From assembly GCF_028869115.1 (NCBI RefSeq), contig NZ_CP079800.1:2889501-2953500 (forward strand): DNA of 64,000 nucleotides, written 5' to 3'. Source of the stretch: Pseudemcibacter aquimaris (GTDB taxonomy: Bacteria > Pseudomonadota > Alphaproteobacteria > Sphingomonadales > Emcibacteraceae). This document shows, piece by piece, positions 1 to 64,000 of the stretch (within the stretch, counting starts at the first letter, position 1; the number at the start of each line of letters is the position of its first letter). The notes beneath the pieces are model-generated. The model was not told where the DNA came from. It was given only the letters and a program-made list of their open reading frames with translations, and did no database searches. The position numbers and the translations under genes are program-made.

Positions 1-289
1 CTTGTCTAATAACGAGACCGCGTGCAGCCGAGGTGCTCGCTTCTTCATCTTCGTCGTTGGTTCCGACATTTCCAATATGCGGGAATGTAAAGTTGATGAT
101 TTGTCCAGCGTAGGATGGGTCGGTCAGGATTTCCTGATATCCGGTCATGGATGTATTAAAGCAAACTTCGCCAACGGCAGTTGCTTTTTTACCAAAACCG
201 TATCCCCAAAAAACTGAACCATCTTCCAATACCAAAGCGGCGGTTATTTTATCATGTGGTGGAATGTGGTCGTTCTTCGTATCAGTCAT
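1..289 (-). CDS. carA: Carbamoyl-phosphate synthase small subunit, N-terminal part (cut by window edge)
   Basis: The small subunit hydrolyses glutamine and passes ammonia to CarB for carbamoyl phosphate synthesis (arginine and pyrimidine pathways). The minus strand encodes about 96 N-terminal residues. Visible family motifs are the start of the CPSase small-chain domain ([37 protein letters not shown], then [11 protein letters not shown]). The start ATG at 289 gives an N-terminus [11 protein letters not shown], and the gene runs off the left edge. It is divergent from the YqeY gene, an arrangement common in Alphaproteobacteria. The family assignment is clear; the glutaminase half lies outside the window. 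Confidence 0.93.
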
Positions 290-590
290 GAGCAAAAGAC
301 TTTTATCTAATAAATAATTTTAAAGGACTGTATCATTCAATTACCGGGCAGTGCAATATTTGAGCGATACGTAAATTGACGGGACAATAATCAAAAGGTA
401 TTCGGGCGTCAAGAAATTTTCAGCCAATTTTACAATAAAAATTCATCAATAAAATCAACAACTTAGAATATATTTTGCAGTTGCATTCTGTTCACTTTTC
501 GGTTAGAGTCTTCTTTTCCTGTAATGAAAAGCCGACCAGATATAAAATGTCTTTCGTCGGCGTTTTTGTAAATTAAGGATATAAAACAAT
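290..590. other. Divergent intergenic region carA / yqeY
   Basis: These 300 bases are AT-rich and hold the 5' regions of carA (minus) and the YqeY gene (plus). I see no ORF with a credible start, no strong hairpin and no repeat. The only clear signal is the ribosome binding site aaggat about 10 bases before the yqeY ATG. Confidence 0.5.
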
Positions 591-1043
591 ATGTTGCGTG
601 AAAAATTTAACCAGGCGATGAAAGAAGCAATGCGCTCTAAAGACAAGCGTCGCCTTAGTACAATCCGTCTTATTATGGCGGCAGTAAAAGACAGGGATAT
701 CTCTGTCAGAACCGAATCAGATAGTAAAGTTGGTGATCCGGAAATCATTGAAATCCTTTCAAAGATGGTCAAACAACGCAACGAAAGCCACAAAGCCTAC
801 GAAGAAGCAGGCCGCACAGAGCTTGCAAAACAAGAAAAAGATGAGATTGAAATCATCAGTGAATTTCTGCCTCGTCAGCTTAGCGATGAAGAGCTTGAAG
901 CAGCCGTAAAAGAAGCCATTGAAAATACTGGCGCATCGGGCCTTAAAGACATTGGTAAGATCATGGGCCAATTAAAAGGACAATATTCCGGCCAAATGGA
1001 TTTCGCCAAAGCAAGCGCCCTTACCAAAGAATTACTCTCTTAA
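591..1043 (+). CDS. yqeY: GatB/YqeY domain-containing protein
   Basis: This 150-residue protein is of typical YqeY length. It starts with the family signature MLREKFNQAMKEAMRSKDK and carries the central RLSTIRLIMAAVKDRDI segment. The C-terminal half (ISEFLPRQLSDEELEAAV, then IGKIMGQLKGQYSGQMDFA) resembles the tRNA-binding tail of GatB and GatE. YqeY proteins are linked to Asn/Gln-tRNA amidotransfer by homology, but their exact role is unsettled. The gene lies between carA (divergent) and dnaG (same strand, 69 bases downstream), a usual alphaproteobacterial order. The start is supported by an aaggat ribosome binding site. Confidence 0.93.
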   Translation: MLREKFNQAMKEAMRSKDKRRLSTIRLIMAAVKDRDISVRTESDSKVGDPEIIEILSKMVKQRNESHKAYEEAGRTELAKQEKDEIEIISEFLPRQLSDEELEAAVKEAIENTGASGLKDIGKIMGQLKGQYSGQMDFAKASALTKELLS

Positions 1044-1112
1044 ACAAATATCAAAGACAAATTTCAAATTTGGTGATATTGATATTCATTATTTGCAATA
1101 AGAAGTATCACA

Positions 1113-3014
1113 ATGGGATTTACACCGGATTTTCTGGATGAAATAAGAAACAGATTACCGGTCAGCGACGTCGTTGGCCGCAAGGTGCGCCTAACCCGTA
1201 AGGGTCGGGAACATACCGGCCTGTGCCCATTCCATAATGAAAAAACACCATCTTTCACCGTTAACGATGATAAAGGGTTTTATCACTGTTTTGGCTGTGG
1301 CGCACATGGCGACGTGATCAATTTCACCCTTGAAACAGAAGGGTTGTCTTTTCCGGAAACCGTAGAAAGACTTGCGGGGCAAGCAGGCCTTCAAATGCCT
1401 GAAAATAGCCAATATGACGCCAAGAAAGCCAAAGTCAAAAAAACGCTTTATGACTTAATGGAAGCGGTAACCCACTGGTTTGAAACGCAATTGATGGCTG
1501 AAATCGGACGTGACGCCCGGGATTACATTCAAAAACGCGGCTTAACAAAACAAACCGTTAAAACATTCCGCCTTGGCTTTTCCCCAAATAACAAATCGGC
1601 ACTAAAAGATGCCATGCTGGCTAGATCAGAATTTACTGAAGAAATGCTGATTGAATCCGGCATGCTGATAAAACCTGACGATGGCGGTGATAGTTATGAC
1701 CGTTTTCGTGGCCGCATCATGTTCCCGATTACGGATAGGCAGGGTCGTGTGGTTGCCTTTGGTGGGCGCGCCATGTCCGCGAATGCCAAGGCCAAATATC
1801 TAAACTCACCCGAAACACCGCTGTTTCATAAAGGTAGGCTTTTATATAATTTAAGTGGTGCGCGAAAAGCGGCCTTTGAAAAAGGACGTCTTTTGGTCGC
1901 AGAAGGTTATATGGATGTCATCGCCCTTGCACAGGCAGGCTTCCCCGAAGGGGTTGCTCCGCTCGGCACCGCCGTCACAGAAGATCAAATCAGGGAAATG
2001 TGGCGACTTGCGCCGGAACCTATGATGTGTTTTGATGGCGATAAAGCAGGTCAAAGGGCTGCCCTTAGGGTTGTTGACCGTGCGCTTCCATTATTAAAGC
2101 CGGGACACTCATTAAAGTTCGTTTATATGCCCGACGGCGAAGATCCTGATAGCTTTGTTGCCGGTCAAGGGGCACGTGCCTTTGACCAATTGCTTACTGA
2201 TGCAGTACCGCTTGCCAAAGTTCTTTGGAACGAATTGATTAGTGATGTTGATTTTAGCACGCCAGAACAACGCGCGGGACTAGAACAAAAAATCGCACGC
2301 GTGTTATCAGAAATTCAGGATGAAAAAATCCAAGGATACTATGAAAGTGATTTTGGCAAACGGCTAAAAAACTTGTTTGGTGGCGATTTTGTGCCCGATA
2401 TTAATCTGCATGAAACAGAACAAACGCCAACACAAAAAAAGAATCAGCAAAAATCATGGTCAGATAACAGATACGAAAAAGGCCGATATCCAAGGAAAAA
2501 TGCAGATAAAGGCATCGGCAATTTAAATAAAACAAAAATCGGTATGTCGATGCAATTTTCGCTTCTAGACCGCGAAAGGCTAATCATTCTAACGGTTTTA
2601 GAGCATCCATGGCTGCTTGAGCGCCATGAAGAGCTGTTTGCGACCTTTGAATTCGAATCGGAAGAGCTTGACAAAGTCCGTAATGAAATCATACGTATAA
2701 CAAGTCGCGACTCGAACCTTGAAAAAGAAAACCTGAGACACCACCTAATAGAAAACGGTATGGGCCAGGCGATAGAAATCATATTCAGGCAAGGCGTGTT
2801 GACAGCCCAAAATTTTATTGGGCGGCAATCTTCCCGTGAAGACACGGAAGAAACATGGTTGCATTCAATAAATCTTTTCCAGCTGGATAAACTGGAACAG
2901 GATATAGCAGCTTATGGTTCGAAAGAGTTAAACGAAGAAGATTATGCGCGCTTGCAAGCCCTGAAAGAAGAGCACTCCGCAAGCTTAAAAAGATTAACTG
3001 AAGTGTCGGAATAA
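1113..3014 (+). CDS. dnaG: DNA primase
   Basis: DnaG makes RNA primers for replication and is recruited by the DnaB helicase. The 633-residue product has the N-terminal CHC2 zinc finger (C38, H41, C59, C62, in LCPFHNEKTPSF and YHCFGCGAHGDV). A TOPRIM catalytic core follows, with VAEGYMDVIALAQAGF near residue 265 and CFDGDKAGQRAA near 305, which supply the acidic metal ligands. A charged linker near residues 430-470 leads to a C-terminal helicase-binding domain. It is followed after 49 bases by rpoD, giving the macromolecular-synthesis arrangement dnaG-rpoD without rpsU. Length and motifs are complete, and nothing looks broken. Confidence 0.98.
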   Translation: MGFTPDFLDEIRNRLPVSDVVGRKVRLTRKGREHTGLCPFHNEKTPSFTVNDDKGFYHCFGCGAHGDVINFTLETEGLSFPETVERLAGQAGLQMPENSQYDAKKAKVKKTLYDLMEAVTHWFETQLMAEIGRDARDYIQKRGLTKQTVKTFRLGFSPNNKSALKDAMLARSEFTEEMLIESGMLIKPDDGGDSYDRFRGRIMFPITDRQGRVVAFGGRAMSANAKAKYLNSPETPLFHKGRLLYNLSGARKAAFEKGRLLVAEGYMDVIALAQAGFPEGVAPLGTAVTEDQIREMWRLAPEPMMCFDGDKAGQRAALRVVDRALPLLKPGHSLKFVYMPDGEDPDSFVAGQGARAFDQLLTDAVPLAKVLWNELISDVDFSTPEQRAGLEQKIARVLSEIQDEKIQGYYESDFGKRLKNLFGGDFVPDINLHETEQTPTQKKNQQKSWSDNRYEKGRYPRKNADKGIGNLNKTKIGMSMQFSLLDRERLIILTVLEHPWLLERHEELFATFEFESEELDKVRNEIIRITSRDSNLEKENLRHHLIENGMGQAIEIIFRQGVLTAQNFIGRQSSREDTEETWLHSINLFQLDKLEQDIAAYGSKELNEEDYARLQALKEEHSASLKRLTEVSE

Positions 3015-3063
3015 AATTCCGAACGAAATAATTTTGAATTAATAAATTTTTTGAGGTTTATAA

Positions 3064-5055
3064 ATGGCAGAAAAAGCCAACAAGGCAAAAAAAGAAGAAG
3101 AAACAACCGACGCACCGGTAGTGGACAGCCAAAAAGCCGTTAAAAAAATGATCGCAGAAGCGAAAAAACGCGGCTACATCACATATGATGCCCTCAATGA
3201 AGCGCTTCCGCAGGATCAAATGTCATCCGAGCAGATCGAAGACGTTATGACAATGTTATCCGAAATGGGTATTAATGTTGTTGATAACGCCGATACGGAT
3301 GAAGCCAGCGAAAAAGAAGACGCGGAAGAAGAAAAAGCAAGCACCACCGAAGAGGCAAAGCCGGAAGCAAAAGCACCTGCTGACCGGACAGATGATCCGG
3401 TTAGAATGTATCTTCGTGAAATGGGTAGCGTTGAGCTACTTTCCCGTGAAGGTGAAATTGCAATCGCGAAACGTATCGAGGCAGGCCGCGAAACAATGAT
3501 TTCCGGATTGTGCGATAGTCCGCTTACCTTTGATGCTCTTGCTGCATGGGGTGAGATGTTAGAGGAAGAAGAAATTCTTCTTCGTGATGTGATTGATCTG
3601 GACGCTATGTATGGGAATGACCCAACGCAGGAAACAGATGCCACACCGACAGCCTCTGTTGAAGAGATCGAAGAAGACGACGACGACGATGTCACCGACG
3701 ATGAAGACGCACCTGAAAATCAGGGCGAAAACGAAGACGGCAGCAACATGGATGAAGGCGTCGAAGAAAATGATGACGATGGCGTCACCATGTCTCTTGC
3801 CACCATGGAAGAAGCCCTTCACCCGCGTGTCATGGAAATTTTTGCAGAGATCAGAAAAGTTCACAAGAAATTCGCAAAACTGCAAGAGCTTCGTCATGAA
3901 TCAAATATCGGCAATACTCAGCTAACACCAGCGCAGGAAAAACGTTACCGTAAATTAAGCGATGAACTAATCGTTCTTGTTAATAATCTACGCTTGAATA
4001 ACAACCGTATCGAAGCTCTCCTTGAACAGCTTTATTCATCAAGTAAACGCCTGATGGGCCTTGAAGGAAAAATGCTGCGCCTTGCGGAACGTTATAAAGT
4101 GAGCCGCAAATCATATCTTGATAATTACTGGGGCCGCGAACTTGACCCAACATGGGTTAAGGAAATGTCAGGTGAAAAATCAAAAGGCTGGGACAGCTTT
4201 ATTGGCAATGAAGCGGATATTGTGCAAAATATGCGTGATCAGGTGAAAGAAATCGCTAAGGATGTTGGCCTTAACATTTCAGAATTCCGTGTGATCGTAA
4301 ATAAGGTTCAAAAGGGTGAAAAAGAAGCCCGTATCGCCAAAAAAGAAATGGTGGAAGCGAACCTTCGCCTTGTAATTTCGATTGCCAAGAAATACACCAA
4401 CCGTGGCCTTCAATTCCTGGACCTTATTCAGGAAGGAAACATCGGCCTGATGAAAGCGGTTGATAAATTTGAATATCGCCGTGGTTATAAATTCTCCACT
4501 TATGCGACATGGTGGATCAGACAGGCCATTACCCGTTCGATTGCGGATCAGGCCCGCACAATCCGTATTCCGGTTCACATGATCGAAACGATCAACAAAC
4601 TTGTACGTACGGGTCGTCAAATGATGCATGAAATTGGCCGTGAAGCGACGCCGGAAGAGCTGGCAGCACGCCTCTCTATGCCGCTTGAAAAAGTGCGTAA
4701 GGTGATGAAAATTGCTAAAGAACCAATTTCCCTTGAAACACCGATCGGTGACGAGGAAGATTCACATCTTGGTGATTTCATCGAAGACAAAAACGCAATC
4801 CTTCCTGTGGATAGTGCCATTCAGACAAACTTGCGTGATACGACAACACGCGTACTTGCAAGTCTGACACCACGTGAAGAACGCGTTCTTCGTATGCGTT
4901 TTGGTATCGGAATGAACACCGACCACACCCTTGAGGAAGTCGGTCAGCAGTTTTCCGTAACACGTGAACGGATCAGACAGATCGAGGCAAAAGCACTTCG
5001 CAAACTGAAACATCCAAGCCGTTCCAGAAAGCTTAGAAGCTTCCTTGATAAGTAA
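3064..5055 (+). CDS. rpoD: RNA polymerase primary sigma factor RpoD (sigma-70)
   Basis: This is the housekeeping sigma factor that directs RNA polymerase to -35/-10 promoters. The product is 663 residues: region 1.1 near residues 15-80, the region 1.2 motif [20 protein letters not shown] near 110-130, and a very acidic low-complexity stretch (about residues 195-240, with runs of D and E) inside the non-conserved region. Region 2 follows ([20 protein letters not shown] and [17 protein letters not shown]), then region 3, then the region 4 helix-turn-helix ending [20 protein letters not shown]. Region 4 can read TTGACA-type -35 elements. It has a gaggt ribosome binding site and probably shares transcripts with dnaG. 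Confidence 0.98.
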
Positions 5056-5058
5056 TTC

Positions 5059-5092
5059 TTTAGGCCCATCAAATTGGTGGGCCTAAAAAAAT
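5059..5092 (+). other. Hairpin after rpoD, A-rich rather than T-rich 3' flank
   Basis: A perfect stem TAGGCCCA / TGGGCCTA with a nine-base loop lies directly after the rpoD stop. On the plus strand it is followed by seven A and only then TTT, so it lacks the T-tract of a classical intrinsic terminator. It may be an RNA-processing or 3'-stabilising hairpin. Confidence 0.5.
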
Positions 5093-5164
5093 TTAAAATG
5101 AATTAAATTCCCCCTATTCATTCAAATTATTATCTGCTAGTTAAGCAGTCTATCAACGTTTTGG

Positions 5165-5241
5165 GGGCCTGTAGCTCAGTTGGTTAGAGCAAACCGCTCA
5201 TAACGGTTTGGTCGCAGGTTCGAGTCCTGCCAGGCCTACCA
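5165..5241 (+). tRNA. tRNA with CAU anticodon, probably tRNA-Ile2 (lysidine-modified)
   Basis: A full cloverleaf of 77 nt including encoded CCA can be folded: acceptor GGGCCTG/CAGGCCT with one G-T pair, D-arm, anticodon stem AACCG/CGGTT around loop CTCATAA (anticodon CAT), variable loop, and T-arm GCAGG TTCGAGT CCTGC. A CAT anticodon can belong to elongator Met, initiator Met or Ile2. It is not an initiator (no GGG/CCC anticodon-stem pairs). The sequence pattern and its place after rpoD match alphaproteobacterial tRNA-Ile(CAU), whose C34 would be changed to lysidine by TilS. The Ile2 call is inference; the tRNA itself is certain. Confidence 0.9.
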
Positions 5242-5437
5242 CCCCCATAGAAAACGCTTATTTTTCCTTTATTTTTCAAGCCCTTTAACCATTTCCCCCA
5301 CAAAAGACCATGTAAAATCCACATAGTCTTCAAGCAACGCTTTCAATCTTATATTACAAATTTCATCATAAAAGTGTCCCATCTCGAACGGGTAACTATA
5401 GAGGGGCGCTCTATAAAAAAGAGTAAGAGGAAGTAAT

Positions 5438-6268
5438 ATGAATACGATGGCAGAGGTATTAGCATTTCCCGATTATGACACAATAAAAAAGAAACAGAAT
5501 GCTGCTTGGGGGGCGGGAAATTATTCTCTTATCGGATCAACACTTCAACTAACCGGCGAAGAGCTTGCAGAACGAATGGATCTTCGTCCTGGTTCAGCAG
5601 TACTTGATATTGCCGCCGGAAACGGCAATGCATCACTTGCCTTTGCCAGACGTTTTTGCAATGTAACCTCCACAGATTACGTTGATACACATCTTATCAG
5701 TGGGCAAGAAAGGGCACTTGCCGAAGGACTTGATATTCACTACATGCTCGCGGATGCAGAAAATTTAATGGTTGAGTATGGCACGTATGACGCTGTGGTT
5801 TCCACATTTGGAGCAATGTTTGCCCCAAATCAGGAAAAAGCCGCCAGTGAAATGATCCGTGCTTGCAAAAGAGGCGGGAAAATAGGTATGGCAAATTGGA
5901 CACCAGACAGTTTTTTTGGGCAGCTGTTTAATATAATAAACCAATTTGTCATACCGCCACAAAGCGTCAAATCACCAGCTCTTTGGGGAACTGGTAAATG
6001 GATCGGGAAAAATTTTGGACGTTCTGCAAAAGAAATTGTAACCGTTGAAAAACAATTTTTCTTCAGATACCCCACTCCACATTTTTTTATCGATTTTTTC
6101 CGTAAAAACTACGGCCCGGTTCACAAGGCATTCCTAATACTAAATCCTGATGGCCAAGATAAATTGGAAAAAGAAATACTGGCCCTGATTAATAAATTTA
6201 ATATTGCTAAGGACGGTACGATGAAAGTCCCTTCTGAATATCTGGAAGTAGTCATCACCAAAGAATAA
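5438..6268 (+). CDS. Class I SAM-dependent methyltransferase
   Basis: The 276-residue product has the SAM-binding motif I VLDIAAGNGNASLAFA (residues 55-70, D57 to G63), an acidic ribose-binding position in TSTDYVD, a motif II-like DAVVSTFGAMFAPN, and GGKIGMANWTPDSFFGQLF as the post-II strand. This is the methyltransferase-11/25 type fold. The substrate is not evident. The C-terminal half (aromatic, FFFRYPTPHFFIDFF) could form a hydrophobic substrate pocket, but that is inference. The start follows a strong aagagga ribosome binding site. The gene is monocistronic, bounded by the tRNA and by its own terminator. Confidence 0.85.
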   Translation: MNTMAEVLAFPDYDTIKKKQNAAWGAGNYSLIGSTLQLTGEELAERMDLRPGSAVLDIAAGNGNASLAFARRFCNVTSTDYVDTHLISGQERALAEGLDIHYMLADAENLMVEYGTYDAVVSTFGAMFAPNQEKAASEMIRACKRGGKIGMANWTPDSFFGQLFNIINQFVIPPQSVKSPALWGTGKWIGKNFGRSAKEIVTVEKQFFFRYPTPHFFIDFFRKNYGPVHKAFLILNPDGQDKLEKEILALINKFNIAKDGTMKVPSEYLEVVITKE

Positions 6269-6298
6269 ACCTTATAAACCCCTCCCCCTCAAACTTAT

Positions 6299-6335
6299 GG
6301 CCTTCTGTTCTGTACCAAACAGAAGGCATTTTTTT
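6299..6335 (+). terminator. Intrinsic terminator of the methyltransferase gene
   Basis: A nine-base-pair stem CCTTCTGTT/AACAGAAGG with an eight-base loop is followed by catttttttat. This is a classical Rho-independent terminator for plus-strand transcription. Confidence 0.88.
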
Positions 6336-6404
6336 ATACTCATTTCATAAAATGGTCACGTAAAGAATGTAATAGATTGTTTCAAATTCGTTATCCTGAT
6401 TATA

Positions 6405-7787
6405 ATGAGAGCCATTATGAAACTGACACGTCGAAAAATTGTAATTGGTGCCAGCGCACTGGCCTTTACTGGATTAGCATTAAACCTGAAATCAACGGGT
6501 TTAAAACCACGCAAATCTGAAAGCAGGCTTTATGGCCCATTGATCATTGATCCTGATGGTATCCTCGATCTACCGAGCGGTTTTGAGTATAAAGTCATTT
6601 CAGAATTAAACGATGTTATGGATGATGGATATCATGTTCCAGACCGCGCCGATGGCATGGGATGTATTCCGCTTGATGGAAATAAAGTCGCACTGATTAA
6701 AAACCATGAAATCCGCTTAAAAAGCCAAGACCCTGTTCAATCAAAAAAACAAATACCATTATTAAATGTTGCATACGATAAATCAGATAAAAACGAACCG
6801 CATCCCGGTGGCACCACAACACTGATTTATGATATGGAAAAAGGGGTTCGCCTTAACGAATATCGCAGCTTGATCGGAACGCTTAATAATTGTGCTGGCG
6901 GGGTAACGCCATGGGGTAGCTGGCTTAGCTGTGAAGAAAATGTCACAAAGGCAGGTGATAACGCAACAAAGGATCATGGCTGGGTTTTTGAAGTACCTGC
7001 TAATATGGATGAACTATCCGAACCCGTCCCCCTTAAAGCAATGGGCCGATTTAATCATGAAGCAGCAGCCGTTGACCCAAAGACCGGCATTGTTTACATG
7101 ACGGAAGATCGTCCCAATAGTTTATTTTACAGATTTATACCCAATGAATACGGAAAACTCGATAAAGGCGGAACGTTACAAGCACTTGCTTTAATGGACG
7201 CAGCCAAAAGCCAAGATAGCCGAAATTGGGAAACTGACGACTATCAAGTCGGCGAATGGTTTGATACACGTTGGGTTGACCTAGAGGACATAGAAAGCCC
7301 AAATGATGATTTACGCATACAGGGCTTTCAAAAAGGGGGCGTCATTTTTGCCCGCGGCGAAGGCATTCATTGGGGCGATAATGAACTTTATTTTTGCTGC
7401 ACTTCAGGTGGCAATAAAAACCTTGGCCAGATCATGAGGTACCAACCTTCCGAATTTGAAGGCACACCGCAAGAAGGCAACAGGCCCGGAAAATTACAGC
7501 TTTTCTTTGAATCAACCGACCCAAGTGTCTTTAATTACGGCGATAACATTACCGTTGCACCGAACGGACATCTTTTCGTCTGTGAAGATCAATATACGGC
7601 GGTTGTCGATAACCATCTTGTGGGTATTACACCTACTGGTGAGGCTTATTCATTCGGTAAATTAAGGTTACAGACAGAACTTGCCGGTGTTTGTTTTTCA
7701 CCGGACGGATCAACAATGTTTATCAATGTATATCAACCGACAAAAACACTTGCCATCACTGGGCCATGGGACCAAATTAAAGCATAA
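6405..7787 (+). CDS. PhoX/DUF839 family alkaline phosphatase-like protein, Tat signal
   Basis: The 460-residue protein is a DUF839/PhoX beta-propeller member. Family features include NCAGGVTPWGSWLSCEEN, the acidic site in GRFNHEAAAVDPKTGIVYMTED, FARGEGIHWGDNELYFCCTSGG and the C-terminal LAGVCFSPDGSTMFINVYQP. PhoX enzymes are Ca/Fe-dependent periplasmic phosphatases. A twin-arginine segment LTRRKIVIGASALAF near the N-terminus predicts Tat export with the cofactor pre-loaded. A second in-frame ATG at 6417 places the twin Arg at residues 5-6 and is the more usual Tat spacing, so the true start may be 12 bases downstream. Whether it is a phosphatase or another DUF839 enzyme cannot be told here. 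Confidence 0.85.
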   Translation: MRAIMKLTRRKIVIGASALAFTGLALNLKSTGLKPRKSESRLYGPLIIDPDGILDLPSGFEYKVISELNDVMDDGYHVPDRADGMGCIPLDGNKVALIKNHEIRLKSQDPVQSKKQIPLLNVAYDKSDKNEPHPGGTTTLIYDMEKGVRLNEYRSLIGTLNNCAGGVTPWGSWLSCEENVTKAGDNATKDHGWVFEVPANMDELSEPVPLKAMGRFNHEAAAVDPKTGIVYMTEDRPNSLFYRFIPNEYGKLDKGGTLQALALMDAAKSQDSRNWETDDYQVGEWFDTRWVDLEDIESPNDDLRIQGFQKGGVIFARGEGIHWGDNELYFCCTSGGNKNLGQIMRYQPSEFEGTPQEGNRPGKLQLFFESTDPSVFNYGDNITVAPNGHLFVCEDQYTAVVDNHLVGITPTGEAYSFGKLRLQTELAGVCFSPDGSTMFINVYQPTKTLAITGPWDQIKA

Positions 7788-7829
7788 TTGAAGTTTCTTT
7801 TTTCGTTTTTACTGGTAAAAATATGAGCG

Positions 7830-8339
7830 ATGAAAAAATCGAAACTTATATATGGCCCCGATCCAATTTTTAAGAAAACCTCTTCAAAGGTTGAATGCTT
7901 TGACGAAGAGAATAAAGCTCTCTGTCAGGAACTCACCCATCTATTATATCAGGAAAATGCTGTTGGTGTGGCTGCACCAATGATCGGCGCCTTAAAACGC
8001 ATCATAGCTTATGATTTACAGGAAAATGGTAACAATCCAGTCGTCATGATTAATCCTGAAATTACCAAAAACTCAGAAACAACACAGTCTTTTTCCGAAG
8101 GCTCAATTTGCTTCCCCGGTGTCAGTGCCGATATTTCAAGACCTGATGCCATCACCGTTCGTTATCAGGACATTGATGGTTCAGAACATTCGCTTGACGC
8201 GGAAGGGTGGCTTGCCACCGTTATCCAGCACGAAATGGATTATCTGGATGGGAAAACGATTTTCGATTATCTATCGCCCATGAAACGTAAGATGCTTTTT
8301 AAGAAAACAAAGAAACATCAAAAAGAAAATAATCTTTAA
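7830..8339 (+). CDS. Peptide deformylase-like protein with altered metal-binding motifs
   Basis: The length (169 residues) and order of motifs are those of peptide deformylase (removal of formyl from nascent N-terminal Met), but all three signature motifs deviate. Motif I is GVAAPMIG (46-53), with Met in place of the conserved Gln. Motif II is EGSICFPG, with Ser92 where EGCLS has the metal-ligand Cys (Cys94 lies two residues later). Motif III is HEMDYLDG, with Tyr138 in place of the second His of HExxH. Two of three metal ligands are therefore missing in their usual positions. It is probably catalytically inactive or has a changed function. The ribosome binding site is weak. It stands alone, downstream of the PhoX-like gene. 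Confidence 0.85.
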   Translation: MKKSKLIYGPDPIFKKTSSKVECFDEENKALCQELTHLLYQENAVGVAAPMIGALKRIIAYDLQENGNNPVVMINPEITKNSETTQSFSEGSICFPGVSADISRPDAITVRYQDIDGSEHSLDAEGWLATVIQHEMDYLDGKTIFDYLSPMKRKMLFKKTKKHQKENNL

Positions 8340-8710
8340 CCGTCACTTTCCTGAAAAAACACCCATGCAATAAAGGCCGTCGATAAAATAAGCGCAACGG
8401 TGGTTAAAGAAATTGACATTTCCTGAACGTCAACGCTTGAAAATAATGCTGTCCAGTGGCTCGCTTGTTCAGTGATCCAACCCCATGGTGCAAAGAGTGC
8501 AAACAAAATAAATGAAACCGCATATGATAATTTTAAAATCAATTTTCTGCGCAGTTGAAATTTCTTATGTTCATGTTCAACTTGCCTGATGACTGTATCA
8601 GAAAAACCGTCGTCACTAATATCAGCAATATTGCGCAATTGATCCTCAAGCCATTTATCATTTTCATTATTCATCGGGTTTTCCATTTCGTCTTCAAATA
8701 ATTTTAACAT
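8336..8710 (-). CDS. Probable membrane anti-sigma factor
   Basis: This 124-residue protein is encoded directly after the ECF sigma gene, and its ATG overlaps the sigma stop by seven bases (translational coupling). The N-terminal 60 residues are soluble and charged (KWLEDQLRNIADISDDGFSD, a plausible sigma-binding helix region). They are followed by two hydrophobic segments (near residues 59-75 and 101-119), so the protein should sit in the inner membrane. I see no zinc-binding HxxxCxxC motif. Assignment as anti-sigma rests on position and topology. Its 3' end overlaps the convergent PDF-like gene by four bases. Confidence 0.7.
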   Translation of the reverse strand: MLKLFEDEMENPMNNENDKWLEDQLRNIADISDDGFSDTVIRQVEHEHKKFQLRRKLILKLSYAVSFILFALFAPWGWITEQASHWTALFSSVDVQEMSISLTTVALILSTAFIAWVFFQESDG

Positions 8711-9261
8711 GCCGTCACCATTTTTGTAGAGGAAAGTACTTTTTTTAAATTTGTCTTTCCTCTGGTGTGATGTGATTTCACTGTGCCAAGTGGCATGCTC
8801 ATGATGTCTGATATCTCGCTGTGGCTCATTCCATAAGAGAAAGAAAGCGTCAGCACGGAACGTTCATTTTTATTAAGTTTACTGATTGCTTTTTCAAGAT
8901 CAATTTTCACTGAAATATCTGTCCCGCTATTATCTTCGATTTCCGCTTCTTCCAATGTTTCGGTTGGAAACGACATCAGCGGGTTCGTGGAATTCTTTCT
9001 GATATGCTGTAAAAATGATCTATATGCTATTGAGAAGAGCCAGGCTTTAAAACTCCCCTTAGCCTTAAATGTCGAAATTTTTCTATACGCCAATAAAAAT
9101 GTTTCCTGCGCCAGATCATCCGCAAGGGCAAAATCACCCTTGGATAATCGGCGCAGATATCCTCTGACAGCGCTTTGATGTTCTTTCACAAGATAACCAA
9201 AAAAGCGGCGGTCTTTATTTATGATAGCAGCAGTGATCCACTGTTTTTCATAATCATTCAT
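8704..9261 (-). CDS. ECF RNA polymerase sigma factor
   Basis: The product (185 residues) has sigma region 2 (ADDLAQETFLLAYRKISTF, then GSFKAWLFSIAYRSFLQHIR, residues about 45-85) and region 4 (LNKNERSVLTLSFSYGMSHS and the helix-turn-helix PLGTVKSHHTRGK, about 130-175), with no region 3. It belongs to group IV (ECF) sigma factors, which respond to extracytoplasmic signals through a membrane anti-sigma. It is the middle gene of a minus-strand three-gene operon: a DUF6249-like membrane protein 15 bases upstream, the anti-sigma gene overlapping downstream. The signal is unknown. Confidence 0.92.
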   Translation of the reverse strand: MNDYEKQWITAAIINKDRRFFGYLVKEHQSAVRGYLRRLSKGDFALADDLAQETFLLAYRKISTFKAKGSFKAWLFSIAYRSFLQHIRKNSTNPLMSFPTETLEEAEIEDNSGTDISVKIDLEKAISKLNKNERSVLTLSFSYGMSHSEISDIMSMPLGTVKSHHTRGKTNLKKVLSSTKMVTAC

Positions 9262-9276
9262 GGCGCGCTTTCAAAA

Positions 9277-9642
9277 CTATTCGGACTGCTTCTTGCCCAA
9301 ACAATAAACAAGATAATACCCGACACCCAACACAATTGGAAATGATGCAAGGCCGCTTACGATTTGTGGTGCCTCGTCATCTGGAATGACTTGCGCTAAA
9401 ATTAGCATTGCAATACCTAAACTAATCAATATGACGGATTTCCTTAAGTCCTGAAAAGCGGCACCATGTGCTTTCCCGCCTAATGCCTTAATTGTTTCTG
9501 GGGTTAATGACTGACCGGAATCGATGGCTTTATTGATCGTTTCCTGGATTTTCTCTTTATCCTTACTCTTATAATGATAAACAACCCACATTCCCAAAAC
9601 GATACTGCCAAAAACAGTCATCGGAATTAATACATCTTCCAT
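9277..9642 (-). CDS. DUF6249-like inner-membrane protein
   Basis: The 121-residue protein starts with a membrane helix (VLIPMTVFGSIVLGMWVVYH), then a charged cytoplasmic segment (KSKDKEKIQETINKAIDSGQ and LTPETIKALGG), then two more hydrophobic helices (VILISLGIAMLILAQVI and PIVLGVGYYLVYCLG). This matches the DUF6249 pattern often found beside ECF sigma/anti-sigma pairs. The function is not known. It is the first gene of the operon, so it may help sense or tune the ECF signal (inference). Confidence 0.75.
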   Translation of the reverse strand: MEDVLIPMTVFGSIVLGMWVVYHYKSKDKEKIQETINKAIDSGQSLTPETIKALGGKAHGAAFQDLRKSVILISLGIAMLILAQVIPDDEAPQIVSGLASFPIVLGVGYYLVYCLGKKQSE

Positions 9643-9721
9643 TTTTTCATCCTTTAAATTTTAAAAATTTGCGTTTCTATCACTATAGATGCCAATTCTG
9701 CCACATTTGGATGCAATAGAA

Positions 9722-9749
9722 TTGAAAAATTATGCATGAGTGATAAAAT
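9722..9749 (+). promoter_or_regulatory. Probable sigma-70 promoter of the SYLF gene
   Basis: TTGAAA and TAAAAT are separated by 16 bases, which puts the start of transcription about 20 bases before the SYLF ATG. This is a sequence match only. Confidence 0.4.
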
Positions 9750-9775
9750 ATCCATGAAACACAAAGGGATTTATT

Positions 9776-10321
9776 ATGTTAAAACAATTCATCGCAGTGA
9801 TTATGATCATGGCATTGCCATTTACGGCGCACGCCAAATTATCCGATAAAGACAAACGTAAAACGCAGGAAATGCGTCAAGAAGTACTCGCCCAGCTTTA
9901 TGAAAACAACCCGGAAGCACGCGACCTGATCGCAAGCTCAGAAGGATACGCCGTATTTAACAATGGTGGTGTTAACCTAATCCTTTTATCCGCAGGCAGT
10001 GGTAAGGGCGTCGCTCATGACAATAGATCCGGCGAAGATATTTATATGCGCATGGCAACAGGTGGTGTTGGTATCGGCCTTGGTATCAAGGATTACAGAA
10101 CCGTTATGGTTTTCCATAAACGTGCCATGTTTGATCAATTCGTTGATAAGGGTTGGGACCTATCCGGTCAGGCTGACGCAGCGGCAAAAATCGATGACAA
10201 TGGCGGTGAGGCAAATGCCACAGATTCAGTGGTCAGTGGCATTACCGTTTATAACATGACCAAAAAAGGGCTTGCACTCCAAGCCACAATTCAGGGAACA
10301 AAATACTGGAAATGGGATTAA
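9776..10321 (+). CDS. Secreted SYLF/YSC84 domain protein
   Basis: The 181-residue protein begins with a Sec signal peptide (MLKQFIAVIMIMALPFTAHA, cleavage after AHA). The rest is a SYLF (YSC84) domain: SSEGYAVFNNGGVNLILLSA near residues 50-70, GGVGIGLGIKDYRTVMVFH near 100-120, and a final strand ending GTKYWKWD. SYLF proteins bind lipids, and bacterial members are periplasmic or outer-membrane associated. It is preceded by its own promoter and an aaggga ribosome binding site. A terminator follows inside the 3' end of the convergent acyltransferase gene. Confidence 0.88.
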   Translation: MLKQFIAVIMIMALPFTAHAKLSDKDKRKTQEMRQEVLAQLYENNPEARDLIASSEGYAVFNNGGVNLILLSAGSGKGVAHDNRSGEDIYMRMATGGVGIGLGIKDYRTVMVFHKRAMFDQFVDKGWDLSGQADAAAKIDDNGGEANATDSVVSGITVYNMTKKGLALQATIQGTKYWKWD

Positions 10322-10343
10322 CCATTCCCAGTATTGAAAGAAT

Positions 10344-11516
10344 TTACGAGCGCGCATTCGCAAGGATGACGCGCTCTTTTCTTTTGGGGTTTAGGCCGAA
10401 ACAAATTCTGATGAGATTGTTTCTTTTAATCACAGCTTCTATTAATCCCCAGCTGATAAGGTATGTACCTATTAGGATAAAAACAAATTCAACAATCCCG
10501 TTAAAACCCCAATCAATAATGTAATATCCAATGATGATCGTAACGGATTGATGCAAAATATAAAATGGATAGACAATTGAATTACCATAGTTCAGAAATT
10601 CATTTCTGAAATTAAGGTGGTGTTTTGCAAACCCTAAAATAGTCGCAATCCAAGACCATTTAATAATCATTTCCACCAAATCCCATTGAATAACATCAAG
10701 TGGTGTATCAAAATGATATTTAATCAGGTTAGTGCCATATGCAAGAAGCGCAAGCGCAAGTGCTTTATATCTGTTTCTGGCAAAAGCATCCCAGACGGTC
10801 GGCATTCTGACAAATAAAACCCCCATAATCAGAATATAAATATAGATAAAATGCCCAAAACTATCATCGATGATATTGTGGGTAATATCGTTATCCCCTC
10901 TATAGAAAAAGACCGCAAGATAAAGAATATAAGGTGCCCATAAAATACGTGCGCCACGTGATAGCCAGTTTTCAATTTTTGATAGCAACTTATGTCCAGC
11001 TTCACTATTAGCAAAGAAGATAACCGGGACCAGAACAGCCGTATAAGCAAAAAGATACACCACATACCACATATGATTATATGTCGGTACAGGGGTTAGC
11101 ATTCCATCCCAAAACTGACCTGTGAAATACTGGGTTGTCCAAAACTGCCAAAAACCGGGTTCGATAATCCCTTTTTGTAGTGCTTCGAAATATGGCTGTG
11201 GCGCAACAATGAATATCGTTGCTACAAAGGCCGGAATGAACAATTTTACCACACGTTGTTTTAAAAAGGACGCCATGGTCATTTTTGTCATCATCACACT
11301 GATGGCCACACCGGAAACAAGAAACAATAAGTCCATACGCCACTGCGATGTCAGCATCATGAATGATCTTAAAAGACTGCTGTCATGTCCGCTTTCAATA
11401 TGAAACGGCCAATCAACAAACATCATGCCTGTATGAAAAAAAACAAGATAGGCAAAAGCAAGTACCCTGACCCAGTCCAGAAAATGCTGGCGTTTATTAT
11501 AGACATCCAAATTCAT
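10344..11516 (-). CDS. Acyltransferase 3 family membrane protein
   Basis: I chose the ATG at 11516 (390 residues; MNLDVYNKRQHFLDWVRVLA) because a GGAGA ribosome binding site precedes it and the family signature (FLDWVRVLAFAYLVFFHTGM, with the catalytic-type His near residue 29) starts there. A reading up to 60 residues longer is open but has no family features. About ten hydrophobic segments follow, including QWRMDLLFLVSGVAISVMM and PFYILHQSVTIIIGYYI near the C-terminus. Family members O-acylate sugars or lipids or export succinylated glucans at the inner membrane. It is divergent from a LytTR regulator, which suggests joint control from the shared intergenic region. Confidence 0.88.
   Translation of the reverse strand: MNLDVYNKRQHFLDWVRVLAFAYLVFFHTGMMFVDWPFHIESGHDSSLLRSFMMLTSQWRMDLLFLVSGVAISVMMTKMTMASFLKQRVVKLFIPAFVATIFIVAPQPYFEALQKGIIEPGFWQFWTTQYFTGQFWDGMLTPVPTYNHMWYVVYLFAYTAVLVPVIFFANSEAGHKLLSKIENWLSRGARILWAPYILYLAVFFYRGDNDITHNIIDDSFGHFIYIYILIMGVLFVRMPTVWDAFARNRYKALALALLAYGTNLIKYHFDTPLDVIQWDLVEMIIKWSWIATILGFAKHHLNFRNEFLNYGNSIVYPFYILHQSVTIIIGYYIIDWGFNGIVEFVFILIGTYLISWGLIEAVIKRNNLIRICFGLNPKRKERVILANARS
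10348..10384 (+). terminator. Intrinsic terminator of the SYLF gene, inside the convergent gene
   Basis: The stem GAGCGCG/CGCGCTC with a 15-base loop is followed by ttttctttt on the plus strand. It lies within the last codons of the minus-strand acyltransferase gene (stop at 10344), so the sequence is both coding and terminating. Confidence 0.75.
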
Positions 11517-11608
11517 CGAAATTCTCCAATTCAAAATTAAATCATTGAATTCATGATGCATTTTTGGGAAACTCTTTGCGATAAGAATGGGATAAGTGAA
11601 CGGACAAA

Positions 11609-11661
11609 GTGACAATCGGTTTATCACTTGTGATAAGCGGCACCTATCCTGTGACAAGCGG
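11609..11661 (+). repeat. Three direct repeats GTGAYAAKCGG at exact 21-bp spacing (probable LytTR operator)
   Basis: Units are GTGACAATCGG at 11609, GTGATAAGCGG at 11630 and GTGACAAGCGG at 11651, starting exactly 21 bases apart (two helical turns). A weaker copy, GGGATAAGTGA, lies near 11589. LytTR domains typically bind direct repeats spaced by about two turns. The array ends 11 bases before the LytTR gene's ATG and lies between it and the divergent acyltransferase gene. Binding is inferred; the repeats are seen directly. Confidence 0.8.
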
Positions 11662-11672
11662 AACAGTATAAA

Positions 11673-12476
11673 ATGATACAAACGATTAAACGTCACTGGA
11701 AAATGTTACTTGTGGTTTTCAGCTACATGACATTTGAAGCAATTGTACGTTCCACTTCACTCATTATGGAATATGAAAATCGTGGTGATCATATAGCCGC
11801 GTGGAAACCATTCGTTTGGGAATTTACGAGCACATATATGATATTTGCCTTAGTTCCTTTTATCATCATGTATGATGAACGTTATCCCATTGCCAGAAAA
11901 GAATGGTTCAAACGAATACTCATTCATATCCCACTAAGCATGTTATTTTCCATCGTGCATGTAATGGGCATGATCGCCATGCGCAAATTGATCTTTAGTT
12001 CTGTCGGTGATGTATATTCAATGGATGATCTTGATTACATGATCCTTTATGAATACCGCAAAGACCTTACGGCATATATCAGTATCCTGATAGTCACTTA
12101 TGCTTACCGGGAAATTTTAAGATTGCGACACGGGGAAGCGCAAATTGAAAAATCTGAAGAAGAACGCATCATGGTCAGTAAATCCGGCCAGTTTAAATTT
12201 ATCGATCCCTTAAGTGTCAATTGGGTTGAATCTGCCGGTAATTATGTCGAATTACATGTAGGTGAAGATACATATATGTTACGCGCAACCATGAAAGACA
12301 TAGAAAACCGCCTTGGTGATAAGGAATTTGCGCGAATCCATCGTTCTGCTATAGTTAGAAAAGATTTTATTGATAGTATCAAGCCTGCCTCCAGTGGGGA
12401 TAAACAATTAACGTTAAAAGACGGCACAAGTTTACGCGTATCAAGACGATATAATGAAAATTTAAAAGCTGCATAA
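11673..12476 (+). CDS. LytTR-type membrane transcription regulator
   Basis: The 267-residue protein has four hydrophobic segments in its first 155 residues (e.g. MLLVVFSYMTFEAIV, YMIFALVPFIIMYD, PLSMLFSIVHVMGMIAM and YISILIVTYAY), a short charged linker and a C-terminal LytTR DNA-binding domain (about 170-265: VNWVESAGNYVELHVG, then FARIHRSAIVRKDFIDSI, ending SLRVSRRYNENLKAA). There is no receiver domain, so the signal probably enters through the membrane part. Likely targets are its own promoter and the divergent acyltransferase, given the 21-bp repeats between them. The NHL gene follows 17 bases downstream and may be co-transcribed. Confidence 0.88.
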   Translation: MIQTIKRHWKMLLVVFSYMTFEAIVRSTSLIMEYENRGDHIAAWKPFVWEFTSTYMIFALVPFIIMYDERYPIARKEWFKRILIHIPLSMLFSIVHVMGMIAMRKLIFSSVGDVYSMDDLDYMILYEYRKDLTAYISILIVTYAYREILRLRHGEAQIEKSEEERIMVSKSGQFKFIDPLSVNWVESAGNYVELHVGEDTYMLRATMKDIENRLGDKEFARIHRSAIVRKDFIDSIKPASSGDKQLTLKDGTSLRVSRRYNENLKAA

Positions 12477-12493
12477 AATATAAGGAGAAGGAA

Positions 12494-13519
12494 ATGAAAA
12501 ACTTACTAAAAATTGCACTGCTTGCCGGTGCTGCATCGGTCGCGATAACCAGTGCATCCAAAGCGCAAGATATGCCATATGAAGAAATAGAAGGCGTATG
12601 GGCAGAACTGCCTGACGGTCGTAAATGGGGTTCAACCAGTACCGTTTATTACGGTGGTGACGGAACCATTTGGGCCGCAGAACGTTGTGGCGCAAACGGC
12701 AACTGTCTGGATACGCCGGATATTGATCCTGTTATGCAAATCAGCAAAGACGGTAAAATTCTTAAAACATTCGGTAAAGGTTTAATCGTATGGCCACATG
12801 GTATCCATGTTGACCCAGATGGCAATGTGTGGATCGCTGATGGTCGCGGTGACGAAGAACGTGGTGTTGGCCATCAAGTTCATAAATTTAGTCCAGACGG
12901 CGAATTATTAATGTCCCTTGGACAAGCCGGTAAAGCGGGTAAAGGTGCCTATACATTTGACCAACCATGCGATGTACTCGTTGCACCAAACGGTGATATT
13001 TTCGTTGCCGATGGTCACTCACCACGTGGCAATAATCGTGTTGTAAAATACAACAGCAAAGGCGAGTACATCATGGAATTTGGTGGTGACGGTGCTGAGT
13101 TCGGTGAAATGTATGAACCACATAGTTTGGCTATGGATAGTCAAGGACGTCTATTTGTCGCAGACAGATACAATGACCGAATTCAAATTTTCACTCAAGA
13201 CGGAGAATTTATCAATTCATGGCGTCAATTTGGCCGCCCAAGCGGTGTTTATATCGATGCCAATGATATTCTTTATGTTGCCGATAGTGAAAGTAATTCA
13301 GGCGGCACACGTAACCCTGGATGGGACCGCGGCATTCGCATAGGTAGTGCGAAAACAGGTTGGGTAACGGCATTCATTCCTGATCCTGACAAGGGCGTTG
13401 CCTTTAGCCGTGCAGAAGGTGTAACAGCCGATGATGAAGGCAACGTTTACGGCGCAGAAGTGGAAGAAAGAAATCTTAGAAAATATGTTCCACGCGGTAC
13501 TTTGCCTAGCCCTTACTAA
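12494..13519 (+). CDS. Secreted NHL-repeat beta-propeller protein (amidating-lyase-like)
   Basis: The 341-residue protein has a signal peptide (MKNLLKIALLAGAASVAITS, cleavage near SKAQ) and at least five NHL repeats, for example GIHVDPDGNVWIADG, CDVLVAPNGDIFVADGH, SLAMDSQGRLFVADRYNDRI and GVYIDANDILYVADS. Architecture and spacing resemble the lyase (PAL) half of peptidylglycine alpha-amidating enzymes, a six-bladed propeller, but enzymatic activity is not shown. It has a strong aaggagaagg ribosome binding site, lies just after the LytTR regulator gene and has its own terminator. Confidence 0.85.
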   Translation: MKNLLKIALLAGAASVAITSASKAQDMPYEEIEGVWAELPDGRKWGSTSTVYYGGDGTIWAAERCGANGNCLDTPDIDPVMQISKDGKILKTFGKGLIVWPHGIHVDPDGNVWIADGRGDEERGVGHQVHKFSPDGELLMSLGQAGKAGKGAYTFDQPCDVLVAPNGDIFVADGHSPRGNNRVVKYNSKGEYIMEFGGDGAEFGEMYEPHSLAMDSQGRLFVADRYNDRIQIFTQDGEFINSWRQFGRPSGVYIDANDILYVADSESNSGGTRNPGWDRGIRIGSAKTGWVTAFIPDPDKGVAFSRAEGVTADDEGNVYGAEVEERNLRKYVPRGTLPSPY

Positions 13520-13551
13520 GATTCATATAACAAAGATTATATAAAGTTAAC

Positions 13552-13593
13552 ACGATGTATCCTGACAAATTCAGGGTACATCGTTTTTTTTAT
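13552..13593 (+). terminator. Intrinsic terminator after the NHL gene
   Basis: The stem ACGATGTATCCTGA/TCAGGGTACATCGT has one mismatch and a five-base loop and is followed by eight T. It is a strong plus-strand terminator. Confidence 0.92.
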
Positions 13594-13767
13594 TTCGTTT
13601 AATTCTCATGACTTAACAACAATTAACATTGTCACATAAATACAATATAGCTGACATGTAATTGTAATATTTCTGACATATTTTTTTCTGCAAGAGCGTC
13701 CATAGTGCGCCGAGTATTTAGTACCGATTCATTCAGGTGGGAAATGAATACATAAGAGAGCAGAAAA

Positions 13768-15861
13768 ATGACCAAATCTATTTCAACGCGCATATTGGTT
13801 GGCTTTATTGCCGTCATTCTGGCGCTGACAATTGTAAATTTTTATTCATCATCAAAATTGTCCACACTAGGCGCAACCACAAATCAAATCGTTGAAGTAT
13901 CCGATGTTGTTCAAAGCGTGAACCTTTATACTGAAAGTGTAACCAGCCAAGTTGCCGCGATTAGAACACTTGCTTTTTCAGGATTAGAGCAAGACAGATT
14001 GACCGTCGAAGAACAACGTGAAAAAACGCTGACATCGCGTGAACGTATGCTTGAGATTATTTCGCATACCAATCAGGAAGATATGGTCACAGAAATTAAT
14101 AATTCATCCAAAAGTTTTGACCAGATTTTTGATCAGATTGTTGGCCGCCTTGGAAGCAACGATGATGCTCTACAGGTTATTTTTATGGGTTTAACAAAAT
14201 TAAACACATCATCTGTTACTTTAAAAGAATTCCTTGGCGCTCAAGAAAATACGGACGTTAGCTCCAAAGCTGCTGAAATAACCGCGCTTCAGCAAAAAAT
14301 CACACAATCCAGTCTGGATTATCTTGGATCATATAGCGAACAGGATTATGAACTTGCCATCAACGCATCCGAAGAGCTTGATACCATAATCCGTAACGCA
14401 AACATGGCGTTAAGAAGTTTAAGCCGTAGAGAGAAATCAGCCCTACGGTTCGCCAGCCGTGATAACGGTCTTATACGCCAAAACATCCGGCAAAATTATG
14501 CCGTTAACATCGCCATGAGCGAAGCCCTTCAACAATTATCAGATCAAGCAAAAGCCATTGAAGCTTTAACAGCAAGCTTAAAGGATAAAGCATATAGCGA
14601 CCAATCAGACGCACTCACAGGAATGCTTACCCAAGTGGATGAGGTTCAAGCAGAAAATAGAAATGGATTATTATTTGGCGGGCTTGGTGCAATATTGCTT
14701 GCGTACTTCATTGGTAGATCCGTTTCAAAACCACTCACAAAAATTTCAGAAACTGTATCATCGCTAGCATCCGGGGAAAAATCATCACGTATTCCATATC
14801 AAGACAGACCTGATGAAATCGGCAAACTTGCAAAAGCTGCAGAAATATTTAGACAAAATTCATTTGAAATGGAACGTCTATCCGAGGAAAGAATTAAAAC
14901 CGCAGAAGAAGCAAGACGTGCAGAAGCCGCACGTAAACTAGAACAAGAAAAAGAAGAACAGGAAAGACAAAAAAGACGAGAAGAGCGAATGATCGCCAAT
15001 CAACAAGAACAACGTATGGCACAGCTTTCTCTCGCATCTGCTTTGGAAGAAAAAGTTTCTAATATTGTAACGACAGTATCAACCATGACTGCACAATTAA
15101 GAAGCAGCACACAGGAATTAAAAAGCAATATTGATAAAACCAATTCACTATCCATAACCGCAAAGGCCAGCTCAACCAAAACACAAAATAACGTTAAGCA
15201 GGTTTCAAACGGTATGTACAAAATGGATGACGCAATTTCACAAATTAACATTGAAACCCAAAAATCAAGGTCCATTGCTGATGAAGCCACATTGGTTTTA
15301 AACAATTCACAAAATCAGGTCATCACATTATCCGAATCAACATCACAAATTAGAAATGTAATAGCCCTTATTCAGGATATTGCCGAACAAACACAATTAT
15401 TAGCACTTAATGCCACAATCGAATCAGCACGTGCCGGTGAAGCAGGCAAAGGGTTTGCTGTTGTTGCCAATGAAGTAAAGAACCTTGCGTCACAATCATC
15501 AAACGCAACAATTGAAATTGAAAAACAAGTCACTGAAATGATTTCATCCACTGAAAAAACAGTTGAAACCATGTCCGACTTGAAAAATGCTATTGAAAAT
15601 ATGACTTCAATGGCCTTATCAATCGCAGAAGCCGTCGATAACCAAACCGAAACCAGCAACATTATTGAACGAAGCGTAATGGAAGCTGCCAATGATATGA
15701 CCTCATTACTATCTGATATTGATGAAGTAACATTAAAAGCTGAAAGTTCCGACCAGGTCGCCAGAAACGTTCTTGATGCCACTGTGGAATTAGAAAAACA
15801 AACCGAATATCTAAATGTGGAATTTAATGACTTCCTGATTAACATCAGAAAAGAAAGTTAA
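13768..15861 (+). CDS. Methyl-accepting chemotaxis protein
   Basis: The 697-residue receptor has TM1 at about residues 8-25, a large helical periplasmic sensor region to about residue 295 (possibly HBM-like, by its all-helical content), TM2 ([16 protein letters not shown], near 303-318), a HAMP domain to about 370 and a coiled coil rich in E/R (about 370-415). The signalling domain carries the conserved hairpin tip ([20 protein letters not shown], near residues 545-565). No other che genes lie nearby, so it must signal to an array encoded elsewhere. The ligand is unknown. Confidence 0.95.
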
Positions 15862-15888
15862 AAAATAATCCACAACCCTCCCATAAAA

Positions 15889-15926
15889 AAAAGCTCCGGT
15901 AAAAATTTACCGGAGCTTTTTCTTTT
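15889..15926. terminator. Bidirectional terminator between the chemoreceptor and TonB_C genes
   Basis: The perfect stem AAGCTCCGGTAAA/TTTACCGGAGCTT is flanked by A on the left and T on the right, so it can stop transcription of both convergent genes. Confidence 0.9.
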
Positions 15927-15942
15927 TAAATTTTAAAATATT

Positions 15943-16311
15943 TTATTGCAGAGCCCATGCAAGTGGAACAACCATTGTTAGCTGTGCGTCTGATGCATCA
16001 GCAGGTGGTGTTGGAAGCGGGCTTACACGCTTCATAAGCTTTGGGATCTCACGATCAAGAACATCGTGGCCTGATGATGCCTTGATTGAATGTGCAACGA
16101 TATTGCCTTCACGGTCTACATTAATTTCAACCTGAACTTTGCCCTCAAGTTCTTTACGAAGTGCTGCACGTGGATATGTTTGTTTTTTAGCAATTTTCTT
16201 AGAAACTTCTTTTTGCCATCCGCTGATGTCTGCTGCTTGTGCAGATGTTGCGAAACCTGAAATCGCGATAAAAGATGCTACTACTACTGATACGATTGTC
16301 TTAATACTCAT
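15943..16311 (-). CDS. Secreted stand-alone TonB C-terminal domain protein (copy 1)
   Basis: The 122-residue protein has a signal peptide (to about residue 27, VVVASFIAISGFATSAQA) and then only a TonB C-terminal domain: YPRAALRKELEGKVQVEINV, GNIVAHSIKASSGHDVLD and VPLAWALQ at the end. There is no retained N-terminal anchor and no Pro-rich periplasm-spanning linker, so it is not a standard energy transducer and should be free in the periplasm after cleavage. A close paralogue lies 355 bases upstream on the same strand. The ribosome binding site is ggagag. Confidence 0.85.
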   Translation of the reverse strand: MSIKTIVSVVVASFIAISGFATSAQAADISGWQKEVSKKIAKKQTYPRAALRKELEGKVQVEINVDREGNIVAHSIKASSGHDVLDREIPKLMKRVSPLPTPPADASDAQLTMVVPLAWALQ

Positions 16312-16666
16312 TTTAATCTCTCCAACTGTATTTTGACTTAACTTAAAAAACTATTTTACTTAACTAAATCCCTTTCGGGTTATTCAACTAAGGATAGTTA
16401 TAGTCATAAAAAGTATACAAAAGTTTAAATATAAAATTTTATCTAAATTTTTTTCACAATTTTGTGATAAAAACTTCATTTTTTAAAATTAAATTTGATT
16501 TAAAGCTATATTTTACAACAAAAATTTCATTTTTTAGTAAAAACAAAATTTTTCAATATTTTTCACGAATCACATAAAAAATCGCAATTTTTCATTCACG
16601 CAAACAAAAAGCCCCGGCAAACCGGGGCTACTTTATATAATATATATGGTTGTATTTATACTAGTC
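16312..16666. other. AT-rich spacer between the two TonB_C genes
   Basis: This very AT-rich region of 355 bases holds the 5' region of copy 1, long T and A runs and, at its left-hand gene-proximal side for copy 2, the GC-rich terminator hairpin. I see no ORF and no convincing operator. Confidence 0.5.
16605..16629 (-). terminator. Intrinsic terminator of TonB_C copy 2
   Basis: The stem GCCCCGG/CCGGGGC with loop CAAA is followed on the minus strand by TTTTTG. It stops minus-strand transcription of copy 2, so the two copies are separate transcription units. Confidence 0.88.
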
Positions 16667-17041
16667 TTATTGTAGTGCCCAAGCTAGTGGAACAACCATT
16701 GTAAGCTGTGCATCAGATGCGCCTGCAGGTGGTGCAGGAAGTGGGCTTACACGTTTCATCAGTTTTGGAATTTCACGGTCAAGTACATCATGACCTGATG
16801 ATTCTGTAACTGAGTGAGCAACGATGTTGCCTTCACGGTCTACATTGATTTCAACTTTAATTCTGCCCTCAAGTTCTTTACGAAGTGCTGCACGTGGATA
16901 TGTTTGCTTTTTAGCAATTTTCTTAGTGACTTCTTTTTGCCAGCCACTGATGTCTTGTGCATTTGCTGTTGTTGCGAATCCGGCTACTGCCATTGTAACT
17001 GCAACGAATACTGATACCATTACTTTACTTAACTTGCCCAT
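16667..17041 (-). CDS. Secreted stand-alone TonB C-terminal domain protein (copy 2)
   Basis: The 124-residue product matches copy 1 almost throughout its mature part, with about nine differences in 96 residues (for example GRIKVEINV against GKVQVEINV). This indicates a fairly recent tandem duplication kept under selection. It has a signal peptide (MGKLSKVMVSVFVAVTMAVA, cleavage near ANA) and a TonB C-terminal domain only. Such a free domain could bind TonB boxes of outer-membrane receptors or cap them, but no function is known for this form. Confidence 0.85.
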   Translation of the reverse strand: MGKLSKVMVSVFVAVTMAVAGFATTANAQDISGWQKEVTKKIAKKQTYPRAALRKELEGRIKVEINVDREGNIVAHSVTESSGHDVLDREIPKLMKRVSPLPAPPAGASDAQLTMVVPLAWALQ

Positions 17042-17336
17042 TTTAATACTCCTAATCTCTAATCACTTTAGTCTATACTTAGTAACTTAATAGAAATTCC
17101 CCGGCCCATTTGTGAAACTCACTTTTAAAATTTTGGGAAACCTCATCCGCAATTGAAACTATATGTAGAAATGGTAAACTGAAACTTAATGATAAAATTT
17201 TAACTAATTAAAAATGGCTTATTTTAAAGGTTTTTCGCCCTAAAATTGCCAAAAAATTTTATATAATTTAAATAAATTTATTTATATATTGTGCTGTTAA
17301 CGCACTGAAAAAAAACAACTTTAAGGATTATTTGTC

Positions 17337-17945
17337 GTGAAAAACACATTAAACACGTTAAAAATTTCATTTTTTTTGATATTTCTTAATTTTTTTACCG
17401 CAAATGCACAAAATCCATTAAATTCCAGCGAAATCGAACGTTATTTAAGCTCTTTAAAGACCATAGAAACAGCGTTAAATGCGTATGAAAAACAAAATCC
17501 TGATGCGGAAAAAGAATCGATTCTTAATCTCTCGCCTAACGATATGCCATCCAAAACCCCCATTAGCGGCAATTTAAAATCATTAGAAGCGCATCCCACT
17601 TATCCAAATTTTATTGAAGCGATAAAAAAACATAATTTCAATTCTGCAGCAGAATGGGCAAATACCGGTGACCGTATTATGAATGCGCACGCCGCCTATC
17701 ATTTAAATAACCCACCACCTGGGGATAATAAATCCATTGCAGACATTATTAATGAAATGGAAAGCCAAAAAGAAACGATCGCCAAAAACAGATATATCAG
17801 CAACGATCAAAAACAAACCTTATTACAAAAAATTGAAAACGGGGTAGCATTACTGAATGATCCAAATTATATTAATAATGAAAATATTAAGATCATCAGC
17901 CCCTATATAAAGAGGCTTAATTCATTATTCGAGGAACCCCAATGA
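17337..17945 (+). CDS. Secreted protein of unknown function
   Basis: The 202-residue protein starts at GTG (aaggat ribosome binding site, ten bases upstream). The signal peptide is SFFLIFLNFFTANAQ, with cleavage after ANA. The mature part is helical and charged, with EIERYLSSLKTIETALNAYE, YPNFIEAIKKHNFNSAAEWA and a C-terminal helix ending NSLFEEPQ. I do not recognise the family. Its last codon overlaps the ATG of the DUF3126 gene by four bases, so the two are translationally coupled. Confidence 0.75.
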   Translation: MKNTLNTLKISFFLIFLNFFTANAQNPLNSSEIERYLSSLKTIETALNAYEKQNPDAEKESILNLSPNDMPSKTPISGNLKSLEAHPTYPNFIEAIKKHNFNSAAEWANTGDRIMNAHAAYHLNNPPPGDNKSIADIINEMESQKETIAKNRYISNDQKQTLLQKIENGVALLNDPNYINNENIKIISPYIKRLNSLFEEPQ

Positions 17946-18175
17946 CCAGAACAGAAGTTTTGCGCATCCAGAAATACCTAAACAGCAAATTCGACAGCAC
18001 ACAATTCACTTTGAAGAAAAGTCAATCTGCTGATGACAGTATGGAAGTACATTTGGGCGATGAATTCATCGGTGTTATTTACCGCGACGAAGACGAGGGT
18101 GAGGTATCCTATGCCTTTAACATGGCCATTCTGGAAATGGATCTTCCAAACGCTGCGGACGCGTCACTAATCTAA
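17942..18175 (+). CDS. DUF3126 family protein
   Basis: The 77-residue soluble protein has the pattern LRIQKYLNSKF ... HLGDEFIGVIYRDEDEGEVS ... FNMAILEMDL. This is the small alphaproteobacterial DUF3126 family, whose role is unknown. It is coupled to the preceding secreted protein by an ATGA overlap. The convergent cation-transporter gene ends 12 bases after its stop. Confidence 0.85.
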   Translation: MTRTEVLRIQKYLNSKFDSTQFTLKKSQSADDSMEVHLGDEFIGVIYRDEDEGEVSYAFNMAILEMDLPNAADASLI

Positions 18176-18187
18176 AATCACTGCGAA

Positions 18188-18805
18188 TTAAGAACTAACG
18201 GTTTTAAGTTCACTGGACGCTTGTTTGATGATTTGAACACTTGCGACGGTGGATAATGTTGCCATCAATACAGCCACGATAAAATCTGGCCAACCTGTAT
18301 TGGTGGCAAATACGCCTGATGCTGCAATAATGATTGCTAAATTACCGATGGCATCATTTCTGGAACAAAGCCAGATTGATCGCATGTTACTATCGCCAGT
18401 TCTGAACTGATACAGAAGAACCGCACTTACCACATTCGCGACCAGTGCAACAATACCCACGGTTCCCATTACACCGGCAAGCGGTACTATGGCTTCACTG
18501 GCATTCGTAAATGTTCTGGCAAAAATCCATATTCCGAGCACCCCCATGCTGATCCCTTTTAGCATTGCAACTGATGCTCTTACCTTTAATGAACTTCCCA
18601 GAACAAGTAAGGTCACACCGTATGTCATGGAATCCCCAAGGAAATCTAATGCATCTGCCTGCAGTGATACTGAATTGGCATAAAAAGCTGTGCTGAACTC
18701 GACAATGAACATGACTGCATTGATTATAAATACAACCCAAAGCGCCTTGCGAAAGCTATCCACTTTCAACTGGTCTTCTTGAATGTCATGATCACAACAA
18801 GCCAT
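18188..18805 (-). CDS. CDF-like cation transporter, six transmembrane segments
   Basis: The 205-residue protein begins with a Cys/His-rich tail (MACCDHD) and has about six hydrophobic helices. The family metal site is visible as SVSLQADALDFLGD in TM2 and CSRNDAIGNLAI in TM5, which replace the HxxxD pairs of classical CDF exporters. Proteins of this type are annotated as cation transporters near the CDF family. The lack of a C-terminal cytoplasmic domain explains the short length. The substrate, probably a divalent metal, is inferred. It is a single gene with its own 5' region. Confidence 0.83.
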   Translation of the reverse strand: MACCDHDIQEDQLKVDSFRKALWVVFIINAVMFIVEFSTAFYANSVSLQADALDFLGDSMTYGVTLLVLGSSLKVRASVAMLKGISMGVLGIWIFARTFTNASEAIVPLAGVMGTVGIVALVANVVSAVLLYQFRTGDSNMRSIWLCSRNDAIGNLAIIIAASGVFATNTGWPDFIVAVLMATLSTVASVQIIKQASSELKTVSS

Positions 18806-18928
18806 AGATAAGCCCTAATTCGATAATAACTTCTTGATAGTGTCTTTTTTAATGACACAATTTATGATTTTACTATATAGGCTTACTTTTGACTATGACT
18901 TTTCGCATTTGGAGGATAAATTAACAAA

Positions 18929-19597
18929 ATGCGTCACTTATATCATTATTGGTTTTCCCCATTTTCCAGAAAAATTCGCATCGCCATGCTGGAAAAAGAG
19001 ATGGAATTTGAACTTGAACTTGAGCTTCCATGGAAGCGCAGGCACGAATTTCTTGTGCTTAATCCGGCGGGTACTGTTCCTATTCTGATCGAAGAAGATG
19101 GAAGCACCATTTGCGGCAATGTGGCACTAACGGAATATCTTGATGAAGCATATGATCAATTTCCACTTTTAGGCAAAACGCCTTCTGAAAAAGCGGAGGT
19201 CAGAAGATTAACTGAATGGTTTGATGATAAATTCAATACAGAGGTAACCGAACTTGTCATTAGTGAAAAAGTGATGAAAAGATATCTTAAGATGGGTGAG
19301 ACAGAAGCCGCGGCCATCCGTTTTGCCAATCAAAACATCAAACATCACTTACAGTATATTTCGTACCTGACGGATAGACGAAATTGGTTGGCTGGTGATG
19401 ATTTTTCATATGCCGATATTGCAGCGGCAGCGCATATTTCATGCGTCGATTTTTTTGGTGATGTACCATGGGATCATTATCCGGAAGCACGTGACTGGTA
19501 TGCGCGCATCAAATCACGCCCATCCATGCAGAAAATTCTGAAAGACAATATCGCTGGTTTTATCCCGTCCAAACATTACAGCAATCCCGACTTTTAA
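18929..19597 (+). CDS. Glutathione S-transferase family protein
   Basis: The 222-residue protein has an N-terminal thioredoxin-like GST domain (RHLYHYWFSPFSRKIRIAML; the cis-Pro segment NPAGTVPILIEEDG; then the glutathione gamma-glutamyl site ICGNVALTEYLDE) and an all-alpha C-terminal domain with WLAGDDFSYADIAAAAH near residues 150-165. SPFSRKIR places Ser residues at the usual active-site position. The ribosome binding site ggagga is strong. It is followed after one base by queG, so the two are one transcription unit. The substrate is unknown. Confidence 0.9.
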   Translation: MRHLYHYWFSPFSRKIRIAMLEKEMEFELELELPWKRRHEFLVLNPAGTVPILIEEDGSTICGNVALTEYLDEAYDQFPLLGKTPSEKAEVRRLTEWFDDKFNTEVTELVISEKVMKRYLKMGETEAAAIRFANQNIKHHLQYISYLTDRRNWLAGDDFSYADIAAAAHISCVDFFGDVPWDHYPEARDWYARIKSRPSMQKILKDNIAGFIPSKHYSNPDF

Positions 19598-19598
19598 A

Positions 19599-20708
19599 AT
19601 GATAAATACAATAAAGCAGGACATAACCGAATTGGCGCAAGCCGCGGGGTTTGATGTTGTGCGTTTTACACTTCCAACAGATTTACATGAAAATGCATCA
19701 CATTTTGATGATTTCATCAAAAATGAATTTCATGGCGAAATGAAATGGATGGAAGAAAAAGCGGATAGACGTAAAGATCCACTGACACTTTGGCCGGATA
19801 CAAAATCCATTATCATGCTTGGGAAAAATTATGGCCCGAGTACAAATCCGCTGGATTTTCTAGAACTAAAAGAATACGGCAATATATCCGTATATGCTTT
19901 AGGGAAGGATTATCACGATATTGTCAAAAAACGGCTTAAACAAATTGCCCGCGAGGTCCACCGCAAATATGACGCCGAAGTCAAAGTATTCGTTGATACA
20001 GCACCCGTCATGGAAAAACCACTCGCAGAAAAATCCGGCCTCGGTTGGCAAGGAAAACATACCAATCTCGTCAGCAATGATTTTGGTTCATGGTTATTCA
20101 TTGGCAGCATTTTCACAACACTTGACATTGAACCTGACGAAAAACATAGCAATCAATGTGGGTCATGCCAGTCATGCCTTGATATTTGTCCGACGAAAGC
20201 TTTCCCTGCCCCTTATAAACTGGATGCCCGCAAATGCATTTCTTACCTGACCATTGAATATAAAGGCCACATTGATAAAGAGTTTAGAAAACCGATGGGT
20301 AACCGCATTTATGGTTGTGACGATTGTTTATCAGTTTGCCCATGGAATAAATTCGCGGTCAGAACAGATGAAAAACAATTCCATTCGCGAATTGAATTGG
20401 ACTTTCCAAAATTAAGTGATCTTGCCATGCTTGATGATCCAACCTTCAGAACAGTTTTCTCCGGCTCCCCCATCAAACGTATTGGTCGCGATTATTTCAT
20501 TCGCAATGTTATGATTGCCATTGGTAATAGTGATAATAAAAATTTTATCCCACTTCTAACCGATAAATTAAATGAAGAAAGCCCTTACATAAGGGCCATG
20601 GCCGTTTGGGCATTAAATGAACTATGTTCTGAAGATCAGTTTATGAATTTTAAAGAAAAACATATTGGTCAAGAATGTGATGATGATGTTCTTGCTGAAT
20701 GGGGTTAA
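19599..20708 (+). CDS. queG: Epoxyqueuosine reductase
   Basis: QueG reduces epoxyqueuosine to queuosine in tRNA using cobalamin and two [4Fe-4S] clusters. The 369-residue product has both ferredoxin motifs (CGSCQSCLDICPTKAFP near residues 186-202 and CDDCLSVCPWNKF near 242-254), the upstream cobalamin-binding region (VFVDTAPVMEKPLAEKSGLG) and a C-terminal HEAT-like tail (LLTDKLNEESPYIRAMAVWA). It is co-transcribed with the GST gene, and its 3' end overlaps the convergent TPR gene by four bases. No other queuosine genes are in the window. Confidence 0.96.
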   Translation: MINTIKQDITELAQAAGFDVVRFTLPTDLHENASHFDDFIKNEFHGEMKWMEEKADRRKDPLTLWPDTKSIIMLGKNYGPSTNPLDFLELKEYGNISVYALGKDYHDIVKKRLKQIAREVHRKYDAEVKVFVDTAPVMEKPLAEKSGLGWQGKHTNLVSNDFGSWLFIGSIFTTLDIEPDEKHSNQCGSCQSCLDICPTKAFPAPYKLDARKCISYLTIEYKGHIDKEFRKPMGNRIYGCDDCLSVCPWNKFAVRTDEKQFHSRIELDFPKLSDLAMLDDPTFRTVFSGSPIKRIGRDYFIRNVMIAIGNSDNKNFIPLLTDKLNEESPYIRAMAVWALNELCSEDQFMNFKEKHIGQECDDDVLAEWG

Positions 20709-21487
20709 CCATCAATAAGTTTCAAATTATCTTCAGCCAGTTTCTGTAAATCGGTCTCAGGATATTTTTCAATAATTTTTCGCCATTCAACGCGCGCTTT
20801 GGCATCCTGATTTAACATACGGTAATTGGCACCGCTTTCAAAAAGGATGTCAGGATGATTGGGTTCAAGTATTAACGCCTCGTTCAAATCAAGCCGTGCT
20901 TTTACATGCTCACCCATTTTGCGGAATGTTTCCGCACGATATAAAAACGCATCTATGCGTTCATAATTTATCTTTAACGCATTGGCGAAATCTTCAACAG
21001 CACTTTGATATTCTTCACGGTCCGCTTGTAATAATCCACGCTCAATATAAAAATCATACGTAAGCGCCGGTATTTTTTCGAGCGCCAAGATTGCAACCGT
21101 ATAAACATGATAAGCCTGATCATATTTTTCAGCCATTTGCCATGATCTGGCGGCAAGATATCTTAATTGCGATGAAAGAAGATCCGTATTTTGCGCAGCG
21201 AAGCTTCCAATGTCTTCGCCTTTGGAAACTTTTTCTGCAATCATTTCCAGTATTTCTGCTGCCTCATCATACCTTGATTGTTGATAAAGAGATAATGCCT
21301 CGCAATGCTGTGCAGGAACACCGCCACCATTAACATGCCATTCTTTCGCTGTGATCAAGGATTTCTTGCTATCTTTTTCAACTTCTTCAATACACGCCAT
21401 ATATTTTTTTGCCTGATCAGCGTCACTTGACACTTGTGCCAATGCTGGTGAACTGAACAATAAAATAAAGAAAACCATGTATTTCAT
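20705..21487 (-). CDS. Secreted tetratricopeptide-repeat protein
   Basis: I chose the start at 21487 because it gives a clean signal peptide (MKYMVFFILLFSSPALAQ). The frame is open 35 codons further upstream but without a signal. The 260-residue protein has about five TPR-like helix pairs, for example SLYQQSRYDEAAEILEMIAE, RGLLQADREEYQSAVEDFAN and AETFRKMGEHVKARLDLNEA. TPR proteins in the periplasm act as assembly or interaction platforms; the partner is unknown. It is a single gene. Confidence 0.82.
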   Translation of the reverse strand: MKYMVFFILLFSSPALAQVSSDADQAKKYMACIEEVEKDSKKSLITAKEWHVNGGGVPAQHCEALSLYQQSRYDEAAEILEMIAEKVSKGEDIGSFAAQNTDLLSSQLRYLAARSWQMAEKYDQAYHVYTVAILALEKIPALTYDFYIERGLLQADREEYQSAVEDFANALKINYERIDAFLYRAETFRKMGEHVKARLDLNEALILEPNHPDILFESGANYRMLNQDAKARVEWRKIIEKYPETDLQKLAEDNLKLIDG

Positions 21488-21568
21488 AATTGATATGCCT
21501 GTATTTGGGTTATCATTCACTGTATAAATATAATCCTGAAAAATGCAAACTGAATAAACTGGACCATC

Positions 21569-22402
21569 ATGAACCTTTTTTGTTTCGGGCAAGGATATAC
21601 AGCCACAAGACTAATTTCGTCATTATCAAAAGAAAAATGGCAATATTCCGGCACACGACGGGATCACGGGGAAATTTGTTTTAATGGTACGGGGCCAATA
21701 GAATATATAGAACGCCATCTTAAAGAGGTTACACATATATTAATATCAACACCACCAATGGCAGATATTGGTGATCCTGTCTTTCATTTTCATGGAACAG
21801 ATATTGAAAAACTTCCATCATTAAAATGGGTTGGTTATTTATCCGCAACCAGTATTTATGGTGACCATAATGGGGATTGGGTTGATGAAAAAACACCCGA
21901 AACCCCAAGCGGGGAACGCGGCGAGCAACGATTGAATGCTGAAAAACAATGGAGATCTCTTGATATTCCGCTTCACATATTCAGGCTCGCTGGCATTTAT
22001 GGTCCGGACCGCAATCAAATAAAATCAGTTAAAACGGGTACAGCCAGAAAAATCATAAAAGAAAACCACGTCTTTTCACGTATTCATGTGGATGACATTG
22101 TTTCAGCACTCGTGACCTCAATGGATACACCAATCCCCGGTATTTATAATCTATCGGATGACACACCAGCATCCACCGCAGATGTGCTTGATTATATTTG
22201 TGATCATTTGGATTTGCCGTTGATTGAAGGCAAAAATATTGCAGGTACCGATATCAGCCCCGCATTAAGAAGCTTTTATGCGGATAATAAACGTGTCAAA
22301 AATGATCACGTTAAAAAGGCATTTAATTGGGCGCCGAAATACCCATCGTATAAAGAAGGCTATAGCGCCTTATTTGACGAGCTCGACAAGCGCAGCCTTT
22401 AA
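21569..22402 (+). CDS. NAD(P)-binding SDR/epimerase family protein (YeeZ-like)
   Basis: The 277-residue product starts with a dinucleotide-binding motif (LFCFGQGYTATRLISSL) and has an atypical extended-SDR body. Features include STPPMADIGDPVFHF, the active-site-like segment VGYLSATSIYGDHNGDWVDE (Ser and Tyr near residues 91-95, but no canonical YxxxK) and FRLAGIYGPDRNQI. This pattern is that of YeeZ-like oxidoreductases. The reaction is not known. It overlaps the convergent hydrolase gene by 33 bases. Confidence 0.85.
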   Translation: MNLFCFGQGYTATRLISSLSKEKWQYSGTRRDHGEICFNGTGPIEYIERHLKEVTHILISTPPMADIGDPVFHFHGTDIEKLPSLKWVGYLSATSIYGDHNGDWVDEKTPETPSGERGEQRLNAEKQWRSLDIPLHIFRLAGIYGPDRNQIKSVKTGTARKIIKENHVFSRIHVDDIVSALVTSMDTPIPGIYNLSDDTPASTADVLDYICDHLDLPLIEGKNIAGTDISPALRSFYADNKRVKNDHVKKAFNWAPKYPSYKEGYSALFDELDKRSL

Positions 22403-23119
22403 CCGATCAAGGTCAGCATCACTGGAAAGCCTATGGTCACCGGTTTTATTAAAACTGATAATCACGTCTTCGCTAACGACCCTATCAGCGATACGTGACG
22501 AATATTCATATGGCACATCCGCGTCCTTAAGGCCGTGGAAAAGGCGCACCGGACAATCAAGATCAATGGCATTATTCAGCAAAATATGATTTTCACCATC
22601 CTGAATAAGTCCATAAGAGACACGATATGGTTCATCGCTATATTCCGATGGTTCCAGATAGACACCATCACGTTTTAATGTTTCCCTGATCTCATCAGAA
22701 TATTTTTCCCACATAAGCTCACGCGTGAAATCTGGTGCCGCTGCGATGCCGATATAGGCTTTTACTTGGGTCTTTCTAGCAAGAGATACAAGTAATCCAA
22801 CCCAGCCACCCATACTGGATCCAATCACGATAAGATCACCATCCGTCAATTGATCAACAACACTAAGCGCGTCCTCAGTCCATTTGCCGATTGTGCCATC
22901 TACAAAATCTTCTGATGACCGGCCGTGACCGGAATAATCAAAACGCACGAAAGACAGCCCCAAATCCTTACAAGCGTTTTCAAGAAAGATTGCTTTTGTA
23001 CCTTCCATATCGGACATATAACCGCCACAAAAAATGACGGTCGGACCAGTACCATTTGTTTTATGATATGCGATCTGGCGACCTTCTTCGCCAGTTAAAA
23101 ATTGGGGTTCTTCACTCAT
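22370..23119 (-). CDS. Alpha/beta hydrolase (ABHD10-like)
   Basis: The 249-residue alpha/beta hydrolase has the oxyanion-hole region VIFCGGYMSDMEGTKAI, the FDYSGHGRSS turn, the nucleophile elbow GSSMGGW (Ser near residue 97), an acid in HGLKDADVPYEYS (near 197) and the catalytic His in DHRLS (near 227). The pattern resembles palmitoyl-thioesterase ABHD10 and its bacterial relatives. The substrate, probably an acyl ester or thioester, is inferred. It is a single gene whose last 33 bases overlap the convergent SDR gene. Confidence 0.87.
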   Translation of the reverse strand: MSEEPQFLTGEEGRQIAYHKTNGTGPTVIFCGGYMSDMEGTKAIFLENACKDLGLSFVRFDYSGHGRSSEDFVDGTIGKWTEDALSVVDQLTDGDLIVIGSSMGGWVGLLVSLARKTQVKAYIGIAAAPDFTRELMWEKYSDEIRETLKRDGVYLEPSEYSDEPYRVSYGLIQDGENHILLNNAIDLDCPVRLFHGLKDADVPYEYSSRIADRVVSEDVIISFNKTGDHRLSSDADLDRLKAALVELVK

Positions 23120-23274
23120 ATTAACTTCTCGATTATTATTATTTTCGGGAATATATCATAATATATATTGAAATCCTTATTTTTTAAGCATTTTTAACGT
23201 ATGATTACTTGACTTGAAGCCCAAGTTGGATAAATTCCTGCATTGATGTCAATAGTAGAAAAGATGAGATCCTA

Positions 23275-25209
23275 ATGAACGCAAATAGAGAAGTAGCCTT
23301 AACCCTGCCAGATGGCAGCGTCCGCAAATTTGATGGACCGGTGACAGGTATGACGCTTGCTCAAGATATTGGCCCTGGTCTTGCCAAGGCTGCGATTGTA
23401 ATCGTCGTTAACGGCGAACAATGGGATCTGTCACGTGAAATAACGGAAGACGCCGAAGTATCCATCATCACAAAACGCGATGAAGAAGCACTTGAAATCA
23501 TTCGCCATGATGCGGCGCATATTCTTGCGGAAGCGGTGAAAGAATTATACCCGGATACTCAAGTGACAATCGGCCCTGCTATTGAAAATGGTTTCTATTA
23601 TGACTTCGCACGCGAAGAACCATTTACACCGGATGATCTGGAAAAAATTGAAAAACGCATGAAAGAAATCGTTGCCCGCGACGAAGAAATTATCCGCACC
23701 GAAATGCCACGTGACGAGGCCGTAGAATTTTTCCGCAACATGGGTGAAGAATATAAAGCAGAAATCATCGCGAGCATTCCGTCAAATGAACCGATTACTC
23801 TGTATAAACAGGGTGACTTCATTGACCTATGTCGTGGACCACATTTACCAAGCACCAAATACCTTGGTGGCGATACATTCAAATTGATGAATGTGGCAGG
23901 CGCTTACTGGCGTGGTGACAGTGAAAATGAAATGCTACAACGCGTTTACGGTACAGCATGGCGCGATAAAAAAGAACTTAAAGCCTATCTTCACCGTCTT
24001 GAAGAAGCCGAAAAGCGCGATCACCGTAAACTGGGTAAAGAATTAAATCTTTTCCATTTTCAGGAAGAAGCCGCCGGCATGCCATTCTGGCATCCAAACG
24101 GCTGGACCATTTACACACAGATCGAAGGTTACATGCGCCGTAAACAACGCGCACACGGATATCAGGAAATTAACACCCCGAAACTTGTTGACCGTAAGTT
24201 ATGGGAAGATTCCGGTCACTGGGAAAAATTCCGTGAACATATGTACACCACAGATTCAGAAGAACGCACATTTGCACTTAAGCCAATGAACTGCCCATGT
24301 CATGTGCAGGTTTTCAATCAAGGTCTGGTCAGTTACCGTGACCTACCGATGCGTCTTGCCGAATTTGGAAGCTGTCACCGTTATGAACCGTCGGGTGCCC
24401 TTCACGGACTGATGCGCGTTCGTTCATTCGTACAGGATGATGCCCATATTTTCTGTGAAAAAGATAAAATCACAGAAGAAACAGAAACATTCTGTAATAT
24501 GCTTCTTGAAATTTATAAGGATTTTGGCTTTGAAGAAGTGAAGGTCAAATTCTCTGACCGTCCAGAAACACGTGCCGGTTCTGATGAAGTTTGGGATGAG
24601 GCAGAAAAATGCCTGATCGATGCCGTTGAACATGTGGGGCTTGAATATACATTAAACCCAGGCGAAGGTGCATTTTACGGACCAAAACTTGAATTCGTGC
24701 TTACCGATGCCATCGGCCGTGACTGGCAATGTGGCACGCTTCAGGTTGATTTCGTACTGCCGGAACGCCTTGACGCCAACTACATCGGCGCCGATAATAA
24801 TAAGCACCGCCCTGTGATGCTTCACCGTGCGATCCTTGGGTCATTTGAACGTTTTATCGGTATTCTAATCGAAAACCATGCGGGACGCTTCCCGATGTGG
24901 CTTGCGCCCACACAGGTTGTTGTCACCGGCATTACTTCGGATCAGGATGATTATGTAAAAGAAGTTTACGAGAAATTAAAAGCCGCAGGACTGCGCGCTG
25001 ATTTCGATCTAAGAAACGAAAAAATCAATTATAAAATTCGTGAACATTCACATGCAAAAGTTCCCGCGATTTTCGTCGCAGGTGGCCGTGAAGCAGAAAA
25101 TAATACAATTACAGTAAGAAGACTTGGGTCAAAAAATCAGGAAACCCTTGATTTAACTGACGCAATTAATAAACTTGTCATCGAGTCTACTGATCCAGAT
25201 TTACGATAA
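23275..25209 (+). CDS. thrS: Threonine-tRNA ligase
   Basis: The 644-residue enzyme charges tRNA-Thr. It has an N-terminal TGS domain (residues 1-65), an editing domain ([17 protein letters not shown] ... and the second-site motif [15 protein letters not shown]), a class II catalytic core with the zinc-ligand motif [10 protein letters not shown] near residue 340, the motif 2 region [17 protein letters not shown], and an anticodon-binding domain ([12 protein letters not shown] to the end). It is complete, and infC starts 54 bases downstream as in many bacteria. Confidence 0.98.
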
Positions 25210-25263
25210 TTTAGGATTTTTGGATATAATAGGAAGGGATTTAACAAACAATGGAGAAAATAA

Positions 25264-25800
25264 ATAGCTAAGCGACCAATGCAGGGCCCCGCGTCAAAAA
25301 AAGGACCACGGGTCAACGAGGATATTCTTGAAGAAGAAGTAAGATTAATTGACGAGACTGGTGAAAACCATGGTGCAGTACCAATTGCAAAAGCCATTGA
25401 AATGGCAAAAAATGCAGGTCTGGATCTCGTTGAAATATCGCCGAATGCTACTCCACCGGTTTGTAAAATTCTGGACTATGGCAAATATAAATATGAAGCA
25501 CAGAAAAAAGCTTCACTCGCCAAGAAAAAGCAAAAAACTGTTGATGTTAAGGAAATCAAACTCCGTCCGGGGATTGAAAAGCATGACTATGATGTCAAAA
25601 TGCGTTCTATTGATAAATTCCTAAACGCTGGTGATAAAGTAAAAGTAACACTTCGTTACCGTGGCCGCGAAATGGCCCATCAGGAACTTGGTATGGAAGT
25701 TCTTAACCGTGTACGCGAACAATTCGCGGAAGTGACAAAGATCGAACAGATGCCAAAGATGGAAGGGCGTCAAATGATCATGATCATGGCACCAAAATAA
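25264..25800 (+). CDS. infC: Translation initiation factor IF-3, with ATA start codon
   Basis: IF-3 binds the 30S subunit, keeps subunits apart and rejects non-canonical start codons. I place the start at an ATA codon, giving (M)[18 protein letters not shown] and 178 residues. A GGAG ribosome binding site ends eight bases before it, and the N-terminus then matches IF-3 length. The first ATG, at 25279, would drop five residues and lies too far from that site. E. coli infC uses AUU for autoregulation, and ATA fits the same logic. The N-domain ([20 protein letters not shown]), linker and C-domain ([19 protein letters not shown]) are intact. Confidence 0.93.
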
Positions 25801-25823
25801 ACGGGCATCCAATATTTATTTTT

Positions 25824-25857
25824 AAAGCAGGCTTTAAGGCCTGCTTTTTTTGTTTTT
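25824..25857 (+). terminator. Intrinsic terminator of infC
   Basis: The stem AAAGCAGG/CCTGCTTT with an eight-base loop is followed by a run of T. It ends the thrS-infC unit, so the next transcript needs its own promoter. Confidence 0.9.
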
Positions 25858-25907
25858 ACGAGTCGTTTTATAACACCGATTTATAACATTTTGAAAATTC
25901 AGCATTT

Positions 25908-25936
25908 TTGAAAAATAGCCAATATTATGATATTAT
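25908..25936 (+). promoter_or_regulatory. Sigma-70 promoter of a candidate small RNA
   Basis: TTGAAA and TATTAT are separated by exactly 17 bases, giving a start of transcription near 25943. No ORF starts within the next 150 bases. Confidence 0.6.
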
Positions 25937-25942
25937 ATCTGC

Positions 25943-26054
25943 GAAAGTGCGCCCATTGGTAGCACTACATTCTGTATTGATAAGGGTCAGCTGAACTTAC
26001 AGTATAGATGCAAAAGGGACCCGCCGTTATGTGGAAACACTCGGCGGGTTTTTT
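25943..26054 (+). ncRNA. Candidate small non-coding RNA with its own promoter and terminator
   Basis: A 17-bp-spaced promoter precedes, and a strong terminator ends, a stretch of about 112 bases with no ORF. Possible helices are GTGC/GCAC near 25947-25965, CTGTA/TACAG around 25972-26002, and the terminator stem CCCGCCG/CGGCGGG (26020-26048) capped by an inner GTG-GAAA-CAC hairpin and followed by TTTTTT. I cannot match it to 6S, SRP or tmRNA features. It lies between infC and an outer-membrane protein gene. An alternative is a long 5' leader of that gene with early termination. Confidence 0.6.
26020..26054 (+). terminator. Intrinsic terminator of the candidate small RNA
   Basis: The seven-base GC-rich stem CCCGCCG/CGGCGGG, with an inner GTG/CAC helix and GAAA tetraloop, is followed by six T. 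It is strong and unconnected to any ORF. Confidence 0.88.
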
Positions 26055-26139
26055 GCGTATAAAACACGTCAAATTATTGACATATAATTGTTTGATCTTA
26101 TGCTTCTAAAATCATCATCTTTAACCATTGGGGCATATA

Positions 26140-26883
26140 ATGAAAAACATTATCGTTTTTATTTTACTATCTTTATTACCTTTTGCGGCGACCGCGCAAA
26201 CCATTGAAAATAACAAAGACAAAACCGCGACATCAAATTCAGGAAGTAGAAATCAGTCTCAAACGTATGACCCATTATTAATGGGTGGGGCGGCGACTAC
26301 TGCGGCTGTTGCAACCACGTCCAGCTCATCAGGAAAAACAAAAAACCTTTATTTCGTTCTTGAAGCAGGAAGCTCAACAAATAAATCCGTAACAAGTGGG
26401 GATTGGGAAAATTTCCCGGTTACAAACAATTCAGGTGGCGCTTTTGGCGCAACACTTGGCTACCGTGAAATTTTGGAAAATAATTGGCTTTATGGATTTG
26501 AATTAAGCGCGTTATCATCATCAGCGTCAAGTTCTGTGGTTGATTGCTGCAATACCCGCACGTTTGATTCCAAATTGATTTCTGGCCTTTATTTAACCGC
26601 TGGTAAAGCTATGGGGCAAAATAGAGATCTTATTGCTTATGCATTGGTGGGTATTGGTGCCACTAAAGCGGATAGCATAACCACAGATACCAATGGCGCA
26701 ACCATTAGCACCTTAGATGAAAATGGGAATGGTTTCTCATTCGGCATGGCCGCAGAATTTAAGCTCAGTGAACAATTCGGCATACGCGTAAAAGCCTTAC
26801 ATAATCTTTATAAGGCCGGTGAAATTGATGAATTAAGAATTCGTGATACGGTCGTTACCGGCGGCCTTGTGATTAATTTCTAG
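26140..26883 (+). CDS. Outer-membrane beta-barrel protein
   Basis: The start is ATG 26140, giving 247 residues with a signal peptide (MKNIIVFILLSLLPFAATAQ). An upstream in-frame TTG at 26128 lacks support. After a Ser/Thr/Asn-rich, probably flexible stretch (residues 25-65) come amphipathic strands typical of a small barrel: LYFVLEAGSSTNKS, GGAFGATLGYREIL, LYGFELSALSSSAS, FSFGMAAEFKLSEQFGIRV, and the terminal strand GGLVINF ending in Phe as needed for BAM recognition. Two adjacent Cys (VDCCNTR) lie in a predicted loop. It is OmpA-like or OmpW-like in size, with no family certainty. Confidence 0.8.
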   Translation: MKNIIVFILLSLLPFAATAQTIENNKDKTATSNSGSRNQSQTYDPLLMGGAATTAAVATTSSSSGKTKNLYFVLEAGSSTNKSVTSGDWENFPVTNNSGGAFGATLGYREILENNWLYGFELSALSSSASSSVVDCCNTRTFDSKLISGLYLTAGKAMGQNRDLIAYALVGIGATKADSITTDTNGATISTLDENGNGFSFGMAAEFKLSEQFGIRVKALHNLYKAGEIDELRIRDTVVTGGLVINF

Positions 26884-26894
26884 CATCAAACTAA

Positions 26895-26935
26895 TCACCC
26901 ACCGCAAACACCAATTCACGGTGGGTGAATATTTT
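26895..26935. terminator. Bidirectional hairpin terminator between OMP and DUF1330 genes
   Basis: The perfect ten-base-pair stem TCACCCACCG/CGGTGGGTGA with a 14-base loop is followed by atatttt on the plus strand. It sits between two convergent genes. Confidence 0.75.
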
Positions 26936-26936
26936 C

Positions 26937-27218
26937 TTACTGATGCGCGGAAAGCACCATTTCTGCGCCTTTTTCTCGGGCAATCTTCAAGGCTTTATAA
27001 TCATCAGAATTATAAAATGCATCTAATTGACTTTGATCAGGAAATTGAAACACGGCAATATTTGGCAAGGTTATTTCACCCGTTAATATCTGATCGGCCC
27101 CTCCCTTAAATAAAAGCTCTCCACCAAAAGATTTAATAATCGGTCCTGCCTCTTGTGAATAAGAGGCAAGTGCGCCAGCATCTTTAATTTTAAAGCGAGC
27201 TACGAAATAAGCAGTCAT
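26937..27218 (-). CDS. DUF1330 family protein
   Basis: The 93-residue protein is a single ferredoxin-like (dimeric alpha/beta barrel) domain: MTAYFVARFKIKDAGALASY, GPIIKSFGGELLFKGG, IAVFQFPDQSQLDAFYNSDD and YKALKIAREKGAEM. These match the DUF1330 family, whose members are small dimeric proteins of unknown reaction. It is divergent from a LysR gene with about 100 bases between them, the usual setting for a LysR target, so its expression may be controlled by that regulator (inference). Confidence 0.9.
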   Translation of the reverse strand: MTAYFVARFKIKDAGALASYSQEAGPIIKSFGGELLFKGGADQILTGEITLPNIAVFQFPDQSQLDAFYNSDDYKALKIAREKGAEMVLSAHQ

Positions 27219-27318
27219 CTGTAAGTTCCTTTGTTATTAACTAGAGCCATTTTTATAAAATTATGCAATTTTTCAGTAAATAAATAGAAATACATATAAA
27301 GTATGCTAAATTGCATGG

Positions 27319-28188
27319 ATGAAAAATTGGGATGATATACGCATTTTCCTTGCAGTTGCACGCGCCGGCTCAATCACAGCAGGTGCAAAAATACTCGGAC
27401 TTGATCAAAGCACTGTGTCCAGACGACTTCAAACTATTGAAGAAAAAATCGGACAAAATTTATTCATCGGAACGGCCAAACGAAACACCCTAAGCCTTAC
27501 GGGTCAAAAATATTATGATGGCGCTTTAAGATTGGAAAAAGAAGTTGAACAAATCAATCAAACAATTTCCGCACATAATAACGAAGAAACTGGAACCATT
27601 CATGTGGTGACAACAGATATTCTTTCGAACCATTTAATACTATCGATCACTTCAGAATTTCTAAAACAGCATCCCAAAATTAATTTGAGAATTCATACAC
27701 AATCAATTGATCCAAATATGAAGAAAGGCGATGTTGCATTATTTGCGACAAACAACCCCAAGGAAGATTTATTTGGCCGAAAATTAGCAACAGCCACCTT
27801 TGCGGCCTATGCATCGCAATCTTACTACGAAAGATATAAAAACGATCAAAATTCAATGGTGTGGTTAAATTGGGATGATGGTGCAGATAATCCAACCTGG
27901 CCGGCACTGGCACAGAATATTCCCGATGAAATGTGCAGATTAAGATGCGATTCCGTATCATCCTTACTTGAAGCCGTCCGCATGGGTATTGGTGCAACTA
28001 TTCTTCCATGTTTTATAGGAGAAAGTGACCCAACTCTTGCAAGGATAAATCCCGATAAAATCGTCAGCAGTCGTGACATATGGCTTTTGGTGCATGCAGA
28101 TTTACGACAAGTACCCAGAATTCGCACATTTTTGGATTTTTTTGCCGAACACATCAAATCTCAAAAACATATAATCGAAAGTAATTAA
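27319..28188 (+). CDS. LysR family transcription regulator
   Basis: The 289-residue regulator has an N-terminal winged helix-turn-helix (WDDIRIFLAVARAGSITAGA, then LGLDQSTVSRRLQTIEEKIG) and a periplasmic-binding-like effector domain from about residue 90. The effector domain is slightly short and holds GTIHVVTTDILSNHL and CDSVSSLLEAVRMGIGATIL. It is similar to the LysR group with a DUF4214-free single-pass effector domain, and the effector is unknown. Its 3' end faces csaA. The likely target is the divergent DUF1330 gene or itself. Confidence 0.92.
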   Translation: MKNWDDIRIFLAVARAGSITAGAKILGLDQSTVSRRLQTIEEKIGQNLFIGTAKRNTLSLTGQKYYDGALRLEKEVEQINQTISAHNNEETGTIHVVTTDILSNHLILSITSEFLKQHPKINLRIHTQSIDPNMKKGDVALFATNNPKEDLFGRKLATATFAAYASQSYYERYKNDQNSMVWLNWDDGADNPTWPALAQNIPDEMCRLRCDSVSSLLEAVRMGIGATILPCFIGESDPTLARINPDKIVSSRDIWLLVHADLRQVPRIRTFLDFFAEHIKSQKHIIESN

Positions 28189-28194
28189 TTTACG

Positions 28195-28536
28195 CTAGGC
28201 CAATCTAGCTCCATTAGGAACAGGTCGTTCCGGTTGCGCGATGATGACGGCACCATCATCATCATAAAAACCGGTAAGCAGGAATTCCGATTTGATAGGT
28301 CCTATTTGCATTGGCGGAAAATTAACCACGCCGACAATTTGGCGGCCAATAAGTTCTTCCGGTTTATAATGAACGGTAATTTGTGCACTTGATTTTTTAA
28401 TTCCCAGATCTCCACCAAAATCCACCCATACTTTATAGGCCGGCTTTCTTGCTTCCGGAAATTCTTCGGCGCGAACCACCGTTCCTACTTTTAATTCTAC
28501 CTTTTGAAAATCATCCCAGCTTATTGTGTCACTCAT
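28195..28536 (-). CDS. csaA: tRNA-binding protein, CsaA-like export chaperone
   Basis: The 113-residue protein is a stand-alone tRNA-binding OB-fold domain (EMAP-II type) with CsaA signatures: DDFQKVELKVGTVVRAEEFP, SSAQITVHYKPEELIGRQIV and GVVNFPPMQIGPIKSEFL. CsaA binds unfolded proteins and tRNA-like structures and dimerises. I set the start at the ATG 28536, which overlaps the TraB-family stop as TGATG; a GTG one codon earlier is also open. Coupling with the upstream TraB gene means one transcript. Confidence 0.92.
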   Translation of the reverse strand: MSDTISWDDFQKVELKVGTVVRAEEFPEARKPAYKVWVDFGGDLGIKKSSAQITVHYKPEELIGRQIVGVVNFPPMQIGPIKSEFLLTGFYDDDGAVIIAQPERPVPNGARLA

Positions 28537-29441
28537 CACTGTACCTTTTTAACATCATAACCTTTATCGCGTAACATTTTGATGACGCCATCATCACCCA
28601 CAAAATGGGCTGCCCCTGCTACAATCAATGTTGTTTGCTGTTTATTGATCAAATTCTCAATAACAGGGATCCAGCTCTGGTTCCGTTCAATTAGAAGTTT
28701 TTGATATACCTCTTCCTGCTTTTTCATGGGAACGATCAAAGTTTCCACCATTTTATCCTCGTCACCATCCGCCCAGGAATTAATCATTCCCATTGTGACT
28801 TCTTTGATATCCTGTAATTGCTGAAGTGTATCAATAAGCATGGCTGCCTGAACTTCAAGCGGGTGATCATAAAGTGTCTTCATCTGTGCTTCCAATGTTT
28901 CCAGTTCGGAAATTGGAATGTTTTTAGAGGTAGCAATACCATCAATATATTTATCGACACCTGATTCCGGGTTCCACCCTTCCCTAATGATTGCGCTTAC
29001 GGATAAAGCAACCGATGCAAACCATGGCTTAAAATTGACAACTGATGCCGCCGGAATACCGAATTCAGTTGCTTTTGTTTTCACGAATTCCAATTCTTCT
29101 GCACTCATATAATTACCAAGATTATCACCAGGTGTTAACATACCGTTCTGAAGTGTAATTTGCTGCGCTAATCTCTGCTTTTCCGGTGTCATATGAACCT
29201 CGAAAACAACTTCGTCGGCGTCATTAACGATATTCTCAATTCTGCCCTCGTACCATTTCACCTCTGGCGGAAGCAGATGAATTGAGCCGAGCATATAAGT
29301 TTTTGCCTCGCCCTTTTCAATCAGCCACATGGCTGGCGTCGCATTGATTGTTTCTTGTGCAATAGCAGAAATCACCATTACATGGAAAAAAATGACCGCG
29401 ATAAACACTCGTTTAAATTTTTGCAATAGACCCATCGTCAT
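28536..29441 (-). CDS. TraB/GumN family protein
   Basis: The 301-residue protein has an N-terminal signal or anchor (FIAVIFFHVMVISAIAQE) and then the TraB/GumN fold. It shows the GSIHLLPPEVKWYEGRIENI motif with the conserved His, DEVVFEVHM with the conserved Glu and, near the C-terminus, TTLIVAGAAHFVGDDGVI with the GxxH pair. These residues resemble the metal site of TIKI-like proteases, so it is probably a periplasmic metal-dependent hydrolase (inference). It is the first gene of a two-gene unit with csaA. Confidence 0.9.
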   Translation of the reverse strand: MTMGLLQKFKRVFIAVIFFHVMVISAIAQETINATPAMWLIEKGEAKTYMLGSIHLLPPEVKWYEGRIENIVNDADEVVFEVHMTPEKQRLAQQITLQNGMLTPGDNLGNYMSAEELEFVKTKATEFGIPAASVVNFKPWFASVALSVSAIIREGWNPESGVDKYIDGIATSKNIPISELETLEAQMKTLYDHPLEVQAAMLIDTLQQLQDIKEVTMGMINSWADGDEDKMVETLIVPMKKQEEVYQKLLIERNQSWIPVIENLINKQQTTLIVAGAAHFVGDDGVIKMLRDKGYDVKKVQ

Positions 29442-29561
29442 AATTCGATTCTTTCGAGATTAATAAAATTTTGATTTCATTGTTAATTTGACTTGTAAAT
29501 ATGTCAACTTATTGTCAAAATTTCTTTTAATTTTAATGCTTTATTTTATTGCTAATTATAC

Positions 29562-29590
29562 TTGCAATCACTTGAAATCCAAGCTATACA
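29562..29590 (+). promoter_or_regulatory. Sigma-70 promoter of rpmI-rplT
   Basis: TTGCAA and TATACA are separated by 17 bases. Transcription would start near 29597 and give a leader of about 90 bases before rpmI. Confidence 0.6.
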
Positions 29591-29602
29591 CCACCCTTCA
29601 TT

Positions 29603-29665
29603 GAGCGGTCTGGCCTGTTAGGGCATGCCTATTCGCTCGTAAAGCTTATCGATCTAGGTCGATTA
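29603..29665 (+). promoter_or_regulatory. Structured leader of rpmI-rplT (possible L20 autoregulation site)
   Basis: The predicted leader folds as GAGCG (29603-29607) pairing with CGCTC (29634-29638) around an inner GGC/GCC helix, followed by a small ATCGA/TCGAT stem near 29649-29664. In other bacteria L20 binds its own leader and represses translation. Such a role here is inference, because I do not recognise a described alphaproteobacterial family. Confidence 0.4.
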
Positions 29666-29686
29666 TTTATTTAGAAGGAAAGCTAA

Positions 29687-29884
29687 ATGCCCAAATTGAA
29701 GACGAAAAGTGGCGCGAAAAAACGCTTCAAACTTACCGCCTCAGGCAAAGTTAAGTCATCACAAGCTGGTAAACAGCACGGTATGATTAAACGCACAAAC
29801 AAACAAATTCGCAATCAACGTGGTACAACTGTTCTTAGTGACCAGGACGCACGTATTGTGAAAAAATTTATGCCTTACGGTTAA
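29687..29884 (+). CDS. rpmI: 50S ribosomal protein L35
   Basis: The 65-residue basic protein carries the L35 signature [20 protein letters not shown] and [18 protein letters not shown]. It has an agaagga ribosome binding site. It is followed after 12 bases by rplT, the conserved pair. Unlike in E. coli, infC is not directly upstream but 3.9 kb away, with a block of unrelated genes between. Confidence 0.98.
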
Positions 29885-29896
29885 TGGAGCAATAAC

Positions 29897-30253
29897 ATGG
29901 CACACGTAAAACGGGGTACAACAACTAAAGCCCGTCACAAAAAAGTTTTAAAAGCCGCTAAAGGTTACCGCGGTCGTCGTAAAAATACTATTCGCGTTGC
30001 GATGCAGGCTGTTGAAAAAGCAGGCCAATATGCATATCGCGACCGTAAAGTTAAGAAGCGCCAATTCCGCGCGCTATGGATCCAGCGTATTAACGCTGCG
30101 GCCCGCCTTGAAGGTTTAACATATTCACGATTTATGAACGGCCTAAAATTAGCAGGCGTCGAACTTGACCGTAAAGTTCTGGCTGACATAGCCGTTCGTG
30201 AACCAGCAGCATTTAAAGCAATCGCAGAACAAGCAAAATCTGCACTTGCATAA
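29897..30253 (+). CDS. rplT: 50S ribosomal protein L20
   Basis: The 118-residue protein is typical L20: [20 protein letters not shown], then [39 protein letters not shown] and [20 protein letters not shown]. It is an early 50S assembly protein and, in other bacteria, the autogenous repressor of its operon. It is co-transcribed with rpmI and ends at a clear terminator before pheS. Confidence 0.98.
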
Positions 30254-30285
30254 GCTGAACCTCGGTTCAAAAAAATATCAAGTTT

Positions 30286-30321
30286 GAGGAGCCTGCCGCT
30301 TGGCAGTAGGCTCCTTTTTCT
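30286..30321 (+). terminator. Intrinsic terminator of rpmI-rplT
   Basis: The stem GGAGCCT/AGGCTCC with an inner GCC/GGC helix is followed by TTTTTC. It is a strong terminator or attenuator ahead of pheS-pheT, 50 bases upstream of the pheS ATG. Confidence 0.88.
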
Positions 30322-30369
30322 TTAAATTCAGTTTAAATTATTTTTATTAAATTATTTGGGTAGGAAACA

Positions 30370-31461
30370 ATGCAGGACCTCCAATCACTGGAAACGGAAA
30401 TCACCGCGAATATTACCGCGGCTTCAGATATGGATGCGCTAGAGGCGCTCAGGATTGCTGAGCTTGGCAAAAAAGGACGTGTCAGTCTATTAATGCGCGA
30501 GCTGGGCAAAATGACTGTCGAAGAAAAGAAAGAATTTGGCCCAAAATTAAATCAACTTAAAAATTCTTTAAATGGTGCCATTGTTAACCGCAAAGAAGAA
30601 TTAGAAACTGAAGAGCTTAATAAAAAGTTAGAAGAAGAACGCGTTGACATCACCCTTTCACGCGCGAATGAGGAAAACGGTAGCATTCACCCGATCACCC
30701 AAGTGATTGATGAAGTAACCGAAATTTTCACTGAAATGGGCTTCAGTGTGGCAGAAGGTCCAGAGATTGAAGAAGATTTCTATAACTTCACGGCGCTTAA
30801 TATTCCGGAATCACACCCTGCCCGTCAAATGCATGATACATTCTATTTCCCGGAAGACGACGAAGGTAACCGTAAAGTACTTCGCACACATACATCCCCA
30901 GTGCAAATTCGTACGATGATGGCGGGTGAACCACCTTACCGCATTATTGCGCCGGGCCGCACATACAGAAACGACAGCGACGCAACACACACACCAATGT
31001 TCCATCAGGTAGAAGCCCTTGTGATTGATAAAGATATCCATATGGGTCATCTGAAATGGTGTATTGAGGAATTTGCACGCAAATTCTTTGAAATTGATGA
31101 CGTAAAAATTCGTTTCCGCCCAAGCTATTTCCCGTTCACGGAACCATCCGCGGAAGTGGACATCGGTTGCTCGTTTAAAGACGGCGAAGTACTTATCGGA
31201 GAAGGCGATGATTGGCTCGAAATTATGGGTTGTGGCATGGTCAATGAACGCGTTCTTGAAAATGTAAACCTTGATCCGAAAGAATACCAAGGATTTGCAT
31301 TCGGTCTTGGTCTTGACCGTATTGCAATGCTTAAATGGGGTATTCCGGATTTACGTGATTTCTTCGCGGCTGATCTTCGTTGGTTAAAACATTATGGTTT
31401 CCAAGCATTGGATATCCCGTCACTCAGTACAAGATCCTCAAGCGTAAAGGGGAGTAAATAA
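30370..31461 (+). CDS. pheS: Phenylalanine-tRNA ligase alpha subunit
   Basis: The 363-residue catalytic subunit has an N-terminal coiled coil (residues 1-90) and class II motifs: SHPARQMHDTFYF with motif 1 context, LRTHTSPVQIRTM, motif 2 YRNDSDATHTPMFHQVEAL near residues 200-220, and motif 3 GFAFGLGLDRIAMLKWG near 310-325. It pairs with PheT to form the heterotetramer. The pheT ATG follows after one base. Confidence 0.98.
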   Translation: MQDLQSLETEITANITAASDMDALEALRIAELGKKGRVSLLMRELGKMTVEEKKEFGPKLNQLKNSLNGAIVNRKEELETEELNKKLEEERVDITLSRANEENGSIHPITQVIDEVTEIFTEMGFSVAEGPEIEEDFYNFTALNIPESHPARQMHDTFYFPEDDEGNRKVLRTHTSPVQIRTMMAGEPPYRIIAPGRTYRNDSDATHTPMFHQVEALVIDKDIHMGHLKWCIEEFARKFFEIDDVKIRFRPSYFPFTEPSAEVDIGCSFKDGEVLIGEGDDWLEIMGCGMVNERVLENVNLDPKEYQGFAFGLGLDRIAMLKWGIPDLRDFFAADLRWLKHYGFQALDIPSLSTRSSSVKGSK

Positions 31462-31462
31462 A

Positions 31463-33853
31463 ATGAAATTCACACTATCCTGGCTTAAAACATATCTTGA
31501 TACAGATGCTGATCTGAACACAATTTCTGAAACCTTAACTGCAATTGGACTTGAGGTCGAAGAGGTCAATGACCCAACAGAAGCCCTAAAACCATTCGTA
31601 ATTGCAAAAATCGAAGAAGCGGTTCAACATCCAAATGCCGATAAATTACGTGTTTGTACTGTTAATAACGGAAGCGAAACAATTCAGGTTGTTTGCGGCG
31701 CACATAACGCAAAAACCGGCTTGATCGGTGCATTTGCACCAAATGGCTGCACCATTCCGGATAGCGGAATGAAGCTGAAACCAACCAACATCCGCGGTGT
31801 TGATAGTAATGGTATGATGTGTTCCGAACGCGAACTTGGTCTTGGTGATGATCATGACGGCATTATTGAATTGCCGGATGATGCACCTGTTGGCGTGAGT
31901 TTTGCGGAATATGCCAAACTGAATGATCCAATGATTGAAATTGCCATCACGCCAAACCATCAGGATGCCCTTGGTGTTTATGGTATCGCACGCGATCTCG
32001 CGGCGGCTGGTCTTGGCACCCTAAAAAAACCAGACACATCAAAGGTTGAAGGCAAATTTGAAAGCCCGATTAAAGTGAACATCGAAAGCAATGATGCTTG
32101 TCCTGTTTTCGCTGGTCGTTATATCCGCGGCGTTAAAAATGGCCCTTCCCCTGAATGGATGCAACGTCGTCTAATATCACTGGGAATGAAGCCGATTTCA
32201 GCGCTCGTAGATATTACAAACTTCCTGACCCACGATTATGGACGCCCGCTTCATGTATTTGATGCCGATAACATCAAAGGCGACCTAACCATCCGTCTAT
32301 CCAAATCTGGTGAAACGCTCGTGGCACTTGATGAAAAAGAACATACCTTTGACGATGAAGCCTGCATTATCGCTGATGATAACGGCATCAGTTCCATCGG
32401 TGGCATCATGGGCGGCGAAAACAGCGGCACTTATGATGATACAACCAATGTATTTCTTGAATGCGCGTGGTTTGATCCAATCCGCACGGCGATGACGGGT
32501 CGTAAACTGAATATCGAAAGTGATGCCCGTTACCGTTTTGAACGCGGTGTTGATCCGGCTACTGTTGAAGATGGTATTGAACTTGCAACACGCCTTATTC
32601 TTGATATGTGTGGTGGTGAGCCAAGCGAAGTGTACCTCGCAGGTGAAGCCCCAACCATTAGCAAAACTTTGACGATGCGTCCGGAACGTGTCGCTGAACT
32701 TGGTGGTGTTGACATTGAAAAATCGGACGTTATTTCAATTCTAGAACGCCTTGATTTCAAAGTTGAAGATAACGGTGCAACACTTGAGGTCACAACACCA
32801 TCATGGCGCTGTGATATCGACCGCGAACCTGACCTGGTTGAAGAAGTATTACGTATCCACGGTTATGATAAAATCCGTGTTGAGCCATTACCGGCTTCAT
32901 CACGTGATATTGTCACTGGCCTTAACCCGATGCAACGCCGCATTCGTATGGCGAAACGCACAGCGGCTGGCCTTGGTTTACGTGAAGCTGTGACATGGTC
33001 ATTTATCCCGAGTGAGCATGCAAAAATTTTCGGCGATCTCGCATCAAATATGGTTCTGGATAATCCGGTTAGTTCTGATTTGGATGCCATGCGCCCTAAC
33101 CTGCTTCCGAACCTGATTACGGCGGCTGGGCGTAATGTGGACCGTGGTTTTAAAAATGTTGCGCTTTTTGAAGCTGGCAATCAATTCCTGTCCGATACAC
33201 CAGAAGGACAACAATATGTGCTTGCTGGTATTCGTCGCGGTGAAAATCATGACCGTCACTGGAAAGATGCACCGTCATCTGTTGACGTATATGATGCTAA
33301 GGCAGACGCAATGGCAATCCTTAAGGCTATCGGCGTAAATGCCGATAATGCACAGGTCGTTGCGGAAGCACCAGATTGGTATCACCCGGGCAGAAGCGGT
33401 GTTATTCGTCTTGGCCCTAAAAATATTATGGCGTATTTCGGTGAAATTCACCCGGCCGTTCTTAAAAAGCTTGATGTGACCGGTCCACTGATTGGTTTTG
33501 AAATTATGCTTGGCAACATTCCATTACCAAGGTCAAAATCTGGCAACAGCCGTGGGCCGCTTAAATCATCTGATTATCAAGCGGTTGAACGTGATTTCGC
33601 ATTTGTTGTTGATAAAGATCTGCCTGCTGAACAGATTATAAAAGTAGTAGGCAGTGCTGATAAAAAGCTTATCGATAACATTAATGTCTTTGATGTTTAT
33701 TGGGGTAAAGGCATCGATGATGATAAGAAATCTGTTGCTGTTAATGTGCGTTTCCAACCAATGGACCGCACCATGACAGATGATGAAATCGAATCACTAA
33801 GACAGAAAATTATCGATCTTGTCGCGAAAAAAGCAGGCGGAACACTAAGGTAG
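31463..33853 (+). CDS. pheT: Phenylalanine-tRNA ligase beta subunit
   Basis: The 796-residue subunit is full length. It has an N-terminal tRNA-binding EMAP-like domain (about 40-150: KPFVIAKIEEAVQHPNADKL), the B3/B4 editing domain (about 210-380), the B5 domain (about 400-470, LTMRPERVAELGG), the catalytic-like core, and the C-terminal ferredoxin-fold anticodon-binding domain (YQAVERDFAFVVDKDLPAEQ to the end). It is coupled to pheS with a ggggag ribosome binding site. Confidence 0.98.
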   Translation: MKFTLSWLKTYLDTDADLNTISETLTAIGLEVEEVNDPTEALKPFVIAKIEEAVQHPNADKLRVCTVNNGSETIQVVCGAHNAKTGLIGAFAPNGCTIPDSGMKLKPTNIRGVDSNGMMCSERELGLGDDHDGIIELPDDAPVGVSFAEYAKLNDPMIEIAITPNHQDALGVYGIARDLAAAGLGTLKKPDTSKVEGKFESPIKVNIESNDACPVFAGRYIRGVKNGPSPEWMQRRLISLGMKPISALVDITNFLTHDYGRPLHVFDADNIKGDLTIRLSKSGETLVALDEKEHTFDDEACIIADDNGISSIGGIMGGENSGTYDDTTNVFLECAWFDPIRTAMTGRKLNIESDARYRFERGVDPATVEDGIELATRLILDMCGGEPSEVYLAGEAPTISKTLTMRPERVAELGGVDIEKSDVISILERLDFKVEDNGATLEVTTPSWRCDIDREPDLVEEVLRIHGYDKIRVEPLPASSRDIVTGLNPMQRRIRMAKRTAAGLGLREAVTWSFIPSEHAKIFGDLASNMVLDNPVSSDLDAMRPNLLPNLITAAGRNVDRGFKNVALFEAGNQFLSDTPEGQQYVLAGIRRGENHDRHWKDAPSSVDVYDAKADAMAILKAIGVNADNAQVVAEAPDWYHPGRSGVIRLGPKNIMAYFGEIHPAVLKKLDVTGPLIGFEIMLGNIPLPRSKSGNSRGPLKSSDYQAVERDFAFVVDKDLPAEQIIKVVGSADKKLIDNINVFDVYWGKGIDDDKKSVAVNVRFQPMDRTMTDDEIESLRQKIIDLVAKKAGGTLR

Positions 33854-33950
33854 CCGCCGTTTTTAAGAGATAACGTTATATATTAACCATATATAAAGAT
33901 CATGTTATTATAGTACCCACAGTAGAAATTTCGAGTGGGTACTATTTACA

Positions 33951-34937
33951 ATGGCCGGACAAGAAGAACAAAAAGTTCCAATGAAATGGCGCATGAAAGC
34001 CTGGTGGGAGGGCTATGACCTTGATGATGTCAGGGCAGCGTTAGCCAGTGGCAACGACGTTGAAGAAGAACTTCAGAAACAGGCTGAGCCAGAACCAAAG
34101 TTGGAAACGGAAACGCGGGAATTAGAAGGCCGCACTCCGGACGCTCTTGTTTGGGATAATCAGCGACTTGAAACCGCACAACTTATATGGGGTGAGGGTT
34201 ATTGTGGTCCTGGTGGTTCCGAATATGTGACCAGTATGTCAAAACTTCTTGGTATGACCCCTAAAATGAGTGTCGCCGTTATTGGCGCTGGTCTTGGTGG
34301 ACCCTCACGAGTTCTCGCCGAAGAGTTTGGTGCATGGATCACTGGTTTCGAAGAATCTGAACAACTCGCCGAAAGAGGTATGGAACTTTCCACCAAAGCG
34401 GGCCTTGAAAGCAAAGCCCCTATTCAGCATTACGATCCAAACGGTAAAAACCCCTTTGAAAGAACGTTTGACCGCGCCTATTCCAAAGAGGCCTTATACA
34501 CGGTTGATGATAAACCAAGACTATTAAAAAGTGTTTTTGAAAACTTAAAAGACAGCGGTCTTTTCCTGATTAACGATTATACGCTCGCAAGTATGGATTC
34601 TCTTGGTAATAAAGACGTTCAGAAATGGTTACGTCAGGAACCGACACAACCATTCCCAATTCCTAATGAAATCATGGAACAACTGCTGACTGATTGTGGT
34701 TATGTGCTGCGCGTAAACGAAGACATCACAGATCAATATATCGATATGATTGCTCGCAGCTGGGCTGGTGTCAGTGACGTGATTGAAAGCCTTCATAATC
34801 ATCCTGAAGATAAATCTGAAACCATTCAAAGATTGGTAAAAGAGGCAGAATTCTGGATGCTCAGATCAAAGATTATGAAAGAAGGACACGTCAGAGCATG
34901 GCGTTTTCTGGCGTATAAGCCCTCTGAGATTAAATAA
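33951..34937 (+). CDS. SAM-dependent methyltransferase of unknown substrate
   Basis: The 328-residue protein has an acidic N-terminal helical extension (about 1-65, WWEGYDLDDVRAALASGNDV, then a run rich in E and P) and a methyltransferase domain with motif I VAVIGAGLGGPSRVLAEEFG near residues 107-126, an acidic end of strand 2 in ITGFEESE, and FDRAYSKEALYTVDDKPRLL as motif II. The extension and the motif I context (LIWGEGYCGPGGSEY, as in small-molecule methyltransferases) suggest a lipid or amine substrate, which is inference. It lies between pheT and lepA and may be transcribed with them. Confidence 0.83.
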   Translation: MAGQEEQKVPMKWRMKAWWEGYDLDDVRAALASGNDVEEELQKQAEPEPKLETETRELEGRTPDALVWDNQRLETAQLIWGEGYCGPGGSEYVTSMSKLLGMTPKMSVAVIGAGLGGPSRVLAEEFGAWITGFEESEQLAERGMELSTKAGLESKAPIQHYDPNGKNPFERTFDRAYSKEALYTVDDKPRLLKSVFENLKDSGLFLINDYTLASMDSLGNKDVQKWLRQEPTQPFPIPNEIMEQLLTDCGYVLRVNEDITDQYIDMIARSWAGVSDVIESLHNHPEDKSETIQRLVKEAEFWMLRSKIMKEGHVRAWRFLAYKPSEIK

Positions 34938-35019
34938 TCGGCAATTATCGTTGTAATTTCTCATAAATATAGCTCAGCAGACTTGTATGTTATGGCTAAC
35001 TAATGATAAAAGCCCCTTC

Positions 35020-36825
35020 ATGACAGATTTATCGCACATAAGAAATTTTTCCATCGTTGCCCATATTGACCATGGGAAATCGACCCTTGCTGACCGTATG
35101 ATTCAATTCTGCGGCGGATTATCCGACCGTGAAATGAAGGAACAGGTCCTTGATAACATGGATATCGAGCGCGAACGCGGCATTACTATTAAAGCACAAA
35201 CGGTGCGTTTGGAATATACCGCGAAGAACGGCGAAACTTATGTGCTAAACTTAATGGATACACCGGGCCATGTTGACTTCTCTTACGAAGTAAGTCGCTG
35301 TCTTTACGCCTGCGAAGGATCAATCCTTGTTGTTGATGCCAGTCAGGGCGTAGAAGCACAAACCCTTGCCAATGTATATCAGGCAATCGACAATGATCAC
35401 GAACTGGTTCCAGTGTTAAATAAAATCGATCTGCCCGCCGCAGAGCCAGAACAGGTTCGTGCCCAGATCGAAGATGTGATCGGTATTGATGCATCCGGCG
35501 CCATCAGCGTTTCTGCGAAAACCGGTGTCGGCATCGAAGAAATGATGGAAAGCATTGTTGAAATTCTACCTCCACCTGAAGGGGATGATACGGCACCGTT
35601 AAAAGCACTGCTTGTGGATAGTTGGTATGACACATACCTTGGGGTGATGGTTCTTGTGCGCATCATTGATGGCAAGCTTAAAAAAGGCATGCGTGTGAAA
35701 ATGATGAATGCGGATTCGGATCATCTTATTGACCGTGTCGGCGTCTTTAAACCAAAAGATACTCTTGTTGATGAACTTGGCCCGGGCGAAGTTGGTTTCT
35801 TCACTGCCTCCATTAAAGAAGTATCACAAACACACGTTGGTGATACGGTTACCGAATTTAAAAATGAAACCCCCGAAGCCCTTCCCGGCTTTAAACCAGT
35901 TCAAAGTGTGGTTTTCTGTGGATTATTCCCTGCGGATGCTGCGGACTTCGAAGCCCTTCGCGAAAGCATGCATAAATTGCGCCTTAATGATGCCAGTTTC
36001 GAATTTGAAACCGAAACATCAGCGGCCCTTGGATACGGTTTCCGTTGTGGTTTCCTCGGTATGCTTCATCTGGAGATCATCCAGGAACGCCTGATGCGTG
36101 AATTTGATCTTGATATCATCACTACATCACCAAGCGTTATTTATAAACTTCACATGAATAAAGGCGAAGTCACTGAACTGCATAATCCGGCCGATATGCC
36201 GGATGTGACCCTAATCAGCCATATGGAAGAACCATGGATCAAGGCAACAATACTTGTGCCCGATGAATATTTGGGTGCGGTTCTTACTCTTTGTCAGGAA
36301 AAACGTGGCGAACAAATCGAGCTCACATATGCCGGCACCCGCGCCATGGTTGTTTATAGCTTGCCTCTAAACGAAGTTGTTTATGATTTCTATGACAAGC
36401 TCAAATCAATCACACGTGGATATGCCAGTTTCGATTATCAAATGGATGAATATCGCGAAGGCGACCTTGTAAAACTTTCCATTCTCGTAAATGCAGAACC
36501 TGTTGATGCGCTTAGTATGATGGTGCACCGTAGTCAGGCCGAATATCGCGGTAGAGCGCTTTGTGAACGCTTAAAAGACCTAATCCCACGCCAACTGTTT
36601 AAAATTCCAATTCAGGCAGCCATTGGCGGAAAAATCATCGCCCGTGAAACCATCAGCGCCATGCGTAAAGACGTAACCGCCAAATGTTATGGCGGTGACA
36701 TCAGTCGTAAACGCAAGCTGCTTGAAAAACAGAAAAAAGGTAAGAAGAAAATGCGCCAATACGGGAAAGTGGATATCCCGCATGAGGCCTTCATCGCCGC
36801 TCTTAAAATGGGCGACGATAAGTAG
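35020..36825 (+). CDS. lepA: Elongation factor 4 (LepA), back-translocating ribosomal GTPase
   Basis: I chose ATG 35020 (601 residues, [20 protein letters not shown]), the usual LepA N-terminus. An upstream in-frame ATG at 34987 would add 11 atypical residues. The GTPase domain has G1 [10 protein letters not shown]2 RGIT, G3 DTPGHVDF, G4 NKID and G5-like SAKTG. The EF-G-like domains follow, with the unique LepA C-terminal domain ([15 protein letters not shown], then [18 protein letters not shown]). LepA acts on stalled ribosomes. The ribosome binding site is weak. Confidence 0.96.
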
Positions 36826-36826
36826 G

Positions 36827-37027
36827 CTATTCGCTTTTTTCTTCACTTTTGCATGTTCTGATCCCAAGCGCCGTATAGATCGGACAGGAACTTAAAATCC
36901 CTGTTAACAGGAATATAGCACCAAGCCATCCCCATGGGCCGACCGTTCCTGAATAGGCAAGATACATTAAGAGTGCCCCAAGGATAATTCTGGCTAAACG
37001 ATCAATCGATCCGACATTTGCTTTCAT
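36827..37027 (-). CDS. DUF2892 family membrane protein
   Basis: The 66-residue protein has two hydrophobic helices after the family start MKANVGSIDRLARIILGALL, with a conserved SCPIYTALGIRTC segment holding two Cys. DUF2892 proteins are small inner-membrane proteins often linked to rhodanese or YgaP sulfur proteins. No such partner is next to it here. It is convergent with lepA, one base between stops. Confidence 0.9.
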   Translation of the reverse strand: MKANVGSIDRLARIILGALLMYLAYSGTVGPWGWLGAIFLLTGILSSCPIYTALGIRTCKSEEKSE

Positions 37028-37125
37028 AACATTTTCCTATGTTTAATTTCATATAAGCCGTTATGTAACGAAATCACCAAAAGCTGAATTGATCAAAATC
37101 AAAAATTTACCAAAACCACAAAAAA

Positions 37126-37158
37126 AATCCCGACTGATATTTCAGACGGGATTTTCTA
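37126..37158 (-). terminator. Intrinsic terminator of rpmF
   Basis: The stem AATCCCG/CGGGATT with a 14-base loop, followed on the minus strand by a run of T, terminates rpmF. Four T on the plus-strand side make it weakly bidirectional. Confidence 0.8.
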
Positions 37159-37180
37159 TAAATCTTTATTGCCTTAACGA

Positions 37181-37366
37181 TTAATAATCGTCATTTGGCT
37201 CCAGGATTTGACGGCCACGATATTTACCTGTGCTTAGGTCAATGTGGTGACGACGGCGAAGCTCACCGCTTTCCTGGTCTTCCACATATGTGTCAACGCT
37301 TAAACTGTCGTGTGAACGACGGTTACCACGACGGTGTGGTGATACTTTTCTCTTTGGAACTGCCAT
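37181..37366 (-). CDS. rpmF: 50S ribosomal protein L32
   Basis: The 61-residue basic protein is the long alphaproteobacterial form of L32: [20 protein letters not shown], then [19 protein letters not shown]. The CxxC zinc motif seen in some L32 is absent, as is usual in this group. It is a single gene with its own terminator and is not followed by fatty-acid genes. Confidence 0.96.
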
Positions 37367-37495
37367 TTTATTTTCCTAATATCTTAAAAGACCACACTTA
37401 AGGGTCCTGAATCTCAAAAACAGTGTCTTATCGTTAAACTTGGGTCTAATGTCAAGTGTTTCTTGGAAAATCGAACGAATATTAGGCAATCTTTG

Positions 37496-37765
37496 CTAAA
37501 ATGTCTTTCGAAACATAAATGGAAACAACAGACCAAAGAATAATAGCGTAAAAATCGCCGGGAGTCGCAATAAAGAATTCAAAAGATCATGCCATGCGCC
37601 ACTTGAAGTCTCCGATTCTAAATGTACAATTCCTGAAATTTGAACAACATCAAATAATGATATCCAGCCTTCGCTATTTCCCTCAAGCAATCTTAAACCT
37701 TCCGCGCCCATAACCATGAACATCAGGCAGAGTGAAATATATCCAATTAACCGTCCTATGATCAT
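37496..37765 (-). CDS. Small two-helix membrane protein of unknown function
   Basis: The 89-residue protein has an N-terminal hydrophobic helix (LIGYISLCLMFMVMGAEGLR), a loop of about 40 residues (EGWISLFDVVQISG ...) and a C-terminal helix (LPAIFTLLFFGLLFPFMF). The ribosome binding site gaggga is good. I do not recognise the family. It lies between rpmF and tRNA-Ser, on the opposite strand to the tRNA. Confidence 0.65.
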   Translation of the reverse strand: MIIGRLIGYISLCLMFMVMGAEGLRLLEGNSEGWISLFDVVQISGIVHLESETSSGAWHDLLNSLLRLPAIFTLLFFGLLFPFMFRKTF

Positions 37766-37844
37766 GATTGCTCCCTCTGAACATCACACTAACGCCTCAC
37801 GATTATCAATAAAAGAGGGAAAATAAAGAAACTGTGCAAAAAAC

Positions 37845-37872
37845 TTGCGTCATTTCAAAAGAACGTTATATT
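37845..37872 (+). promoter_or_regulatory. Probable promoter of tRNA-Ser
   Basis: TTGCGT and TATATT lie 16 bases apart, about 20 bases before the mature 5' end of the tRNA. Confidence 0.5.
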
Positions 37873-37893
37873 GCGCCCTTGATACTGATCAAA

Positions 37894-37981
37894 GGAGAGG
37901 TGGCCGAGCGGTTTAAGGCGCACGCCTGGAAAGTGTGTTGAGCGCAAGCTCTCGAGGGTTCGAATCCCTTCCTCTCCTCCA
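37894..37981 (+). tRNA. tRNA-Ser (anticodon GGA)
   Basis: The cloverleaf is complete: acceptor GGAGAGG/CCTCTCC, D-arm TGGCCGAGCGGTTTAAGGC, anticodon stem CACGC/GTGTG with loop CTGGAAA (anticodon GGA), a long variable arm typical of class II tRNA-Ser, T-arm GAGGG/CCCTT and encoded CCA; 88 nt. The base before CCA (discriminator, position 73) is T, where bacterial tRNA-Ser usually has G. A tyrosine recombinase gene starts 94 bases downstream, so the tRNA 3' end is the probable integration site. Confidence 0.95.
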
Positions 37982-38044
37982 GCACTTCGAGAAACCCCAC
38001 AATACTAGGGTTTTCCCCATTATTGGGAAACCTCCACCGCTTTT

Positions 38045-38066
38045 CTGCTACACAAACTGCTACACA
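38045..38066 (+). repeat. Two direct repeats CTGCTACACA upstream of the integrase
   Basis: Two identical ten-base units start 12 bases apart, just before the recombinase ATG. They could be arm-type integrase binding sites, but this is inference from position. Confidence 0.5.
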
Positions 38067-38075
38067 GGATGTGTT

Positions 38076-39796
38076 ATGAGACAGAATAGACACCCGCACT
38101 TATACAACCGAAACGGTCAATATTATTTCAGATACCGTTTCAATAAAGAAGCCTCCACCGCCCTCTTCCGACAAGAAATCTGGAAATCCCTCAACACCAG
38201 CGATATAGACAAAGCCGCAGAAAAATGTCTAAGATTAAGCAGGAACGCAAAATCACTCGAACAAATGGTGGGGGCAATGGATCACAACAAAGAGCTATCC
38301 AAAGAAATAGTAGATGATTTAATTCAAGTTTACTTCCAAGAGGAATACGAGCAACGAGAAGTCTTGCTTGGCCTAGATATGTCAGTACCAAATTTCGACA
38401 TTGATCATGAATTGTCCGATGAACAAAAAATCAAAATGAGTATGCCAAAGAAATAATAAGTGGCTCATTTTCTGAAGGCACTATTTACAATGCAAAAGAG
38501 TTGTTGGAAGAACATGAATATAATTATCCAAAACCTAGTGCATTAAAACGACAGTTGTTAATGGGAATAGCGCGTGCTAACGCTGAAATATATCGCATTT
38601 ACATTGAAACTTTAAAAGGCAACATCGCCGAAAGAAAGATCAAAGACGACCTGTTTAAAACTCAACACGGTGAAATAGATGGAGTGATTTCGCTTTCATT
38701 TAGCCGTGATCCCAAAGAACTTTTACTTTCTACTAAGATCACAGAATTTATTGCTGAAAAACGATCTACTTGGAAAGGGAAGACAGCATATGAAATGGAG
38801 AAGAACCTCCAAGTTATGGTCGATATTCTAGGTGATAGACTTATAACCAGACTAACGCGTCCAGTTATGAAAGAAGTATGGAGTACAATTCCGTGGATAC
38901 CAGTCAGCATGAATAACTATGACAAGTTCGATGGTCTAACTATTCAAGAAGCCATAGAATTAGATGAAGGCGAAACGGCACCTGCACCTGCCACCGCAAA
39001 GAAGAAATGGGGTTTTATAAAAACGTTCGTTACATGGCTGATAGATGAAGAAGGCTTGCGCCCAAACTTGGTTTCTGGTCTACACATTAAAGACAAAACC
39101 ATAAAAAAAGACAAACGAGAGGTGTTTACTACTGCCGAGTTGAAGGCGTGGTTTAACTGCCCTTATTATACTGGCATCAAATCACCAGGAAAAGTAAACT
39201 CCCCCGGCAAGAATATCTATCGGGACGTTTATTTCTGGGCACCAGTTATTACAATATATTCAGGCATGAGACCTGCCGAACTCTTTCAAATGGAAATTTG
39301 TGACGTGAAACAAGAGAGTGGTATTTGGTATTTTGATGTTAATGATACCTCTAACAATGACATTGTGAAATCATTAAAATCCAAAGCAGCCGCGAGAAGA
39401 ATACCAATCCACAAAGAGCTAATTAGATTGGGCTATCTTGATTTCCTAAACTCCCGCAAGGAAGATGGTAATGTCAGAATATTTGATGAAATCAAACGTA
39501 GCAAAAAAGGGAAAATGGAAACGGGGACTTATTCAGATTTGTATGGCCGTAAATTTACTGAGGATTTGAAGCGGTTAAATTTAAAACGAAAGGGTCTTGT
39601 TAACTATTCCTTACGGCATAATTTTATTAATGCGTTACACAAGGGGGGAGGCAATAGTGAGGACAGAAAGTTTCTTTCTGGCCACGCACAAGCTGACCAA
39701 GATGATACCTACCTTAAAGACGACCTTAAGCTTTTAAAGAAATGCATTGACCTAGCGGAATATGACTTAAATCTTGACCATTTAATTGAGAAGTAG
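38076..39796 (+). pseudogene. Tyrosine recombinase (DUF6538-type integrase), one-base frame break
   Basis: The first reading (from ATG 38076) gives MRQNRHPHLYNRNGQYYFRY, the start of the DUF6538 integrase N-terminus, and stops at 38456. The homologous continuation lies in the -1 frame and is open from 38423 to the stop at 39796. The two join at a run of six A (38425-38430). The second part has the core-binding domain and the catalytic domain with the Arg in SGMRPAEL, the RHNF box (YSLRHNF, Tyr instead of the first His), SGHAQ and the nucleophile Tyr in DDTYLKDD. It is either inactivated or expressed by -1 slippage on the A-run. Confidence 0.8.
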
Positions 39797-39847
39797 ATTG
39801 ATAGTAAAAACAAGAAATGATATATTAAGCAAGCACAAGGAAAACAA

Positions 39848-40312
39848 TTGTCAGTAAAAATAAATGCCCAACCTAGTGCAATTAATTGCAATGATTATTC
39901 CCTTAACAAGCACGGAATAATTCCTGATCACATAGATTGGGAAGACCATATAAGTAAGAATACTAAGTATAGTGATATACTAGCTTATACATATACTAGA
40001 CATACATATCCTCATGCTACTGTTGGCTTCCTAAAACCCCGCATAGACAAACTAAAAGTCAAATGGGAAGAGACCCATATCAACTTCACTAAAGACATTG
40101 TGGGGGCTGCTTTAGACCTCCTACCAAACCCAATTACGCTTGATCTGGATGATATATCCCCTATCACCTGCAAATACCATTTCAAGAAAACTGGCGGCTC
40201 TAAGGAGGTTAATAAGATATCAGGAAATGTATATCCTTCGAAGAAGGCAGGAACATCATTTAATGCCCTCTATCCTTCCATTTCTCAATATGATCTGGCC
40301 CAAAATCTCTGA
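39848..40312 (+). CDS. Hypothetical protein, possibly truncated, in the element remnant
   Basis: The 154-codon ORF starts at TTG after an aaggaa ribosome binding site. It shows no signal peptide, no membrane segment and no motif I recognise (SDILAYTYTRHTYPHATVGF, KVKWEETHINFTKDIVGAAL). Its last 18 codons run antisense to the nuclease-like fragment, so the original 3' end may have been replaced. Base use fits the flanking element. It could be a broken accessory gene. Confidence 0.4.
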   Translation: MSVKINAQPSAINCNDYSLNKHGIIPDHIDWEDHISKNTKYSDILAYTYTRHTYPHATVGFLKPRIDKLKVKWEETHINFTKDIVGAALDLLPNPITLDLDDISPITCKYHFKKTGGSKEVNKISGNVYPSKKAGTSFNALYPSISQYDLAQNL

Positions 40313-40451
40313 CCGTAGTAACTGAACCGTTGGATGTAGTCTTCAACTCAAATGGCAAGGACGCACCTTCAAACTCAAGATGGGCATCTATTCCTGAACG
40401 TCCTTCATTCTCATCTTTAGTTAAACCGAATAAACGGAGTAAAGCTAGCAC
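40260..40451 (-). pseudogene. Fragment of a PD-(D/E)XK nuclease-like protein
   Basis: The 63 codons read from a GTG include SGIDAHLEFEGASLPFELK, which fits the pattern of an acidic residue, a gap and ELK of the PD-(D/E)XK nuclease fold, then SNGSVTTVRDFGPDHIEKWK, where a restriction-type protein would continue but a stop follows. It lacks most of any nuclease domain. It lies in the element remnant behind the integrase. I take it as a decayed restriction or defence gene; the family match is from pattern memory, not search. Confidence 0.45.
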
Positions 40452-40566
40452 AGATCAATAAACTAGACGCAGATGAGTTTGCGCTTAAAATGAAGTCGAT
40501 TTTGGGAGGACTTCAAAGAGAAGGCTTAAAAACCATTAGAGAGATAACCTTTTCAACGCGGCCATA
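40438..40566 (+). pseudogene. Tail of an unidentified gene at the right end of the element
   Basis: An open plus-strand frame without a start reads QINKLDADEFALKMKSIL, then GGLQREGLKTIREITF, ending at a TAA near 40566. It looks like the last helices of a soluble protein. It overlaps the 3' end of the ankyrin gene on the other strand. It supports the view that 39.8-40.55 kb is a patchwork of gene ends. Confidence 0.35.
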
Positions 40567-41835
40567 ATATGCCGCCTGAATTAACAAGTTTTGTGCTTCT
40601 ATGGATGAAGTATCCAACAAAAACTCTGGCCAGAGCAAATCCGCCTGTTCGTATTTTGCAAGCCACATAGCGCTAGACCATGCCGTAAATCCATTTGGTG
40701 TCATTTGTTCAGCTCTGGCGCCCTTTTCCAACAATAATTTTGTGGTTTCAGCAGTACCATATTGTGCCGATAACATAAGCGGCGTTAAATGATTACCATC
40801 AACATTGGTTGACTGATTAACATTAGCCCCAAGCGAAATTAACTTTGACATCAATTCAAGATCATTCTGGGTTATTGCGGACCAAAGCGGTGTCAGATTA
40901 TTTCGGTCTAATTCCTGAAAATTCGTTTTTTTGTATGCGGTTGCTATCTTTTGAATAAGTTCATCTGAAGCATCGCTTTTAAGAATTTCATTTATCAGGT
41001 GGCCGGGTAACCTGCGAGTTTCTTGCTGGTTATCAAATATAACCGCATCCGTATCCAATAAATCTTCTAGTGTGTCATATTCATTTAAAGACTGATATAT
41101 ATTCGCATAAGGCACCAAACCAGTCGGAAGTTCATTTTCAACGACATTACCATAAAGTTGGTTCAACACATCTTGATGCGCAATGTAGGCTATATGATCC
41201 ACATTATTTTTCTGGCGTTCCTTTAAATCGTTATAGTCACAAAATAAGCATCTGTATTTTTGCCGGATCGCCATTTTGTCATCTTGGCGGTCAATTTGGC
41301 GTCGTATTTGTTTAATTGTATTTTTAAAGGCGGCACTTTCGGTTTTATAATGATCCTGACTTTCCACGCGGAATAATTCAGTACCATATGAATTATATAG
41401 CACCATTGTACCTTTAAAAGGTTTTGCAACAATCTTAACTTCGGATGTTCTGGCACCCGATGAATATTGGGATCGCATGCCCCTCGCTGTATCGGTGACC
41501 CGTTCACGTCTGGAACCCAAATCACCTGCTGCACGCTTTGATGCCGCATCCTCACCAACCAGTTCTTCCAAATTTCTAGCATCAACGTCAAATTGAATAT
41601 AATTTTCGTCCGTTGCAAAAAAATATAGATAGAAATTTGTATTGCGCGAAATATCAAATGGCTGAACGGCCGTAAAATTCTTGCTTAACTCTTTTATGAA
41701 ATGTTCTTCATCTCTTTTGCTTTGCTCTACCATAATATATGAGAGCGTCGCATCAAATTTCCGCGCATGCGCCACCGGAAAAAGGAATACAAATGCCAAA
41801 AGACACATCACAATTTTTTGAATATTTCGCATCAT
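40513..41835 (-). CDS. Secreted ankyrin-repeat protein
   Basis: From ATG 41835 (a GTG two codons earlier is open) the 440-residue protein has a signal peptide (VMCLLAFVFLFPVAHA), a domain of about 200 residues of unknown fold (KFDATLSYIMVEQSKRDEEH ... YRCLFCDYNDLKERQ with a CxxC) and C-terminal ankyrin repeats from about residue 310 (NNLTPLWSAITQNDLELMSK, then GNHLTPLMLSAQYGTAETTK, then NGFTAWSSAMWLAKYEQADL). The last residues (VEKVISLMVFKPSL) may come from the neighbouring element remnant. Ankyrin repeats mediate protein contacts; the partner is unknown. Confidence 0.8.
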   Translation of the reverse strand: MMRNIQKIVMCLLAFVFLFPVAHARKFDATLSYIMVEQSKRDEEHFIKELSKNFTAVQPFDISRNTNFYLYFFATDENYIQFDVDARNLEELVGEDAASKRAAGDLGSRRERVTDTARGMRSQYSSGARTSEVKIVAKPFKGTMVLYNSYGTELFRVESQDHYKTESAAFKNTIKQIRRQIDRQDDKMAIRQKYRCLFCDYNDLKERQKNNVDHIAYIAHQDVLNQLYGNVVENELPTGLVPYANIYQSLNEYDTLEDLLDTDAVIFDNQQETRRLPGHLINEILKSDASDELIQKIATAYKKTNFQELDRNNLTPLWSAITQNDLELMSKLISLGANVNQSTNVDGNHLTPLMLSAQYGTAETTKLLLEKGARAEQMTPNGFTAWSSAMWLAKYEQADLLWPEFLLDTSSIEAQNLLIQAAYYGRVEKVISLMVFKPSL

Positions 41836-42132
41836 GGACACCTCAACCTTCGCCGATGATTATATGATAAGCATCAAAAATGCAGAAATCAAAATTCTAA
41901 ATCACGCTTCACATATTCGTGATTACACTTGAATTGAGTGAAGCATAATTTTATCGGAAACTTAATTATGCATTTTGCACCAACTATAATTTAAGTTGCA
42001 TACATATCACTTTTGATGTACTGTTTCTACAATTAATTGATAACAATCTTATTATAGTTGTAATAAAAAATAATATACAACCAAAATAAATGATAACATA
42101 AATAGATTAGATCAATTTTTTTGAGGGGCAAA
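41836..42132. other. Divergent intergenic region, ankyrin gene / TonB operon
   Basis: The region of about 300 AT-rich bases contains the promoters of the ankyrin gene (minus) and the TonB-system operon (plus). I see no ORF and no clear Fur-type box. The only definite signal is gagggg, the ribosome binding site of the DUF3450 gene. Confidence 0.5.
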
Positions 42133-42924
42133 ATGACATTAGTAAAATACGTATCAAAATGGTTTGGGCCGGCCATGATCATGATATTATCCTTGGGGGG
42201 TAACGTGGTCATGGCCGATCCATTATCTGACACACGTAATATCCTTAAAGAATGGGTTGAAACCGAAAAAGCAATCTCGCAAGAACAATCATCATGGGCT
42301 GAAGAAGAACAATTGCTGAATGATGTCCTTTCTTCACTTGGGCAAGAAGAACGTATCTTACGTGAAACCATTGATAACGCGAAACAGGATACATCACGTG
42401 TTGACCAGGAACGTTTGGAACTCATTGCCAAACGCGAAGAGTATCAGGGTAATTCCGCCATCATTCAGGAAAGACTTTCCTTATTCGAACGACAGGCAAT
42501 CCAGCTTGTTAACAGACTACCGACTATTTTGCGTGATGAAATGGGTCCACTTATCAATAGATTAAACCTGATCAATTCCGGCCAATATTCACTTAGTGAA
42601 CGTGCACAAAACCTCATAAATATTTTAAGCACAATACAAGATTTTGATAATTCCATTACTGTCACACGAGAGGTAAGAGAAATTCCATCAGGTGAACGGA
42701 TCGAGGTAAAATTATTATTTATCGGGCTTTCCAATGCTTACTATGCCGATGAAGCAGGAAGAACAGCAGGTGTCGGCTCGCCATCCAATAATGCCGATGG
42801 CACCGGTTGGGTTTGGCAAGAACAAGCAGGTCTATCTGGTGACATATTGAATGCCATTGATATTTATGAAAACCGCGAAAGCCCTGCATTGGTTCAATTA
42901 CCACTTACTCTGGATCAGGAGTAA
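42133..42924 (+). CDS. DUF3450 family protein of a TonB energy-transduction operon
   Basis: The 263-residue protein has a signal peptide (MIMILSLGGNVVMA, cleavage near residue 25), a long coiled coil (about 30-130, LKEWVETEKAISQEQSSWAE, LDRETIDNAKQ-like heptads) and a C-terminal region ending with VWQEQAGLSGDILNAIDIYE. DUF3450 proteins are periplasmic and always accompany TtpC/ExbB/ExbD/TonB2-type systems. The start is ATG 42133 after gagggg; a TTG 12 bases upstream overlaps that site and is unlikely. It is the first gene of a six-gene operon and is followed after three bases by the TtpC-like gene. Confidence 0.88.
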   Translation: MTLVKYVSKWFGPAMIMILSLGGNVVMADPLSDTRNILKEWVETEKAISQEQSSWAEEEQLLNDVLSSLGQEERILRETIDNAKQDTSRVDQERLELIAKREEYQGNSAIIQERLSLFERQAIQLVNRLPTILRDEMGPLINRLNLINSGQYSLSERAQNLINILSTIQDFDNSITVTREVREIPSGERIEVKLLFIGLSNAYYADEAGRTAGVGSPSNNADGTGWVWQEQAGLSGDILNAIDIYENRESPALVQLPLTLDQE

Positions 42925-42927
42925 GCA

Positions 42928-44313
42928 ATGAATAAAATCAAAATACTCGCTATACTCATTCTTTCTTTTCTCGCCTTTTTTCAAAGCAATGTCATCGCGC
43001 AAGAACTTACCGAGGTCCAGACATCAGCACAGCGTGATCTGCTTGCCGCAATTGACAGGCTAAATCAATTAAGAGATCAAATCGCAGAAGAACGTATTCC
43101 GCTATCAAGGCGCATATCATCACGTGAAAACAGCATTCTTTCCCTAAGAAGTGAAGCCGCAAAAATCCAAGCGGCCAATGACGCAAATACGCTCGCGCTT
43201 GAGGATATCCGAAACGACTTACAAGAATGGGAAGAAGAAAACAATTTCCTGACCAGCTTGCTTGATGAATATGCAAGACGTTTTGAAGGAAGCCTTAATG
43301 TAACAGAACGTGAAAACTATAAAAATGATCTTGCGGCTTTTAATGCACTAGACCCCAATCAAACCGGTGAAAATAGAATATCTGTCCAACTGGAATTAAT
43401 CGATAAGGGATTTGCAAGAATGCGCCGCGCATTAGGCGGTGACCAATATCAAAGTGAAGTGATTACAGAAGACGGCATTTTAAGCCCGGGGCAAGTAACA
43501 AGATTTGGTCCCCTTGCTTATTACCAAAACACATCATCAGATATAAGCGGAATGGTCATTTCTGGTGAAGGAGAAATCCCGCATCTTTTTACCGATACAT
43601 CGGGTTTAGGAGAAATTAGCAACATCAATTCTGAAGGTCAGACGATTTTACCAATAGATGTCACAAACGGTAAAGCCATCAGCATAGAAGATAGTGATGA
43701 CAGCCTGTTCGAACATATTGGTAAAGGTGGCATCTGGATCATTCCGATTTTATTATTTGCCGGCCTTTCAACAATTGCATCAATCATAAAATTAAAACAG
43801 ATTTATCGAATTAAAATGCCTGAACGCGGCAGCTTACATGATGTTCTTTCATCACTTGTAAATGGTGATAAAAACGCAGCCGCAACCGCAGCAGATCAGA
43901 TCCCTTACCCCATCGGTGATATGATCAAACAAGGCGTCAATCATGCTGACGAAAATAAAGAACTGGTTGAAGAGATCATGTATGAAAGCATGCTTGATAC
44001 CCAACCAAGGCTTGAAAAATATCTTTCGCTTATTGCCATTAGCGCCGCAACAGCACCATTACTGGGGTTGCTCGGCACAGTAACCGGAATGATCAATACA
44101 TTTGAATTAATCACATTATTCGGTACGGGCGATGCGCAATCATTATCATCCGGTATATCGGAAGCCCTTATCACCACAGAATTTGGGTTGATCGTGGCGA
44201 TCCCTGCATTGATCATGCACGCGATGTTAAGCCGGAAAGTACAAGCCATTATGACCGATATGGAAAAATTTGCGGTTATATTTGTGAACGGCTTACCGAA
44301 CAAGAGACGTTAA
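42928..44313 (+). CDS. TtpC-like MotA/TolQ/ExbB proton-channel protein with periplasmic coiled coil
   Basis: The 461-residue protein joins a signal peptide (IKILAILILSFLAFFQSNV), a periplasmic coiled-coil domain (about 25-260) and a C-terminal MotA/TolQ/ExbB domain. The latter has a TM helix (IWIIPILLFAGLSTIASII near residue 275) and the conserved SAATAPLLGLLGTVTGMINT and SGISEALITTEFGLIVAIPA near residues 372-430. This is the architecture of Vibrio TtpC, required for TonB2 function. It is likely to link the proton channel to the DUF3450 partner in the periplasm. It is the second gene of the operon. Confidence 0.92.
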   Translation: MNKIKILAILILSFLAFFQSNVIAQELTEVQTSAQRDLLAAIDRLNQLRDQIAEERIPLSRRISSRENSILSLRSEAAKIQAANDANTLALEDIRNDLQEWEEENNFLTSLLDEYARRFEGSLNVTERENYKNDLAAFNALDPNQTGENRISVQLELIDKGFARMRRALGGDQYQSEVITEDGILSPGQVTRFGPLAYYQNTSSDISGMVISGEGEIPHLFTDTSGLGEISNINSEGQTILPIDVTNGKAISIEDSDDSLFEHIGKGGIWIIPILLFAGLSTIASIIKLKQIYRIKMPERGSLHDVLSSLVNGDKNAAATAADQIPYPIGDMIKQGVNHADENKELVEEIMYESMLDTQPRLEKYLSLIAISAATAPLLGLLGTVTGMINTFELITLFGTGDAQSLSSGISEALITTEFGLIVAIPALIMHAMLSRKVQAIMTDMEKFAVIFVNGLPNKRR

Positions 44314-44314
44314 T

Positions 44315-44875
44315 ATGGAGCAACTAACAGATTTCATATCTGAATTTTTCACGCTATGGCAAAGCGGTGGAATTTTGATGTGGCCGCTTCTTATAATTGC
44401 GATTTTTATGTATTCAAACATCTTTGACTTATTTTCAAGGTTGTCCGGTTATCAATATGACGAAGGATATGATGATTTAAAATCGGATATTCTTGAAAAA
44501 TGCGACAATAAAAAAACACTCAAGGAAAGGATTTTGATTATAAAATCAGACCACTTACCGGTTCTGAATAATCGTCTTCATTTTCTAACCATTCTGGTTG
44601 GTGTTTCCCCGTTGATGGGGCTGCTTGGTACCGTGATGGGCATGCTAAGTACATTTTCACTAATGAATGATGTCGGCGTTAAAAAGGCAGACCTGATGGC
44701 AGGCGGCATATCCGAAGCTTTGATCACCACACAAATAGGTTTAATCATCGCAGTACCCGCGCTTGTGATGCTTGTCTTATTAAGATCCAAAAGAGACAAG
44801 CTTAATAACTTTTTTGAAAAACTAGAAAGCGAATGCAATAGATCATTGATGCAATCATCAGAGGTGCATCAATGA
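44315..44875 (+). CDS. exbB: ExbB-type proton channel subunit
   Basis: The 186-residue protein has three TM segments: ILMWPLLIIAIFMYSNIFDL near residues 20-40, and the conserved pair LVGVSPLMGLLGTVMGMLS and GISEALITTQIGLIIAVPAL near 90-150. This is the standard ExbB/TolQ pattern. It works with the ExbD subunit encoded next to use the proton gradient. It follows the TtpC-like gene after one base and overlaps exbD by four bases (ATGA). Confidence 0.95.
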   Translation: MEQLTDFISEFFTLWQSGGILMWPLLIIAIFMYSNIFDLFSRLSGYQYDEGYDDLKSDILEKCDNKKTLKERILIIKSDHLPVLNNRLHFLTILVGVSPLMGLLGTVMGMLSTFSLMNDVGVKKADLMAGGISEALITTQIGLIIAVPALVMLVLLRSKRDKLNNFFEKLESECNRSLMQSSEVHQ

Positions 44876-45279
44876 AACGGCGGCTTTTTTTAAATATGGA
44901 AAATAAACCAAGCGAAATTAACATATCACCACTGATTGATATTGTATTTATATTGTTGATTTTCTTTATTGTGACCACAGTATTTTTTGAAGAAACCGGT
45001 GTAGAGGTAAATAAACCACAGGCCATTTCACAACAAGATTTGGAAAGCAAATCCATCATGATCGCGATCACCGCCGATGGTCAGGTTTTTTATGGTGGCC
45101 GAAATATCGGCGTCGTCGGGGTCCGTAATTTGGTGCGCCGCATGTCATCCCGTGAAGCACAACCTGTTATCTTACAAGCCGATGCGCAAGTTCCGACGGA
45201 GCTATTGATAAAAGTACTGGATGAAGCAAAGCTAGGTGGCGCATCCAACGTTAATGTTTCAACAAGAACGGGAGGGTAA
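44872..45279 (+). CDS. exbD: ExbD-type biopolymer transport protein
   Basis: The 135-residue protein has the ExbD/TolR features: EINISPLIDIVFILLIFFIV with the single TM helix and the conserved Asp (near residue 23), then a periplasmic domain (MIAITADGQVFYGGRNIG, PVILQADAQVPTELLIKVLD). ExbD is the proton-conducting partner of ExbB and contacts TonB. The ATG overlaps the exbB stop, and tonB starts one base after its own stop, so the three are translationally linked. Confidence 0.95.
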   Translation: MKRRLFLNMENKPSEINISPLIDIVFILLIFFIVTTVFFEETGVEVNKPQAISQQDLESKSIMIAITADGQVFYGGRNIGVVGVRNLVRRMSSREAQPVILQADAQVPTELLIKVLDEAKLGGASNVNVSTRTGG

Positions 45280-45280
45280 A

Positions 45281-46021
45281 TTGGCAAACACACTCCCTAA
45301 ATTCAAATATCAATCCAGCCCCATTCGAGTAACATTCTATGCGCTACTCTTTTCGCTAATATTGTTTTTATTATTGCCGCTTTCAAAACTATTTCAAAAT
45401 TATCCGGCACCGGAAGAAACAATGCGTAGCGTAGAGCTTGTGACACCGCCACCGCCGCCGCCACAACAACAAATAGAGCGCGAAGAAGAAATTCCGATTG
45501 AAGAAATAGTGGATATCCAAACAGAAAAAGCAGAAATTGAACTTGAACCACTGGATGTGCAGATTGATGCCAGCCTAGAAGGCGACCTAACAATCAAGAT
45601 CGATGTTGGTAGTTTTAAAGTAAGCCAAGGCGCGGAAGGTTTCGCCGCAGAGATTAAAATGTTTCAACTTTCTGAACTTGATGGCATTCCCATGAGCGTT
45701 AATGACCCACTGTTTAGAACACCACCAGAACTGGAAAGAAGTCGTGATGAAGCCGTAGAGGCTGAAGCTTTGGTCATTCTAAATGAATTTGGTGAGGTTC
45801 AGTTTATTCAATTTATTTCCTTAAGCCATCAGGAAGCCAACGAAGCCACAAGAGAATACATTGAAAAATTAAGATACACGCCGCCAACAAAAGATGGTGA
45901 AGTTGGCCGAGTTAGATTCAGATTACCTATTCGTATTCCGCTTCTATCTTTCCAAGACCGTAGAGAAATAGAATTTAAAGATCGCAATGGACAAAACAAC
46001 AGTGCAAAGCAGAATAACTGA
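45281..46021 (+). CDS. tonB: TonB energy transducer (TonB2-like)
   Basis: I place the start at TTG 45281 because a GGGAGGG ribosome binding site ends a few bases before it; a longer reading within exbD has no support. The 246-residue protein has one TM helix (VTFYALLFSLILFLLLPLS), a short Pro-rich segment (LVTPPPPPPQQQ), an acidic linker and a C-terminal TonB domain (DEAVEAEALVILNEFGEVQF, then LRYTPPTKDGEVGRVRFRLP). The short linker is like TonB2 proteins rather than classical TonB. It delivers energy to outer-membrane transporters. Confidence 0.88.
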   Translation: MANTLPKFKYQSSPIRVTFYALLFSLILFLLLPLSKLFQNYPAPEETMRSVELVTPPPPPPQQQIEREEEIPIEEIVDIQTEKAEIELEPLDVQIDASLEGDLTIKIDVGSFKVSQGAEGFAAEIKMFQLSELDGIPMSVNDPLFRTPPELERSRDEAVEAEALVILNEFGEVQFIQFISLSHQEANEATREYIEKLRYTPPTKDGEVGRVRFRLPIRIPLLSFQDRREIEFKDRNGQNNSAKQNN

Positions 46022-46029
46022 GGAATAAT

Positions 46030-46806
46030 ATGTTTAAGATTTCAAAAACATATCTGATTACATTAATGGCTGCTATTTTTTTTCTTGCGCCCGTTCCCGC
46101 TTTTGCCCAGCTTTTCCCCTTATCAGAAAATGATTGGGACAATCCGGAATTTGTAGAAAGATATCTTGGTTCCTACGGCGTCGATACTGAATTAAGCCCT
46201 GAAATATCCTTAAATGAATCAACTATTTTAAGCGATCTTCTCCCCTTTATCGAAGATGATATTGAAAATGGTATTTTTTATCTTGAACCGAAATTAAAAG
46301 CGGATAGCTCACCCGTTTTAGATTATATGTTGGGGCAGCTTTATCTTGAAAATCAGCAAGCCGAAGAAGCAATTCCCCATTATAACAATGCTATTCGTAA
46401 ATTCCCAAATTTTCTAAGGGCATATAAAAATGTATCAATTGCCTATATGCAACTTGAAAATTGTGAAGGGGCATACCCCAATCTGAACAAAGTTCTTGAA
46501 CTGGGACAAGGGGACGGCCTTATATACGGTATGCTTGGCTATTGTTATTTAAAAGATGAAAAATTCAGCCAAAGCTTAAGTGCCTATATCGACACCGCGG
46601 ATATTCTTGTCAGCCGTAATAACATGAGCATGGGCGCATCAAGAGGTGGCAGCAATAACATCGTGCCTTCCATTCCCCGTGCTCCTAATCCAAAAGCAAA
46701 TATGACCATTCATTTATTTGAAGAAAAGCCGGATGGCATTTCATATGATGCTGTAACTTTGGTAAAAGCGCTAAAATCAGAATATCAAATTGCCTTAAAT
46801 CCTTAA
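46030..46806 (+). CDS. Secreted TPR protein of the TonB operon
   Basis: The 258-residue protein has a signal peptide (YLITLMAAIFFLAPVPAFAQ) and TPR-like repeats: MLGQLYLENQQAEEAIPHYN, NFLRAYKNVSIAYMQLENCE and IYGMLGYCYLKDEKFSQSLS. A TPR gene is a regular last member of TtpC-ExbB-ExbD-TonB2 operons, and its role is thought to be accessory. It lies eight bases after tonB. A Ser/Gly/Asn-rich stretch (MSMGASRGGSNN) breaks the last repeat. Confidence 0.85.
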   Translation: MFKISKTYLITLMAAIFFLAPVPAFAQLFPLSENDWDNPEFVERYLGSYGVDTELSPEISLNESTILSDLLPFIEDDIENGIFYLEPKLKADSSPVLDYMLGQLYLENQQAEEAIPHYNNAIRKFPNFLRAYKNVSIAYMQLENCEGAYPNLNKVLELGQGDGLIYGMLGYCYLKDEKFSQSLSAYIDTADILVSRNNMSMGASRGGSNNIVPSIPRAPNPKANMTIHLFEEKPDGISYDAVTLVKALKSEYQIALNP

Positions 46807-46839
46807 CAATTAGCGTCTAAATTGCACCTCTTAACGTTT

Positions 46840-46854
46840 AAGTAAGAATTACTT
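46840..46854 (+). promoter_or_regulatory. Inverted repeat AAGTAA-GAA-TTACTT
   Basis: The perfect six-base arms with a three-base centre lie 48 bases before the histidine kinase ATG. It may be an operator or a weak hairpin; no T-run follows. Confidence 0.35.
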
Positions 46855-46901
46855 CTTAAGTTAACTTTCCAGTATAGCGAGTAATAGTATATAGTAGTGG
46901 T

Positions 46902-49172
46902 ATGAGTTTAGGGGAGAAAATCTGGCATAATATTAAAAATCGTGACCTTATGGTCATTATTCTTACGACCATATTATGCTATACACTCATAAAAATCAGT
47001 TATCATGCGTTGGTTTTCGAGGGGTTTTCTTCCCCCATTTGGCCAGTGACTGGTATCAATCTTGCGCTTGTTTTATTGATCGGATATCGCATCTGGCCAA
47101 GTATTCTGTTAGCAAGTTTTCTATCATATATAAATTTTGAATTGTTGTTCTCCGGATCCTCATTTAGTGAAGCCACTTCAGTTGCTATTTACTATGTTCC
47201 TTTTAATAATATTTTGCATGCAGTCGGTGGGGCATGGGCGCTCAAACGATTAAAATTATTCCCTAACGACTATAGTTCAGCCAAAGATATTTTATATTTT
47301 TACCTTGTAGCAGGATGCTTCCCTGCATTCCTAGGCAGTACATTTGGTAATATTAATGCATTATATTTCAATGTAATAACAACCGAAGAATTTATTAGAG
47401 AATGGTGGCATTGGTGGCTCGCAGATGTAGGTTCAGTAATCATTTTTACCACAATTACACTAGCAATATTTCAGTTTCCTAAAAACCGTAACATTATAGT
47501 ATCGACTATAACTTTCATCGCGTTTCTTATTGCGTATGCACTTTTCATTGTAGAGCAAAAATGGGATAGAGACCGCCTTACATTAATCTTCGAACAACGC
47601 GTAGCAAATATAGAAGAAACTATTAAAGGTTCCAATGATACATATAGATCACTTTTAAATGTTATGAATAGTGTTGCGAATAATCCTGCCGGTTTCTCAA
47701 GGGAAAGTTTTCTTATGTTAGCGCATTCTATACTTCCGCGAAATCCGCATATTAATAATGTCAACTGGAATGTGATGGTATCACATGAAAACCTTGAGCA
47801 ATTTAAAGATGAATATAACCGCGAATACGGTCTTAATGTTCAGTTATTTGAAATGCATCAAGGCAATCGACGCATCATATCCGACCGTGAAAATTATATT
47901 TTCGCTAAGTATTTTGCATCTCGCACATTCGAAGGAAATAATATTGTATATGATTTACTAATTGATGAAGAAAGAAAAAAAGCCTTCCAATACTCAATGG
48001 AACATAATGCCATTGCAGTAACCGCTCCAGTTCAAGCGCCAGATGAAAATGGTAATTCACTTTTACCTTTTTATTTAGCAAACATTCATGACGGCAAAAT
48101 GAGTGGTTTTGCTACTATAGTTATAAATCTTGGTTCATTGATGAGTGATATTTTAAACAGCCAAGATTCTGAAGGAATTGAGATAATAATTTCAGATATA
48201 ACTGAAGAAAATAATCCAGTTACTTTCTTCCAGTCTTCATCAAACATAAATAGTAACTTAGAAAAAATTGAAGTAAACATCCCAATGTTTAATAGAACAT
48301 GGAAGATGTCCGCATATAAAAAACAAGACTTCATTATTAATGAACGATCAGAACAATCAGTCATTATTGGTTTCGCCGGAATGATAATCGCTTCATTGAT
48401 TGCCATAGGTATTACAATTATTACGGGACAAGGCATTTTTCTTGAAACCAAAGTACATGAAAGAACAAAAGCGTTGGAAAAAGCGAACAGCGCAAAATCC
48501 GAATTTATGGCAAATATGAGCCATGATTTGAGGACGCCACTTAATGCTATTATCGGGTTTTCTGAGATTATGAAGAACCAGTTATTTGGTAGAATAAATA
48601 ACACCAAATATAATGAGTATATTTCTGATATTCATAAATCCAGCCAATTTTTACTTGAATTGATTAATGATATTCTTGATTTATCGGCACTCGAAGCAAA
48701 TAAGAAAACATTAACAAAAGAAAAAATAAACTTAAAAGAACTGATTAATGATCAAATCAGCACATTATCCCCACTAATTTCCCAAAAAGATCTAATTTTT
48801 AGTTTTGAGTACGATGATAAATCTCCCCAAATTGAATGTGACCGAAAAGCGATCAATCAGATCATAATCAACCTGCTTTCCAATGCGATCAAATTTACAG
48901 GTAAAGGCGGCAAAATTGGCATCAATGTCTATCCCCGTGATGAACATATTACGATCGATATTTCAGATACCGGTGAAGGTATCGAAAAAGAAAACATTGA
49001 GTTAATTTTACAACCCTTTACACGTTTAAATGACGATCCATTACTTTCAAACGAAGGTACAGGTTTAGGGCTATCAATTGTAAATGAACTTGTTAAACTT
49101 CATAATGGATATTTGCAAATTGACAGCGAACCCGGTAAAGGCACGGTTGTTTCAATTAAATTACCGGCTTAA
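46902..49172 (+). CDS. MASE1/CHASE-type sensor histidine kinase
   Basis: The 756-residue membrane kinase starts with a MASE1-like block of about eight TM helices (FSSPIWPVTGINLALVLLIG near residue 40; WHWWLADVGSVIIFTTITL). A periplasmic CHASE-like domain follows (about 220-500, RVANIEETIKGSNDTYRSLL, PRNPHINNVNWNVMVSHEN), then a TM helix near 510 and HisKA (NMSHDLRTPLNAIIGFSE, His near residue 540). The HATPase domain has NLLSNAIKFT, the G1 DTGEGIEKE and the G2 GTGLGLSI boxes. There is no receiver or regulator gene next to it. The ligand and partner are unknown. It has a weak ribosome binding site. Confidence 0.88.
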   Translation: MSLGEKIWHNIKNRDLMVIILTTILCYTLIKISYHALVFEGFSSPIWPVTGINLALVLLIGYRIWPSILLASFLSYINFELLFSGSSFSEATSVAIYYVPFNNILHAVGGAWALKRLKLFPNDYSSAKDILYFYLVAGCFPAFLGSTFGNINALYFNVITTEEFIREWWHWWLADVGSVIIFTTITLAIFQFPKNRNIIVSTITFIAFLIAYALFIVEQKWDRDRLTLIFEQRVANIEETIKGSNDTYRSLLNVMNSVANNPAGFSRESFLMLAHSILPRNPHINNVNWNVMVSHENLEQFKDEYNREYGLNVQLFEMHQGNRRIISDRENYIFAKYFASRTFEGNNIVYDLLIDEERKKAFQYSMEHNAIAVTAPVQAPDENGNSLLPFYLANIHDGKMSGFATIVINLGSLMSDILNSQDSEGIEIIISDITEENNPVTFFQSSSNINSNLEKIEVNIPMFNRTWKMSAYKKQDFIINERSEQSVIIGFAGMIIASLIAIGITIITGQGIFLETKVHERTKALEKANSAKSEFMANMSHDLRTPLNAIIGFSEIMKNQLFGRINNTKYNEYISDIHKSSQFLLELINDILDLSALEANKKTLTKEKINLKELINDQISTLSPLISQKDLIFSFEYDDKSPQIECDRKAINQIIINLLSNAIKFTGKGGKIGINVYPRDEHITIDISDTGEGIEKENIELILQPFTRLNDDPLLSNEGTGLGLSIVNELVKLHNGYLQIDSEPGKGTVVSIKLPA

Positions 49173-49883
49173 TAAATTATCCACAAATTCAGGAACTATT
49201 TTGGTCGCAGGGCCGTATATCCCATGCGTAAATTGATGCGCATTTAAAGATGGTTCAAGATTTAGTTCAACCGTTTGGGAAGCCGGATTCTGTATTACAA
49301 CCTGCACAAAACCTGCTGCAGGATACACATTTCCGGATGTCCCGATAGAGATAAAAAGACCGCATTTTAATAGTGCATCTTCAATTTCCGGCATCATCAA
49401 TGGCATTTCACCAAACCAGACAACATGCACGCGAACGGTACCAGTTGAATGACATTTTGGGCATTCTGAATGCACGTCCATATCACCTTCCCATGGGAAA
49501 ACGTCAGCACAATTTGTGCATCTGCCTTTTAATAATTCCCCGTGCATATGAATGATGTCTGTTGATCCACCACGCTCATGTAGGTCATCAACATTCTGTG
49601 TAACCAGTGTAACACCACCCGGCCATTCATCCTGTAATCGTTTAATGGCAAAATGTGCGTCATTTGGCTGAACGGACGGGGCCAGTAACTTTTCTTTGCG
49701 TTTATTATAAAATGAATGAACCACATCAGGCTGATTTTCAAAGGCAACGGGGCTAGCGACTTCTTCAACCCGAATGCCTTTCCAAAGTCCCCCTTCACCG
49801 CGAAATGTTGCAAGGCCGGATTCTTGTGAAATACCGGCCCCTGTTAAAATAACAATCGGCGTATCTTTTGAAATTTCGATCAT
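49161..49883 (-). CDS. cobB: NAD-dependent protein deacylase (sirtuin, CobB-like)
   Basis: The 240-residue sirtuin has GAGISQESGLATFRG (residues 15-29), TQNVDDLHERGG (95-106), the catalytic His in HMHGEL (114) and a zinc site of C122, C125, C141 and C144. Tyr59 and Arg62 (FYNKRK) match the CobB/SIRT5 pair that recognises succinyl or malonyl groups, so desuccinylation is possible. The start ATG overlaps the stop of the thioredoxin-like gene (ATGA), and its 3' end overlaps the convergent histidine kinase by 12 bases. Confidence 0.92.
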   Translation of the reverse strand: MIEISKDTPIVILTGAGISQESGLATFRGEGGLWKGIRVEEVASPVAFENQPDVVHSFYNKRKEKLLAPSVQPNDAHFAIKRLQDEWPGGVTLVTQNVDDLHERGGSTDIIHMHGELLKGRCTNCADVFPWEGDMDVHSECPKCHSTGTVRVHVVWFGEMPLMMPEIEDALLKCGLFISIGTSGNVYPAAGFVQVVIQNPASQTVELNLEPSLNAHQFTHGIYGPATKIVPEFVDNLLSR

Positions 49884-50386
49884 TCAGAAGCCATCTTTGA
49901 ATGACGATAAGCTTCGCCATTTAAAATCTTGATAGTGTCTTTTTCTAAACTTTCACGGGGTGTTTCAACAATCCTGTTTAGCTCTTTACCGTTTTTATAA
50001 AATATAAAAGTCGGTGTGTTGGTAATGCCCATACCATCGATTTCACCGTTCGGCGCTTGCTTATTTCTATCAAGGGCGATCATTTCAATATTGGCGTTAT
50101 GACCATTGATGATTTTGTAAAATCTTGGTACTTCGCGTTTGCTATCATGACACCAGGTACCCATGACGACTTTAACCTCGACACCTTGCATAAGCGCATC
50201 AAGATCCGCGAGTGATGCTTTATCAACTTCATATTCACCCGCGCTTTTATTATACCATTCTGAATATGGTGCTTCTTGTAACTGTTCTGGACCAATCACC
50301 CCTAACAGGTCCGCATTTTCATCATTGGCCGTCACCGCAGAAATGCTGAATAGAAATCCCATAATGAATGTCATAAAAATTTTCAT
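49880..50386 (-). CDS. Secreted thioredoxin-like protein with a single active-site Cys
   Basis: The 168-residue protein has a signal peptide (IFMTFIMGFLFSISAVTAND) and a thioredoxin fold: VKVVMGTWCHDSKREVPRF with the active site CHDS (C79, S82, so only one Cys), NIEMIALDRNKQAPNG, and the cis-Pro segment GITNTPTFIFYKNGKELNRI. The monothiol site suggests it does not form an intramolecular disulfide, and it may reduce or isomerise by a glutaredoxin-like route or simply bind. It is translationally coupled to the sirtuin gene. Confidence 0.85.
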   Translation of the reverse strand: MKIFMTFIMGFLFSISAVTANDENADLLGVIGPEQLQEAPYSEWYNKSAGEYEVDKASLADLDALMQGVEVKVVMGTWCHDSKREVPRFYKIINGHNANIEMIALDRNKQAPNGEIDGMGITNTPTFIFYKNGKELNRIVETPRESLEKDTIKILNGEAYRHSKMASE

Positions 50387-50480
50387 AATATACCCTTTTT
50401 ATCGCGACAAATTTATGTGCGCGATTATAATCTGACTTTTCTTAATGTCACAACGCCTATATCAAGAAATGGAAATAATT

Positions 50481-51869
50481 ATGTCTGATGTCATCGGTAG
50501 AATAAAAACAAATTTTGGTGAAAATACCGTTCTTGAAGGCGATCAAATTTCAAATAGGGCCACAAGCTATTGGGATCCAACCCCCATTTCAGCGAAAGCC
50601 ATTATTCGCCCCAGTTCAACCGAGGAAACATCCAACATATTATCGATGTTAAATGAAGAAGGCCAAATTGTCGTGACCCACGGCGGTTTAACAGGATGCG
50701 CCATGGCCGCCAACACCACCCCGGATCATGTGGCCCTCTCATTAGAAAAAATGAACAAAATCATCGAAATTGACGAAATCGGCGGCACCATAACATTAGA
50801 AGCCGGAGCCATTTTGGAAAATGTGCAAAATGCGGTGGCGGAAAAAAGATTTTATTTCCCGCTTGATCTTGGCGCCCGTGGAAGCTGTACGGTCGGCGGT
50901 AATGCCGCCACCAATGCCGGTGGCATTAATGTGATCCGTTACGGCATGATGCGTAACCATATTCTAGGGATGGAAGCCGTTCTTGCTGATGGCACTATTC
51001 TTTCATCAATGAATAAGGTCATCAAAAACAACAGCGGTTATGATTTAAAGCAATTATTCATCGGCACAGAAGGCACATTAGGTGTCATCACAAAACTGAT
51101 TGTGAAACTAGAAACAGCCCCCAAAAGCCTTGAAACCGCGATGGCATCCTTAAGCAGTTTTGAAAAAGTAACTGATTTTTTAAACCTGATGAAAAAAGAA
51201 ACCGCAAGCCGCCTTACCGCGTTTGAGGTCATGTGGGGGAAATATTATGACGCCGTCACAGGTCCTGATGGTCATAAGCCTCCAATGAACCGGAATGCGT
51301 CATACTACGTCATTACCGAATGCAGTGGTTCTGATCCAGAAAGCGATCAGGCAATCTTTATGAACGCTCTCGAAAAAGCGATTGAACAAGGCATCATTGA
51401 TGATGCCATCATTTCAAAGTCCGAAAAAGAACGTAAAGCAATATGGACCGTTCGTGAAGGGTTCGAACCTATTTTAGAAAATAAGCCGATATTCCTATAC
51501 GACATCAGCCTACCAATCCCTAAAATGGACGATTACATTCAAAATATTGAAAAAGAGTTGCTCAGTGAATGGAATGATGCCGATATTTATGTCATCGGTC
51601 ATATCGGTGATGGCAATCTGCATCTTTTTATCTGTCCAAATCAAGGGGACGAGACACTTCATCATAAATCAAATGAGATTATTTATGGCCATTTAAGAAA
51701 AATTGGCGGTGCCGTTTCAGCAGAACATGGCATAGGACTTGAGAAAAAAGAATGGCTTTCTTACTGTCGCAGTGATGCTGAAATATCACTAATGAGACTG
51801 TTAAAACGTACATTGGACCCCAAAAACATTCTAAATCCTGGTGTGATATTCGATTTGGATAATTTTTAG
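50481..51869 (+). CDS. FAD-linked oxidase (2-hydroxyacid dehydrogenase type)
   Basis: From ATG 50481 (a 12-codon upstream ATG at 50445 is less likely) the 462-residue enzyme has a PCMH-type FAD-binding domain (ATSYWDPTPISAKAIIRPSS, VVTHGGLTGCAMAANTTPDH, LDLGARGSCTVGGNAATNAG) and a C-terminal FAD-oxidase domain with IGHIGDGNLHLFICPN and SAEHGIGLEKKEWL. Related enzymes oxidise D-lactate, glycolate or D-2-hydroxyglutarate. The substrate cannot be read here. The next gene, an Lrp regulator, may control it. Confidence 0.88.
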   Translation: MSDVIGRIKTNFGENTVLEGDQISNRATSYWDPTPISAKAIIRPSSTEETSNILSMLNEEGQIVVTHGGLTGCAMAANTTPDHVALSLEKMNKIIEIDEIGGTITLEAGAILENVQNAVAEKRFYFPLDLGARGSCTVGGNAATNAGGINVIRYGMMRNHILGMEAVLADGTILSSMNKVIKNNSGYDLKQLFIGTEGTLGVITKLIVKLETAPKSLETAMASLSSFEKVTDFLNLMKKETASRLTAFEVMWGKYYDAVTGPDGHKPPMNRNASYYVITECSGSDPESDQAIFMNALEKAIEQGIIDDAIISKSEKERKAIWTVREGFEPILENKPIFLYDISLPIPKMDDYIQNIEKELLSEWNDADIYVIGHIGDGNLHLFICPNQGDETLHHKSNEIIYGHLRKIGGAVSAEHGIGLEKKEWLSYCRSDAEISLMRLLKRTLDPKNILNPGVIFDLDNF

Positions 51870-51940
51870 TATATTTTTTCTGTCATTTCTGATACATAGA
51901 ATTTCATTCTATAAAACTTAAGTTTTAAAAATGGTGCACT

Positions 51941-52402
51941 ATGGACGATTTTGATAAAAAAATTCTGAAATGCCTTCAGGAAGACGCAACAATTTCTACA
52001 TCCGCTTTATCGGAAAAAGTGGGGTTATCAACCACCCCTTGCTGGCGTCGTGTGCAAATTCTGGAAGAAAAAGGATATATCGAAAAACGTGTCGCCATCG
52101 TTAATAAAAAACAGCTTAATCTTGGTCTTACTGTGATTGTAAATATCAAAACCAGTCAACATTCGAAAGATTGGCTTGATAACTTTAAAACATCCATCAT
52201 TCATATCCCCGAAGTGGTCGAGGTTTTACGCCTGAGCGGTGAAACAGATTATTCATTGAAAATCCTTGTACCAAATATCGAAGAATATGACCGCGTATAT
52301 AAAGAAATTATCTCAAAAATTGATGATCTTTATGACGTCAGCTCTAGCTTTGTAATGGAAGAAATTAAGCATACAACCAAGTTACCACTAAACTACGTTT
52401 AA
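51941..52402 (+). CDS. Lrp/AsnC family transcription regulator
   Basis: The 153-residue protein has the AsnC-type helix-turn-helix (MDDFDKKILKCLQEDATIST, then SALSEKVGLSTTPCWRRVQI) and a C-terminal RAM ligand domain (LTVIVNIKTSQHSKDWLDNF, VVEVLRLSGETDYSLKILVP). The family usually binds amino acids and forms octamers. It lies 71 bases after the FAD-linked oxidase gene, on the same strand. Confidence 0.95.
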   Translation: MDDFDKKILKCLQEDATISTSALSEKVGLSTTPCWRRVQILEEKGYIEKRVAIVNKKQLNLGLTVIVNIKTSQHSKDWLDNFKTSIIHIPEVVEVLRLSGETDYSLKILVPNIEEYDRVYKEIISKIDDLYDVSSSFVMEEIKHTTKLPLNYV

Positions 52403-52567
52403 TGAGATTAGAATTACACAATAAACTTTTAAACGTTTATTTTATTCTAATTTAATAATTTATATTGGTTTAATTTTCCAACATGCGCAAAAATTAAGCA
52501 TATTAAGAAATAACTTTCCGGATTTCCCATGCTAGCCTTTCATAATAGATAGTGAAAGGACGCTTAC

Positions 52568-52807
52568 ATGAAAATTTCGTTTACAGAACACCCGGCATCC
52601 GTTGGCGAAACTTATTTCGGACACATGTTTTCAGCACTTAGTTTTTGTGCAAAAATGACCGTTGCATTGATGGCTTGTCTTGTACATGCCTTTCTTCCGT
52701 TTCTGTTTGAAAAAACAGGAAGTCAAATGATCACGCGCCTTATGGACGATATGGTTCACCACCGCGATAAGCGTGAAAAAGAAACAGGCGAAGTTGTGGC
52801 GGAATAA
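52568..52807 (+). CDS. DUF6356 family protein
   Basis: The 79-residue protein has the DUF6356 pattern: a start like FTEHPASVGETYFGHMFSAL, a hydrophobic helix (FCAKMTVALMACLVHAFLPF) and a charged tail (MDDMVHHRDKREKETGEVV). The function is unknown; a membrane-associated capsule or accessory role has been suggested only by annotation. It is a single gene with a gaaagga ribosome binding site. Confidence 0.88.
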   Translation: MKISFTEHPASVGETYFGHMFSALSFCAKMTVALMACLVHAFLPFLFEKTGSQMITRLMDDMVHHRDKREKETGEVVAE

Positions 52808-52826
52808 TTAAACCCGCCAACAACTA

Positions 52827-53237
52827 TTAAGATTTTAGCACTTTAGATATCATTAATCCGACGATCATTGCCGGAAAGAAATAAGCTATTCCTTCACTAC
52901 CAAGTGTAATTGCCGTAACCGCAGGGCCAGGGCAAAACCCACCAATTCCCCAACCGATACCAAACATTGCCGCACCGATAATCAAGTTCTTATCAAGATC
53001 CTGACGGGTTGGAATTTGAAATGCGTCGCTTAATATCGGAAGCTCTCTTTTTAAAACCAGCCTATAACCGATAAATACTGTCACGACAGCACCACCCATT
53101 ACAAACATCAGACTTGGGTCAAAAGTACCAAATAGATCGAGAAAATTTAATACTTTCGCGGGATTGCTCATCCCTGAGACCACAAGGCCAATACCGAAAA
53201 GCAGACCTGCTAAAAATCCAAAAACAATCTTACCCAT
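52827..53237 (-). CDS. YeeE/DUF6691-type sulfur transporter half (second gene)
   Basis: I placed the start at ATG 53237 (136 residues), where MGKIVFGFLAGLLFGIGLVVSG begins; the longer reading adds no hydrophobic or family sequence. Four TM helices follow. GIGWGIGGFCPGPAVTAITLGSEG holds the conserved Cys, close to the YeeE site that handles thiosulfate or related sulfur. The upstream gene encodes the other half; they form a two-gene unit. Confidence 0.88.
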   Translation of the reverse strand: MGKIVFGFLAGLLFGIGLVVSGMSNPAKVLNFLDLFGTFDPSLMFVMGGAVVTVFIGYRLVLKRELPILSDAFQIPTRQDLDKNLIIGAAMFGIGWGIGGFCPGPAVTAITLGSEGIAYFFPAMIVGLMISKVLKS

Positions 53238-53239
53238 GA

Positions 53240-53674
53240 TTATACCCCCACCACATGTCTGATGATAAACACGGTGATAATACCAAACGCCATAAATGTA
53301 ACGGTGGCAATGATTGATCTTTTGGAAAGCCTTGGAATTCCGCAAACACCATGCCCGCTTGTACAGCCACTACCTATACCGGTGCCAATACCAACAATCA
53401 AACCTGCCGCAATCATTGTCATCATGTCATTTGAAACCACATGATCAATTGGATTTCCTGTTATCATCATGACTAGTGACGGCGCGACGATCATGCCGAG
53501 CACAAAAGCAAGACGCCAAATGTTACCGCCCTTTCCACCTGAATAGGGCGGTAAAAGTCGCCCTAAAATGCCACTCACTCCTGCAATGCGGCCATGGAAC
53601 AACATCAGCATCACTGCAGATAATCCAATTAATGTCCCCCCGACTAAAGATTCGATTGGTGTAAATTCTGTCAT
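53240..53674 (-). CDS. YeeE/YedE-type sulfur transporter half (first gene)
   Basis: From ATG 53674 (ggagag ribosome binding site) the 144-residue protein has about four TM helices: MTEFTPIESLVGGTLIGLSA, the loop LFHGRIAGVSGILGRLLPPY, and the conserved GSGCTSGHGVCGIPRLSKRS with Cys residues that in YeeE proteins guide thiosulfate or sulfide. The start of the partner gene follows two bases after its stop. In other genomes this pair imports thiosulfate or persulfide-type sulfur. A TetR gene is divergent. Confidence 0.9.
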   Translation of the reverse strand: MTEFTPIESLVGGTLIGLSAVMLMLFHGRIAGVSGILGRLLPPYSGGKGGNIWRLAFVLGMIVAPSLVMMITGNPIDHVVSNDMMTMIAAGLIVGIGTGIGSGCTSGHGVCGIPRLSKRSIIATVTFMAFGIITVFIIRHVVGV

Positions 53675-53701
53675 TTTACTCTCCAAAACTTGATATTTTA
53701 G

Positions 53702-53712
53702 GTTATGATAAC
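53702..53712 (+). promoter_or_regulatory. Inverted repeat GTTAT-G-ATAAC
   Basis: The perfect 11-base palindrome lies between the divergent YeeE-pair and TetR genes, 28 bases from the YeeE start. It is a candidate operator for the TetR regulator. The region is AT-rich, so chance is possible. Confidence 0.35.
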
Positions 53713-53784
53713 TTAAAATGAATATAAGAATATTATTATAACAATTCCAGACTAGCTCAAAAATTATTTTAAAATATACAAAAA

Positions 53785-54420
53785 ATGTCAAAACAAACAA
53801 ATTATGCTTTCGTTGATCAATCTAATCCAGATAAAAAACAGCTCTTTATCGATGCCGCAATTTGCTCATTAGCCAAACATGGGTACAAGGGAACGACAGT
53901 TAGAAAAATTGCTGAATACGCCGGGGTGGCCCCGGGGTTACTCACCCATTATTTCGATGGTAAAGAAGTCCTGATCGCGGAAAGTTATCAATATCTTGCG
54001 CAGTCATTCCTAAATGATTTTAGACAAAATATTGATAATAGTGAAAATAATCCGCTGATTGTTTTACGTTCCTTCATTGAAAATATTTTTAGGGCAGACG
54101 GGCTTGGTCCAGAACCCCTTAGAGTATGGCTGTCTTTCTGGACACTCACCCTAACCGAACCAGATTTAAGATCAACCCACCAAGAGATATACAAAAGTTA
54201 CATCAAATCTATTGAAGAGCTTCTTAAAGATGCGCACGATTATTCATCGACCCCGCCTTCAATGAATATAAATTCAATGGCAATTGGTATTATGTCATTG
54301 CTTGATGGTATGTGGCTTGAATGCTGTTTGAACCCGGATGCGCTTTCCCAAAATAAAAACATCGAAATTGTTTTTGATTTTGTCGAAAGCACAACCGGAT
54401 TAAAACTCAAAACTATTTAA
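53785..54420 (+). CDS. TetR family regulator with BetI-like C-terminal domain
   Basis: The 211-residue protein has a TetR helix-turn-helix (FIDAAICSLAKHGYKGTTVR, then IAEYAGVAPGLLTHYFDGKE) near residues 22-65 and a C-terminal domain similar to BetI (LRVWLSFWTLTLTEPDLRST; GIMSLLDGMWLECCLNPDA). BetI controls choline and glycine-betaine genes. Its 3' end overlaps the convergent purU gene by eight bases. It is divergent from the YeeE pair, but the BetI-like domain points to the demethylation operon instead; neither is proved. Confidence 0.9.
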   Translation: MSKQTNYAFVDQSNPDKKQLFIDAAICSLAKHGYKGTTVRKIAEYAGVAPGLLTHYFDGKEVLIAESYQYLAQSFLNDFRQNIDNSENNPLIVLRSFIENIFRADGLGPEPLRVWLSFWTLTLTEPDLRSTHQEIYKSYIKSIEELLKDAHDYSSTPPSMNINSMAIGIMSLLDGMWLECCLNPDALSQNKNIEIVFDFVESTTGLKLKTI

Positions 54421-55276
54421 AAACAACTGTTCTTCTGCCGCTGAGCATCACACGTCTTTCGGCGTGCCAGCGTACTGCGCGCATCAGCGCAACACTTTCA
54501 GTGTCCCTGCCGATATTCACGAAAGCATCAACGGATGTCGCGTGATCAACACGTTCTACGGCTTGCTCGATAATTGGACCTTCATCCAAATCAGTGGTCA
54601 CATAATGTGCGGTCGCACCAATAATTTTTACACCCTTGTCGTGTGCCTGACTATATGGTCTCGCACCCTTGAAGCTTGGCAAGAATGAATGGTGAATATT
54701 AATCGCTTTTCCGCTAAAATCACGGCACATATCTTCGGATAGAATTTGCATATACCGTGCAAGCACCAATAATTCAGCATCATACGACGCAAAGAGTTCA
54801 CGAATCTGATTTTCCTGATCCTTCTTTGTTTTCTTTGTTATTGGCAGATGATGATATGGTATACCCGACCATTCAACAAAGGAACGCATTTCTTCATGAT
54901 TGGAAATAACCGCACAGATTTCAATCGGCAGCACATTTGCTTTCCATCTGTGGATCAAATCATGAAGACAATGACCAAACTTTGATACAGCGATCACCAC
55001 TCTCATTGGCTTGGTCATGTCATAGAAACGCATCTCGGCTTCATATTGCTTGGCAATCGCTTTTGAACATTCCTGCCAAACCTTAACACCAAGCGGCGCG
55101 CTTTCTTCAGTAAATGAAAACCTTAAAAACGCCTTGCCGGATTTTTCCTCAAAATAATGATTTGCTTCGCGGATAAAGGCGCCATTGGATGTTAAAAATC
55201 CCGATAGCGCTGCAACAAGGCCGATCTTATCCGGGCAACAGACCGTAAGCACGGTCGTTGTGTCATTCTTTTTCAT
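54413..55276 (-). CDS. purU: Formyltetrahydrofolate deformylase
   Basis: PurU hydrolyses 10-formyl-tetrahydrofolate to formate and free tetrahydrofolate. The 287-residue enzyme has an N-terminal ACT domain (TVLTVCCPDKIGLVAALSGF, about 8-80) and a formyltransferase-like domain with AVISNHEEMRSFVEWSGIPY, VLARYMQILSEDMC, the conserved NIHHSFLPSFKGARPYSQAH and the catalytic Asp in VTTDLDEGPIIEQAVERVDH. It is the last gene of the four-gene minus-strand operon. In that setting it would recycle one-carbon units made by N-demethylation. Confidence 0.95.
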   Translation of the reverse strand: MKKNDTTTVLTVCCPDKIGLVAALSGFLTSNGAFIREANHYFEEKSGKAFLRFSFTEESAPLGVKVWQECSKAIAKQYEAEMRFYDMTKPMRVVIAVSKFGHCLHDLIHRWKANVLPIEICAVISNHEEMRSFVEWSGIPYHHLPITKKTKKDQENQIRELFASYDAELLVLARYMQILSEDMCRDFSGKAINIHHSFLPSFKGARPYSQAHDKGVKIIGATAHYVTTDLDEGPIIEQAVERVDHATSVDAFVNIGRDTESVALMRAVRWHAERRVMLSGRRTVVFK

Positions 55277-55296
55277 AACTATTCCCTTTGAAAGCC

Positions 55297-56523
55297 TTAG
55301 AAATCCTCAGGTGGCGTTAATGTTTTGCGTGGTGGGTTCCATGCCGGACCATCCATCACAGTACATTTCGCCCAGCGTCTGTTCCACTTAAGCTCTTTTT
55401 GATAGTAAATCTCGGCCCAAACGGTATCACCCACTTTACCGTATGGCATATCAACAAATCCCATTGCGATATTTTTCTTGGCTGTTGGCGCCCATCCGGC
55501 GCTGCTTACGTGGCCAATATTCTTACCGTTTTCACTATCAAACAGATATGCATTTTCAGCTGGTTTGTTACCCTCAACATCAAGACGGACGAAACGGTAT
55601 CGTGAACCATTTTCTTTTTCGCGTTTAAGGGCACGGCGACCATTAAAGACCACCCCTTTATCAAGCTTCACAAGCCAATCGAGGCCAAGTTCATAAGGGG
55701 ATTTGGCGTGTCCAGGACGTACCGTTTCATTTGCCGGTGAAAAATCAACTTTCGCCGCAATCAAACCCGCTTCAATACGTGCGATTTCAAGGGCATCGCC
55801 ACCAATTGGACGCAGTGCATAATCTTTGCCTGCCTCATATAATGCATCCCAAAGCGGTTCTGCCTGATCATTCTTGACCCAGATTTCATAACCAAGATCA
55901 CCAGTATACCCAGTACGCGAAACCATGATCTCACCACCCGGGAAATCAAAGAAACGAAGATCAAACATCTTCATGGTTTCAACGTCCTTAAGGCCCATAT
56001 TTTTAAGGATCTTACAAGTCACTGGCCCTTGGAAAGAAATGGCGGCGACATCATCCGTTACTTCCTCATATTGAACATCCATACCAATGGCGTTACGTCT
56101 TAAGATTTCCATCTGGCGTTCCTGTGCACATAGAAGATATTCATCTTCTGCGACGCGGAAAACGGTACCATCATCACAAACCATGCCTTCATCATCACAC
56201 CAAACCGTATAAGCAACGCGACCCACACGGATTTTGGTCATGTCACGCGGCAGCAAGCGGTTCATGAAATCAAGCGCATCCGGTCCTTTAATGCGGTATT
56301 TTGACATTGGCGTAATATCAAAAATACTGGCCGAATTTCGGATAGCAAAATATTCAATGGTCGGATCTTCAAGCATGTCTGGCGTTGTATATTCCGCCCA
56401 ACGGTGCCATTTATTCACATAATCATGTTCTTTAATCTTATTATAGAACGGCGAATATTTAACGGCACTTTTCCAGTGCATCGGATCTTTTTCAGATAGG
56501 TTTTTACCTGTTGCAGAAAACAT
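55297..56523 (-). CDS. GcvT-like tetrahydrofolate aminomethyltransferase family protein
   Basis: The 408-residue protein is full GcvT length. It has an N-terminal domain (FAIRNSASIFDITPMSKYRI, then GPDALDFMNRLLPRDMTKIR), the folate-site Asp region (TVWCDDEGMVCDDGTVFRVA), VSRTGYTGDLGYEIWVKNDQ and GGDALEIARIEAGLIAAKVD. The C-terminal domain has the conserved KSPYELGLDWLVKLDKG. The pattern fits proteins that move a methylene group from a demethylation product to folate (dimethylglycine or sarcosine dehydrogenase partners). Substrate not shown. Its ATG overlaps the stop of the second FAD gene (TAATG). Confidence 0.88.
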   Translation of the reverse strand: MFSATGKNLSEKDPMHWKSAVKYSPFYNKIKEHDYVNKWHRWAEYTTPDMLEDPTIEYFAIRNSASIFDITPMSKYRIKGPDALDFMNRLLPRDMTKIRVGRVAYTVWCDDEGMVCDDGTVFRVAEDEYLLCAQERQMEILRRNAIGMDVQYEEVTDDVAAISFQGPVTCKILKNMGLKDVETMKMFDLRFFDFPGGEIMVSRTGYTGDLGYEIWVKNDQAEPLWDALYEAGKDYALRPIGGDALEIARIEAGLIAAKVDFSPANETVRPGHAKSPYELGLDWLVKLDKGVVFNGRRALKREKENGSRYRFVRLDVEGNKPAENAYLFDSENGKNIGHVSSAGWAPTAKKNIAMGFVDMPYGKVGDTVWAEIYYQKELKWNRRWAKCTVMDGPAWNPPRKTLTPPEDF

Positions 56524-58091
56524 TATGCGTCTCCTTTAATAATTGCTTGTGCCGCATTGCGGCCTGCTGCGCCCATCACACCACCACCAGGATGGGCACT
56601 GGCGCCACATAAATACATTCCATCAAGCGGAAGTGCGTAACGTGATGCTTCCGGAACCGGACGAAGCATCAACATTTGATCCAGTGTCAATTCACCATGA
56701 TGCCAGTTACCACCAACAAGTCCGAAACGTTGTTCAAGATCGAGCGGTGTTAGAAGCTCTGCTTCCTCAATCTGCTCTCTGATATTTGGTGCATATTCCG
56801 CGATACGGCTAATGCAAATATCAAGGAAATCTGCTCTTGCCGCATCTGTCCAGCCACCTTTTGGTTCATATGGCGCATATTGAACGGTTGCTGTTAATAC
56901 ATGACCCTGATCAGCAAGCGTTCCGTCAACCAATGTCGGGATGGTTATTTCCATCATCGGCCTCTGGGAATACTCACGATACTTGATATGATTATAGGCA
57001 CGCTCAACTTCCATTTGACTTGGCGCAATCACCAAACGGCTTTTTAGATCATCCGCTGACAATCCTGTAAATTCAGGAACATCTTTTAATGAAATATGAA
57101 GCTTCGCCGCAGAACCACGGGAACGAACGTCTGTTGTTCTTTTCACGAAATCAGCTTCGAAATTCTTTGTACCAACAAGATCAAGAACTGTTGTTTTGAT
57201 ATGTGCATTGGAAACAACCGTTGCTGATGACAGAACCTCACCATTTTCAAGTGTGACACCGGATACGGCGCAGTTATCAACATCAATACTTGCAACACGC
57301 GCGTCCGTTCTGATTTCCGCACCGGATGCGACAGCAGCTTTTGCCATGGCCTGGGTCACTGAACCCATGCCGCCTTCCGGCACATCAAGTGCACCGTCAT
57401 TACCCGCCGCAAAGCGGTAAAGATAAGTCAGGAAATTACCCGCAGAAAATGGCCCTGTATGTGTACCAAGCACAGCATCAAAGGCCATTGCCCCTTTAAG
57501 CAGTTCATTATCAAATTCGTCATCAAGTACGTCACGGATATTCATTCCGATCATACGAAGGAATTCTGACATTTTTTCTGCACCAAGGCCGAAACGCATT
57601 TTCCAACCAAGCTTAAGTGCCGCAACCTTATCATCCCAATCCATATCAAAAATATCAAATGGCGGAAGATCAACAAGAAACCCTAACGTATTTGCGTATT
57701 CGTGGATAAGGTTTTTGAAAGTCGTGTAATTGGCCGCATCTGCTTCTGAAATACCACCACCTTTTGCAGTGTTTTTCGTTAAGTAAAGATGATCACCACC
57801 CGCATTAAGCGCAATCGTTGATACATCTGTCGCCGCCATCTTTAAGCCATGCGATGAAAGGTTCAGATCTTTTGAAACTTTCCCATTCAGCTGGTTTAAA
57901 AAGTATGCACATGATGAAACTTTTTTACCACCCGCAAGCGCACCGGTTACAGCACCGCCACCCACTTCTGCGTTTGCCTCAAGCACAACGGCTTTCTTAC
58001 CTGATTTTGCTAGGTACGCCGCGCACACTAGTCCGTTATGACCACCACCAACAATAATGGCATCATATGATTGATTATTCATTTTAGTCAT
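56523..58091 (-). CDS. CrtI/PYROXD2-like NAD(P)/FAD-dependent oxidoreductase (second copy)
   Basis: The 522-residue flavoprotein has the N-terminal Rossmann motif DAIIVGGGHNGLVCAAYLAK followed by LEANAEVGGGAVTG, and the C-terminal FAD motif LPLDGMYLCGASAHPGGGVM with GAAGRNAAQAII. This is the phytoene-dehydrogenase/PYROXD2 type. It is a paralogue of the upstream gene: the same layout, with a shared C-terminal CGASAHPGGGVMGA-like signature. Its start overlaps the upstream stop by eight bases. The substrate is unknown; the context suggests an amine or an aldehyde. Confidence 0.88.
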   Translation of the reverse strand: MTKMNNQSYDAIIVGGGHNGLVCAAYLAKSGKKAVVLEANAEVGGGAVTGALAGGKKVSSCAYFLNQLNGKVSKDLNLSSHGLKMAATDVSTIALNAGGDHLYLTKNTAKGGGISEADAANYTTFKNLIHEYANTLGFLVDLPPFDIFDMDWDDKVAALKLGWKMRFGLGAEKMSEFLRMIGMNIRDVLDDEFDNELLKGAMAFDAVLGTHTGPFSAGNFLTYLYRFAAGNDGALDVPEGGMGSVTQAMAKAAVASGAEIRTDARVASIDVDNCAVSGVTLENGEVLSSATVVSNAHIKTTVLDLVGTKNFEADFVKRTTDVRSRGSAAKLHISLKDVPEFTGLSADDLKSRLVIAPSQMEVERAYNHIKYREYSQRPMMEITIPTLVDGTLADQGHVLTATVQYAPYEPKGGWTDAARADFLDICISRIAEYAPNIREQIEEAELLTPLDLEQRFGLVGGNWHHGELTLDQMLMLRPVPEASRYALPLDGMYLCGASAHPGGGVMGAAGRNAAQAIIKGDA

Positions 58092-59700
58092 CGCCTTCGT
58101 CCTCCGGTACGGTGGTACTTATATTCATATCCATTAAGATTTCACGAGCAGAGTTCGCACCCGGCGCACCCATAACACCACCACCTGGATGGGTTGTCGA
58201 TCCACTTAGGTAAAGCCCGTTAACAGGACCGCGGTACTGGGCACAGCCATGGAATGGTCTGTTGAACAATAACTGGTTCAGTGAAAGTTCACCCTGGAAG
58301 ATATTCCCTTCTGTAAGACCGATTTCATTATCGATCACCTGACCTGATCTGATCTCAACATGTTCGATCAGGTCTTTAAAGTTCGGGCTATATTTCGCGA
58401 TTGTATTGATAACATTGTCACCAAACTGTTTAAGCAATTCCGGTGTCCAGTCTTTACCCTCAACACGGGCTGGGCAATATTGCACAAAGCATGTCATATA
58501 ATGTTTACCCGGAGGCGCCATTGTTGGATCGGTAAGCGTCGGAATCAAAAGATCAAGATATGGGCTTGAAGACCATTTGCCCTCTTTCCATTCATCATAA
58601 CCGCGTTCATATGCTTCCATATTATCAACAACATGAAAATCACCCTTGATCAGTTCACTACCCTTAGGGAGTGCGGAAAATTCAGGAACGCCATTAAGGG
58701 CGATGTTAAGCTTACCTGATGAACCACGGCTTTTATAACGCTTCGCCATTTTGACTACTTTGTCGCCGGCATCTTTTGGATCAAGTAATCCTAAGAATGT
58801 TTTCTTTGCATCAAGGTTAGAAACGACACGGTCTGCATAAATTTCTTCACCGCTTTCAAGTACGACACCGCGCACCTTACCATTTTTGACCATGATCAGA
58901 TCAACGCCTGCACTTGTTCTGATCTCACCGCCGTGTTCGCGAACTGCACCCGCAAGCGCACCAGACATTGCACCCATACCGCCACGTGGGAAACCCCACG
59001 CACCAACAGCACCATCAACATCACCCATGTAATGATGCAGAAGCACATATGCCGTTCCCGGTGACATAGCACCAAGGTTCGTTCCCACAACCGCGGAACC
59101 GGCTTTATGCGCTTTAATCAGGTCGGATTCAAAAAATTCATCAAGAAATTCACCAACACTAACCGTGAAGAATTTCATGAAATCATGAAGATCACGTGGG
59201 CCAAGTTCAAGAAACTTTTTACCAAGCCAACGCAGCTCATCCAGATCACGGAATTTGAAACTTGTGGGATCAGGTGGCGTGCGCAGAAGCATAGGACGAA
59301 TGAAACGGCACCATTTTGCCATTTGATGGTAATAACGGTCATATGCATCCACATCCACCGGGCTATGACGTCTGATTTCACGGCGCATCACTTCATGATC
59401 ACTGTAACTACCAAGATAATCACCGCAATCCGTAACTGTGAAACCGCCATTATAGGTCACAACCTGAAGACCATGTTTCGCCAGATTTAACTGACGGTAA
59501 ATTTCTGGTCTAAACAGACTGGCCAAGTAAGAACAGTTTGAATATTTCCAATCTTCGTGAAGATTACGACTGACGGTCGCACCGCCGATATAATCATTTT
59601 TTTCGAGAACAAGAACATCAAGCCCCGCCTTACCCAAAAATGCTGCGTTGGTTAAGCCGTTATGGCCCGACCCAACAACAATGACATCATACTTTTTCAT
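58084..59700 (-). CDS. CrtI/PYROXD2-like NAD(P)/FAD-dependent oxidoreductase (first copy)
   Basis: The 538-residue protein has the FAD-binding motif DVIVVGSGHNGLTNAAFLGK, LEKNDYIGGATVSRNLHEDW and the C-terminal FAD motif NGLYLSGSTTHPGGGVMGAP. It is the first gene of the operon FAD1-FAD2-GcvT-like-purU. Two such flavoproteins in tandem are unusual and suggest a heteromeric enzyme or consecutive oxidation steps (inference). The 5' region, shared with a divergent TetR gene, has an inverted repeat at 59795-59812. Confidence 0.88.
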   Translation of the reverse strand: MKKYDVIVVGSGHNGLTNAAFLGKAGLDVLVLEKNDYIGGATVSRNLHEDWKYSNCSYLASLFRPEIYRQLNLAKHGLQVVTYNGGFTVTDCGDYLGSYSDHEVMRREIRRHSPVDVDAYDRYYHQMAKWCRFIRPMLLRTPPDPTSFKFRDLDELRWLGKKFLELGPRDLHDFMKFFTVSVGEFLDEFFESDLIKAHKAGSAVVGTNLGAMSPGTAYVLLHHYMGDVDGAVGAWGFPRGGMGAMSGALAGAVREHGGEIRTSAGVDLIMVKNGKVRGVVLESGEEIYADRVVSNLDAKKTFLGLLDPKDAGDKVVKMAKRYKSRGSSGKLNIALNGVPEFSALPKGSELIKGDFHVVDNMEAYERGYDEWKEGKWSSSPYLDLLIPTLTDPTMAPPGKHYMTCFVQYCPARVEGKDWTPELLKQFGDNVINTIAKYSPNFKDLIEHVEIRSGQVIDNEIGLTEGNIFQGELSLNQLLFNRPFHGCAQYRGPVNGLYLSGSTTHPGGGVMGAPGANSAREILMDMNISTTVPEDEGDD

Positions 59701-59794
59701 TACACTTTCCCTTTAAAGTCTGAAAAATCCAAGAATCAGACCCGTTTCATGTTCTGATATATGCATATAACAAAACGGTTTGTCCAGTAAAAAA

Positions 59795-59812
59795 TGAATG
59801 AACAACCATTCA
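59795..59812 (+). promoter_or_regulatory. Inverted repeat TGAATG-N6-CATTCA (candidate TetR operator)
   Basis: Perfect six-base arms lie in the divergent region between the flavoprotein operon and the TetR gene. TGAATG/CATTCA arms are a common type of TetR site. A second partly symmetric element (AACGGTTTGTCC) lies about 15 bases to the left. Binding is inference. Confidence 0.5.
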
Positions 59813-59890
59813 GTAATATAAAATAAGCTATTATATTGACTTAATTTTTTATATTTTGTATTGTGAATATTATTGAAAATAAGGACTTGC

Positions 59891-60529
59891 ATGACTGTTC
59901 AGCGAAAAACTGGCTCAAGGCGCGCCGGAAAAGAATATAGAAAACGCCAATTAATCGAAGCGGCGATCGATTCAATTGCCAAACGTGGGTTGGGCGACAC
60001 CACCCTAAGTCATGTGGCAAAAACAGCAGGATTAAGTCAGGGTATCATCAACCTTCATTTTACCAGTAAAGAAAATCTTCTGAATGAAACCATTCATTAT
60101 GTCCGCAGTGAATATCAGGAAAACTGGAAAGCAGCCCTTGAAAAAGCCTCAAGCGAACCTGCTGCAAAGTTAGCCGCCCTTTTAAAATCTGATTATCACC
60201 GAAAAGTTGCCGATGTAAAAAAACTGGCCGTTTGGTTCGCATTTTGGGGCGAGGCTAAATCAAGACCGGTATATAAAAAGATCAGCCAGGAACGCGTTGC
60301 CGATTATTCCGAAGTTCTCGAAGAAACCCTCATCGCCCTTATCGAAGAGGGGCAATATAAAATTGATGACCTTGATGCGTTAATTGGTGGCATTGTTGCC
60401 ATGGCAGATGGGTTATGGCTGAATATTCTTATTTCTTCTGGAAAAGGCTTAAAAAGAAGCGATGCTGAGAACATCATGATGCAGTATTTGTGTCAGATAT
60501 TCCCAAAACACAAAGAATTCTTCAACTGA
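59891..60529 (+). CDS. TetR family regulator with BetI-like C-terminal domain
   Basis: The start is ATG 59891 (aagga ribosome binding site; a TTG six codons earlier is less likely), giving 212 residues. The helix-turn-helix near residues 20-60 reads LIEAAIDSIAKRGLGDTTLS and HVAKTAGLSQGIINLHFTSK. The C-terminal part (LKSDYHRKVADVKKLAVWFA, GEAKSRPVYKKISQERVADY) is close to BetI. It probably controls the divergent flavoprotein operon and the Rieske gene 91 bases downstream, and it is the likely owner of the two palindromes nearby. Confidence 0.92.
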   Translation: MTVQRKTGSRRAGKEYRKRQLIEAAIDSIAKRGLGDTTLSHVAKTAGLSQGIINLHFTSKENLLNETIHYVRSEYQENWKAALEKASSEPAAKLAALLKSDYHRKVADVKKLAVWFAFWGEAKSRPVYKKISQERVADYSEVLEETLIALIEEGQYKIDDLDALIGGIVAMADGLWLNILISSGKGLKRSDAENIMMQYLCQIFPKHKEFFN

Positions 60530-60583
60530 TTTTAAAAATTCTGATTTCAGAATCTGATTGCAAAAATATTCTTCATCCCTATA

Positions 60584-60599
60584 TTGTACATTTGTACAA
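60584..60599 (+). promoter_or_regulatory. Inverted repeat TTGTACA-TT-TGTACAA before the Rieske gene
   Basis: Seven-base perfect arms around TT lie 21 bases before the Rieske ATG, where an operator would block transcription or translation. I saw no other copy in this region. It differs from the TGAATG-N6-CATTCA repeat, so the two may serve different regulators. Confidence 0.6.
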
Positions 60600-60620
60600 A
60601 ATGATAGTGTGGAATAAAAA

Positions 60621-61823
60621 ATGGCAAAATTCAAACCAATTTCTGAGCTTATAAATAATTATCAGACCGGTTATTCATTAGAGCAGGAATTCTATAAAAA
60701 CCCTGATCTATACGAAGTGGAAATGCAAAATATTTTCATGAAACACTGGATCCTCGCTGGCCATACTTCACAAATTCCAAATAAGGGCGATTACCTGCTT
60801 TTTGAATTTGATAAAGAAAGTGTCATTGTCATCAGAACAGAAGATGGCAGCGTCAAGGCCCATATGAATGTCTGCACACATCGCGGCTCGCACATCTGTC
60901 TTGAAAAACAAGGAACGGTAAAAGCGCTAACTTGTCCCTATCATGCGTGGACATTTAATTTGGACGGTGAATTAAAAGCCGCCCGCAATATGCATGAAGA
61001 TTTTGATTTTTCCGACAATGGCCTTCATAAGGCCAATGTGGAACTTGTAGGCGGTTTGATATTTGTAAGCCTATCCGAAAACCCGCCGTCACTTGATGGT
61101 ATGCGTAAAGACCTCGCAGACGTATTTGACGTGTTTGGTTTTGATCATATGAAAGTCGCCAAACATCAAACGTATCACATTAAATCCAACTGGAAACTAT
61201 CCGTTGAAAATTATCAGGAATGTTATCACTGCGCCCCATCCCATAAAGATTTCGCAAAAGTGCACGCAATGGCGATGACGCCAGAAAAATTCAACAAACA
61301 AAAAGAAGACTTTATCGCCAAGTCCGATGGTTATGTCAGAACCAAAGCATCACCCTTTTATTTCGACTTAGCAAAAGAGGGCGAAGAATGTTACCAGTAC
61401 GACCGTAACCCACTGCTGCCCGGCAGAAAAACAGGAAGCAAGGGCGCAGAACCAGTTGCGCCGTTACTTGGCAAACTTAAAAAATACGAAGAGGCCGCAT
61501 CAGAGTTCATGGTAGGCCCTGTGACATATTTCCTAATTTATGATGATCATATGCTGGGCTATCGCTTTTTGCCAGACACGCAGGAAACAAGCATTTGTGA
61601 CCTGTTCTGGTTTGTGCGCGATGACGCGGTTGAAGGTAAGGATTACGACCTTGATGACCTGACATGGTTATGGCACGTCACCATTTTGGATGACGAAGAA
61701 ATCATTGTGAATAATCAGAAAGGCGTGGATTCCAGATATTATCGCCCGGGCAAACTTTCTGAATGGGAACATTTTCCGCAAAATTTCCTGAATTTTTATC
61801 TTAATGCCATCAGTGAAGATTAA
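60621..61823 (+). CDS. Rieske oxygenase alpha subunit, CntA/GbcA type
   Basis: The 400-residue oxygenase has the Rieske cluster ligands C85, H87, C105 and H108 (CTHRGSH and CPYHAW) and the mononuclear iron site near NYQECYHCAPSH (H203, H208). Glu200 stands where most ring-hydroxylating oxygenases have the bridging Asp. Carnitine and glycine-betaine monooxygenases (CntA, GbcA) share this Glu, so N-demethylation or cleavage of a quaternary amine is likely (established for those enzymes, inferred here). It needs a reductase, which is not encoded nearby. It is preceded by an inverted repeat and a TetR gene. Confidence 0.9.
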   Translation: MAKFKPISELINNYQTGYSLEQEFYKNPDLYEVEMQNIFMKHWILAGHTSQIPNKGDYLLFEFDKESVIVIRTEDGSVKAHMNVCTHRGSHICLEKQGTVKALTCPYHAWTFNLDGELKAARNMHEDFDFSDNGLHKANVELVGGLIFVSLSENPPSLDGMRKDLADVFDVFGFDHMKVAKHQTYHIKSNWKLSVENYQECYHCAPSHKDFAKVHAMAMTPEKFNKQKEDFIAKSDGYVRTKASPFYFDLAKEGEECYQYDRNPLLPGRKTGSKGAEPVAPLLGKLKKYEEAASEFMVGPVTYFLIYDDHMLGYRFLPDTQETSICDLFWFVRDDAVEGKDYDLDDLTWLWHVTILDDEEIIVNNQKGVDSRYYRPGKLSEWEHFPQNFLNFYLNAISED

Positions 61824-62221
61824 ATATCGGATACGGCGCGGCTCATCATCGGGTAAATTTCCCTGAATAATGCCTCGTCGCGTTCTTCGTTCGGGTTATC
61901 AGGGTCAGTCACCATTAACTTTAATGCGTTTATGACCTTTAAGATGTCTTCCGCGTCGGGTTTTTGGTCATAATCACCGGTGAATATTTGTCGTAACCAT
62001 TTACACATGCGTGTTACACGCGGCCAACCAAATGTGGCCGCCTCCCCTTCAAGGTTATAGGACAGCTCAACGACCTTTTCGATCTCGCCTTTAAGTAGTG
62101 CGTTTTCAATCTCACCCACCCGGGTACGCAGTTCAGTTTTAAATTCAACCGCAACTTTTTTAACGGCATGTCTGGCACGAATAAGCATCGCAGCTTTTTC
62201 CATTTCAAGATCTTTATTCAT
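61820..62221 (-). CDS. HPt-like protein lacking the phosphorylatable His
   Basis: The start is ATG 62221, because a GGAGGGGG ribosome binding site precedes it and the ATG overlaps the receiver stop; a longer ORF reading exists. The 133-residue helical protein has the HPt layout (VVELSYNLEGEAATFGWPRV), but at the H of HxLKGSA there is Tyr55, and Lys58 is Glu. It should not accept phosphate in the normal way. It may act as a binding partner of the receiver encoded upstream. Its 3' end overlaps the Rieske gene by four bases. Confidence 0.7.
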   Translation of the reverse strand: MNKDLEMEKAAMLIRARHAVKKVAVEFKTELRTRVGEIENALLKGEIEKVVELSYNLEGEAATFGWPRVTRMCKWLRQIFTGDYDQKPDAEDILKVINALKLMVTDPDNPNEERDEALFREIYPMMSRAVSDI

Positions 62222-62744
62222 CGCCCCCTCCCGCTTGTTCGCCATTACCTGTGGATGATCTTCTATCATTATCACCGGTCCATTCAGGAATATTCATGGT
62301 TTTCCGACGACGGTTCGGGCCAACATATTCATCAACGTTGATAAATTCGCGTCTGTTAAAAAGCGCATTATATGTTTTTTTATAAACCTGATCTGGTGAA
62401 AATGGTTTGCCGATGACTTCGGTTACGCCAGCATCTCTTGCCATGGTAATTGTATCAATGTCAGTAAGGCCTGTATTTAGAATGACCGGAATATCTGCTG
62501 GATTTTTATCACAACTTGATGCGCGGATCATTTTTATGAAATTAAGGCCCTTTCTATTTTCAAGCATAAAGTCGATAAAAATCGCATCATAGGTTTTATT
62601 GTAAAAAAGCTTTTCCGCGTCTTCGAGAGTTTTGCAAAGGGTCAGTTTCTTGATGCCGAATGCATCAAGAATTGAATATAAGGTTTTCGCAATGAAAGTA
62701 TTGTTATCAACGATTAATACTTTTAGACCAGCGAAATCTGACAT
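62214..62744 (-). CDS. Single-domain response regulator (receiver plus short tail)
   Basis: From ATG 62744 (GGAG ribosome binding site) the 176-residue protein is a receiver: acidic D13 (LIVDNN), phospho-acceptor D58 (FIDFML), Thr in NTGLTD and Lys in IGKPFSPDQ. It has a basic tail with GPNRRR and NDRRSS, and no DNA-binding domain. It is translationally coupled to the HPt-like protein gene. No kinase is adjacent, so the input is unknown. Such single receivers often act in alphaproteobacterial phosphorelays. Confidence 0.88.
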   Translation of the reverse strand: MSDFAGLKVLIVDNNTFIAKTLYSILDAFGIKKLTLCKTLEDAEKLFYNKTYDAIFIDFMLENRKGLNFIKMIRASSCDKNPADIPVILNTGLTDIDTITMARDAGVTEVIGKPFSPDQVYKKTYNALFNRREFINVDEYVGPNRRRKTMNIPEWTGDNDRRSSTGNGEQAGGGDE

Positions 62745-62859
62745 TCTTACTCCCATAAAATTATTATATTTTTATCATACGGTGCTCACTTATCAATTTT
62801 ACTGACAAAGTGAAAATAGAAGGTTACTTATTATAGAAATGAAATTCAAGGAGAAGTCA

Positions 62860-64000
62860 TTGAGCGAGTATCAGAATAAAGTCTTTTGGCATCAAAATGT
62901 AGATTTTCATATTGATAAAAAACCTCTTGAAAGTTCATCAGACATCGTCATTGTGGGCGCTGGGTTCACGGGGCTTGCGACCGCACTTCATCTACTCCGC
63001 GCGGGAAAATCCGTCACAATATTCGATGCCATGACAATTGGCGAAGGGGCAAGCGGTAAAAATGGCGGCATGGTCGGCCCAAGCCTTCATAAACTTGGAC
63101 TTGCTGGACTTACAAACGCATACGGCCGTCAAAAAGCATTAGAAATATTACAAGAAGGCATGACGGCCATTTCCTATTTTCAGGAATTCATTGCTGAAGA
63201 AAATATTGATTGCGACCTAAAAATGACGGGTCGATTTCGCGGTGTCACCAATGAACAAGCATTAGAGGGGGTAAAACGTGATAGTGAAAACCTGCTCGCG
63301 CTTGATGGCTTTAAATATGACGTCGTCGAAAAGCAAAACGTCCATGATGAAATCGGGTCTGATCTTTACCAAGGTGGGGTAATTTATCATCAGGATGGCG
63401 GCTTACAACCTTATAAGCTTGTGACATCACTGGCGACAAAAGTGACCGAACTGGGCGGTATCATTCATGAAAACACCCGCGTAAGCGACATCACCAAAAC
63501 ACCAAACGGATTTCAAGTTGAAACGACCATCGGTACTGTTAGTGCTGGTGATGTTGTTGTGGCTAGTAATGCCTATACCAAAAAATTTGGTGGCAATTAT
63601 TCCAAATGGTTCTCGAAAAGGTTATTACCGATAACATCTGCAATGATCGCGACGGAAGAACTTCCGAAAGATACCATTGACAGGTTTTTCCCGAAGAAAC
63701 GTATGCATGGCGGCAATCATAGACTGGTGCAATATTACCGTGCTAGTCCGGATCATAAACGTGTCCTTTTTGGTGCACGTGGGCCGGACAGATTAGATAG
63801 AGCCGATAAAAACGGCCCCGTTTTAAAAGAACATCTTTGTAAAATTTTCCCTGAACTGGAAAATGTCAAAATCGATTATTCATGGTCTGGGCGTGTTGCT
63901 TATACGTTTGATCATACACCCCATCTTGGAATACAGGACGGCATATATTACGCGATCGGATATTGCGGTTCCGGCGTCACCAGATCAATATACCTCGCCC
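62860..64000 (+). CDS. DadA/PuuB-type FAD-dependent amine oxidoreductase (cut by window edge)
   Basis: The frame is open to the window end (380 codons from TTG 62860). I prefer TTG because a perfect aaggag ribosome binding site ends six bases before it; an in-frame ATG at 62839 lies upstream of that site. Motifs are the N-terminal FAD-binding SDIVIVGAGFTGLATALHLL, the glycine-rich GEGASGKNGGMVGPS and, near the visible end, YAIGYCGSGVTR. It belongs to the DAO family (D-amino acid, sarcosine or gamma-glutamylputrescine oxidases). The substrate is unknown. Confidence 0.88.
   Translation, partial: MSEYQNKVFWHQNVDFHIDKKPLESSSDIVIVGAGFTGLATALHLLRAGKSVTIFDAMTIGEGASGKNGGMVGPSLHKLGLAGLTNAYGRQKALEILQEGMTAISYFQEFIAEENIDCDLKMTGRFRGVTNEQALEGVKRDSENLLALDGFKYDVVEKQNVHDEIGSDLYQGGVIYHQDGGLQPYKLVTSLATKVTELGGIIHENTRVSDITKTPNGFQVETTIGTVSAGDVVVASNAYTKKFGGNYSKWFSKRLLPITSAMIATEELPKDTIDRFFPKKRMHGGNHRLVQYYRASPDHKRVLFGARGPDRLDRADKNGPVLKEHLCKIFPELENVKIDYSWSGRVAYTFDHTPHLGIQDGIYYAIGYCGSGVTRSIYLA

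Follow-up and report, generated by a model that had tools for sequence, protein, structure and literature searches.

A phased array of predicted LytTR half-sites beside a membrane acyltransferase gene in Pseudemcibacter aquimaris and its relatives

The locus and its intergenic array

The window analyzed here is a 64,000-nucleotide stretch of Pseudemcibacter aquimaris DNA (contig NZ_CP079800.1, positions 2,889,501 to 2,953,500). Within it, a gene for a LytTR regulator and a gene for a membrane acyltransferase diverge from an intergenic region that carries a series of short direct repeats (Table 1). The locus has close relatives in Emcibacteraceae.

Table 1. Genes and predicted regulatory features of the LytTR/acyltransferase locus (window coordinates; rc, reverse complement)
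Feature	Position	Strand	Description
Divergent acyltransferase	10344..11516	-	Acyl_transf_3, PF01757 E=4e-27 (Pfam); MdoC-like below cut-off
AT-rich conserved block, candidate -10 region	11535..11552	-	Lies between the array and the start of the acyltransferase gene; seen in an alignment of 11 genus loci
Half-site 4, partial, predicted	11589..11599	+	GGGATAAGTGA; without the CGG part; 20 bp closer to acyltransferase; kept in most genus relatives
LytTR half-site 1, predicted	11609..11619	+	GTGACAATCGG (rc CCGATTGTCAC); kept in orthologues
LytTR half-site 2, predicted	11630..11640	+	GTGATAAGCGG (rc CCGCTTATCAC); +21; kept in orthologues
LytTR half-site 3, predicted	11651..11661	+	GTGACAAGCGG (rc CCGCTTGTCAC); +21; kept in orthologues
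LytTR regulator, 267 aa	11673..12476	+	Four membrane-type helices (residues 9-152), LytTR domain (175-266), no receiver

The regulator matches the LytTR domain PF04397 with E=3.6e-22 (78.8 bits against a Pfam cut-off of 22.6). No other Pfam domain was matched, the MHYT domain PF03707 included, and the four-helix region has no Pfam name. An AlphaFold2 model based on an alignment of 11 relatives, with a mean pLDDT of 84.7, places four long helices (residues 9-36, 44-70, 78-110 and 120-152) ahead of a LytTR beta fold that Foldseek matches to the LytTR structures of AgrA with DNA and of ComE, and a receiver domain is absent by both Pfam and the model. These results agree with an earlier sequence-only reading of the gene as a membrane-embedded LytTR regulator without a receiver. 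On the strength of the model, the regulator is of the transmembrane one-component LytTR kind represented by CoxC and HigX, its location in the membrane being predicted from the helices.

Directly 3' of the LytTR gene lies a gene for a secreted-type NHL-repeat beta-propeller protein (12494-13519, +), which may share one transcript with it. An NHL-repeat gene is also seen at loci L003, L035, L038 and L222, directly after LytTR in several genus relatives; in L003 two adjacent copies lie about 1 kb downstream. Farther along the window, a tandem pair of genes (15943-16311 and 16667-17041, -) encodes small TonB-like secreted proteins that closely resemble each other; the pair apparently stems from a recent duplication. 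The sequence TATAAA immediately 5' of the LytTR ATG was considered as a -10 box and rejected because the start site would land inside the gene.

The start of the acyltransferase gene was set by homology together with a GGAGAA ribosome site at 11522-11527. Against the NCBIfam MdoC model the protein scores 79 bits, far from the cut-off of 338, and an opgG-type gene (MdoG) was not found in the P. aquimaris genome and was present in 1 of 60 relatives. We therefore rejected a reading of the enzyme as the OpgC/MdoC succinyltransferase of osmoregulated periplasmic glucans. The acyltransferase probably modifies the cell envelope, and its acceptor is likely an envelope glycan or lipid other than the canonical periplasmic glucan.

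Three exact forward-strand matches to GTGAYAAKCGG, with steps of 21 and 21 bp, make up the core of the array. They had been described as exact 21-bp direct repeats; the three copies and their 21-bp steps stand, but the repeated unit is an 11-bp degenerate half-site, and the 10-bp spacers differ from one another. A weaker fourth copy does lie at 11589, as the same reading had proposed; its step is 20 bp. It is not simply decayed, though, since the element, CTTATCCCAT in the direction of the acyltransferase, is found again at this step in most relatives within the genus. Read in that direction, the genus alignment runs CCGYTTRTCAC, CCGCTTRTCAC, CCGATTRTCAC, the fourth copy, the AT-rich block and the ribosome site in turn.

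Roughly 1e-13 three-copy arrays are expected by chance in 64 kb, and when the intergenic region was shuffled 300 times with its dinucleotides preserved, the score of the array was never reached. A default-seed repeat search of the window found nothing because the repeat is degenerate. The window holds a fourth exact GTGAYAAKCGG match, at 23563, which is solitary, apparently inside coding sequence, and expected by chance. We found no second such array in the 3.37-Mb genome, where the next-best pairs need 3 mismatches. A global regulon was rejected on the same search, as all further matches need 3 mismatches. The presence of one array only per genome points to a dedicated target.

Conservation and geometry

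The sequence-only reading had suggested looking for such arrays in related genomes. We searched 198 genomes of the order with a two-site pattern and no protein information, and all 24 distinct places with 0-1 mismatches were LytTR/acyltransferase loci. Class-wide, matches with up to 2 mismatches were mostly background, similar to a reversed-pattern control, and were used solely to pick those adjoining LytTR genes. Several of these class-level matches fall on the same module, as in Niveispirillum cyanobacteriorum (L142, L229). A gammaproteobacterial plasmid, from Pseudoalteromonas xiamenensis, also carries a divergent LytTR/acyltransferase pair (L226:1621-3795), where GGGATTAGCGG is the one good half-site and is followed 20 bp later by a partial one.

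Loci were also chosen by protein, using a profile of the regulator's membrane domain alone (A3) against 385 genomes of the class and 120 of the order. The acyltransferase was divergent in 46 of the 62 loci examined. Calling a three-site array at p<=0.01 against each locus's own dinucleotide shuffles, we found significant arrays in 41/46 divergent loci and in 0/14 other LytTR loci without an acyltransferase neighbor, despite the longer stretches scanned in the latter (600 bp); the genomes are related, so these counts are not independent trials, and the scoring consensus was taken partly from the same loci, with the shuffles and the other LytTR loci as controls. In 40 divergent loci, three or more half-sites score 8/10 or better and are in helical phase. 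The array is conserved beside regulators only about 30% identical. The repeats are thus present upstream of orthologues, where their absence would have counted against the sequence-only reading, and this distribution lends support to its description of the repeats as a strong candidate operator array. Five divergent loci had no significant array (L216, L192 and L197-L199), the last three being second paralogues in their genomes, and the array is likewise missing at several membrane-domain LytTR genes that have no acyltransferase nearby. Based on these comparisons, the array is best read as an ancient operator and not a local oddity.

Phased half-sites also occur closely upstream of a set of membrane-domain LytTR paralogues whose fetched stretches contain no acyltransferase (L190, L191, L193, L194, L140 and L204). 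Some half-sites in this set are altered (GGGACAAACGC, GGGACAAGTGA).

Strong half-site copies have a nearly uniform orientation, 125 in one direction and 3 in the other. Adjacent copies are most often spaced by 21 bp (45 cases), followed by 31 (13), 20 (12) and 30 bp (3), with a few others. The genus pattern is 20-21-21, and 31-21 is common in family f5. When distances are counted from the best copy, the frequency of matches rises at 20-21, 30-31, 41-42 and 51-52 bp and stays flat in the intervals, with no other peak. These peaks correspond to whole helical turns, which places the half-sites on one face of the DNA, as had been proposed for the three copies in the window. Direct repeats two turns apart on one face are the layout of LytTR operators, and it is found here in the 20-21 bp steps, supplemented by 30-31 and 51-52 bp.

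Likeness to known LytTR systems

In reverse complement, the array consensus CCG(N)TTRTCAC / CCGYTTRTC resembles the core site of AlgR from Pseudomonas aeruginosa, CCGTTCGTC, and its algD-RB3 variant, CCGTTTGTC (PMC4064291). Copies in relatives, GGGACGAACGG and GTGACAAACGG, contain the reverse complement of the AlgR core/algD-RB3 sequence exactly. AlgR likewise controls an envelope polysaccharide, but it is a two-component response regulator whose sites are scattered, unlike the phased array seen here (PMC4064291).

In operator architecture, the nearest precedents by analogy are the three-repeat operators of CoxC and RcoM. CoxC, an MHYT-LytTR protein acting at PcoxB of Afipia carboxidovorans, is an alphaproteobacterial membrane-anchored one-component LytTR repressor that binds three direct repeats 18-21 bp apart, all three of which are needed for repression (PMC11347149). 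Its seven-helix MHYT domain senses CO, its repeats are TTNNNGCN, and it represses the cox genes (PMC11347149), whereas the regulator studied here has four helices in a domain that Pfam does not name, half-sites like those of AlgR and an acyltransferase as its predicted target. RcoM1 of Paraburkholderia xenovorans, as far as PMC11347149 recounts it, shares a direct-repeat triplet, spaced by two turns, to which a LytTR domain binds, but it has a heme-based CO sensor domain, TTCNNGCA repeats and CO oxidation genes as its targets.

HigX of Caulobacter crescentus is closer in protein architecture: it joins a four-helix membrane domain to a LytTR domain, has no receiver, is linked to the envelope, and has been described as a possible 'fused LRS' (PMC13384398). 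Membrane anchoring is reported to be needed for HigX. ChIP gave it an imperfect inverted repeat, ATGTTASC-GSTACCAT, as motif and many targets, and the paper mentions no acyltransferase (PMC13384398); the array found here consists of direct repeats and is single in the genome. In LRS systems, as PMC6193735 is represented in PMC13384398, LytTR control is also linked to a small multi-helix membrane protein, but that inhibitor is a separate protein, whereas here the helices and the LytTR domain form one chain. A separate membrane inhibitor gene, a trait of LRS, is absent 3' of the LytTR gene in the window, where the next gene encodes the NHL-repeat protein.

Predicted target and mode of control

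We consider it very probable, from sequence conservation and geometry, that the adjacent membrane-anchored LytTR protein uses the array as its operator and is a dedicated one-component regulator, most likely an activator of the acyltransferase gene. In the mechanism we propose, LytTR domains would bind CCG(N)TT(R)TC-type half-sites on one DNA face, at whole-turn intervals, beside the acyltransferase promoter. The bound regulator would control the acyltransferase gene, most likely by activating it, while its four-helix membrane domain would feel a signal, and the regulator would thereby govern acylation of the envelope.

LytTR activators usually sit upstream of the -35 region. If the AT-rich block is the -10 region, the array would take that same place, immediately 5' of -35, and it is this position, with the array ending 73 bp before the acyltransferase ATG, that makes activation more probable than repression. 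A regulator that uses the same operator to repress the acyltransferase until a signal releases it, as CoxC does on the cox genes, is possible but, in our judgment, unlikely. The position of the array relative to start sites at this locus is itself a prediction, and CoxC, the best-studied membrane LytTR protein with a three-repeat operator, is a repressor; the CoxC operator, however, overlaps the -35 instead of lying upstream of it (PMC11347149).

The array might also mainly be an autoregulatory operator of the LytTR gene, with any effect on the acyltransferase secondary. Consistent with this, 10-20 bp separate the last half-site from the LytTR start that follows it, both in the window (where the array ends 11 bp before the LytTR ATG) and in several relatives, and arrays occur near LytTR genes at four f5 paralogue loci and two f12 loci in whose fetched stretches we detected no acyltransferase. 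Across loci, however, the distance from the array to the acyltransferase N-terminus is narrowly held (median 114 bp, interquartile 105-124, about 80-130 bp overall), whereas the array-to-LytTR distance varies between -24 and 839 bp. In two genus relatives (L035 and L036) the array is more than 800 bp from the LytTR gene and still at the acyltransferase. Between array and LytTR these loci carry a secreted, metal-dependent hydrolase-like gene with an HPHYDHDG motif (L035:6001-6792, -; L036:7456-8253, +), which occupies the first-gene position of the LytTR operon. This arrangement accounts for the apparent lack of an array near LytTR in G009 and G005, where the array sits at the acyltransferase with the hydrolase-like gene intervening. 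In the more distant family f73, three loci (L141, L208 and L201) have the LytTR and acyltransferase genes in tandem; three phased half-sites in the usual orientation lie 82-142 bp from the acyltransferase N-terminus, the nearest at 82-100 bp, and no array is found upstream of LytTR. A mainly autoregulatory role is therefore improbable on these observations. It is to the acyltransferase, and not to the LytTR gene, that the array holds a steady distance and orientation, so the acyltransferase promoter is its predicted conserved target. The sequence-only reading had held that the array may also control the acyltransferase; the tie to that gene stands, but the emphasis shifts, with acyltransferase control the main claim and not a secondary one. 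LytTR autoregulation is possible, as the array also ends near the LytTR start, but would not be a conserved feature.

We regard it as very improbable that another transcription factor uses the array: LytTR as its binder is a prediction, but the motif is found together with this LytTR subfamily, agrees with the AlgR half-site and shows the geometry of LytTR-type two-turn direct repeats. Although single 11-mer matches arise elsewhere by chance, an origin of the array in chance or low-complexity repeats is refuted by its expected frequency and its conservation beside such diverged regulators.

Alphaproteobacterial LytTR proteins are mostly membrane proteins, and to our knowledge few of their targets and binding sites have been described. 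We found no description of the LytTR-acyltransferase pair in the open-access literature searched. Tentatively, and with rather less than even confidence, we suggest that the pair may be an undescribed, ancient alphaproteobacterial module, in which a four-helix membrane-anchored LytTR protein serves a single target, the membrane acyltransferase, by way of three to five half-sites arrayed on one DNA face at whole-turn steps (two, three or five turns). Such an anchored regulator may read the state of the envelope directly and act as a phased oligomer that holds the promoter at the membrane. The whole subfamily now has a predicted operator, a half-site rule, a spacing rule and a single conserved target. 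Binding, regulation and sensing are open to direct test in P. aquimaris or in cultured relatives such as N. cyanobacteriorum, which has both the pair and a phased array. Through the predicted operator, a membrane-anchored transcription factor is tied to the control of a membrane acyltransferase that probably acts on the envelope.
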